Source of the DNA: Enterovirga sp.
GTDB lineage: Bacteria; Pseudomonadota; Alphaproteobacteria; Rhizobiales; Beijerinckiaceae
Assembly (NCBI RefSeq): GCF_028290205.1
Contig: NZ_JAQGKF010000147.1
Location: 1 to 43,735 of the forward strand
Length of the DNA: 43,735 bases
Direction of reading: 5' to 3'
The notes below the pieces were generated by a model. It was given only the letters and a program-made list of their open reading frames with translations. It was not told the origin of the DNA and did not search any database. The first letter of the stretch is position 1, and the number at the start of each line of letters is the position of its first letter. Positions 1 through 43,735 of the stretch are shown piece by piece. A program made the position numbers and the translations under genes.

Positions 1-1
1 G

Positions 2-1639
2 CCTGGGCCGTCTCTGCGGCTGATCACGGACATGGTGGCGTACACGGTCACCCAGATCCCGAAGTGGAACCCGATCAACATCTGCAGCTACCACCTGCAG
101 GAGGCCGGGGCGACGCCGGTGCAGGAGCTCGCCTTCGCGCTCGCCACCGCCTGCGCGGTGCTGGATACGGTGCGGGAGTCCGGCGAGGTCGACGAGAGCG
201 GCTTTGCGGATGCGGTCTCGCGCATCTCCTTCTTCGTCAATGCCGGGCTGCGCTTCGTCACCGAGATCGCCAAGATGCGAGCCTTTGCCGAGCTCTGGGA
301 CGAGCTCTGCCGCGACCGCTACGGCATCACGGACGCGAAGAAGCGGATGTTCCGCTACGGCGTGCAGGTGAATTCGCTCGGGCTCACGGAGCAGCAGCCC
401 GAGAACAACGTCCACCGCATCCTGATCGAGATGCTGGCCGTGACCCTGTCCAAGAAGGCGCGGGCCCGGGCCGTGCAACTCCCGGCCTGGAACGAGGCAC
501 TGGGCCTGCCGCGGCCCTGGGACCAGCAATGGTCGCTCCGCATGCAGCAGGTGCTGGCCTACGAGACCGACCTCCTGGAGCATGACGACCTGTTCGACGG
601 CTCCCGCGTCATGGAAGCCAAGGTCGAGGCCCTGAAGGAGGCCGCCAGGGCCGAACTCGCCCGCATCGACGCCGAGGGCGGGGCCATCGCGGCCGTGGAA
701 AGCGGATCCCTGAAGCGGGCCCTCGTGGAATCGAATGCCCGCCGCATCGCCCGCGTGGAATCGGGCGAGCAGGTGGTGGTCGGCGTGAACCGCTTCCAGG
801 AGGGCGAGCCCTCGCCGCTGGTCTCCGGCGAGGGCAGCTTCCTGTCGGTGCCGGAAACCGTCGGCATGGAGGCGGTGGCCCGCATCAGGGCCTGGCGCTC
901 GGCCCGCGACGCCCGCGCGGTCGAGGCCGCCATTTCCGAACTGGCCTCCGCCGCCCGCGAAGGCCGCAACATCGTGCCGCCCTCCCTGGCCGCGGCCAAG
1001 GCCGGCGTCACCACGGGGGAGTGGGGCGAGACGCTGCGCCAGATCTTCGGCCAGTACCGGGCGCCCACCGGCGTCTCGGTCGAGACCCGCAGCGGGCCGG
1101 TCGGAGAGGACATCCGCCTCGTCGTGGCCGAACTCGCGGCCAAGATCGGCGCGGCGCCGCGCGCCCTGGTCGGCAAGCCGGGCCTCGACGGCCATTCCAA
1201 CGGCGCCGAGCAGATCGCGCTCCGGGCCCGCGATGTCGGCATGGAGGTCACCTATGAGGGCATCCGGCAGACGCCGGCCGAGATCGTCGCCCGGGCCCGC
1301 GAAACCGCCACGCACCTGATCGGGCTCTCCGTTCTGTCCGGCTCGCACGTGCCGCTGGTCCGCGAGGTCATGGCCCGGCTCAGGCTCGAGCAGCTGGACC
1401 ACATTCCCGTCGTGGTTGGCGGCATCATCTCGGCCGAGGACGAGAACGTGCTGAAGAACATGGGCGTGAGCGCGGTCTACACGCCCAAGGATTACGCGCT
1501 CGACGGCATCATGCGGGACATGGTGCGGGTGATCGAGCGGGGGCTCGCCCGACGGGAGGAGCCGGCGAGCCCGGGCTCACCGACTGCACGGGAGGACAGC
1601 GCCCCGCGCCGGCGCGTCGCGACCCGGACCGAGCGCTAG
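2..1639 (+). CDS. ecm: ethylmalonyl-CoA mutase (B12-dependent, MeaA-type), 5' end truncated by window
   Basis: Frame is open to the window edge. Translation contains ITDMVAYTVTQIPKWNPINICSYHLQEAGATPVQELAFALA (mutase core) and a C-terminal B12-binding domain (KPGLDGHSNGAEQIALRARDVGMEV...VVGGIISAEDENVLKNMGVSAVYTPKDY). Confidence 0.93.
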   Translation, partial: PGPSLRLITDMVAYTVTQIPKWNPINICSYHLQEAGATPVQELAFALATACAVLDTVRESGEVDESGFADAVSRISFFVNAGLRFVTEIAKMRAFAELWDELCRDRYGITDAKKRMFRYGVQVNSLGLTEQQPENNVHRILIEMLAVTLSKKARARAVQLPAWNEALGLPRPWDQQWSLRMQQVLAYETDLLEHDDLFDGSRVMEAKVEALKEAARAELARIDAEGGAIAAVESGSLKRALVESNARRIARVESGEQVVVGVNRFQEGEPSPLVSGEGSFLSVPETVGMEAVARIRAWRSARDARAVEAAISELASAAREGRNIVPPSLAAAKAGVTTGEWGETLRQIFGQYRAPTGVSVETRSGPVGEDIRLVVAELAAKIGAAPRALVGKPGLDGHSNGAEQIALRARDVGMEVTYEGIRQTPAEIVARARETATHLIGLSVLSGSHVPLVREVMARLRLEQLDHIPVVVGGIISAEDENVLKNMGVSAVYTPKDYALDGIMRDMVRVIERGLARREEPASPGSPTAREDSAPRRRVATRTER

Positions 1640-1646
1640 CCGCCGG

Positions 1647-2789
1647 TCACCCTTCGGAGGCCGGCAGGCCGAGCCCGTTCCGGCGCAGGCAGGCCTGGAT
1701 GGTCGCGCCCGCGTCCGGATGGAGGTCGAGCAGGCGCATATAGGCCATCCAGCGCCGGATATCCTCGTCCCGCTCGGACCTGTAGCTGCCCGCGTCCCAG
1801 GGCAGGGCGGCTGGCCGCCCCAGCCACTCGGCAAGCCGGCTCGCCAGTCTGTTCTCGTCGAACAGGATCAGGGCGCGGTCGGTCTGCTGTCGGCCTCGCC
1901 CGTCGAGCCCGAAGATCGAGCCGCAGCCGACATTCAAGTACGCGAGGCTTTTGACCCGCGGCCTCAGCGCACTCGCCGCCGTGCGGCGCCGGGCCCGCCG
2001 CAGGATCACCAGGACGTCCGCGTCGAGCCGGCCCAGGAGCTGCAGTGCGTGCAGGGCCGAGCCTTCGGAGAAGATGAGCCGCCGCGCCCGGCGGTACAGG
2101 CCGAGCTGGACGGACAGCTCGGTGGCTTCGGGATGAAGCACGGTCGCCCCGGCGGCTGCGAGGACCCGGTCCAGATAGGCCTCCCCGGCGAGCCGGCCGT
2201 CCGGCAAGCCCGACCGCGACACGAACAACGTGTCGAGCGCCGGTCCCGGAGGGCCATGCGCGGCCGTGACGGCGTCCATCAGGTCGAGATGCCGGCGACT
2301 CGGCCCTCCGCCGAACAGGCGCTCGGCCTGTGGTTCCACCTGGAGGCGCTGAACCAGCGTGGGCTGGCGGACCAGCACCACATGCGCCGGCGGGACCCGG
2401 AAATGCGCAAGAAGTTGCGGGAAAAAGCCCGGCGGAGGCTCGTCCCCGGGCCAGAAGCTGAAGACCAGGGGCAGGTCAGGGCCGGCGCGGCCGGCCGCCG
2501 CCGCGATCCGCATGCCGAAATCGGCCACCATGTGCCCGAAATGCGGAGACACGGGACCGCACCAGATCCCGGCCGGCAGCTCCTGCACGCGGCCGTCTGG
2601 GGGATCGGGTTTCAGATCCGCCGGGATTGGAAGGGGGCCCCGACACGTCCGCGGCGTGATCTGGAGGTGGAACCAGGGCCAGATCGGCCCCCCCTTGAAC
2701 AGGCCCCGCCGGAGCCGTCGGGTCGGGTCCGCCACCCCGTTGCGCAAGCCCTGGCTCGGCATCACGACAATGCGTTCGAATACCCGCAT
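1647..2789 (-). CDS. glycosyltransferase family 61-like protein
   Basis: C-terminal part of the 869-aa ORF. Likely start MRVFERIVVMPSQGLRNG at 2789. Contains TLFVSRSGLPDGR...LIFSEGSALHALQLLG, typical of the GT61/DUF563 fold. The upstream ORF extension is antisense to benE. Confidence 0.75.
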   Translation of the reverse strand: MRVFERIVVMPSQGLRNGVADPTRRLRRGLFKGGPIWPWFHLQITPRTCRGPLPIPADLKPDPPDGRVQELPAGIWCGPVSPHFGHMVADFGMRIAAAAGRAGPDLPLVFSFWPGDEPPPGFFPQLLAHFRVPPAHVVLVRQPTLVQRLQVEPQAERLFGGGPSRRHLDLMDAVTAAHGPPGPALDTLFVSRSGLPDGRLAGEAYLDRVLAAAGATVLHPEATELSVQLGLYRRARRLIFSEGSALHALQLLGRLDADVLVILRRARRRTAASALRPRVKSLAYLNVGCGSIFGLDGRGRQQTDRALILFDENRLASRLAEWLGRPAALPWDAGSYRSERDEDIRRWMAYMRLLDLHPDAGATIQACLRRNGLGLPASEG

Positions 2790-2936
2790 TCCGCCCCGCG
2801 CGTCCCCTTGAACCGGCCTGATGCCGTCCGAAGCGGCACCGCAGCATACCGGCCGCGGCACCGGCGGACCATGCCGGCACCGGGAGGCGGCTTCGAGGGA
2901 TGACCCGGTCGCCGCCGTCGCGTATGCCCGGCGGGC

Positions 2937-4097
2937 ATGATCCAGCCTCTGTCCGCCGGCCTCCTGGTCGGGATCGTCGGCTACGCCTCGACCTTCGCGC
3001 TCGTGCTCAAGGGCCTGCAGATGGTCGGAGCCACGCAGGAGCAGGCGGCCTCGGGGCTGCTGGCCGTCCTGCTGGTCAAGGGCTGCCTGGCCATCGGGCT
3101 CAGCCTGCGCACCCGCATGCCGATCTCCATCGCCTGGTCGACGCCCGGCGCCGCGCTGCTGATCTCCACCGGCATGCCGGAGGGAGGCTTTCCCGTCGCG
3201 GTGGGTGCCTTTCTCCTGGTCGCGGTGCTGCTGGTCGCGGCCGGGCTCTGGACGCCCTTCGGCCGGGCTGTCGCCTCCATCCCGCTGCCGCTCGCCAGCG
3301 CCATGCTGGCCGGCATCCTGTTCGGCATCTGCACGGCCCCGGTGCGGGCCGCCGCCGCGCTGCCCTGGCTGGCGATCCCGGTGATCCTCGTCTGGGCCCT
3401 GGCGCTCCGCTTCGCCCGGCCTTACGCCGTGCCGCTCGCCGTGCTGCTGACGGCCGTTCTGGTCGCCGTGGCGACGCCGCTGCCGCCGGCCGCGCTCGCC
3501 GACCTCATGCCGCGCCCCGTCTTCGTGATGCCGGCTTTCAGCCTGGACGCAGCGATCGGCATCGCCGTCCCGCTCTTCATCGTCACCATGGCGTCCCAAA
3601 ACGTACCGGGCCTCGCCGTGCTGCGGGCCAACGGCTACCGGCCGGCCGTCGGTCCGATCTTCGTCGCGACCGGGTTGGCGAGCGGGCTCGCCGGGCTGTT
3701 CGGCGGCCACACGCTCAATCTGGCGGCCATCACGGCCGCTCTCTGCGCGGGTCCGGAGGCCCATCCGGATCCGGCCAAGCGCTACCTCGCCGGTGTCGCG
3801 GCGGGCGCGACCTATGTCGTGCTGGGGCTTCTGGCGAGCCTTGCGGCCGCCTTCGTGGTCGCCTCGCCGCCCTTGCTGATCGAGTCGGTGGCCGGGCTGG
3901 CGCTTCTCGGCAGTTTCGCGGCGGCGTTGCAGACCGCCTTGTCCCGCGAGGAGGACCGGATGCCGGCCGCCGTGGCCTTTGTGACGGCAGCATCCGGGAC
4001 CAGTTTCTTCGGCATCGGGGCAGCGTTTTGGGGGTTGGTGGCCGGCGGCGCGCTGATGTGGCTGTTTCGAACAGGTCTTCGTCCTCGGGTCTCCTGA
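2937..4097 (+). CDS. benE: benzoate/H+ symporter BenE family transporter
   Basis: Polytopic membrane protein with MPISIAWSTPGAALL and FGGHTLNLAAITAALCAGPEAHPDPAKRY, matching the BenE family. Confidence 0.9.
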   Translation: MIQPLSAGLLVGIVGYASTFALVLKGLQMVGATQEQAASGLLAVLLVKGCLAIGLSLRTRMPISIAWSTPGAALLISTGMPEGGFPVAVGAFLLVAVLLVAAGLWTPFGRAVASIPLPLASAMLAGILFGICTAPVRAAAALPWLAIPVILVWALALRFARPYAVPLAVLLTAVLVAVATPLPPAALADLMPRPVFVMPAFSLDAAIGIAVPLFIVTMASQNVPGLAVLRANGYRPAVGPIFVATGLASGLAGLFGGHTLNLAAITAALCAGPEAHPDPAKRYLAGVAAGATYVVLGLLASLAAAFVVASPPLLIESVAGLALLGSFAAALQTALSREEDRMPAAVAFVTAASGTSFFGIGAAFWGLVAGGALMWLFRTGLRPRVS

Positions 4098-4171
4098 AAG
4101 CGTGAAGGAACCAACGCGCCTCTCCCCGATTAGCGGGCACTGGGCCCGTGAGGGCTTTTGGAGAGCGCCTG

Positions 4172-4480
4172 ATGAGACAGCTTTTTCTATCGGCCGTTGC
4201 AGCCGGCCTGATGTTCGGGGTGACCCTGCCCGCCAGCACCGCGGCCAACGCGGCACCGGCCGCCGCGGCCGCCATCGCGACGCCGGACAGCGGGGTCGAG
4301 TCGGTGCGCTACATGCGCCAGTCGCATTACCGTCGCCGCGCCATGCATCGCCGCTCGGCCTATCGCGGCCGGGTCTCGCGTCGGGCGAGGGCGCCGTCGC
4401 AGGCCGGCAACGCCCGCAATCCGGAGCGTCCCGTCTACCAGCAGCAGCAGGGCCAGACGACGGGCGGCCCGCGCTACTGA
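4172..4480 (+). CDS. small secreted Arg/Tyr/Gln-rich protein of unknown function
   Basis: MRQLFLSAVAAGLMFGVTLPASTAANA signal peptide followed by a basic tail. GGAGAG Shine-Dalgarno upstream. ORF track starts earlier, at 4148. Confidence 0.6.
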   Translation: MRQLFLSAVAAGLMFGVTLPASTAANAAPAAAAAIATPDSGVESVRYMRQSHYRRRAMHRRSAYRGRVSRRARAPSQAGNARNPERPVYQQQQGQTTGGPRY

Positions 4481-4489
4481 GCGCGCCGC

Positions 4490-5647
4490 TCAGGCGTGAG
4501 CGGCCCTGAGCGCCACGTCCAGGTCATGCAGCAGATCGGCCGGGGTCTCGACCCCGGTCGACAGCCGGAGCAGATCCGGCGGGCAGGGGCTCCCCGGCCC
4601 CTCGACCGAGGCCCGATGCTCGATCAGGCTCTCGGTGCTGCCGAGCGAGGTCGCGCGCTTCCACAAGCGCACGCGGGCGGCCGTCGCGATGGCGGCCGCC
4701 TCGCCGCCGCGCACCTGCACGGACAGCATGTAGCCGAAGCCGTTCTCCATCTGCCGCGCCGCGACATCGTGGCCAGGGTGCTGAGTCAGGCCCGGATAGA
4801 GCACGCGGGCAACATCGGGATGCCGGCTCAGGGCGTGGGCCAGTTCGGCCGCGCCCGCCGCCTGGGCCGTCTGGCGCACAAACAGCGTCTTCAGACCGCG
4901 CTGCAGCAGGTAGGCCTCGAAGGGGCCCAGGATCGACCCGTTGCCTGACCGGATGGCGGCGAGCCTCTCCCAATAGCCATCGGCCTCCCGGCCGGCCAAC
5001 ACACCGGCGATCACGTCCGAATGGCCGTTCAGGATCTTGGTTGCCGAGTGCATGACGATGTCGGCGCCAAGCGTCAGGGGGCGCGTGTGAACCGGCGAGG
5101 CGCAGGTCGAGTCGACGGCGAGCCGGGCTCCGGCCGCATGCGCGATGCGGGCCGCCTCGGCGATGTCCGTCACTGTCCAGAGCGGGTTCGAGGGCGTCTC
5201 CACCCAGACCAGCTTGGTCCGTCCGGGCACCACCGCGGCCCGCAACTTGGCCGGGTCGTCCGTTTCCACGAAATCGACCTCGAGCCCGAAGCGCCGTCCC
5301 TCGGTCTGCAGCCACCGGCGCAGAGCCCAGTACATGACGGCCGAGGCGACCACGTGGTCGCCGCGATCGAGAGCAAGGAAACAGGCCGTCGCGGCGGCCA
5401 TGCCGGAGCCGAACAGGAGGGCGCCCGCCGGTGCCTCTTCGAGGGTGGCCAGCAGTGCCTCGGTGTCCCGCACGGTGGCGTTGTCCGGCCGCCCGTAGAT
5501 GTAGCCGGCCGGATAGGTGTTGTCGGGGTCGCGAATGAACGTGGTCGCGAGGTGGAGCGGCCGCACCACGGCCCGCGTGGCCGGGTCGGTGAAACCGAGG
5601 GCCTGGGCGGCGAGGCTCGCCGGGGACCAGGGCGGGGACTCGCTCAT
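4490..5647 (-). CDS. trans-sulfuration PLP enzyme (cystathionine gamma-synthase/beta-lyase family)
   Basis: YGRPDNATVRDTEALLATLE, PLP lysine in SATKILNGHSDVIAG, ETPSNPLWTVTDI. Confidence 0.9.
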   Translation of the reverse strand: MSESPPWSPASLAAQALGFTDPATRAVVRPLHLATTFIRDPDNTYPAGYIYGRPDNATVRDTEALLATLEEAPAGALLFGSGMAAATACFLALDRGDHVVASAVMYWALRRWLQTEGRRFGLEVDFVETDDPAKLRAAVVPGRTKLVWVETPSNPLWTVTDIAEAARIAHAAGARLAVDSTCASPVHTRPLTLGADIVMHSATKILNGHSDVIAGVLAGREADGYWERLAAIRSGNGSILGPFEAYLLQRGLKTLFVRQTAQAAGAAELAHALSRHPDVARVLYPGLTQHPGHDVAARQMENGFGYMLSVQVRGGEAAAIATAARVRLWKRATSLGSTESLIEHRASVEGPGSPCPPDLLRLSTGVETPADLLHDLDVALRAAHA

Positions 5648-5777
5648 GCGCGGCGACCTTTCAGGCGAGGCCGCGCCCGGCGGCCGGGCTCGGATCTAGC
5701 AGAGCGCCTTTGCCGGCGAAACGTGGTGGTCGAACGGGAGATCGGGCATCATCCCGGCGGAACAGGGCGGGCGGGAC

Positions 5778-6284
5778 GTGGCCGGAACAGAGAAACACGA
5801 GCGGCCGGCCCGGATCGTCACGCTGCCGCAGGTGCTCGCCTCGACGATTCCGGTCGCGGCTGTCGCCCTGTCCTCGTCGCTGGCGACCCGGCCCCGGATC
5901 GGGGATTGGTATGCGGGCCTCGCCAAACCGTGGCTGACGCCGCCGAACGGGGTCTTCCCCGTGGTCTGGACGGTTCTGTTCGTCGTGATGGCTTATGCCG
6001 TGTGGCGGATCGTCTCGCTGGCCCAGCCCCCCGTGGGCCAGCGGCCGGCCACCGTCTGGTTCTTTGTCCAGCTCGCGCTCAATGGGGCATGGTCGTGGGC
6101 CTTTTTCGGCCTGCGCAGCCCGGCGGCCGGCGCCGTCACCATTCTGTGCCTGCTGGCCGCAATCCTGGTGACCGTGCACCTGTTCTGGCGGCTCGACCGA
6201 ACGGCCGCGCTGCTGCTGGTGCCGTATTCGGCCTGGGTCGGTTTCGCGGTCTACCTCAATTTCGGCGTGCTGCGCCTCAACTAG
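5778..6284 (+). CDS. TspO/MBR family tryptophan-rich sensory protein
   Basis: WYAGLAKPWLTPPNGVFPVVWTVLFVVMAYAVWRI and ALNGAWSWAFFG are TspO signatures. Confidence 0.92.
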   Translation: MAGTEKHERPARIVTLPQVLASTIPVAAVALSSSLATRPRIGDWYAGLAKPWLTPPNGVFPVVWTVLFVVMAYAVWRIVSLAQPPVGQRPATVWFFVQLALNGAWSWAFFGLRSPAAGAVTILCLLAAILVTVHLFWRLDRTAALLLVPYSAWVGFAVYLNFGVLRLN

Positions 6285-6654
6285 CCGCCCGCCGCTCCAG
6301 CACCGCCGCGACCCCCGCCCGAAGCTCGGCCAGCGAGAACGGCTTCGTCAGCACGTCCGCCACGATGGTATCGAGGTTTCGCGCCCGCTCGCGCTGGTCG
6401 GCATAGCCGGTCATCAGCATCACGGTCAGTTCCGGGTAGTCGCGCTTGGCCGCGAGCGCCAGCGCGATGCCGTCCATCACCGGCATCCGGATGTCGGTCA
6501 GGACGAGGTCGAAGGCGCCCCCGGTTTCGTTCAGACGGTCCATGGCGTCCGAACCGTCCACGGCGACCGTGATGACGTGCCCATCGAGCTCGAGCCCGCG
6601 CCTCAGGAAGGTGCGGACCGCCTCTTCGTCGTCAACCAGCAGGATCTTGGCCAC
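6277..6654 (-). CDS. cpdR: single-domain response regulator, CpdR-like (cell-cycle/ClpXP adaptor type)
   Basis: GTG start giving VAKILLVDDEEAVRTFLRRGLELDGHVIT...FDLVLTDIRMPVMDGIALALAAKRDYPELTVMLMTGYADQRERA...TKPFSL. Receiver domain only. Confidence 0.82.
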   Translation of the reverse strand: MAKILLVDDEEAVRTFLRRGLELDGHVITVAVDGSDAMDRLNETGGAFDLVLTDIRMPVMDGIALALAAKRDYPELTVMLMTGYADQRERARNLDTIVADVLTKPFSLAELRAGVAAVLERRAAS

Positions 6655-6655
6655 G

Positions 6656-7228
6656 TCAGCGGGTCCGGTCGTCGAACAGGTCCGGCTCGGCCGCTCCATG
6701 CGCGACCACGCCCACGAAGGGCAACTGCCTGAAGCTGTGCGCGACGTCCATCCCGTACCCCACCACGAACATGTCCGGGCACGTAAAGCCGACGAAATCG
6801 GCCTCGATCTGGACGGCGCGCCGCGACTTTTTCTCCAGCAGCACCGCCACGAGCACGCGCCGAGCGCCGCGCGCCATCAGGAGGTCCTTGGCAAAGGAGA
6901 GGGTCCGACCCGATTCGAGGATGTCGTCCACCAGGAGGACGTCGCGGCCGACGACCTCGCTCTCGATATCGCGCAGCACCGTGACCTGCCCGCTCGACAC
7001 GGTGCCGGTGCCGTAGCTCGACAGGTGGATGAACTCGACTTGCGGCGCCGCGTCGACCCGGTGCAAGGCTCGAATCAGGTCCGCGGCGAACATGAAGCTG
7101 CCCTTCAGCACTGCCACCACGAGGAGGTCGGGCGAACTCGCCGCGACGATGGCCTGAGCCATCTCCTGGTTGCGCCGGGCGATCTGGTTCTCGTCAAAAA
7201 GGGTGCGGATCTGGTGAGATGGCTTCAT
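6656..7228 (-). CDS. hpt: hypoxanthine phosphoribosyltransferase
   Basis: VVAVLKGSFMFAADLIRAL and the PRPP motif VLLVDDILESGRTLSFAKDLL. Start MKPSHQIRTLFDENQI at 7228. Confidence 0.92.
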   Translation of the reverse strand: MKPSHQIRTLFDENQIARRNQEMAQAIVAASSPDLLVVAVLKGSFMFAADLIRALHRVDAAPQVEFIHLSSYGTGTVSSGQVTVLRDIESEVVGRDVLLVDDILESGRTLSFAKDLLMARGARRVLVAVLLEKKSRRAVQIEADFVGFTCPDMFVVGYGMDVAHSFRQLPFVGVVAHGAAEPDLFDDRTR

Positions 7229-7248
7229 CGGAGAAGACTGGCACAACG

Positions 7249-8031
7249 TCAGCGCAGCGCAACCTTGCCGCGTCCGGGATGCCGGAAACGGACCACCACC
7301 TGGCGGCCCGCGGGGGGTGGGGAGGCGAGGCGCGCCCGGAACGTAGCCCGCATCTTGGGAGCGAGTTCCCCCTGTGGCGGCTGGACGGACCAAGCGTACA
7401 GCATGTCCCCCGCCTCACCCTCGATTACCATCTCGAGCGGCGGCACGGCCAGCGTCCGGCCAGTCGGATTGACGATCTCGCCACCCACGATCAGCACCGG
7501 CGCTCCGTTCTCGCTGTCCAAGGTCGACGTCGTGGCGGCCAGATCCAGCCCGACGAGGTTGACCGGCAGGCCCAGCGCCGAAAACAGGGTCGCGGTTCCC
7601 GGCAGAGCTGCCACGATAGGGCCCCTGAGCAGCAGCGCGGGCGGAAGAAGGAGCACCAGCAGCATGGCCGCGGCCATGCCGACGCTGCGGCCGATCCGCG
7701 CCTGCCCGGGTTTGCCCCGTCCGCTCCCGGGCTTCTTGCGGCGAACCGGCTTGGCCCGGGCCGCGAGCGCCCGGGGCACGATGGCGTGCGGTTCCGGCTC
7801 GATCACCAGCACGCGGTCGCCGGCGAACGCGGTCGGCGGGCTCGGGGCGGCCGCCTCGGCGCCGAAGCGGTCATCCTCCGCCCCGGGGCTCTGGTCGGCC
7901 CCGTCTTGCGGGCGCGGCAGGGTGAACCAGCTTTCCCGACAGGCCGCGCATCGTACCTTGCGGCCGCCCGACCCGATTCGGTCCGCGGCGATCTCGTAGG
8001 TGCTGGCGCAGGACGGGCAGGTGATGATCAT
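7249..8031 (-). CDS. MJ0042-type zinc-ribbon protein with DUF3426-like domain and single TM segment
   Basis: MIITCPSCASTYEIAADRIGSGGRKVRCAACRESWF zinc ribbon; TM segment MAAAMLLVLLLPPALLL; GEIVNPTGRTLAVPPLEMVI C-terminal domain. Confidence 0.85.
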   Translation of the reverse strand: MIITCPSCASTYEIAADRIGSGGRKVRCAACRESWFTLPRPQDGADQSPGAEDDRFGAEAAAPSPPTAFAGDRVLVIEPEPHAIVPRALAARAKPVRRKKPGSGRGKPGQARIGRSVGMAAAMLLVLLLPPALLLRGPIVAALPGTATLFSALGLPVNLVGLDLAATTSTLDSENGAPVLIVGGEIVNPTGRTLAVPPLEMVIEGEAGDMLYAWSVQPPQGELAPKMRATFRARLASPPPAGRQVVVRFRHPGRGKVALR

Positions 8032-8054
8032 GACGGGATCGCTGGAGCTGCCCC

Positions 8055-8067
8055 TTTTGGCCCAAAA
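8055..8067. promoter_or_regulatory. AT-rich palindrome TTTTGG-C-CCAAAA in the divergent intergenic region (putative operator)
   Basis: Perfect 6-bp inverted repeat with a 1-nt centre in the middle of the 66-bp gap between the 8031(-) and 8098(+) start codons. Confidence 0.4.
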
Positions 8068-8097
8068 CCCCTTGTCGGCTGGCTTGGTTAACCCGCC

Positions 8098-8784
8098 GTG
8101 AACCCCTTCGAGGACCAGCCGCCCTCCGTCGAGTTCGACGGGGTCGGCTTTCGCTACGGCCGCGGTCCCGAAATCCTGCAGGACCTCCGCTTCACACTGC
8201 AGCCCGGCTCCTTCCACTTCCTGTCCGGGCCCTCGGGGGCCGGCAAGACGACGCTGATCCGGCTGATGCTGCTCGCGGTGCGGCCGACCCGCGGCCTCAT
8301 GCGCCTGTTCGGCGCCGATGCCGGCCGGCTGGCAGGACCGGCCCTCACCGCGACCCGCCGCCGGATGGGGGTCGTGTTCCAGGATTTCCGCCTGCTGGAC
8401 CACCTGACGCTGTACCAGAACGTCGCCCTGCCGCTCGTCGTCCAGGGCTACGAGGAGGCGACCTTTCGGGGCGAGGTGTTGGAATTGCTGCAATGGGTCG
8501 GGCTCGACCGGGAGGCCGGCACGCTGCCGCCGACCCTGTCGGGCGGGGAGAAGCAGCGCGCGGCCATCGCCAGGGCGCTGATCGCGAAGCCGCAGTTGAT
8601 CCTGGCCGACGAGCCGACCGGCAATGTCGATCCCGCCATGGCGCGGCGCCTGCTGCACCTGTTCGTCGAGCTCAACCGCTTCGGCACCTCCGTGGTCATC
8701 GCCACCCATGATGTGGCCCTGATGGACCAGGTCGAAGCGAGCCGCCTCATCCTGGCCGACGGCCGGGTCTACGTGGATCCATGA
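8098..8784 (+). CDS. ftsE: cell division ATP-binding protein FtsE
   Basis: Walker A GPSGAGKTTLIRL, signature LSGGEKQRAAIARAL, Walker B LILADEPTGNVDP. GTG start, followed by an FtsX-like gene. Confidence 0.93.
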   Translation: MNPFEDQPPSVEFDGVGFRYGRGPEILQDLRFTLQPGSFHFLSGPSGAGKTTLIRLMLLAVRPTRGLMRLFGADAGRLAGPALTATRRRMGVVFQDFRLLDHLTLYQNVALPLVVQGYEEATFRGEVLELLQWVGLDREAGTLPPTLSGGEKQRAAIARALIAKPQLILADEPTGNVDPAMARRLLHLFVELNRFGTSVVIATHDVALMDQVEASRLILADGRVYVDP

Positions 8785-9731
8785 CGCGCCCCCACCACCC
8801 CCAAGACGAGCCCCGGGCGCGCGCGCCGATCCAGGCCTTCGGTCATCCCGGGCGGCTCGTCCCGTCCGAAGGCGGCGCGGAGCGGTCGCTCGCCGCCGTG
8901 ATTGCCATCCTGACGTTCCTGGCGGCGCTTGTGGCGGGGGCGGCCGAGATCGGCCTCACCACGGCCGCGTCCTGGCAGCAAGCGCTGGGGCGAGAGGCGA
9001 CCATCCAGGTCCGGCCCGCGCCGGGCCGGGACCTCGAGGCCGACACCGAGCGCGGTGCAGCGATCGCGCGGGCGACGCCCGGGATCCTGTCCGTCCGCAA
9101 GGTTCCGGCCGCCGAGGCCGCGCGCCTGCTCGAGCCCTGGCTCGGCACGGGCGCCGACCTGTCCGACCTTCCGGTTCCGCGCCTGGTTGCGCTGGCTCTC
9201 GATCCAGGCCGCCGGCCCGATCTCCCGGGCCTCGCCGAGCGGCTGCGGGCCGCCGTGCCGCCGGCGACGCTGGACACTCACCAGGCCTGGATGGAGCGGC
9301 TGTCGCGCGTGGCCGTGGCCGGAGGAGCTCTCGCGGCGGCCATCGTCGGGCTGGTTCTCCTGGCCAGTGCGGGAGCGACGGCCTTTGCGACCCGCGGGGT
9401 CCTCGCGGGCCACCGGGAGGTGGTCGAGGTGCTGCATCTGGCCGGGGCGGAAGACCGCTTCGTTGCCCGCCTCTTCGCCCGGCGCTTCGCGAGGTTGGGG
9501 CTCGGGGGGGCGGTGGCCGGAGCCACCGCCGCCGGACTCCTGATGCTGGCGCTCGGTTCGCTCCCCGCCCGGTTCGGCCCGGACAATGATGGGATCCAAG
9601 GGCTGTTCGGCGCCGTTTCCCTCGGCTGGCGCGGCTACGGTGCCATCGCGGCGGTGATGCTCCTGCAGGGCGTGGTCGCCGGGCAGGTGGCAGCGGCGGC
9701 GGTGAAACGGTTTCTCAAGGCGACGTCTTGA
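8781..9731 (+). CDS. ftsX: cell division permease FtsX
   Basis: Overlaps ftsE by 4 bp. Multiple TM segments and FtsX-like extracellular and permease regions. Confidence 0.88.
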   Translation: MTRPHHPQDEPRARAPIQAFGHPGRLVPSEGGAERSLAAVIAILTFLAALVAGAAEIGLTTAASWQQALGREATIQVRPAPGRDLEADTERGAAIARATPGILSVRKVPAAEAARLLEPWLGTGADLSDLPVPRLVALALDPGRRPDLPGLAERLRAAVPPATLDTHQAWMERLSRVAVAGGALAAAIVGLVLLASAGATAFATRGVLAGHREVVEVLHLAGAEDRFVARLFARRFARLGLGGAVAGATAAGLLMLALGSLPARFGPDNDGIQGLFGAVSLGWRGYGAIAAVMLLQGVVAGQVAAAAVKRFLKATS

Positions 9732-9767
9732 GACTCGCCCTTCGGCCTCAGGGATGACCGATTCGGT

Positions 9768-10541
9768 GTGCAATCTGCCCTCATGATGCCGTTCCCGAGT
9801 AAAGAGGGGGCGTCCGCCCAGGGCGCCGGCTCGCGCGAGGTTTGGCAGGGTCCGCGCTGGCGCAGTCGCGTCGTGATGGTCGTCCTGCTGCCGCTGGCGC
9901 TCGTCGGTGCGGCCTTCCTGGCCGGTTTCGCAGGCTTCCTCCTGTCCCTGGAACAGGCCGAGCGGGAGCCCAACCGGGCCGATGCAATCGTGGTGCTGAC
10001 GGGAGGTGCGCAGCGCATCGAGGACGCGGTCGACCTCCTGGCCAAGGGCTATGCGGGCCGGCTTCTGATCACGGGCGTGAACGAGAAGACCAGCCGCGAC
10101 GCGATCGCCCGTCTGACTCCCGGGCAGCGCGATCTCGTCGAATGCTGCGTCGATCTGGGTTACCGGGCCCGGAACACGGTCGGCAACGCCGCCGAGATCG
10201 CCCGGTGGGTGAGAAGCCGCAGCTTCGTCTCCCTGATCGTGGTCACGTCGAACTACCACCTGCCGCGCGCCCTCGCCGAGCTGGACGAGGCGCTTCCCGA
10301 GATCCGCAAGATCCCCTATGCGGTGGTGGCGAGCGGCCGAACTCAGGACGGGTTCTGGCCCTCCGCCACGCGGGCGCGGGTGCTCGTGTCGGAATACGTG
10401 AAATTCGTCGCGGTTTCCGTGCGGACGCGGCTCGCGGGTTGGTGGGCCCCGCACGGCCGCGCCTCTCGCTCCAGCGTCCTCGGCCCGCCCGGCCGCGATC
10501 AGGGGAGGACGCGCTGGCCGCCGCACTCGCTCGAGACCTGA
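9768..10541 (+). CDS. YdcF/DUF218 family membrane protein
   Basis: ADAIVVLTGGAQRIEDAVDLLAKGYAGRLLITGVNE...ARNTVGNAAEIARWVRSRSFVSLIVVTSNYHLPRAL. Confidence 0.88.
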   Translation: MQSALMMPFPSKEGASAQGAGSREVWQGPRWRSRVVMVVLLPLALVGAAFLAGFAGFLLSLEQAEREPNRADAIVVLTGGAQRIEDAVDLLAKGYAGRLLITGVNEKTSRDAIARLTPGQRDLVECCVDLGYRARNTVGNAAEIARWVRSRSFVSLIVVTSNYHLPRALAELDEALPEIRKIPYAVVASGRTQDGFWPSATRARVLVSEYVKFVAVSVRTRLAGWWAPHGRASRSSVLGPPGRDQGRTRWPPHSLET

Positions 10542-11314
10542 GGATCGCGGCCAAGTCGCACCTCTTTAACGCTGCCTTTTACCTGAACACCGTTGTCTGG
10601 CTGATCTTTGCCACGGCCACCTTCGTGATGCCCCGCATGGCAATCACGCGGGTCGCGCAGGCCTGGGGCCGCTCGAATGTGTGGCTGTTGAAGGTCCTTG
10701 TTGGGACCCGGGTGGAGATCAGGGGGGCGGAGCGGATCCCGCGCGGCGGGCTGCTGATAGCCTCGAAGCACCAGTCCTTTCTCGAGACGTTCGTGCTGAT
10801 CGGCTGCGTCGAGGACCCGGCCGTCATCCTCAAGCGCGAGCTGCAGTGGATCCCGATCTGGGGCTGGCTCACCGTCAAGGCCCGGATGATTCCCGTGCAT
10901 CGCGGCGGGCCCTACGCGCTGGCCCGGATGAACCGCAGGGCTGCGGCCGAGGCGGCCGCAGGCCGTCAGATCATCATCTTCCCGGAGGGGACGCGCCGCC
11001 CGCCCGGCGCCGAGCCGGCCTACCGGTCGGGCATCCGCCATCTCTACACGAGCCTCGACAAGCCCTGCCTGCCGGTGGCGCTGAATTCCGGTGTGTTCTG
11101 GCCGCGCCGCCACTGGCTGCGCCGGCCCGGCACCGTGGTGATCGAATTCCTCGACCCGATCCCGCCGGGCCTCGATCGCGACGTGTTCTCGCGCCGGCTG
11201 GAGGAGGCGATCGAGACCGCGTCCGCACGGCTGCTTTCGGAGGCGGAGGCGGAACTCGCCGCCGCGGGCGCGTGCGCGCGTCCCGCCCTGCCACGGCCCG
11301 CCTCGCTCGATTGA
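10514..11314 (+). CDS. plsC: 1-acyl-sn-glycerol-3-phosphate acyltransferase (start uncertain)
   Basis: SKHQSFLETF, IIIFPEGTRRPPGAEP and PCLPVALNSGVFWPRR. No ATG between the YdcF stop and the conserved N-terminus; an AGGGGAGGA SD at 10501-10509 precedes an in-frame CTG at 10514. Confidence 0.85.
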   Translation: MAAALARDLRIAAKSHLFNAAFYLNTVVWLIFATATFVMPRMAITRVAQAWGRSNVWLLKVLVGTRVEIRGAERIPRGGLLIASKHQSFLETFVLIGCVEDPAVILKRELQWIPIWGWLTVKARMIPVHRGGPYALARMNRRAAAEAAAGRQIIIFPEGTRRPPGAEPAYRSGIRHLYTSLDKPCLPVALNSGVFWPRRHWLRRPGTVVIEFLDPIPPGLDRDVFSRRLEEAIETASARLLSEAEAELAAAGACARPALPRPASLD

Positions 11315-11345
11315 CTCCGGAGGGAGTCGATCACATATAGAACAA

Positions 11346-11780
11346 ATGGCGAACAGACGGTCCTGGTCGTGGGCGACCTCCATGCGCGATCCAAGAGTCG
11401 AGAGGCTGCCGCGGGCGGGGATCCGCGAGGAGCGGCTGCGGGCCACGGCGGGTCTGCGGGGCGGGGAGGCACTCACCTCGTGGCGCGGGCTGTCCGGCCG
11501 GCGCTACGTGGTCGGGGTCCATGCGATCGACCCGGCCGTGGTGGAGGACGCGACGGATGCGGTCCTGATCGCCGTTCAACGCTCCGGGGACGGGAACGCC
11601 ACGGTGGTGGATGTCGCAACGCCAGGCGCGGCGACGAGCCGCCGCTCGCGATTGCGCTGGCTCGCCCGGATGCGCATCCGGGGCGCCACGGAGATGCACG
11701 TTCACCTGCTGGCGGAGGACGAGGGTGAGCGGCGCGCGGTGGCCCGCGATCTCGCCGAGCGGTCGCGGATGTCGCCCTGA
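11346..11780 (+). CDS. conserved hypothetical protein
   Basis: ORF with protein-like composition (YVVGVHAIDPAVVEDATDAVLIAVQRSGDGNATVVDVATP) filling the gap between plsC and the convergent chaC-like gene. Confidence 0.6.
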   Translation: MANRRSWSWATSMRDPRVERLPRAGIREERLRATAGLRGGEALTSWRGLSGRRYVVGVHAIDPAVVEDATDAVLIAVQRSGDGNATVVDVATPGAATSRRSRLRWLARMRIRGATEMHVHLLAEDEGERRAVARDLAERSRMSP

Positions 11781-11786
11781 CGGCGG

Positions 11787-12365
11787 TCAGGTGAAGGCGG
11801 CCGAACCTTCGCCTTCCGAGAGTCGTCCGGCGATGCGGGCCAGGATCGGGTCGCTGACCCCGAGCTCGATCAGCTTGCCGTGCGTCGATTTGACGTAGTC
11901 CGGGTTCGCGCCCGAGATGCCGACCCCCTGTCGGACGAGCCGCACCAGATCCTCGACCGGGAGCCGCCCGGCATATTGCACGTGGGATCGGTCTGCCACG
12001 TAGGTCACGGCCATCACGTCGCGGCCGTCGTCGAGGCGGATTCGCACTTGCCGTTCGAGGTAGACGGCCGTGGCCTGCTCGCGCTCGCGCAAATAGGCGA
12101 GCGTGGCTTCGGCGAGCTCCGGCTCGCACCGGAAGGCGATGCCGCGGCACTGGCCGCCGCGGTCGAGACCGAGCACCAAGCCCGGCGTATCGGGCGTGCC
12201 GCGGTGCACATGCGAGAAGATGCAGAGCGACCGGTGGTAGCCGTGCAGCCGCGCGGCGTGCCGCTCCGCGTAGTCGAAGCCGGGCCGCCACATGAGGGAA
12301 CCGTAGCCGAACACCCAAAGATCGCCGCGTTCGGCCGCCATTGCGATCTCGCCGCCTCTCGTCAT
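11787..12365 (-). CDS. gamma-glutamylcyclotransferase, ChaC family
   Basis: LWVFGYGSLMWRPGFDYAERHAARLHGYHRSLCIFSHVHRGTPDTPGLVLGLDRGG is a ChaC signature. Confidence 0.92.
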   Translation of the reverse strand: MTRGGEIAMAAERGDLWVFGYGSLMWRPGFDYAERHAARLHGYHRSLCIFSHVHRGTPDTPGLVLGLDRGGQCRGIAFRCEPELAEATLAYLREREQATAVYLERQVRIRLDDGRDVMAVTYVADRSHVQYAGRLPVEDLVRLVRQGVGISGANPDYVKSTHGKLIELGVSDPILARIAGRLSEGEGSAAFT

Positions 12366-12394
12366 GCCGGGGCGGGGGGGCTACCAGTAAGCGC

Positions 12395-13456
12395 ATGCCA
12401 ACTCAAGACGAACCCGGCACCGATCTGCCGCCCCGCCGCCGCCCACGCCGCATCGGGCTGTATGGCCCCTTTCTGCTGCTGGCCCTGCTGGCTGTCGGCT
12501 GGAGCGTCGCCTGGCTGCTGATCCGCGAGCGCGCCGCCTCCGGGCTCGACGAGTGGATTGCCGCGGAGGCGAGCGCGGGCCGGCGCTGGAGCTGTGCCGA
12601 CCGGCACATCGGGGGCTACCCGTTCCGGATCGAGATCGCCTGCTCCGATTTCACGGTCGATCGGCCGGACGTGCATGCCTCGATCGGGCGGCTCCTGGTG
12701 GTGAGCCAGATCTACCAGCCACGCCACATCATCGCCGAAGCCTCGGGTCCGCTCCGCATCCAGGCCGGCCCGACCAAGGTCGAGGGCGATTGGCGGCAGC
12801 TCCAGGCGAGCGTGATTCTGCGCGAGCGCGGCTTCGACCGGATCTCGCTCGTGGCCGAGATGCCCAAAGCCGCGATGCAGAATTTCGGGGCCGCGACCCT
12901 CGACCTCGCCTCCCGGCGTTTCGAGGCCCATCTGCGGCCCGACCCGGCAGCGCCGGCCACGTTCGACCTCGTGATGCGCAGCGACGGCGCCGTGATCCCG
13001 GGCCTCGACGCGCTTGTGGGCGGCGAGGAGCCGGCCGATCTGCAGGTCGGCCTGGAGGTGACGGAAACCGACGACCTGCCGGCTCGCCCGCTCTGGAACG
13101 AACTCGAGCGCTGGCGCGTGGTCGGCGGGCGGGTCGAGCTGCGCAGCTTCGGCATGGTCAAGGGCCCACGCCGGGCCGAGGCCACGGGGACCTTCGGCAT
13201 CGACGCCGAGCACCGTGTCGAGGGCCGTCTGCAGATCGCCGCGCTCGGTCTCGGCGGTCTCTTGGGGCGGCTCGCCGACGGATCCGGGATCGGCGGCGCG
13301 CTGATCGGGGCCCTGCTCGGGACTCCGGAACCGGCGGTAGCCCCGAAGGGGGCCGCGCCCGGCCTCAGGCCCCTGCCGCCGCTGCGGCTGGACGGGGGGC
13401 GCGTGTTTGTGGGGCCGCTGGCGATCCCGGGGATCCGGCTGCCACCTCTGTATTGA
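12395..13456 (+). CDS. DUF2125 domain membrane-anchored protein
   Basis: MPTQDEPG start at 12395; N-terminal TM segment; GGYPFRIEIACSDFTVDRPDVHASIGRLLVVSQIYQPRHIIAEASGPL. Confidence 0.8.
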   Translation: MPTQDEPGTDLPPRRRPRRIGLYGPFLLLALLAVGWSVAWLLIRERAASGLDEWIAAEASAGRRWSCADRHIGGYPFRIEIACSDFTVDRPDVHASIGRLLVVSQIYQPRHIIAEASGPLRIQAGPTKVEGDWRQLQASVILRERGFDRISLVAEMPKAAMQNFGAATLDLASRRFEAHLRPDPAAPATFDLVMRSDGAVIPGLDALVGGEEPADLQVGLEVTETDDLPARPLWNELERWRVVGGRVELRSFGMVKGPRRAEATGTFGIDAEHRVEGRLQIAALGLGGLLGRLADGSGIGGALIGALLGTPEPAVAPKGAAPGLRPLPPLRLDGGRVFVGPLAIPGIRLPPLY

Positions 13457-15620
13457 GGCTCGCGGCAGCCGCCAGCAGGCGGCCGACCACGCGGGCGAGC
13501 AGCTCCTGACCGGCATCGCCGCGCGCGCTGAGGATCGATTCCGGGTGGAATTGCACGGCGGCCACCGGCAGCTCGGCATGCTCCACCGCCATCACGACCC
13601 CGTCCTCCGTTTGGGCGACGACGCGCAGCTCCGGCGGCAGCGCCCCGCCGCGCGCATGCAGCGAGTGGTAACGCCCCACCACCAGCCGCTCGGGCGTGCC
13701 GTCGAACAGCCGGCTCGGCCCGACCTGGATCTCCGAGGGCTTGCCGTGCACGGGGACGGCGAGTTGGTCGAGCGTGCCCCCGAAATGCTCGACGAGCCCC
13801 TGCAGCCCGAGGCAGACGCCGAAGACGGGCAGTCGGCGCGCGAGCGCAGCCGCGATGATCTCGCCCATGCCGAACTCGGCCGGGCGGCCGGGACCTGGCG
13901 ACAGCACCACGAGATCGGGTGCTGACCTGTCCAGCTCCGCCAGGGCGGCGCCGTGCCGGAAGGTGGACACCTCCGCCCCCGTCTGGCGCAGGTAGTCGGC
14001 CAGGTTGTGAACGAAGGAATCCTCGAAATCGACGAGCAGGACGCGACGCCCCGCGGCCGCCGCGTGGATGTCGTCGGCGGGGGCGTGGCCAGGGCGGGCC
14101 GTCCGGCCCCCGATGCTGGCCAGCATGGCCGAGGCCTTGAGCGCGCATTCCGCGTCCTCGGCCTCGGGGTCGCTGTCGTAGAGCAGCGTCGCGCCGGCCC
14201 GAACCTCGGCCACCCCGTCCTTGAGGCGCGCGGTCCGGATGGTGATGCCGGTGTCGAGATTGCCGTCGAAGGTGATGCGGCCGATGGCGCCCGCATACCA
14301 GCGCCGCGCGGAGCGCTCGTGGCGCTCGATGAAGTCCATGGCCCAGAGCTTCGGCGCGCCCGTCACGGTGACCGCCCAGGCATGCGACAGGAAGGCGTCG
14401 AGCGCGTCCATCTCGGGGCGGAGCAGGCCCTCGACGTGGTCCACCGTGTGGAACAGGCGGGAATAGGTCTCGATTTGCCGCCGGGCCAAAACCTTGACCG
14501 AGCCCGGCTCGCAGATCCGGGCCTTGTCGTTGCGGTCCACGTCCGTGCACATCGTGAGTTCGGCCTCGTCCTTGGCCGAACTGAGGAGGGTGCGGATCTG
14601 CTCCGCATCCTCGAAGGCGTCGCGACCCCGCGCGATGGTGCCCGAAATCGGGCAGGTCTCGACCCGCGAGCCCCGGACCCGCACGTACATCTCGGGCGAG
14701 GCCGCCACCAGGAACTCGCCTTCACCCAGGTTGAGCAGCCCCCCGTAGGGGGCCGGATTGGCGGCCGTCAGCCGGCGGAACACCTCGGACGGCTGGTCCG
14801 GGCAGGGCGCCCGGAAGGTTTGGCCGGGCACCACCTCGAACAGGTCGCCCCGAGCAAAAGCCTCCTTGGCCCGCAGCACCGTCTCGACATACTGGCCCGG
14901 GGCGTGGTCGCTGCCGGTCGCCACGTCGCCGCTCTGCGCAGGATTGTAGGGCGCCTCCGGCGTGGTCCGGGGCAGCCCGGCCGTGCCGACGCCCGCGACC
15001 TCGAAATCGTAGGACCGCCGCTCGGCCACCCGGCGGGCGTGATCGACCAGAATCAGCTCGTCCGGCAGGTAGAGCACGAGGTCGCGCGCATCGGCCGGAC
15101 GGGGAATGTGGCGCTCGATCTCCTCGAACTGGAAGGCGAGATCGTAGGCAAAGGCGCCATACAGGCCGAGGTGGTCGTCCTCGCGGCTGCCGAACAGGTC
15201 ACGCAGCCGGCGCAGCAGGGTCAGGATGGAGGGGCGGCGGCTGCGGTCCTCCTCGCGGACCTGCCCGGAGGGCGCCGCGATGCTGCCCGAGACGCTGTTC
15301 TGGTCCGCGTCGAGCGTGATCTCCGGCGCGGCCTCGAGCGCGGCCCGCACGGCCGGCAGCAGCACGCGGCCGCGCGCGTTCAGGGCCTCCACGGAGAAGC
15401 GCCGCTCGCGGGCGGTCACGCTCAGGGGCGGATCGACAAAGCCCATGTCCCAGCGCGTGTAGCGGCCGGGCGCCTCCATGCCGGACGAGAACAGCAGCCC
15501 CCGGCTCCCGTCGAGCTGCCCGATCAGCCCGTCGCAGGCATGGCCGTAGGGCAGGGCGGTGCGCGTGACCGCGACGCCGATGCCGCCGGCCGTCATGTAG
15601 CTATGGGTCGAACTCGACAT
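13365..15620 (-). CDS. trpE(G): fused anthranilate synthase TrpE-TrpG
   Basis: TrpE part GRITFDGNLDTGITIRTA, LTMCTDVDRNDKARICEPGSV; TrpG part VLLVDFEDSFVHNLADYLRQTGAEV, FGVCLGLQGLVEHFGG, AVQFHPESILS. Confidence 0.96.
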   Translation of the reverse strand: MSSSTHSYMTAGGIGVAVTRTALPYGHACDGLIGQLDGSRGLLFSSGMEAPGRYTRWDMGFVDPPLSVTARERRFSVEALNARGRVLLPAVRAALEAAPEITLDADQNSVSGSIAAPSGQVREEDRSRRPSILTLLRRLRDLFGSREDDHLGLYGAFAYDLAFQFEEIERHIPRPADARDLVLYLPDELILVDHARRVAERRSYDFEVAGVGTAGLPRTTPEAPYNPAQSGDVATGSDHAPGQYVETVLRAKEAFARGDLFEVVPGQTFRAPCPDQPSEVFRRLTAANPAPYGGLLNLGEGEFLVAASPEMYVRVRGSRVETCPISGTIARGRDAFEDAEQIRTLLSSAKDEAELTMCTDVDRNDKARICEPGSVKVLARRQIETYSRLFHTVDHVEGLLRPEMDALDAFLSHAWAVTVTGAPKLWAMDFIERHERSARRWYAGAIGRITFDGNLDTGITIRTARLKDGVAEVRAGATLLYDSDPEAEDAECALKASAMLASIGGRTARPGHAPADDIHAAAAGRRVLLVDFEDSFVHNLADYLRQTGAEVSTFRHGAALAELDRSAPDLVVLSPGPGRPAEFGMGEIIAAALARRLPVFGVCLGLQGLVEHFGGTLDQLAVPVHGKPSEIQVGPSRLFDGTPERLVVGRYHSLHARGGALPPELRVVAQTEDGVVMAVEHAELPVAAVQFHPESILSARGDAGQELLARVVGRLLAAAASLNTEVAAGSPGSPAAPQTRAPRPAAAAAGA

Positions 15621-15671
15621 GCTCTCTCCTCAGGCGGTGCCCGGGATCAGGAAGTCGGCCGAGAGATGCGC

Positions 15672-15704
15672 AAAGGTCAGGGCCGCCTCCGGATCGGGGC
15701 AGCC
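15672..15704 (-). terminator. trp attenuator terminator hairpin (3:4)
   Basis: RNA GGCUGCC-CCG-AUC-CGG-A-GGCGGCC (15704-15681) forms a 10-bp stem with one bulged A and one G-U pair, followed by CUGACCUUU (15680-15672). Confidence 0.7.
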
Positions 15705-15728
15705 AAACGGTGACGTCCGGCAGGCCCC
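15696..15728 (-). promoter_or_regulatory. trp antiterminator hairpin (2:3), overlapping the terminator
   Basis: RNA GGGGC-CU-GCCGGACG-UCAC-CGUUUGGC-U-GCCCC: 8-bp inner stem with UCAC tetraloop plus 5-bp outer stem. Its 3' arm overlaps the 5' arm of the terminator. Confidence 0.7.
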
Positions 15729-15729
15729 C

Positions 15730-15777
15730 TTAGACGGGGCGCCACCACAGAAGGTCGGGACGGACGACGTTGCGCAT
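15730..15777 (-). CDS. trpL: trp leader peptide MRNVVRPDLLWWRPV
   Basis: ATGCGCAACGTCGTCCGTCCCGACCTTCTGTGGTGGCGCCCCGTCTAA: 15 codons plus stop with tandem Trp codons, 109 nt upstream of the trpE(G) ATG, followed by competing hairpins. Confidence 0.85.
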   Translation of the reverse strand: MRNVVRPDLLWWRPV

Positions 15778-15783
15778 CGGCTC

Positions 15784-15812
15784 AGCCTCGCACCGCCGCA
15801 TGCGGCCGTCAA
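15784..15812 (-). promoter_or_regulatory. putative trpL promoter
   Basis: -35 TTGACG (15812-15807), 17-bp spacer, weak -10 GAGGCT (15789-15784). Predicted TSS falls on or near the A of the trpL ATG (15777). Confidence 0.5.
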
Positions 15813-15826
15813 GGAACCTCGCTGTC

Positions 15827-17431
15827 TCAGGCCCGCAGGCGCGGCACGTGGTTCTCGAACAGGGCGCGGGCCGCCTCGGCCGAGACCGCCTTGCTGAACA
15901 GGTAGCCCTGTCCCTCCTGGCAGCCCTGGGCGAGCAGTTGGGCGTGCTCGTCCTCGCCCTCGATTCCCTCTGCCGTGATGGTCAGGCCCAGCCCGCGTCC
16001 CAACCCGACCAGGGCGCTGACGATCTCGGCGCTTTCGCGCTCGGACCGCATGTTGGCCACGAAGCTGCGGTCGATCTTGATCTTGTCGAGCTTGAAGTTG
16101 CGCAGGTGGTAGAGGCTGGAATAGCCGGTGCCGAAATCGTCGAGCGCGATGCGGATCCCGGCCTCCCTCAGGCCGCCGAGGATCTCCTGGGCCGCCTCGA
16201 GATCGCGCACGAGGGCGCTTTCCGTGATCTCGATCTCCAGCCGATGCGGCGGCAGGCCGATGCGGCCCAACATGGCCAGGATGCGCAGGCCGAGGCCGGA
16301 ATCCTTGAGCTGCGCCGGAGAGATGTTGAACGCGAGCGTGGTCGAGGCCGGCCAATCCACGGCCGCCCGGCAGGCCTGTTCCAGCACGGCGTCCGACAGC
16401 GCATCGATCTGGCCCGTATCCTCCGCGATGGGGATGAAGCGGTCCGGCGGCACCTCGCCGAGCTCGGAATGGGTCCACCGCGCCAGCGCCTCGAAGCCGA
16501 TCACCTGCTCGGTCTTGAGATCGACCAGGGGCTGGAACATCGGCCGGATGTCGCCGCGTTGGAGCGCGAGCCGCAATTCAGCCTCGAGATAGGCGCGCTC
16601 TTGGACGTGCCGGTCCATTTCGACGTCGAAAAAGCGCAGGGCCGAGCGGCGCTCGGCCTTGGCCCGGTAGAGCGCGATGTCGCTGCGCCGGAGCGTTTCC
16701 TCGGGGGTCGCGTCCGCATAGGGCAGCAGGCAGATGCCGATGCCGGTGCTGATCTCGTGCCGGATCGAGCCCAGGGCGAAGGGTTCGCGCAGGCATTCGA
16801 TCACCCTGAGGGCGGCGCCGGTCGCCGCCTCGGGACCGGCCAGATGCTGGGCGATGATGGCGAACTCGTCGCCGCCGAGCCGCGCCACCAGGTCGTCCTC
16901 CCGGACGGCGCTTCGCAGGCGGCGCGCCACCGCGATCAGCAGGTGGTCTCCCTCTGCGTGGCCATAAAGGTCGTTGACGGCCTTGAACCCGTTCAGATCG
17001 AGCGTCAGCAGCGCGTGCGCGCCGCCGAGCCGCGGTGGCGCCGCAATGGCGGCCTTCAGCGCGTCGTTGAAACGGCGCCGGTTCGGCAGGCCCGTGAGCG
17101 TGTCCCGGAAAGCGAGATCGCGGACCTGCTCCTCGGCGGCCCTGCGCAGGCGCACCTCTCGCTTCAACTCGCGCAGGCGCTTCCACATGAATCCCAGCAG
17201 GCCGGCCACCAGAGCGGCCCCTATAATGGGCAGTTCGTCCGTGCTGATCACCTTCGCGGCGGCGCTCCCGGCGCCTTCGACGAAGACGTCGACCTCCAGA
17301 CAGACAAAGGCCACGGCAGCCGTGGCGAGGGCGCCGGCCCCGAGATCCCCGAGCGAAGCGCGATGGCGGATCAGGAAGCGCGGAATGTGCGCGAAGGGGG
17401 TCGGCCCCGTGGCCGGCAATGGGTGCGTCAT
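15827..17431 (-). CDS. membrane-anchored GGDEF-EAL diguanylate cyclase/phosphodiesterase
   Basis: RDTLTGLPNRRRFNDAL, VARLGGDEFAIIA (GGDEF intact), GFEALARW (EAL intact), LDDFGTGYSSLYHLRNFKLDKIKIDRSFV. Start MTHPLPATG at 17431. Confidence 0.93.
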   Translation of the reverse strand: MTHPLPATGPTPFAHIPRFLIRHRASLGDLGAGALATAAVAFVCLEVDVFVEGAGSAAAKVISTDELPIIGAALVAGLLGFMWKRLRELKREVRLRRAAEEQVRDLAFRDTLTGLPNRRRFNDALKAAIAAPPRLGGAHALLTLDLNGFKAVNDLYGHAEGDHLLIAVARRLRSAVREDDLVARLGGDEFAIIAQHLAGPEAATGAALRVIECLREPFALGSIRHEISTGIGICLLPYADATPEETLRRSDIALYRAKAERRSALRFFDVEMDRHVQERAYLEAELRLALQRGDIRPMFQPLVDLKTEQVIGFEALARWTHSELGEVPPDRFIPIAEDTGQIDALSDAVLEQACRAAVDWPASTTLAFNISPAQLKDSGLGLRILAMLGRIGLPPHRLEIEITESALVRDLEAAQEILGGLREAGIRIALDDFGTGYSSLYHLRNFKLDKIKIDRSFVANMRSERESAEIVSALVGLGRGLGLTITAEGIEGEDEHAQLLAQGCQEGQGYLFSKAVSAEAARALFENHVPRLRA

Positions 17432-17522
17432 TCCGGCACCCTGCCTCCGGCCTCCTGACGAGAGGTTAAACGGAAGCGCCGGCCGCTGCCTGGCCTGAGC
17501 GGCCGAGGCGCGGGCCAGCCGC

Positions 17523-18464
17523 TCAGCGACGCCGGCCGAAATCGGGCTCCGGCGTTTCCTGCCCTTGCGAGATGATGCCGCGCCGAATGGCGCGGGTGCG
17601 GGTGAAGAGGTCGAACAGGGCGTCGCCATCCCCCCACCTGATCGCCTTGGCCAGGACCGCGATGTCCTCGTTCAGCCGGCCCAGCATCTCCAACACGGCC
17701 GGGCGGTTGTGGAGAAAGACGTCGCGCCACATGGTCGGGTCGGAGGCCGCGATGCGAGTGAAGTCCCGGAAGCCGCCGGCCGAGAACTTGATCACCTCCG
17801 ACTGCGTCACCGTCTCGAGATCGGCCGCGGTGCCCACGATGTTGTAGGCGATCAGGTGCGGCACGTGGCTCGTGATCGCCAGCACCAGGTCGTGGTGCTC
17901 GGCGCTCATGCGCTCGACCTCGGCGCCCATGGCGGTCCAGACCGCCTCGACGCGGCCGATCGCGGCCTCGTCCGTCCCCTCGGGCGGGGTCAGGATGCAC
18001 CAGCGTCGCTGGAACAGGGTCGCGAAGCCGGCATCCGGCCCGGAATATTCGGTGCCGGCCACGGGATGGGCCGGGACCAGGTGCACGTCCGGCCGCAGAT
18101 GGGGCTTGAGCTGCGCGATCACCGACGCCTTCACCGAGCCGGTGTCGGACAGGATGGCGCCCGGCTTCAGGCACGGCCCGATCTGCGCCCCGACGGCGTC
18201 GCAGGCGCCCACAGGGACGCACAGGATGACGAGATCGGCCTCGGCGACGCCCTGCGCGACATCGAGCGTCTGCTCGTCGCCGAGTCCCAGCGCCCGGGCC
18301 CGCTCCACCACGGCGGGATCGCGGTCAATGCAGACGATGCGGCCGGCCACGCCCCGTTCGCGCGCCGCCCGGGCGATGGAGGAGCCGATCAGGCCGATGC
18401 CGACGATGGCGAGCCGTCCGACGACCGGCTCGGCCAGAGGGGGACCGAGCGCGCCCGCGCTCAC
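17523..18464 (-). CDS. tyrC: prephenate/arogenate dehydrogenase
   Basis: [21 protein letters not shown] Rossmann motif, [39 protein letters not shown]. Confidence 0.92.
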
Positions 18465-19594
18465 GAGTTGACCGGGCTCCGGCCCATGAACTCTGCCAGC
18501 GCCTCGAGGACGAGCGTGTTCGCCTCCGCCGTGCCGACCGTCATCCGCAGCGCGTCCGGCAGGCCATAGGCCCGCACGGCCCGGAGCACGAGCCCGCGCG
18601 CCGACAGGAAGGAATCGGCGTCCGCGGCGGTGCGGCCGGGCTCCCGCGGAAAATGGATCAGGAGGAAGTTGCCGACGCTCGGCGTGACCCGCAGCCCGAC
18701 CGCCGCGATGCCGGCGGCGAGCTTGGGCAGCCAGGTGTCGTTGTGGGCGAGGGAGGCCGCGAGGTGGGCCTCGTCCGCGATGGCGGCGGCGCCGGCCGCG
18801 ATGGCCGGGGCGTTGACGTTGAACGGGCCGCGAATGCGGTTCAGCGCGTCTACGACCCGCTCCGGTCCGACCATCCAGCCGAGCCGGAGAGCGGCGAGGC
18901 CGTGGATCTTCGAGAAGGTCCGCGTCATCACGACGTTCGGAGCGGTGAGCGCGAGCTCGAGTCCGGACGCATAGTCGTTGCTGCGGACATATTCCGCGTA
19001 GGCCGCATCCAGCACCAGCAGCACATGCGGGGGCAGCCCGGCATGCAGGCGCTTCACCTCGTCGAACGGCAGGTAGGTGCCGGTCGGGTTGTTGGGGTTC
19101 GCCAGGTAGACGATCCGGGTCTTCTCGGTGACCCGCGACAGGTAGGCATCCACATCGGCCGTGAGATCGGTCTCCTCGGCCTCCACGGGCACGCCGCCCG
19201 CACCCATGATGTTGATCTTGTAGACTAGAAAGCCGTGGCGGCTGTAGAGCCCCTCGTCGCCGGGGCCGATGAAGGTGTTGGTGATGAGCGCCAGAAGCTC
19301 GTCCGAGCCCGTGCCGCAGATGATGCGGGCCGGATCGATCCCGTATTTCCGGCCGATCGCCTGGCGCAGGGCGGTGGCGCCGCCGTCCGGATAGATCGCC
19401 AGGCTCTCGGCCGTGCCGCGAAAGGCTTCCACCGCCTTGGGGCTCGGTCCGAGCGGCGTCTCGTTGGACGACAGCTTGTAGACCTTGGCGACGCCCTCGA
19501 CATGGTCGCGGCCCGGCACGTAGGCGGCGATGTCGAGAATGCCGGGGCGGGGAACCGGCCCGGCGGGTGTCGCGGCGGCGAGTGAGGAGGGCAT
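18461..19594 (-). CDS. hisC: histidinol-phosphate aminotransferase
   Basis: [52 protein letters not shown]. 4-bp overlap with tyrC. Confidence 0.93.
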
Positions 19595-19753
19595 CGCGAT
19601 CTTCTGCGGCAGGAGGGCGCCGCTCTAACCTACCGGGACCGGGATCGCACGCGCAAAGTCGAAGACCCGGCGGGCTCGCCTCCCTGGACAGTCCGGGTTA
19701 CGCATGCGGCGGCGCGCCATTCCGGCCGCGTCAGGGCAGGGGGAAAGCTTCCT

Positions 19754-20980
19754 GTGTCGATCGCCCGGGCGCCGGCGCCCTTGTCCCGGCGCAGTCTTTC
19801 CCTGGCGGTCGGCGGTCTCACCGTCACCCAGATCGTCGGCTGGGGCACCACCTTCCACATCCCGGCCGTGCTGTCCGGCCGCCTCGCCCGCGGCATCGGC
19901 CTTCCGGGGGAACTCATCTTCGGCGGCATCACGCTGATGCTGGTGGTGGCGGCCGCCATCGCCCCGGCGGTCGGGCGCGCGCTCGACCGGGACGGCGCCC
20001 GTCGCTGGATGGTGACCGGCTCCGTTCTGGCCGCGCTCGGTCTTGCGCTCCTGGCCGCGGCCGAGGGGCCGATCCTGTTCGCGGCCGCCTGGGTCGTGTT
20101 CGGGGCCGTGATGCCGCTGGCGCTGAACCAGAGCGCTTCCACGGCGCTGGTTCAGATCTCGCCCGCCTCCGCGCGCCGCGCCATCGCGCTCCTGCTGCTA
20201 CTCACAGGACTGTCCTCGACCATCGCCTGGCCCGTGCTGATCTCCCTTGATGCGGCCTTCGGCTGGCGGGTCACGCTGCTGATCCTGGCCGCCGTGCATC
20301 TTTTCGTCTGCGCGCCGCTCCACCTCCTGTGCCTTCCGGCCGGCCGGGTTCTGACGGAGGCTGCGCCCCTCGCGCCCCGGCCCGATGGCGAGCCCGGGCC
20401 GGGGGCCCCGGCCCCGATCCCCGGCGCCTTCGCTCTTGCCGCGGTCGCCTTCTCGCTCAGCGGCATGCTGACCTGGGGGCTGCCGCTGCACATGGTGGGC
20501 TTGCTGCAGGCCTATGGCCATGCCGAGACGGCGGCCGTCGCCATCGGCGCGCTGGTCGGACCGGGGCAGGTGCTGGCGCGCGCCTTCGAGATGCTGGGCG
20601 GCAGTCGAATCGGCATTCTGGAGGTCGGCGTCGGCGCCGCGCTCCTGATGCCGGTGGCTCTCGGAGTGCTGCTGCTCTGGGGCGCCTCGCCGCTCGGGGC
20701 GCTGGTGTTCTCGATCGGCTACGGCCTTTCGGCGGGCCTGATCTCGATTGTCCGAGCGGTGGCCCCGCTGCGGCTGTTCGGGGCGGCTGCCTACGCGGCC
20801 ATGCTGGGTCGGCTCAACGTGCCGCAGAACATCGCCTTCGCGGCCGCCCCGCTTGGCTTCGCGGTGATCCTCGAGCGGTTCGGGGCGGCGGCGCTTACGG
20901 GCCTGGCGCTCGCCGTGGCGCTGGTCTGCCTCGGCACGATGTGGCGGCTGGCGCGCCGGGCGGCGGCTCAGGCCGGCTGA
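19754..20980 (+). CDS. MFS transporter
   Basis: 12-TM-like hydrophobic protein; TQIVGWGTTFHIPAVLSGRLARGIGL; GTG start. Confidence 0.8.
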   Translation: MSIARAPAPLSRRSLSLAVGGLTVTQIVGWGTTFHIPAVLSGRLARGIGLPGELIFGGITLMLVVAAAIAPAVGRALDRDGARRWMVTGSVLAALGLALLAAAEGPILFAAAWVVFGAVMPLALNQSASTALVQISPASARRAIALLLLLTGLSSTIAWPVLISLDAAFGWRVTLLILAAVHLFVCAPLHLLCLPAGRVLTEAAPLAPRPDGEPGPGAPAPIPGAFALAAVAFSLSGMLTWGLPLHMVGLLQAYGHAETAAVAIGALVGPGQVLARAFEMLGGSRIGILEVGVGAALLMPVALGVLLLWGASPLGALVFSIGYGLSAGLISIVRAVAPLRLFGAAAYAAMLGRLNVPQNIAFAAAPLGFAVILERFGAAALTGLALAVALVCLGTMWRLARRAAAQAG

Positions 20981-21780
20981 CGGGCCCGGAGGGGCACCGG
21001 CTCGGGGTGGCTACCGACCGGGACGAGGTCGGAGACCGAGAGCCCGCCGGCGAGTTCGGCCGGATCCAGCTCCGCCGGGGCGGCGACCAGGCAGCTGCCC
21101 TCGGCCGCGGCCAGAACGGCGACGCCCGGGAGCCGGCCCGGGCCATCGGCGCTTCCCGCGCCGCCTTCGGCCGCGAACAGACGCACGGCGCCGAGCCCCT
21201 CGCCGGAGATCACGCGTGACAGCACCAGGAGCTGCGTCGGGGCCGGGTGGCCGGGCCGCTCGGTGAAGGGCAGCCGGGCGATCACCTTGGGGGCGTCCGC
21301 CGGCCGCAGGGCCCGCCACCATGCCCCTGGGGCCTGGCCCGGGGCGACGAGGCCGAGATCACCGCGCGACGCCGCCACGGCGGCCACAACCTCGGCGGCG
21401 CTCCCATGCGTGTGCAGCGGAACGGTGAAGCCGAAATGGAATCGGGCGCTGTCCCGCATCGCGCCGTCTCCGGCGGCGAGGTCGGCGTGGACCGCGAAGG
21501 GGGCCTGCACGTGCGTGAACGTGGAAATGATGACGCGCCAGATCGCCTCAGGTGCGTCGAAGGGGAGAAGGCCGCCGTGTCGGGCCGCCAGAACCCGCAT
21601 CATGGCGGCCTCGCGCTCGGGTCGGAAGGCTGAGCCCGAGGCGGCCGTGCCCTTGGTCGCAATCAGCCTGTCGATGATCTCGCCCCGCTCCATGAGGAGC
21701 CGGTGCATGCCCTCGTCGATGCGGTCGATCTCGCGACGGAGGGCTGCGAGGGCCGATGCTCCGGAGCCGCTTGCGTCCAT
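20968..21780 (-). CDS. chorismate mutase (AroQ-type) with C-terminal extra domain
   Basis: LAALRREIDRIDEGMHRLLMERGEIIDRLIATKG (CM type II helix) followed by about 180 aa with weak prephenate-dehydratase-like features. Start MDASGSG at 21780. Confidence 0.85.
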   Translation of the reverse strand: MDASGSGASALAALRREIDRIDEGMHRLLMERGEIIDRLIATKGTAASGSAFRPEREAAMMRVLAARHGGLLPFDAPEAIWRVIISTFTHVQAPFAVHADLAAGDGAMRDSARFHFGFTVPLHTHGSAAEVVAAVAASRGDLGLVAPGQAPGAWWRALRPADAPKVIARLPFTERPGHPAPTQLLVLSRVISGEGLGAVRLFAAEGGAGSADGPGRLPGVAVLAAAEGSCLVAAPAELDPAELAGGLSVSDLVPVGSHPEPVPLRARQPA

Positions 21781-21875
21781 TCTGCTGCCTTGCCGCGGGG
21801 GCGCTGTGGCCCGGGAGGTCAGGCCCTTTAGGTCCCGGTGGCGGTGCTGCCAAGTCGGCGGGCCGAGCCGATTCG

Positions 21876-21904
21876 TTGACTTGCCGGCGGCGATCACGAC
21901 ATGA
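21876..21904 (+). promoter_or_regulatory. putative metX promoter
   Basis: TTGACT (21876-21881), 17-bp spacer, ACATGA (21899-21904). Predicted TSS lies within a few nt of the ATG at 21914; no SD visible. Confidence 0.4.
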
Positions 21905-21913
21905 ACCGGCACC

Positions 21914-23092
21914 ATGAACGAGCACAGCTTCAGGGGACCGGCGCCGACGCACCGGTCCGAGGCGGATGAGCCGACCAGCCCCGTCCAGCGCTTCGCCGCG
22001 TCCGAAGCGCTGGTTCTGGATGCCGGCATCGCGCTCGGCCCCTGGCAGATCGCCTACCAGACCTATGGCGAGCTGAATCCGGACCGGTCCAACGCGGTGC
22101 TGGTGTGCCACGCCCTCACGGGCGACCAGCACGTCGCCAACATCCACCCGGTCACGGGCAAGCCGGGCTGGTGGGAAACGCTGGTCGGGCCCGGGCGGCC
22201 GATCGATACCGAGCGATTCTTCGTGATCTGCGCCAACGTCGTCGGCGGCTGCATGGGAACCACCGGGCCAGCCTCGGGCAACCCCGATTCGGGCCGCCCC
22301 TGGGCGCTCGACTTCCCGGTCGTGACCATCCGGGACATGGTGCGGGCCCAGAAGATGCTCATCGACCGGCTCGGCATCCCCAGCCTGTTCTGCGTGGTGG
22401 GCGGCTCCATGGGCGGGATGCAGGTCCTGCAATGGGCCGCGAGCTACCCGGACCGGGTCTTCGCCGCCATGCCGATCGCCACGGGCGCACGGCACTCGGC
22501 CCAGAACATCGCCTTCCACGAGGTCGGCCGGCAGGCCGTGATGGCCGATCCCGATTGGCGCCGCGGGCGCTATCTGGACGAGGGCGTGCGGCCGCGGAAG
22601 GGCCTCGCGGTCGCCCGCATGGGCGCGCACATCACCTATCTGTCCGAGGGCGCGCTGCACCGGAAGTTCGGCCGCACGCTGCAGGACCGGGACGCCCCGA
22701 CCTTCACCTTCGACGCGGACTTCCAGATCGAGAGCTACCTGCGCTACCAGGGCATCTCCTTCGTGGAACGCTTCGACCCGAACTCGTATCTCTACGTGAC
22801 GCGGGCGATGGATTATTTCGACCTTTCAGCAGATTACGGTGGAACGCTGGCCAATGCGTTCAGGGGGTCGCCGACGCGGTTCTGCGTGATCTCCTTCACG
22901 TCAGACTGGCTCTTTCCGACCCGCGACTCGCGCGCCATCGTGCATGCGCTGAACGCGGGCGGCGCCCAGGTCGGCTTCGTGGAGATCGAATCCGACAAGG
23001 GCCACGACGCCTTCCTGCTCGAGGAGCCTGAGATGTTCGCGGCGGCGCGCGGCTTCCTGGACGCCGCCGCTTCGGCCAGGGGCATCGCGTGA
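21914..23092 (+). CDS. metX: homoserine O-acetyltransferase
   Basis: [38 protein letters not shown] (GxSxGG nucleophile), GHDAFLLE. Confidence 0.95.
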
Positions 23093-23775
23093 GCGGCGGG
23101 ACCCTCGGCCCCCCGCCCGTGAACTCCGCCGCCGTCGCCGCGTCAGCCCAGGGCCGGCAGGTCGGTGAGGGTCACCCCCGCAAGGACCACCTCCTGGTGG
23201 CCCGGATGGTGGAGCCCGGCTCGCGGGTGCTCGACGTCGGCTGCGGCGACGGGCTCCTGCTCGCGCTGCTGCGGCAGCGGCGCTCCGTCGACGGCCGCGG
23301 CATCGAGCTGTCCCGCGAGGGCGTCAGCCACTCCCTCGCCCGCGGGCTCGCCGTGATCCAGGGCGACGCCGACACCGACCTCGTCGATTACCCGGACGAC
23401 AGCTTCGACTACGTGATCCTGTCCCAGACCCTGCAGGCGACGCGGCAGCCGCGGGTGGTGCTGGAACACATGCTGCGCATCGGCCGCCGGGCGATCGTGT
23501 CGTTCCCGAATTTCGGCCACTGGCGCGTGCGCTACGAGATCGGGGTCCGCGGCCGCATGCCGGTGACGGAGAACCTGCCCCAGCCCTGGTACGACACCCC
23601 CAACATTCACTTCTGCACGATCCGGGACTTCGTCCGGCTCTGCCGCGAACTCGGCGTGCAGATCGAGCAGGCGCACGCGCTGGGCGCGAGTGGCGATCCC
23701 GTCCGGGTGAACCTGCCCTGGTGGGTCTGGAACCTGTTCGGCCAGCAGGGGATCTTCCTGCTGCGCCGAGGCTAA
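23089..23775 (+). CDS. metW: methionine biosynthesis protein MetW
   Basis: [74 protein letters not shown]. 4-bp overlap with metX. Confidence 0.95.
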
Positions 23776-23782
23776 GGCCTTC

Positions 23783-25456
23783 TCAGCGGGTCAGCCGCAT
23801 GGACCCGATGCCCTGGGCGATCTTCTTGAAGGCGGCCACGAGGGCGGTCGAGTCGTTGGCCACGAAGCTGTAATCGCTGCCCGAGGCGCAGTTCTGCAGC
23901 AGCGACAGGCCCTGAGCGTCGATCGGGTCGGTGCTCGTGCTGAACCCGACCGTGTAAACGATGACCTTCTTGGCCTTGGCGTTGGTGCAGGCATCGAGCA
24001 GGAGTTCGTCGATGGCGGCGCGGCCGTCGGCGCTGGTCGTGAGGTTGGTGCGGCCGGTCTTGAAGCGCGAATTCGCGGCCGCCGCATCCGTGCCATCGGC
24101 GTTCTGGAAGTAGCCGTAGGCCGAGTACTGGGACTTTCCGAGCACGCGCGAATCGCCGCTCCAGGTGTTCGTGCCGTCGGTCATCAGCACGATCACCTTG
24201 CTGTAATTCGTGGCGTCGTAGGCGGCCGGGGGGCCGGCCTGGGAGCTGAAGACGCTGGTGGGAGAGATCGTGCGCCAGCCCCACATGAAGCCCTCATGGA
24301 CGTTGGTCTGGCCTTCGGGTTGGAGGGCCGTGATTTCCGTCTTCAGCGTCGCCTGGGCCGTGCCGAGCTGGGACAGGGGCCGGGAGGTGCAGGACCAGTT
24401 CGGGCCGTAGGCGCTGGTCCTGGCGTTGGTCGGCGTCTTGTACTTGCAGGCCTGGGTCATGCGGGTCGAGGCGGCGGCGTCGTTCTGGCAGGTGCCGCTG
24501 CTGGACGTGCCGTCGTCCAGGTACGAGTTCGTGTTGGTCGTGTCCTGGCAGGTTTGCGAGCTGCCGCTCGAGCAGCTCTTGGTGTTGCTGACTTCGTCGG
24601 GCGCGAAGAGCGGCAGGATCAGTCCGGCAGGGTGGCTCGTCGAAACGGCTTCATCCGTCACGTTGTAGGGATAGACCGGGGACTCGACGCAGCCGCGCCA
24701 GTCCCAAGCCGGATCGACGGTCTTCAGCTTTTCGAACAGCGACAGGCGGCTCGTGAAACCCTGTCCGCTGCGGCCCGTGATGTACTGCCAGTGAAGCGGG
24801 CTCGCCGCCGTGGTGTCGAGCCAGGCCGCGCTGCGCTGGGCCGCCGGGATCGCGACCGAGGCCGCGAAGGGCACCAGGGACATGCGGACATGGCCCGGAA
24901 GAGCCCCGGCCGTGTACATGAAGTCCACGAAATCCTTGGCGGCCGTCTTGGCGGCATCCATCTTGGTCTGGCCGTTGCCGCCGGCCCTGGCCATGGAGCC
25001 GGTCGTGTCGAGCACGAGGGCGATCTCGAAAAACTGCTCGCTCGCTGAACAGGTCGCGTCGGCTGCCACCACGACGGTGTCGTGGCTCACGATCTTCATG
25101 AAGGCCGTCGGATAGGTGGAGGCGGTCTGGAGCCTGACGTTGCGCGGCGAGTTGATGACCTGAAGGTCGGTCACCGAGACCGCCCGGCTCGTGACCTGCT
25201 TGGCGAGGTTCGACTCGGCCAGCGTGCGCAGTTCGGCGACGGTGAGGGTCGCGGGGGCCTTGCACAGGCTCAGCGTTGTCGAGTCGGTGGCGGCCTGCAG
25301 GACCGTCTGCAAACCGGCGGCGCCGGAATAGTCGATGGCGGCTCCGGCCGCCACCAGGATGGGCGTCAGCGCCAAGCCAAAGATGATCCCGACATTGCCG
25401 GCACGGGACCGAAGAAAGCGCTGGAACACGGAGCGGGGCAGTGTGCGGACGGACAT
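23783..25456 (-). CDS. vWA-domain pilus-assembly/TadG-like protein
   Basis: RSRAGNVGIIFGLALTPILVAAGAAIDYSGA (TadE/G N-terminus) plus vWA MIDAS FEIALVLDTTGSMA and VIVLMTDGTNTWSGDSR. Confidence 0.88.
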   Translation of the reverse strand: MSVRTLPRSVFQRFLRSRAGNVGIIFGLALTPILVAAGAAIDYSGAAGLQTVLQAATDSTTLSLCKAPATLTVAELRTLAESNLAKQVTSRAVSVTDLQVINSPRNVRLQTASTYPTAFMKIVSHDTVVVAADATCSASEQFFEIALVLDTTGSMARAGGNGQTKMDAAKTAAKDFVDFMYTAGALPGHVRMSLVPFAASVAIPAAQRSAAWLDTTAASPLHWQYITGRSGQGFTSRLSLFEKLKTVDPAWDWRGCVESPVYPYNVTDEAVSTSHPAGLILPLFAPDEVSNTKSCSSGSSQTCQDTTNTNSYLDDGTSSSGTCQNDAAASTRMTQACKYKTPTNARTSAYGPNWSCTSRPLSQLGTAQATLKTEITALQPEGQTNVHEGFMWGWRTISPTSVFSSQAGPPAAYDATNYSKVIVLMTDGTNTWSGDSRVLGKSQYSAYGYFQNADGTDAAAANSRFKTGRTNLTTSADGRAAIDELLLDACTNAKAKKVIVYTVGFSTSTDPIDAQGLSLLQNCASGSDYSFVANDSTALVAAFKKIAQGIGSMRLTR

Positions 25457-25516
25457 CGGGTCGCCTCCATCCGGCGGCAGAACCCCGGTCTGGCACCTCC
25501 GCCTAGCGGAATTGTT

Positions 25517-25545
25517 TTACACTTGCGTTCGGTCGATTGCTCAAA
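25517..25545 (-). promoter_or_regulatory. putative promoter of the vWA/TadG-like gene
   Basis: Minus strand TTGAGC (25545-25540), 17-bp spacer, TGTAAA (25522-25517) in a locally AT-rich stretch. Confidence 0.4.
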
Positions 25546-25558
25546 TGCGAGGCGATCG

Positions 25559-26536
25559 TCAGCCGCCCGTGGACATCGGGTGAAGGTCGCGCACCATCCC
25601 CTTCAGGCGTTCGTCCAGCACGTGCGTGTAGATCTGGGTGGTGGCGATGTCGGCATGGCCGAGCAGTTCTTGCACGATCCGGAGGTCCGCCCCGTTCTGA
25701 AGCAGGTGGCTGGCAAAGGCGTGGCGCAGCACGTGCGGGCTCACCTTCTCGGCCCGCAGACCCGACGCCCCGGCCAGGGCCTTCAGATCGCGGGCGAACG
25801 CCTGTCGCGTGAGGTGGCCGCTCTCCGACTCGGCCGGGAATAGCCAGGGCCCGGGCCTTGCGCCGGAGAGGTCGAGCCAGCGCCGCGCCACCTCGCGGGC
25901 CGCCTCCGTCAGGGGAACGAGGCGCTCCTTGCGGCCCTTGCCCCGCACGATGATGAAGCGCTCGCGGGCCCGCGCCGCGGCCCGCGGCAGGCTGATCAGC
26001 TCCGAGACCCGCAGCCCGGTCGCGTAGAGGAGCTCGACGAGGCACAGAAGCCGCACCGCCTGGGCCCTGGAGCCCGGGCTTGCATCGGGATTGTCCGCCC
26101 CCTCCCGGGCCGTGGCGAGAAGCCGGTCGACCTCCTCCACCGACAGGATCTTGGGCAGGCCGCGGCCGCGTTTCGGCCCGGCCGTCGAGGCGGTCGGATC
26201 GCCGGAGGCGTGCCCTTCGGCGTAGAGGAACTTGTGGAACTGCCGCACGGCCGAGAGGCGGCGGGCGGCCGAGGACGGCGCCAGCCCGCGGGCCGACAAC
26301 CCGGCCAGGTAGGCCCGGATCGCAGCCGGCTCCACGGCGGCCACCGGACCCTCGATCGCCTCCAGGTAGTCGGCGAGGTCTCGGCCATAGGCGTCGAGCG
26401 TGTTCTTGGCGGCGCCGCGCTCCGCCGCCAGCATGTCCAGAAACAGGCTGGCCAGGCGGCCGTTGCTCGGGATCGGGGTCAATGCGGTCTCACGAAAGGT
26501 GGCCTGCGCCGGCCCGCATGATACATGCAAGCGCAT
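25559..26536 (-). CDS. xerD: site-specific tyrosine recombinase XerD
   Basis: [71 protein letters not shown]. Start MRLHVSCGP at 26536; alternative starts possible. Confidence 0.92.
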
Positions 26537-27155
26537 GGACAAAGTCCTGCCACCCGAGGCCTCCGAGCCGCTCGCTGCCACCGCCGCCGGTGTGCTCGGC
26601 GCGTCGGGCACCGGGCTTGTCGAGCGGCTCGGCGGGCGCTCGGTGGTGCTGGTCGGGCTGATGGGAGCGGGCAAGAGCACGATCGGCCGCAGGCTCGCCC
26701 TGCGCACCGGGCTGCCGTTCTACGACGCCGACACCGAGATCGAGACCGCGGCCGGGATGCCGATTGCCGACATCTTCACGATCTACGGAGAGCCGGCCTT
26801 CCGGGACGGCGAGCGCCGGGTCATCTCCCGGCTGCTCGAGGGCCCGCCCATCGTGCTCGCGACCGGCGGGGGCGCCTATATGGACCCAGAGACCCGGGCC
26901 CGGATCAGGGAGAGCGCCATCTCGGTCTGGCTCAAGGCCGATCACGAGACCCTGATGCGCCGTGTCCGGAAGCGCTCGCACCGGCCTCTTCTGCAGACCG
27001 CCGATCCGGACGCGACCATGCGGCGGCTCATGGCCGAACGCGACCCGGTCTACGCCCAGGCGGACGTGACCGTGCTGTCGCGCGATTCCACCCAGGACAG
27101 GGTCGTCCAGGACGTTCTCGCCGCCCTTTCAACGTTTATGTCAGCCGAGGTTTGA
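26535..27155 (+). CDS. aroK: shikimate kinase
   Basis: [52 protein letters not shown]. Confidence 0.94.
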
Positions 27156-27157
27156 GC

Positions 27158-28300
27158 ATGTCCGCCGCAACGGCGTCCCCCGCCCCGGAGGTGGTTCATG
27201 TCGGTCTCGGCGAGCGCGCCTACGACATCCTGATTGGCCGCGATGCGCTCCGGGCGGGCGAGGCCCGGCTCGCGGCGCTCGGGGCCCGGGCGGCCGCGCT
27301 CGTGACCGACACGCACGTGGCGGCGCTGCACGGCGTGGCCGTGACGCGGCGCCTCGAGGCGGCCGGGCTGCGGGTCGTGCCCTGCAGCGTGCCGCCGGGG
27401 GAGGGGTCCAAGAGCTTCAGCGAGCTGGCCCGAGTCACCGACAGGCTGCTGGAAGGCCGCATCGAGCGCGGGGACCTCGTGGTCGCGCTGGGCGGCGGCG
27501 TCGTGGGCGACCTCGCCGGCTTCGCGGCCGCCATTCTGCGGCGCGGCGTGCGGCTGGTGCAGATCCCGACCTCGCTGCTGGCGCAGGTCGATTCGTCCGT
27601 GGGCGGCAAGACCGGCATCAACACGGCGGCCGGCAAGAACCTGGTCGGCGCCTTCCACCAGCCCTCGCTCGTGATTGCCGACACCTCCCTGCTGGACACG
27701 CTGCCGGCGCGCGAGCTGCGGGCGGGCTATGCCGAGATCGTCAAATACGGGCTCATCGACGACCCCGGCTTCTTCGGCTGGTGCGAGGCGAACGGCCGGG
27801 CCGTGCTGGCGGGCGGCCCCGAGCGGGACCATGCAGTCGCCGTGAGCTGCCGGGCCAAGGCCGCCGTGGTGGTGGAGGACGAACGCGAGGAGGGCCGTCG
27901 CGCGCTGCTCAATCTCGGCCACACATTTGGCCATGCCCTCGAGCGCATCGTCCGCTACGACGGCGCCCGGCTGGTCCACGGCGAGGCGGTGGCGATCGGC
28001 CTCGTCCTGGCCTTCCGGTTCTCGGCCGCGCGCGGGCTGTGCGACGCGGCCGAGGCGGACCGCGTGGCCCGCCATCTCGCCTCCCTCGGGCTCCCGACAG
28101 GGCTCTCCGACGTTCCGGGCGGCTTCGGGTCGCCCGAGGCGCTGCTCGACGCCATGGCGCAGGACAAGAAGGTCAAGGCCGGCCGGCTCACCTTTATCCT
28201 GGCGCGCGGCATCGGCCGCAGCTTCGTGGCCGAGGGCGTCCCCGGCGCCGACGTTCTGGCGTTCCTGGCCGCGGAGGCTGCGCGAGGCTCCGCCCCGTGA
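27158..28300 (+). CDS. aroB: 3-dehydroquinate synthase
   Basis: [62 protein letters not shown]. Confidence 0.96.
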
Positions 28301-29514
28301 GCGACTGGCTGGACGCGCCCTGGCCAGAGGTGGCTCTCGCCCTGGCGCTTCTGGCTCTCGCTGCACTCTTGTCCGCATTGCGAATCTGCCTCGCCCGCGC
28401 CTCCCGCAAGGGCAGCATGCTGCGGGCCGCCGCTGCCGGCCTGTCCGGCACCTATGTCCGCGAGGAACTGCCGATCCGGGCCCGCGTGCTCGGCGCCATG
28501 CTGGTCGGCAACATCGTCCTCAATGTGCTCGGCACCGTGTGGCTGACCGGCTCGCTCATCGACTGGGCAGGTCCGGCCGGCTCGCTCTACGCGGTCGCGG
28601 TCGCCTCGGCCTGCATGATCCTGTTCGAGGCGCTGGCCCGGCTCGGTGATCGGGCGGGCTGGACGGAGGCGGCGCTACGCCGCGTCGGTGTCAGACCGGA
28701 TGCCTATGCCGGCATCCTCTCCGCCACGGAGGAGATCCGCGAGCAGGTCGATCTGCTGCATCAGCAGGGCGAGGTGGTGAAGTCCGAGCGGGACATGCTG
28801 GGCGGGCTGCTCGACCTGCGTGAGCTCACGGTGTCGGACGTCATGGTCCACCGCACCAAGATGCGGACCATCGAGGCCGACCTCCCATCGGACGAGATCG
28901 TCCGCGATGTGCTGGCCTCCTCCCACACGCGGCTGCCGGTCTGGCGCGGCACGCCCGACAACATCGTCGGCGTGCTTCATTCGCGCGATCTCCTCCGGGC
29001 CAGCGACGCGGGCCGCGTGCCCGTGGACGTGCTGAGCGTCGCGAGCGCGCCCTGGTTCGTGCCCGACACCACCAGCCTGCGCGACCAGCTCAGCGCCTTC
29101 CTCCTGCGCCGACAGCATGTCGCGCTGGTGGTGGACGAGTACGGGGTCCTGATGGGCCTGCTCACGCTCGAGGACATCCTCGAGGAGATCGTCGGCGACA
29201 TCTCGGACGAGCACGATGTGGCGACCCGGGGCGTGCGGCCGCAGCCGGACGGCTCGATTCTGGTCGACGGCTCGGTGCCAATCCGCGACCTGAACCGGCT
29301 CATGGACTGGTCTCTGCCGGACGAGGAGGCGACCACCGTGGCGGGCCTCGTGATTCACGAGGCCCAGGCGATTCCGGAGGCCGGGCAGCTCTTCACCTTC
29401 CACGGCTACCGGTTCGAGGTCCTGCGACGCGTGCGCAACCGCCTCACCGCGCTCCGCGTGGCCCCCCATAGCCCTGTGGGCCCGGCCGCGCCCACGGACC
29501 GGCCGCGGCCGTAG
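28297..29514 (+). CDS. HlyC/CorC-type CBS-domain protein with degenerate CNNM/DUF21 N-terminus
   Basis: GTG start overlapping the aroB stop. [13 protein letters not shown]...[56 protein letters not shown]. Confidence 0.87.
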
Positions 29515-29540
29515 CCTGAGCTGCGCCGTGCGCTGCGCCG

Positions 29541-31358
29541 TCAGGCCAAGCTTGCGGCCGGAAGCGCCGGGCCGGCCGGCTCGGCCAAGGGCGGTTCGCC
29601 CCCCGCGCCGACCATGAACTGAGCCCGGGCGAGTTCTGCGAAGCGGCCGTTCTTGGCCACCAGCTCCTCGAAGGTGCCGCTTTCCACGATTCGGCTCGCC
29701 TCGAAGACGAGGATGCGGTCGGCGTTGCGGATGGTTGCGAGCCGGTGCGCGATGACGAAGGTGGTGCGCCCCTTCATGACCTCCTCGAGGGCGACCTGGA
29801 GCTTGCGCTCGGTCGCGGCGTCGAGGGCGCTGGTCGCCTCGTCCAGGATCAGGATGGGCGGGTTCTTGAGGAGCGCCCGGGCGATGGACAGCCGCTGGCG
29901 CTCGCCGCCGGACAGCGAACGGCCGCGCTCGCCGATCACCGAATCGAGCCCCTCCGCCTGGCGCAGGATGAACTCGGAGGCCTGGGCCCGGTCGAGCGCC
30001 TCGCGCATCTCGGCTTCCGTGGCGTCCGGGCGGCCGACCTGGAGGTTCTCCCGGATGGAGCGGGCGAACAGCATGGGCTCCTGGAACACGACCCCGATGT
30101 TGCGGCGGAGCGAGGCCAGGCAGACGTCGCGGATATCGATGCCGTCGATCCGGATCGCGCCCGATTGCGGGTCGAAGGCGCGGTGCAGCAGGCCCAGGGT
30201 GGTCGACTTGCCGGACCCGGTGGCCCCGACGAGCGCCACCGTCTGGCCGGCCTCGGCAGAGAAGGACACGTCGGCGATCGCCGTGCGCTTGCCATCGTAG
30301 GAGAAGGACACGTTCTGGAATTCCACCGCGCCGGCGAAGCGGTCGATGTTCTGGGCGCCCGGCCGGTCATGCACCGTGGGCGAGGTGTCGAGGATCTCGT
30401 AGAACTCCCGGATCTTGGGACCCTGCATGAAAAGCTGGTTCACGAAGCCGACCACCTGCTCCAGCCGCCCGATCAGCATGGTGGCGATGGACATGAACAT
30501 GACGACGTCGCCGATCGTCGCCTTGCCGTTGAGGTTCAGCCACGTCCCGAGAAGGAAGATGGAGGTCACCGTCAGGGTGGCGGAGGCCCGCGTCGCGATG
30601 GAGGCGAGCGCCCACCACGACAGGACCGGCGTCTGGGCGGCCAGGAGCTGGCTGATGGTGCTTCGGAGCTCGCCCGTCTCCTGCTTCACCCGGGTGAATG
30701 ACTGGATGACCGGCACGTTGCCGAGCGCGTCCGAGGCCTGTTCGGCCAGGCGCGAGTGGTAGGTCTCCACCCGTCCCTGCAGCGTCTCCGTCTTGCGCAG
30801 GACCAGCGCGGTCAGGACCGTGAAGACCAGCACCAGGACCACCAGGAGGAGGCCGAGTCGCCAGTTCAGGAGCAGCGTCAGCGGCAAGAGCACGCCCAGG
30901 GAGACGAGGGCCGAGAAATGGTCGCGGAAGAAGCCGAGCCAGAGCCAGGCCATCCCGTTCGACCCCTCCAGCATGACCTTCAGCACCCGGCCGGAATGAG
31001 TCGAGGTGTGAAAGGCGAGGGGCAGTTCGAGCACGTGCTCGAAATAGGTCGCCATGGTGACGAGTCGGCGCCGGTGCGAGAGCCGGTCGGCATGAAGCGC
31101 GACAAGAACGCCCGCCCCGATGGTGAACAGGCCGAATCCGACCCAGGCGGCCAGCAGGGGGAGAAGCGACGTGAAGGTCACCGGTCCGGCCGGGCCCGCC
31201 CCGCCGCCGGTCAGCCGGTCAATGATGCGGCCGAACAGAATCGGTTCGGCAAAGGCCGCGATCGCGAGGCCGATATTGGCCAGCGCCAGCACCGCCCCGA
31301 GCTTCAGGTCGGAGCCGAGCTGGCCGAGCACGCGGACATAGAGTCGGATCAACCACAT
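29541..31358 (-). CDS. ndvA: cyclic beta-1,2-glucan ABC exporter (NdvA-like)
   Basis: TM region [98 protein letters not shown]. Start [12 protein letters not shown] at 31358. Confidence 0.88.
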
Positions 31359-31508
31359 CGAAAACAAGCACTCCTCGGCGTGACCATGCCGGGCCACGCC
31401 CGGGGCTTCAAGCTGAGCGGCCGCTGTGGCCGCAATGGCCGGCCAGGGCGCGCGAACCGGCGGGGAGGGCGGGATGCTCCGATGGCCTGTGCTCGCCAGT
31501 ACACGTCG

Positions 31509-31537
31509 TTGACTTGGCTCTCGCAAATCCCTACATG
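31509..31537 (+). promoter_or_regulatory. putative promoter of the rpsM operon
   Basis: TTGACT (31509-31514), 17-bp spacer, TACATG (31532-31537; CTACAT resembles the alphaproteobacterial CTATAT -10). Confidence 0.55.
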
Positions 31538-31574
31538 CGGCCCGTCAACCGAGCTGTCTCATGCGGCCGCGCGT

Positions 31575-31591
31575 CGCTCCCGGGGGGAGCG
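31575..31591 (+). promoter_or_regulatory. hairpin in rpsM 5' UTR
   Basis: CGCTCCC-GGG-GGGAGCG, perfect 7-bp stem, within the predicted 5' UTR. Confidence 0.5.
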
Positions 31592-31678
31592 TCGACGCGA
31601 TGTCTGTGCTGAGATATCCGCCTCGGTCGAACCGAATAGAGATCACAGGCTGGGCACTCCGGCCGAGGAGAGGTGGAC

Positions 31679-32047
31679 GTGGCCCGTATTGCAGGCGTCA
31701 ACATCCCGACCAACAAGCGTGTCGTTATCGCGCTTCAGTATATTCATGGCATCGGGGCCAAGAAGGCTGGGGAAATCGTCGAAAAGGTTTCGATCCCGGC
31801 CGAGCGTCGCGTCAATCAGCTCACGGACGCGGAAGTGCTGCAGATCCGTGAGACGATCGACCGCGACTACCAGGTCGAAGGCGACCTGCGGCGCGAGGTG
31901 TCGATGAACATCAAGCGGCTCATGGATCTCGGTTGCTACCGGGGCCTCCGGCACCGTCGCAACCTGCCGGTCCGCGGCCAGCGCACGCACACCAACGCCC
32001 GCACCCGCAAGGGCAAGTCGAAGCCGATCGCCGGCAAGAAGAAGTAA
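31679..32047 (+). CDS. rpsM: 30S ribosomal protein S13
   Basis: (V/M)[32 protein letters not shown]...[29 protein letters not shown] start 31679 chosen over 31673 from homolog length and SD spacing. Confidence 0.97.
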
Positions 32048-32048
32048 T

Positions 32049-32184
32049 CTGCCGCGGCCCAGCCGCGGCAGGTCAGCCTCGGGCCTGGCCCGAGGAGCGC
32101 TCTCCAGCGCCGAACCCCGACCATCGGGGTAGCCGGGACGACCCGGCGAGGCGCGGGAGGGTTCAACGGGCCGGCTCAGCCGGC
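32049..32184 (+). repeat. cluster of five consecutive hairpins in the rpsM-rpsK spacer
   Basis: CTGCCGCGGC-CCA-GCCGCGGCAG (32049-32071); CCTCGGG-CCTGG-CCCGAGG (32077-32095); ACCCCGA-CCA-TCGGGGT (32114-32130); GCCGGG-ACGA-CCCGGC (32132-32147); GCCGGC-TCA-GCCGGC (32170-32184). Confidence 0.75.
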
Positions 32185-32240
32185 TGATCACCTCCACATC
32201 CCGAGCGCCTGGCACCACGGGCGCGCCCGAAGGATCGAAA

Positions 32241-32630
32241 ATGGCCAAGGAAACTGTCCGCGTCCGCCGTCGCGAGCGCAAGAACATCGTGTCGGGCGTC
32301 GCGCATGTGCACGCCTCGTTCAACAACACGATGATCACCATCACGGATGCGCAGGGGAACACCATTTCCTGGTCGTCGGCCGGCTCGATGGGCTTCAAGG
32401 GCTCCCGCAAGTCCACTCCCTACGCCGCCCAGGTGGCGGCCGAGGACGCGGCCCGCAAGGCCTCGGAACACGGCATGCGGACGCTCGAGGTCGAGGTGTC
32501 GGGCCCCGGCTCCGGTCGCGAATCGGCCCTGCGGGCCCTCCAGGCCACCGGCTTCACCGTGACCTCGATCCGTGACGTGACGCCGATCCCGCATAACGGG
32601 TGCCGGCCGCGGAAGCGTCGCCGCGTCTGA
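32241..32630 (+). CDS. rpsK: 30S ribosomal protein S11
   Basis: [55 protein letters not shown]...[14 protein letters not shown]. Confidence 0.98.
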
Positions 32631-32739
32631 GTCGACGCCGTGCCCGGCCACCGCTTGGCCCGGCGCATGATTGTCCACGCGACCCAGCGGGGCGCGGCCA
32701 AGGCCGCCGCTCCGCGATCGCCGTCCGAGAGGTAGGCCC

Positions 32740-33756
32740 GTGATACAGAAAAACTGGAAAGAGCTGATCAAGCCCAGCAAGCTCGAGGTTGCTCAGAGCG
32801 AGGATCCGAAGCGCGTCGCCACGATGGTGGCCGAGCCGCTCGAGCGGGGCTTCGGCACGACGCTCGGCAACGCCCTGCGCCGCGTGCTGCTGTCGTCGCT
32901 CCAGGGCGCCGCGGTCACCTCCGTCCATATCGATGGCGTGCTGCACGAGTTCTCGTCGATCCCGGGCGTCCGGGAGGACGTCACCGACATCGTGCTGAAC
33001 GTGAAGACGATCTCGATCCGCATGCAGGGCGACACGGCCAAGCGCCTGACGCTGCGCAAGACGGGTCCGGGCGCGGTCACGGCTGGCGACATCAACACCA
33101 CCGGCGACATTCAGGTCCTCAACCCCGAACTCGTGCTCTGCACGCTGGACGAGGGCGCGGAGATCCGGATGGAGTTCACCGTGATGTCGGGCAAGGGCTA
33201 TGTCCCGTCCGAGCGCAATCGGCCCGAGGACGCGCCGATCGGGCTGATTCCGGTCGACAGCCTGTTCTCGCCGGTCCGCAAGGTGTCCTACCGGGTCGAG
33301 AACACCCGCGAGGGTCAGATTCTCGACTACGACAAGCTCACCATGACGGTGGAGACCAACGGCGCGGTCACGCCGGAGGACGCGGTGGCCTATGCCGCCC
33401 GGATCATCCAGGACCAGCTCTCGGTGTTCGTGAACTTCGAGGAGCCCCGCCGCGAAGAGGCACAGACCCTCGCACCGCAGCTGCCCTTCAACCCGGCGCT
33501 GCTCAAGAAGGTGGACGAGCTCGAGCTGTCGGTCCGTTCGGCGAACTGCCTGAAGAACGACAACATCGTCTACATCGGCGACCTTATCCAGAAGTCCGAG
33601 GGCGAGATGCTGCGGACCCCGAACTTCGGCCGCAAGTCGCTGAACGAGATCAAGGAAGTGCTCGCCGGGATGGGCCTGCACCTCGGCATGGAAGTGCCGG
33701 GCTGGCCGCCGGAGAACATCGAAGATCTCGCGAAGCGCTTCGAGGAACATTACTGA
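32740..33756 (+). CDS. rpoA: DNA-directed RNA polymerase subunit alpha
   Basis: [17 protein letters not shown]...[58 protein letters not shown] start. Confidence 0.98.
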
Positions 33757-33883
33757 GCGACGGCGCCTTCGGGCGCCTCGTGATCTGATCTGGGGCCGGC
33801 GCAGTCCGGCCATGACGTCTCAAGACCCAGAAGAGCACGGCCGTACCTTGGCACGGCGGCCGCGATAACCAGGAGAGCCACCT

Positions 33884-34306
33884 ATGCGTCACGGATTCCG
33901 GGGCCGGCGTTTCAACCGCACGCCCGAGCACCGCAAGGCGATGTTCGCCAACATGTCGGCCGCGCTGATCAAGCACGAGCAGATCATCACCACCCTGCCC
34001 AAGGCCAAGGACCTGCGTCCCGTGGTCGAGAAGCTGATCACGCTCGGCAAGCGCGGCGACCTTCACGCCCGCCGCAACGCCATGTCGGAGCTGCGCGACG
34101 CAGCCATGGTCAAGAAGCTCTTCGACGTGCTCGGCCCCCGCTACAAGGCGCGGCCCGGCGGGTATTGCCGCGTGCTCAAGGCGGGCTTCCGCCAGGGCGA
34201 CAACGCCCCGATGGCCGTGATCGAGTTCGTGGACCGCGACGTGGACGCGAAGGGCAAGGATTCCGGTCCGTCCCAGAGCACCGAAGCGGCAGAGGCCGAG
34301 GCCTGA
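33884..34306 (+). CDS. rplQ: 50S ribosomal protein L17
   Basis: [56 protein letters not shown]. Confidence 0.98.
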
Positions 34307-34336
34307 GCCGCGCGCTCGGACCTGATTGACGACCCA

Positions 34337-34357
34337 GGGCGGCTTCGGCCGCCCTTT
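34337..34357 (+). terminator. Rho-independent terminator after rplQ
   Basis: GGGCGGC-TTCG-GCCGCCC-TTT: 7-bp GC stem closed by a UUCG tetraloop and a short T run, 31 nt after the rplQ stop. Confidence 0.75.
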
Positions 34358-34383
34358 GCATGTCCGGCCGCCTCCGGACCGGA

Positions 34384-34845
34384 TCAGCCGGCGAGCCGCT
34401 GGAGCGAGCGCTGCTGCTCGATCTCCTGGCCCTGCAGATCCACGGCCAGGGCCACCACCGTCGATGCTGTCACCTGGGTCGGGTCGAGCGCGCCCGAGAT
34501 GCCGTGGCGCAGGTAGATCTCGCGCTGGTCGAGATTGAGCATCGCGGCGCCCATGGACCAGCTCGGAAAGGTCCGGGCCGGGATGTCGCGCAGCGCCAAC
34601 AGGGTCACGTCCGCGTGGCGCGGGTCCTTCCCGATCCGCTCGTAGGTCGCCAGAACAGCGCGGCGTTCCCCCTCGACCACCTGAAAGAACCAGGTCCGGT
34701 CGAACAGCAGGAACCCGGTCAGACCGGTCTCGGCGTTGTTGCGGCGCGAACTCGCCAGGATCGCCCGAAGCATGTCGAGCTGGGGGCGGCCGCTGGCCGG
34801 GGCCAGCCGATTGCGGCTGTGATAGACGATCTGAACCAGCGGCAT
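34384..34845 (-). CDS. single-domain BLUF (blue-light, FAD) photoreceptor protein
   Basis: VQIVYHSRN (flavin Tyr), ILASSRRNNAETGLTGFLLFDRTWFFQVVEGE (Asn and Gln positions), FPSWSMGAAML. Start MPLVQIVYHSR at 34845. Confidence 0.85.
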   Translation of the reverse strand: MPLVQIVYHSRNRLAPASGRPQLDMLRAILASSRRNNAETGLTGFLLFDRTWFFQVVEGERRAVLATYERIGKDPRHADVTLLALRDIPARTFPSWSMGAAMLNLDQREIYLRHGISGALDPTQVTASTVVALAVDLQGQEIEQQRSLQRLAG

Positions 34846-35003
34846 GGAGCTTTCCCCGAAACAGCGGGAGCCTCGGGCCTTCGGCTTAACGGCTGCATAA
34901 AGGACAGCCGGTACAGCTTTCACGACCGCGCGACCTTGGAACCGGACAGAGTTCGTCTTCCGGAATCTGCCCGAGCTTGGCGGCGGCAGAGGTCTCGTCG
35001 CTG

Positions 35004-36236
35004 ATGCGGGTCGTCATCCTGGCTGATTTCGCGCAGCCGTCCGGCGGGGCCCAGATGGTGGCGATCGAATCCGCCGTCGCGCTCCGCCGTCTCGGGCTGC
35101 CGGTCACCTACATCCAGGGCGTGGCCAGCCGGGCCGATCCGCGCCTCAGGGAGGCCGGCGTCGAGGTGGTGTCGCTCGACCTCGCCGATGTCTGGTCGCT
35201 CCCCGCAGCTCGGGCCGCGGCCGCCGGCATCTGGAACCGTCTCGCGGCGCGCCGTCTCGCGGCGGCCCTGGCGAATCTGCCGCCTGGGCCGGCCGTGCTG
35301 CACCTGCACCAGTGGACGCGATCCCTGTCCCCCGCGGTGCTGCCGGTGCTGTCGCGCTCGCCGCACCCGCTGGTTCTAACCCTGCACGACTATTTCGCGG
35401 CCTGTCCGAACGGGGTCTATTACCGCTTCGACCGGGGCGAACCGTGCGGGCTGGTGCCGCTCTCCGCCTCCTGCCTCCTGGCCCCCTGCGATCCGCGCTC
35501 AGGTCGGCACAAGGCCGTGCGGGTGGTCAGGACGGCGGCGACCCGGGCTTGCCTTCGGGGCGCGCGCTTCGACGTGATCCACGTCTCCGACCGGGGACGG
35601 GACACGGTGGCGCCCTTCCTGCCGGCCGGCCTCACCCAGCACCGCATCGACAACCCCGTCGCGGCCGAGCGCGGGCCGCCGGCTCAGATCGCGTCCGACA
35701 GCCGCATCGCCTATCTGGGCCGACTCACGCGGGAGAAGGGGGCCGACCTCGTCGCGGCCGCGGGCCGGGCGGCCGGCATGCCGGCGCTGTTCGTCGGCGA
35801 AGGGCCTGCCGAGGCCGAGATTCGCCGGCTCGATCCCGACAGCACCCTGATGGGGTGGCGGTCCCGCGCGGAGGTCGATGCCTTGCTTCGCGGCGGCGCC
35901 GTGCGGGCCGTCGTGGCCCCGTCCCGGTGGTACGAGACGGGCCCGCTCACCGTGTACGAATCGCTGGCGGCCGGCATCCCCGTGATCGCCTCGGCCCGCT
36001 CCGGTGCGGCCGAGAAGGTGCGGCACGGCCGGACGGGGTTCGTGGTCGAGCCGGACGTGGAGGCGGTCGCGTCAGCCTTCGCGGCGCTGAGGGACCCCCG
36101 CGTCGCCCGCGAGATGGGCCGGGAGGCGGCCCGCCGCTACTGGGAGGCACCGCTCGATCCGGCCACCCATGCCGGCCGTCTGGTCGCGCTCTACGACGCC
36201 ATGCTGGCCCGCCCCGCCACGGCGCGGGCCGCCTGA
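35004..36236 (+). CDS. glycosyltransferase family 4-like protein
   Basis: [96 protein letters not shown]. Confidence 0.9.
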
Positions 36237-36317
36237 CCTGGGCCGGCGGCACCGACCCTTTTCGGCGCGCCCGTCCCGGCCCATAACCCGGCCCCGCGCG
36301 CCGACCGGATCCTGCCC

Positions 36318-37733
36318 ATGCGAATCGTCACCCTCGCCGTCGCTGCCCTGACGCTGACCGCCTGGCCCGGCCTCACGCAGGCCCAGAACCGGGCCGCCGA
36401 GGCGCCCCGCGCGGTGCCGCAGGGCGCGGCTGAAATCCAGCTCTCCTTCGCGCCCGTGGTGCGCGGTGCCGCCGGCTCCGTGGTCAACGTGTACGGGGCG
36501 CGGGTGGAGAAGAACCGCCGCATGGCGGTGATGGACGAGTTCTTCCGCCGCTTCTTCGGCGAGCAGGCTCCCAACATGGCGCCCGATCGGACGCAGCGCT
36601 CGCTCGGATCGGGCGTCATCGTCGACCCGTCGGGCCTGGTTGTGACCAACCACCACGTCATCGAGAACATGACGGAGGTGAAGGTGGCGTTGTCCGACCG
36701 TCGCGAGGTGGAAGCCGAGATCATCCTGCGCGATCCGCGCGCCGATCTCGCCGTGCTCAAGCTGAAGGGGAAGGGGAGCTACCGGGCCATCGACATCGGC
36801 GATGCCGACGCCCTCGAGGTCGGCGACCTCGTCCTCGCCATCGGCAACCCGTTCGGCGTCGGCCAGACGGTGACCCAGGGCATCGTGTCCGGCCTCGCCC
36901 GCACCAATGTCGGGGTCACCGATTACGGCTACTTCATCCAGACGGACGCGGCCATCAACCCGGGCAATTCCGGCGGTGCCCTGGTCGACATGCGGGGCCG
37001 GCTGGTCGGGATCAACTCGGCCATCTTTTCGCAATCCGGCGGCAGCGTCGGCATCGGCTTCGCGATCCCGGCCAACATGGTGCGGGCCGTGGTGGCCTCG
37101 GCCAAGGCCGGGTCGAAGACCATGCAGCGGCCCTGGCTCGGCGCTTCGCTGCAGCGGGTCAGCCCCGACATCGCCGAGGGGCTCGGGCTCGACCCGCCGA
37201 CCGGCGCCCTCGTGGTGGCCGTGCGGGAGCGCAGCCCGGCGGAGGCGGCGGGGCTGAAGCGTGGCGACGTGATCCTCGACGTCGACGGCAAGGCCGTCGA
37301 CGATCCGGATGCCTTCGGTTGGCGCTTCGCCCTCAAGGGGATCGACGGCGAGGCCCCCGTCGGCGTCAACCGGGGCGGCACCCGTCACACCCTGACCGTG
37401 AAGCTGCAGGGCCCGCCCGAAATCCCGGCGCGCGACCCCGTCTCGCCGCGCGGCCGCACGCCGTTCACTGGCGGCACCTTCGCCAACATCTCCCCCGCCG
37501 TCGCCGACGAGATGCGGCTCGACGTTTCCGAGGGCGTCGTTGTGGCCGAGGTCGAGGAGGGCACCGCGGCCGAGCGGGTTGGCCTGCAGAAGGGCGACGT
37601 GGTGCTGGCCATCAACAACGAGCGCATGGTCTCGACGCGCGAACTGGAGCGCACAATCCGGGCCGGCGCCAATGTGTGGCAGGTCACCATCAACCGCGGC
37701 GGCCAGGTGCTGACCAGCGTGTTCGGCGGCTGA
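36318..37733 (+). CDS. periplasmic DegP/HtrA-type serine protease with two PDZ domains
   Basis: Signal peptide; catalytic [11 protein letters not shown] (His), RADLAVLKL (Asp), [12 protein letters not shown] (Ser); two PDZ-like regions. Confidence 0.93.
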
Positions 37734-37821
37734 GCCGCGCGGCGCGCGGCGCCGCGCGCCGGGTCGGGAAACGGCGTAAGGATCCGGTCGCACGACCCCG
37801 GGTCGCAGTCGAGGACCAAGC

Positions 37822-39129
37822 ATGCCGGACCTGTTCGCCGCGGCGCGGCTCGATGAGGACGTGCCGCGGCCGCTGGCCGACCGGCTGCGGCCGCGGGTGC
37901 TGGCCGAGGTGGTTGGCCAGGACCACCTCGTCGGCCCGCACGGGGCCCTGACCCGCCTGATCGAGGCGGGGTCGATGGGCTCCCTCGTCTTCTGGGGTCC
38001 GCCCGGCACCGGCAAGACCACGGTGGCCCGGCTCTTGGCCGGCGAGACCAAGCTTCATTTCGAGCAGATCTCGGCCATCTTCTCCGGCGTCGCCGATCTG
38101 AAGAAGATCTTCGAGGCTGCACGGGGGCGTCGCGCCTCGGGGCAGGGCACCCTGCTGTTCGTGGACGAGATCCACCGGTTCAATCGCGCCCAGCTCGACG
38201 CCTTCCTGCCCGTGATGGAGGACGGCACCGTGACGCTGATCGGCGCCACGACCGAGAATCCCTCGTTTGAGCTGAATGCGGCGCTTCTGTCGCGGGCTCG
38301 CGTGATGGTGTTTCGAGGGCTGGACGGGGACGCCATCGCGCAGCTCCTGGCCCGGGCCGAGGAGGCGGAGGGCCGGCCCTTGCCGCTCGACGGGGAGGCC
38401 CGCCTCTCGCTCGCCCGCATGGCGGATGGCGACGGCCGCGCCGCCCTGACCCTCGCCGAAGAGGTCTGGCGCTCAGCTAAACCGGGCGAGGTGTTCGGGC
38501 AGGAGGCGCTGGGCGAGATCGTGCAGCGCCGGGCGCCGATCTACGACAAGGCGCAGGAGGGGCATTACAACCTGATCTCGGCGCTTCACAAGACGATCCG
38601 GGGCTCGGATCCGGATGCCGCCCTGTACTACCTGGCCCGCATGCTGGATGGCGGCGAGGACCGGCTCTTCATCGCCCGCCGGCTGGTGCGGGCGGCCGTG
38701 GAGGACATCGGCATGGCCGATCCGGAGGCGCTGGCCGTCGCCAATGCGGCCAAGGACGCCTACGACTTCCTCGGCTCGCCGGAGGGCGAACTCGCCCTGG
38801 CCCAGGCGACGGTCTACCTGGCGACCGCGCCGAAATCGAACGCCGTCTACACGGCCTTCAAGGCCGCCATGGCGGCCGCCAAGGAGCACGGCTCCCTGAT
38901 GCCGCCCCGCACCATCCTGAACGCCCCTACCAAGCTCATGAAGAGCATCGGCTATGGCGCGACCTACCGCTACGACCACGACGAGCCCGACGCCTTTTCC
39001 GGGCAGGATTATTGGCCGGAGAAGCTCGGCCGGCAGCGTTTTTACGAGCCGACTGGACGCGGGCTGGAGGCCCGCATCGGCGAGCGACTGCAGCGCTGGC
39101 GCCGGCTGCGCGAGGAGCGCGGCGAATAG
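37822..39129 (+). CDS. rarA: replication-associated recombination protein A (RarA/MgsA AAA+ ATPase)
   Basis: [93 protein letters not shown]. Confidence 0.95.
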
Positions 39130-39156
39130 GCTTGGCGGCCCGCCCCGGCCCGGGCC

Positions 39157-39969
39157 CTACCGCCGTCCCGGAATGGGGCCCGCCTGGCCGAGATCGGCGT
39201 CGATGAGCTCCTCGATCGAGGGCTGGTGCTTGGCGCGCCGGGGGGCGTTCGCCGAAGCGAGCTGGATCGGCTCCCGCGACGCCGTCGGGCTGCGGTCGGG
39301 GCTGGTGCGGTGGCGCGGGGCGGGCCGTTCGTCCTCGTCGTCGTCCTCGGCGGCCGCCGCCACCCGGACCGGGGCCGGCCGTCGCACCGGCCGCTCCGCT
39401 TCCGCGACCTGCGTCCGGGGCGCGGCCCGGGCCACGGCGGTTCGGGAGATCGAGGGCGGGTCCGCCCGCGCCACCAGCGTCGAGGGGTGGACGGGATCGA
39501 ACGTGCCGGGCGGGCGCTTTTCGTAGAACACGTTGCCGCCGGCGGAGGCGACATAGGCCATGTTGCGGTAGGGGAAGGTGTGACCCGCCGTGTGGAAGAA
39601 CATGGCGCCGCCGACCTCGTCGTGGCGCTCGCCGGCGAGCACCCGGTCTGCCGCATTCAGAGCCAGCGTCCAGGAACGGCCGCTGACCGGCTTGGACAGC
39701 ACACCGTCGGCGAACTGGCTGCGCTGGCCGACCACCTGGCAGACTGATTTGGGATAGCGGGGCGATTGCACGCGGTTCATCACCACCGTGCCGACGGCCA
39801 GCATGCCGTCGGGGCTCGAACGGTTGGATTCGAAATACATCGCCCGCGCCATGCACTCGCGCTCGGAGAGCGCGGCGGACTGGCCCCAGGGATTGTGGCC
39901 GCATGCGCCGAGCGACAGGGCCGTCACGAGGACAGCCGTCGCCGGCGCGGCCTTCAGCGAACTCGCCAA
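39157..39969 (-). CDS. cell wall hydrolase, SleB-type, lipoprotein-like signal
   Basis: LSLGACGHNPWG lipobox-like; ECMARAMYFESNRSSPDGMLAVGTVVMNRVQSPRYPKSVCQVVGQRSQF SleB domain; Pro/Arg-rich tail. Confidence 0.88.
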   Translation of the reverse strand: MASSLKAAPATAVLVTALSLGACGHNPWGQSAALSERECMARAMYFESNRSSPDGMLAVGTVVMNRVQSPRYPKSVCQVVGQRSQFADGVLSKPVSGRSWTLALNAADRVLAGERHDEVGGAMFFHTAGHTFPYRNMAYVASAGGNVFYEKRPPGTFDPVHPSTLVARADPPSISRTAVARAAPRTQVAEAERPVRRPAPVRVAAAAEDDDEDERPAPRHRTSPDRSPTASREPIQLASANAPRRAKHQPSIEELIDADLGQAGPIPGRR

Positions 39970-40097
39970 GGCGGAACTCCGATACGCAACACGGGAGCGA
40001 TAGTCTCGGAGCCACCGGCCCCGACCTCCGCCGATACGGATGCCAGGAAAGTGCGCGGACGCTTGAGATCGGGTTAACTCTCCGGCACGAGGTGCCG

Positions 40098-40634
40098 ATG
40101 ACGGCTGAACGCGATGCCGGCGGGCTCGACGCGGACACGATCGCCTTTGCCGGGCGGTGCTTCGATCTCGCCCGCGGCGGACGCTCGGGGGAACTCGGCG
40201 AGTTGCTCGCCCAGGGCCTGCCGGCCAATCTCACCAACAGCAAGGGCGACACGCTGCTGATTTTGGCGGCCTATCACGGCCACCTGGAGACGGTCAGGCT
40301 GCTGCTGGAGCGGGGCGCCGATCCCGACCGCGTCAACGATCGCGGCCAGAACGCCCTCGGCGCCGCCGCCTTCAAGGGCGCGCTCCCCGTGCTGCAGCAC
40401 CTCTTGGACCGCGGCGCCGAGGTGGACGGGCACGGGCCGGACGGCCGCACCGCGCTCATGGTGGCGGCCATGTTCGACCGGACGGACGCGGTGGATGTTC
40501 TGCTGGCCCGGGGCGCCGATCCCGCCCGTCAGGATGCCGACGGTCGCGACGCGGCCTCGCTGGCCACGCAGATGGGCGCCTACGGGACGCCGCGCCGGCT
40601 CGCGGCGGCCCTGGCCAAAAAAACGCAAAGCTGA
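40098..40634 (+). CDS. ankyrin repeat protein
   Basis: NSKGDTLLILAAYHGHLETVRLLLERGADPDRVNDRGQNALGAAAFKGALPVLQHLLDRGAEVDGHGPDGRTALMVAAMFDRTDAVDVLLARGADP. Confidence 0.93.
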   Translation: MTAERDAGGLDADTIAFAGRCFDLARGGRSGELGELLAQGLPANLTNSKGDTLLILAAYHGHLETVRLLLERGADPDRVNDRGQNALGAAAFKGALPVLQHLLDRGAEVDGHGPDGRTALMVAAMFDRTDAVDVLLARGADPARQDADGRDAASLATQMGAYGTPRRLAAALAKKTQS

Positions 40635-40669
40635 CGGGCGGCGCCGGCCCGGCGCGGCCCGCGGAAGCC

Positions 40670-41254
40670 CTAGAGGCTGGCCTTGGGCTGCGTCACGCCA
40701 ATCATGTCGCTGTCGCGCACGAGGTCGGCCAGCGCCTCGGCGGACCAGCCTTCGGTTCCGGCCGGCCGCATGGGCAGCACCATCCAGCGGTAATCGGCCG
40801 TCGAATCGACCACCCGGATGCGGACATCTTCCGGGATGGCGGTGCCCCATTCCGCCAGGACGCCGCGCGGGTCGCGAACCGTGCGGGCCCGATAGCCGGG
40901 CGACTTGAACCAGAACGGCGGGTAGCCGAGCACGGCCCGCGGGTAGCAACTGCACAGGGTGCAGACCACGACGTTGTGGACCTCCGACGTGTTCTCGAGC
41001 ACCCCGAGCGGCGGCAGGCCGCGCATGAACACGCCCGCCTCCTCGACGGCTGCGGTGCCGTCGGCCAGCAGGCGCTCGCGGAAGCCCGGATCGGTCCAGG
41101 CGCGGGCGACGATGCGGGCGCCCTGTTTCGGCGAGGCCGATTCGGTGATGGCCATGCGGGCGGCGAGTTCGTCGTCGCTGATCAGGCCCCGCTCCGACAG
41201 GAGCGAGGTGAGCGCCGCCAGCAGGCGGCCGCTCTCGGCTTCGCGAACGTTCAT
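40670..41254 (-). CDS. thiocyanate hydrolase gamma / nitrile hydratase alpha-like metal-binding subunit
   Basis: NVVVCTLCSCYPRAVLGYPPFWFKSPGYRARTVRDPRGVL has the Co-type CTLCSC claw motif; VVDSTADYRWMVLPMRPAGTEGW...DSMIGV-like C-terminus. Confidence 0.85.
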   Translation of the reverse strand: MNVREAESGRLLAALTSLLSERGLISDDELAARMAITESASPKQGARIVARAWTDPGFRERLLADGTAAVEEAGVFMRGLPPLGVLENTSEVHNVVVCTLCSCYPRAVLGYPPFWFKSPGYRARTVRDPRGVLAEWGTAIPEDVRIRVVDSTADYRWMVLPMRPAGTEGWSAEALADLVRDSDMIGVTQPKASL

Positions 41255-41544
41255 GCCTGGGCCCTCCCTGCCGCCTCGATCCAGTGGTCGTAGATCTCCA
41301 CCAGAAGCTCGTCGCCGGTCGCGTCGGGGAACAGGTCCGGCAGTCGGAACGCAACGTGGTAGAGGCTGCGCATGGCCGGCTTGCGCTCAAAGGCGATGTC
41401 GCCGGGATCCGGGAAATCACCGAGATGGCGCACGACCGTGCCGGAGCGGCCGCGGACGTAATGCGGCGTGCGGACATGGACGGGGCCGTCCGCCTCCGGC
41501 CAGGCATCCTTGATCCGCACGGCGGTTCCGGGACCGAGATTCAC
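41251..41544 (-). CDS. thiocyanate hydrolase alpha-like / nitrile hydratase beta C-terminal half
   Basis: GTG start giving VNLGPGTAVRIKDAWPEADGPVHVRTPHYVRGRSGTVVRHLGDFPDPGDIAF...SLYHVAFRLPDLF...LLVEIYDHWIE. 4-bp overlaps on both sides. Confidence 0.82.
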   Translation of the reverse strand: MNLGPGTAVRIKDAWPEADGPVHVRTPHYVRGRSGTVVRHLGDFPDPGDIAFERKPAMRSLYHVAFRLPDLFPDATGDELLVEIYDHWIEAAGRAQA

Positions 41545-41867
41545 GACGCCGCCCCATCCAGCCGGGCCCGGAGATCGGCCTCGTCGATGACCCCGCGGCG
41601 GATCAGCGTGGCGGTTATGGAGCGGATCCACTTCTGGTAATAGCTGAGGCGCAGGTACTCCTCCTCGGGGATCTCCTCGATCCCGCGGCGGAGTTCGTCC
41701 ACCGTCATCAGCCCCTTGGCGGCCAGAACCTGGCGCAGGGCATCGACCTGGCGGTCGAACGGTGTCAGTTCGTGCGGCTCGATGTCGATCTCCTCGCAGA
41801 GGAATCGAGGCACCCCGCCCATGTCGTGGTGGGCGCGGGGGCGGTCCTGGACGTCGCTGTCGGCCAT
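41541..41867 (-). CDS. thiocyanate hydrolase beta-like / nitrile hydratase beta N-terminal half
   Basis: MADSDVQDRPRAHHDMGGVPRFLCEEIDIEPHELTPFDRQVDALRQVLAAKGLMTVDELRRGIEEIPEEEYLRLSYYQKWIRSITATLIRRGVI. Confidence 0.82.
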   Translation of the reverse strand: MADSDVQDRPRAHHDMGGVPRFLCEEIDIEPHELTPFDRQVDALRQVLAAKGLMTVDELRRGIEEIPEEEYLRLSYYQKWIRSITATLIRRGVIDEADLRARLDGAAS

Positions 41868-41937
41868 GTCGAACCCGTTTGTCTGGGCCGCAGCATAGCC
41901 GTGTTTTGCCGCGCGTCGACCTTTGCTACAGGGGCGC

Positions 41938-42321
41938 ATGCAGGCGACGGTCCTGGTCTTCCTCGGCGCTGGCCTCGGCGGCGCGTTGCGCCACGGGGTC
42001 AACCTCGGCTGCGCACGCCTCTGCGGCCTCGCATTTCCGTGGGGCACCCTGGTCGTGAACGTGGCCGGATCGCTGCTGATGGGGCTGATCGTGGGCTGGC
42101 TGGCGCAGCGGGCGAACGGCGGCGCCGGCCAATCCCTGCGGCTGTTTCTGACCACGGGCCTTCTGGGCGGGTTCACGACCTTCTCGGCCTTCTCCCTCGA
42201 TTCGTGGCTGCTTTGGCAGCGCGGCGAGGCCGCCGCGGCGGCTGCCTATGTCGGCGGTTCGGTCGCTCTCTCTGTCGGCGCCCTGGCGCTCGGACTTTTT
42301 GTGATGAGGACTTGGGCATGA
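41938..42321 (+). CDS. crcB: fluoride efflux channel CrcB/Fluc
   Basis: GAGLGGALRHGVNL, PWGTLVVNVAGSLLMGLIVG, LTTGLLGGFTTFSAFSLD. Confidence 0.95.
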   Translation: MQATVLVFLGAGLGGALRHGVNLGCARLCGLAFPWGTLVVNVAGSLLMGLIVGWLAQRANGGAGQSLRLFLTTGLLGGFTTFSAFSLDSWLLWQRGEAAAAAAYVGGSVALSVGALALGLFVMRTWA

Positions 42322-43553
42322 GGCGTGGCGGCGGGCCTGGACGAAGCGGCCGCCCCCCGGTCCCGGGGGGCAGGCCGAAGGCGGCGCGCAATGCGGCCCG
42401 CAAGGCCGGACCGGCGTCGCGCCGGACCCGCCCTGCAGGAGCATCCCGGCCCCCGGTGCTGCGGCCTGCGGCGCCCCGTCCCGCGCCGCCGCCGCCTCCC
42501 GTCGAGACGCCGAAGGCCGCCCGGCCCGAGATGTCGCCCGAGCAGGCCCAGGCCGCCATGGCGGTCCAGATCGTCTCGGTCGAGCCGGACGAGGCCGGCA
42601 TGAGGCTGGACCGCTTTCTGTCGGCCCGGTTTCCGGCGCTGGCCCTGACCCACATCCAGCGCATCGTCCGCAAGGGCGAGGTCCGGGTCAGCGGCCACCG
42701 GGCCAAGCCGAGCGACCGGCTCGAAGCCGGCTGGGGCATCCGGGTGCCGCCGCTGCGGCTCGAGGCGAAGCCGGCGGTGGCCGGGCCGCCCTCCGAACTG
42801 GAAGAGGATGCGGCCTTCCTCCGCTCCCTTGTTCTGTTCGAGGACGAGGACATGATGGTCCTGAACAAGCCGTTCGGCTTGGCCGTCCAGGGCGGACCGG
42901 GCCTGCGCCGGCATGTCGACGGGCTGCTCGAATCGTTGCGAGACCGGCAGGGGCAGAAGCCCCGGCTGGTGCATCGGCTCGACAAGGACACGGCCGGCTG
43001 CCTCGTGATCGCGAAGACCCGCTTCGCGGCCGCTGCGCTGGCCAAATCCTTCCGGTCGCGCTCCACCCGCAAGATCTACTGGGCCGTGGTGGCGGGCGTG
43101 CCCCGGGTCAAGCAGGGCCGCGTCTCCACGTATCTCGCCCGCGAGGAGGGAGACGAGACCGAGACCCGCATGGCCGTCGCCCACCACGGCGACGAGGGGG
43201 CGAGCCACGCGCTGACCTACTACGCCGTGGTGGATCAGGCGGGCCGCAAGCTGACCTGGCTGTCGCTGAAACCGGTGACCGGCCGCACCCACCAGCTCAG
43301 GGCGCATGCCGCCCATATCGGCCACCCGATCGTCGGCGACCCAAAATATTTCGACATCGAAAATTGGGAGCTGCCGGGCGGCATCCAGAACCGCCTGCAC
43401 CTCCTGGCCCGCCGAATCGTCGTGCCGCATCCCCGGACGGGGCGGCCGGTGGATGTCACCGCCCCGTTGCCGCCCCATATGCAGCAGAGTTTCAACCTGC
43501 TGGGCTTCGACGTGTCGCGGTTCGATCCGATCGCGGATGCGCCAGAATCCTAG
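42318..43553 (+). CDS. RluA-family pseudouridine synthase (RluC-like) with N-terminal basic/Pro-rich extension
   Basis: S4 domain MRLDRFLSARFPALALTHIQRIVRKGEVRVSG; catalytic PRLVHRLDKDTAGCLVIAKT; PVTGRTHQLRAHAAHIGHPIVGDPKY. ATGA overlap with crcB. Confidence 0.93.
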   Translation: MRRGGGPGRSGRPPVPGGRPKAARNAARKAGPASRRTRPAGASRPPVLRPAAPRPAPPPPPVETPKAARPEMSPEQAQAAMAVQIVSVEPDEAGMRLDRFLSARFPALALTHIQRIVRKGEVRVSGHRAKPSDRLEAGWGIRVPPLRLEAKPAVAGPPSELEEDAAFLRSLVLFEDEDMMVLNKPFGLAVQGGPGLRRHVDGLLESLRDRQGQKPRLVHRLDKDTAGCLVIAKTRFAAAALAKSFRSRSTRKIYWAVVAGVPRVKQGRVSTYLAREEGDETETRMAVAHHGDEGASHALTYYAVVDQAGRKLTWLSLKPVTGRTHQLRAHAAHIGHPIVGDPKYFDIENWELPGGIQNRLHLLARRIVVPHPRTGRPVDVTAPLPPHMQQSFNLLGFDVSRFDPIADAPES

Positions 43554-43583
43554 GCAGGGCGACCAGCTGGCGGGTCAGACACG

Positions 43584-43735
43584 ATGATGGACAGGATGGC
43601 CTCGCTCGCGCTCGCGGCGCTGCTGCTTGCCCCCGGCGGGGCGCTGGCGGATCCGGCCCGACCGCATCCGAGACCTGTTGCCACGGCGGCGGCTCCGGGC
43701 GGCAGCGTGACCACGCGCACGCCGCTGCCGCCCGC
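43584..43735 (+). CDS. secreted protein, 3' truncated by window
   Basis: Open to the window end; MMDRMASLALAALLLAPGGALADPARPHPRP signal peptide. Confidence 0.5.
   Translation, partial: MMDRMASLALAALLLAPGGALADPARPHPRPVATAAAPGGSVTTRTPLPP

Follow-up and report, generated by a model that had tools for sequence, protein, structure and literature searches.

Does the short stretch preceding trpE(G), the fused anthranilate synthase gene of this Enterovirga genome, switch the gene according to the supply of tryptophan, and is the switch intact? A preliminary description of the window (the whole stretch of 43 735 nucleotides analysed here) had called it a complete, classical trp attenuator of rhizobial type. 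The gene is the sole full copy of trpE(G) in the genome, and Pfam assigns it chorismate-binding and glutamine amidotransferase domains. A longer version of the gene is excluded because an in-frame TGA (15635-15633) lies directly 5' of its ATG.

The leader ORF and its predicted promoter

The features from the promoter to the gene are as follows.

15812-15807, minus strand: -35-like hexamer TTGACG, 35 nt 5' of the leader ATG
15789-15784, minus strand: -10-like hexamer GAGGCT, with A at position 2 and T at position 6, a weak match read from the sequence
15777-15730, minus strand: leader ORF trpL, MRNVVRPDLLWWRPV, 15 codons, stop codon TAA
15742-15747, minus strand: tandem Trp codons 11 and 12 (TGG TGG), the proposed stall site, from the sequence and 68 of 98 loci
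15631-15626, minus strand: Shine-Dalgarno-like GAGGAG of trpE(G), from the sequence
13365-15620, minus strand: trpE(G), fused anthranilate synthase of 751 aa (Pfam PF04715, PF00425 and PF00117)

On the minus strand trpL reads ATG CGC AAC GTC GTC CGT CCC GAC CTT CTG TGG TGG CGC CCC GTC TAA, and exactly 109 nt separate its stop codon from the trpE(G) ATG at 15620; the ORF and the gap had been described in the same way, correctly to the base. ORFs of 15 codons lie under the usual size limits of gene callers. Five short ATG ORFs with TGGTGG near the stop codon occur on the two strands of the window, and a single one would mean little without conservation; only trpL adjoins a trp gene.

The two promoter-like hexamers are 17 nt apart, and from them transcription is predicted to begin at the leader ATG or beside it. 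Our reading of them is based on this spacing and on the relatives: a congener (G005) has the same TTGACG box 36 nt from its leader ATG, and of 64 distinct relatives 36 have a TTG at -40 to -33, where shuffles gave a mean of 6.5 and a maximum of 14. A consensus scan around the leader matched neither a promoter nor a terminator. Since the -35-like box keeps its distance from the leader ATG, transcription probably starts at or next to this ATG and the leader mRNA would be leaderless. This agrees with Sinorhizobium meliloti, where the 5' end of rnTrpL is reported to be the trpL ATG (PMC7298713).

Alternative hairpins and their conservation

Between trpL and the gene the transcript can form three hairpins, the last of which is followed by the tail.

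15740-15724, minus strand: pairing 1:2 (GCCCC ... GGGGC) between the last bases of trpL and those just past its stop codon; from folding, with a helix that covaries in relatives
15728-15696, minus strand: pairing 2:3, the antiterminator, -21.7 kcal/mol; from folding, with 97.6% of the cells of the homologous helix paired across 12 relatives
15704-15681, minus strand: pairing 3:4, the terminator hairpin, -16.7 kcal/mol; from folding, with a homologous helix that covaries in relatives
15680-15672, minus strand: tail CTGACCTTT 3' of the terminator stem, a weak U-tract; from the sequence, compared with 61 other loci

These three mutually exclusive hairpins pair as the preliminary description had written them, down to the CUGACCUUU that follows. 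The 3:4 segment folds better than any of 200 shuffles of its own sequence and the 2:3 segment is equalled by one of 200, the segments having been preselected; the stability of the whole 106-nt leader is unremarkable for its G+C content (z of -1.2). Folding was then run with the footprint of the ribosome blocked. The predicted fold has 1:2 and 3:4 together when there is no ribosome and 3:4 when the ribosome is at the stop codon, and the full 3:4 stem is gone when the ribosome is stalled at the Trp codons. In the stalled state G005 gives a clean 2:3 helix, and here the fold is mixed, the end of segment 4 serving as a further partner of segment 2. Mutually exclusive 2:3 and 3:4 helices, with 1:2 overlapping trpL, are expected of ribosome-dependent trp attenuators, and this sequence has them.

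Loci with relatives of trpE(G) were gathered by one scan of named genomes and two genome searches, and an ORF was counted when TGGTGG stood close to its stop codon 40-280 nt before the gene. Upstream sequence was usable for 98 fused trpE(G) genes, and 68 of these are preceded by such a leader, compared with 15 of 1960 dinucleotide shuffles (0.8%) and none of the 98 antisense strands. The ORF here, with WW at codons 11-12 and 109 nt from the gene, is one of this kind. The fused genes without a tandem-Trp ORF come mostly from Acidimicrobiia and Latescibacterota relatives. Upstream of 28 non-fused or partial hits no tandem-Trp leader was found, with the exception of Flavobacterium sp. Sd200 (L094, Bacteroidota), in which a leader-like ORF with three Trp codons, MILRSQNIATNFWWWQSTF, stands 99 nt before the trpE-like match.

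The pairing was examined in an alignment of 12 relatives (A1) from which the genus was left out. In it 83% of the cells of 1:2 plus 3:4 pair, a value that falls to 31-55% when the partner is slid by one to three columns, and 10 of the 17 pairs show two-sided changes, a number equalled by none of 500 shuffles. The structures were named from these same sequences, which makes the slid control somewhat favourable; the two-sided changes carry more weight. The competing 2:3 helix is paired in 97.6% of the cells. The preliminary description had made its reading depend on the conservation of the Trp codons and of the pairing among relatives, and both are thus borne out. A covariance model built from A1 (R1; short calibration) has its best match in the window at 15744-15672 on the minus strand (21.7 bits, E of 2.6e-5). 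In the whole genome this site comes second (21.7 versus 25.8 bits) to positions 26950-27023 of another contig (C144, locus L150), which has no tandem-Trp ORF and is probably a G+C-rich false match. Genome-wide searches of the genus gave several G+C-rich sites with comparable scores, and the highest-ranking ones again had no tandem-Trp ORF. R1 alone is not decisive because the C144 site outscores trpL without such an ORF. The Rfam leader families gave no match at the gathering score or at E values up to 5.

The leader peptide of G005 is MRNELTLASRWWRPV. At a protein identity of 75% to this genome, G005 retains the -35 box, ATGCGCAACG, TGGTGGCGCCCCGTCTA and the segment cores; start, Trp codons and stop are kept between the two while neighbouring bases have changed. 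Two Defluviicoccus bins (L077 and L093) keep the attenuator ∼150-200 bases 5' of trpE(G), scoring 61-63 bits with R1, and their leaders carry a single Trp codon (NRWRRA) where sister bins carry two.

A weak U-tract and the proposed mechanism

The tail was scored by counting U residues in the best 9-nt stretch 3' of the stem at the 62 loci with a scorable terminator arm. The tail here, CUGACCUUU, has four and, unlike most relatives, no immediate UU. Its rank (CUGACCUUUGCG) is third weakest of the 62, tied with six others, and that of G005 (GAGGUCCUAUGC) is second weakest; the G005 tail, given as GAGGUCCUAU, likewise has no immediate UU. Tails of the UUCGCA type make some relatives nearly as weak, and several relatives with such tails keep the whole layout. 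Efficient intrinsic termination is not assured by such a tail. Because the immediate U-run of most relatives is missing, the word 'complete' overstates the case, and with so poor a U-tract termination in the genus may be leaky or may need NusA, NusG or Rho. The other part of the earlier claim, ribosome-stalling attenuation, holds: Trp codons, pairing pattern and position are conserved.

Very probably trpL and the hairpins after it attenuate transcription of trpE(G) in response to tryptophan, in a ribosome-dependent way of the classical stalling type. From the elements, their conservation and their folding preferences we infer the start site, the stalling and the termination. Transcription would begin with the trpL ATG or close beside it, and trpL would be translated from a leaderless mRNA. 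With charged tRNA-Trp scarce, the ribosome would stall at Trp codons 11-12 and cover segment 1, the 2:3 antiterminator would form and trpE(G) would be transcribed. With Trp plentiful, the ribosome would reach the stop codon and cover segment 2, allowing 3:4 to form and transcription to end near 15672. If no ribosome is present, 1:2 and 3:4 would form together and transcription should also end.

Three other accounts of the locus compete with attenuation of this type. A random short two-Trp ORF beside G+C-rich hairpins might be suspected, given the five such ORFs in the window and an overall leader fold that is not exceptional for its G+C content, but we give this almost no credence: the position and the conservation in 68 of 98 orthologues, together with an R1 match obtained with the genus left out, refute a chance origin of the leader. 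The poor tail raises the other two. The attenuator may be decaying, the ORF and hairpins having been inherited and the U-tract lost, in which case there would be little or no regulation and trpE(G) would be nearly constitutive. The U-tract is indeed poor in both trpE(G)-bearing species of the genus, and the fused gene sits where the congeners have none. We nevertheless consider decay unlikely, as the -35 box, start, Trp codons, stop and segment cores have been kept between this genome and G005 despite changes in the bases next to them, and several relatives with TTCGCA tails retain the whole layout. It is also improbable that the same Trp sensing acts through an output other than an intrinsic terminator, whether Rho-dependent termination or masking of the trpE(G) Shine-Dalgarno sequence. 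The weak U-tract would suit such an output, and the unrestricted fold lets leader bases pair around the GAGGAG before trpE(G). However, the 3:4 hairpin is kept in place and covaries in relatives, and Shine-Dalgarno pairing arises readily by chance in G+C-rich RNA.

Attenuation in cis could be accompanied by action in trans. In S. meliloti rnTrpL is reported to target trpDC (PMC7143759), and the peptide peTrpL is reported to target a multidrug efflux operon and to have a role in two further species, Agrobacterium tumefaciens and Bradyrhizobium japonicum, despite having no similarity outside Trp (PMC7298713). By analogy the RNA, the peptide or both might be released and act in trans here, a possibility that the shared layout and probable leaderless start favour, as does the reported role of such dissimilar peptides. 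We regard it as doubtful, since the RNA is predicted to pair with the genome's own trpDC no better than with shuffled targets, 18 of 60 of which are as good in a low-power test that leaves accessibility aside. The earlier suggestion of a released, trans-acting RNA/peptide pair was an extrapolation from S. meliloti, and its RNA part finds no support in this duplex.

The attenuating leader proposed here resembles S. meliloti trpL-trpE(G) in its short Trp-rich ORF before a fused trpE(G) (14 aa there, 15 here), its probable start at the leader ATG and its mutually exclusive hairpins. It differs in having WW rather than WWW, a peptide that is dissimilar outside Trp, a weak U-tract and a trpE(G) of another clade, and trans roles are reported for S. 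meliloti. At the peptide level trpL of B. japonicum (MSTAVAPARLWWRTS, 15 aa; PMC7298713) shares the 15 codons, the tandem Trp at 11-12 followed by Arg and the trpE(G) context, whereas the remaining residues differ. In the E. coli trp operon attenuator, too, a ribosome stalled at tandem Trp codons selects the antiterminator over the terminator; unlike in E. coli, no long untranslated stretch is predicted before trpL here, a single fused gene lies downstream and there is no strong U-run.

The locus and the origin of trpL-trpE(G)

Both this genome and G005 carry trpL-trpE(G) in the locus hisC-tyrA-(GGDEF/EAL)-DUF2125-ChaC, flanked by the tyrA side and by a convergent DUF2125 gene. The DUF2125 gene (12341-13456, plus strand) and trpE(G) overlap at their 3' ends by 92 bp (13365-13456), and the arrangement is similar in G005 (L140). 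In G005, a GATTGCTTCGCTGCGCTCGCAAAGACGG-type repeat occurs in inverted copies just 5' of the trpL promoter (∼9230-9355); the window has none at the same place. Five other congeners (G001, G003, G006, G007 and G008) have the same locus without trpL-trpE(G). A separate trpE adjoins ppiD in G008, G003 and G006, and trpG is found directly before trpD in G008 and in part at a contig edge in G003. A search of this genome for a separate trpE found none, and the stretch before its trpD is occupied by another ORF; no trpG turned up ahead of trpD in G005 either. Elsewhere in the family, the sampled genera gave only matches of the separate trpE/trpG type.

An unrooted four-gene tree sets this genome and G005 apart from the other five congeners with full support. 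The tree of trpE(G) itself places this genome and G005 as a pair within a scattered proteobacterial group (support 93). Most trpE(G) of the order fall in a separate main clade of 40 rows, and 'rhizobial', as the gene had been called, is therefore a loose term for it. The simplest reading is that trpL-trpE(G) was acquired once, in the common ancestor of this genome and G005, although it may instead have been present ancestrally and then lost in the other congeners. It is plausible that trpL and trpE(G) arrived together, which suggests that the Trp switch travels with the fused enzyme as one unit. A well-supported Trp attenuator is added in a lineage where the other members of the family that were sampled have separate trpE and trpG. 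The two species are a concrete case of an attenuator that lacks a normal U-run and that either appears to work or has decayed. More tentatively, a horizontally acquired trpL-trpE(G), with its own promoter and Trp switch, might have displaced trpE and trpG in one sub-lineage and then lost its U-tract, leading to factor-dependent termination. We hold this to be a minority possibility; if true, the genus would offer a natural test case for the retuning of attenuators after transfer.

Among the more distant loci, five bins of Latescibacterota and Gemmatimonadota (L042, L052, L073, L081 and L082) have in common a longer ORF with ...SDLFTWWPFYGTRRHVMRSGA, ∼160 nt before trpE(G), which is perhaps another form of Trp leader.
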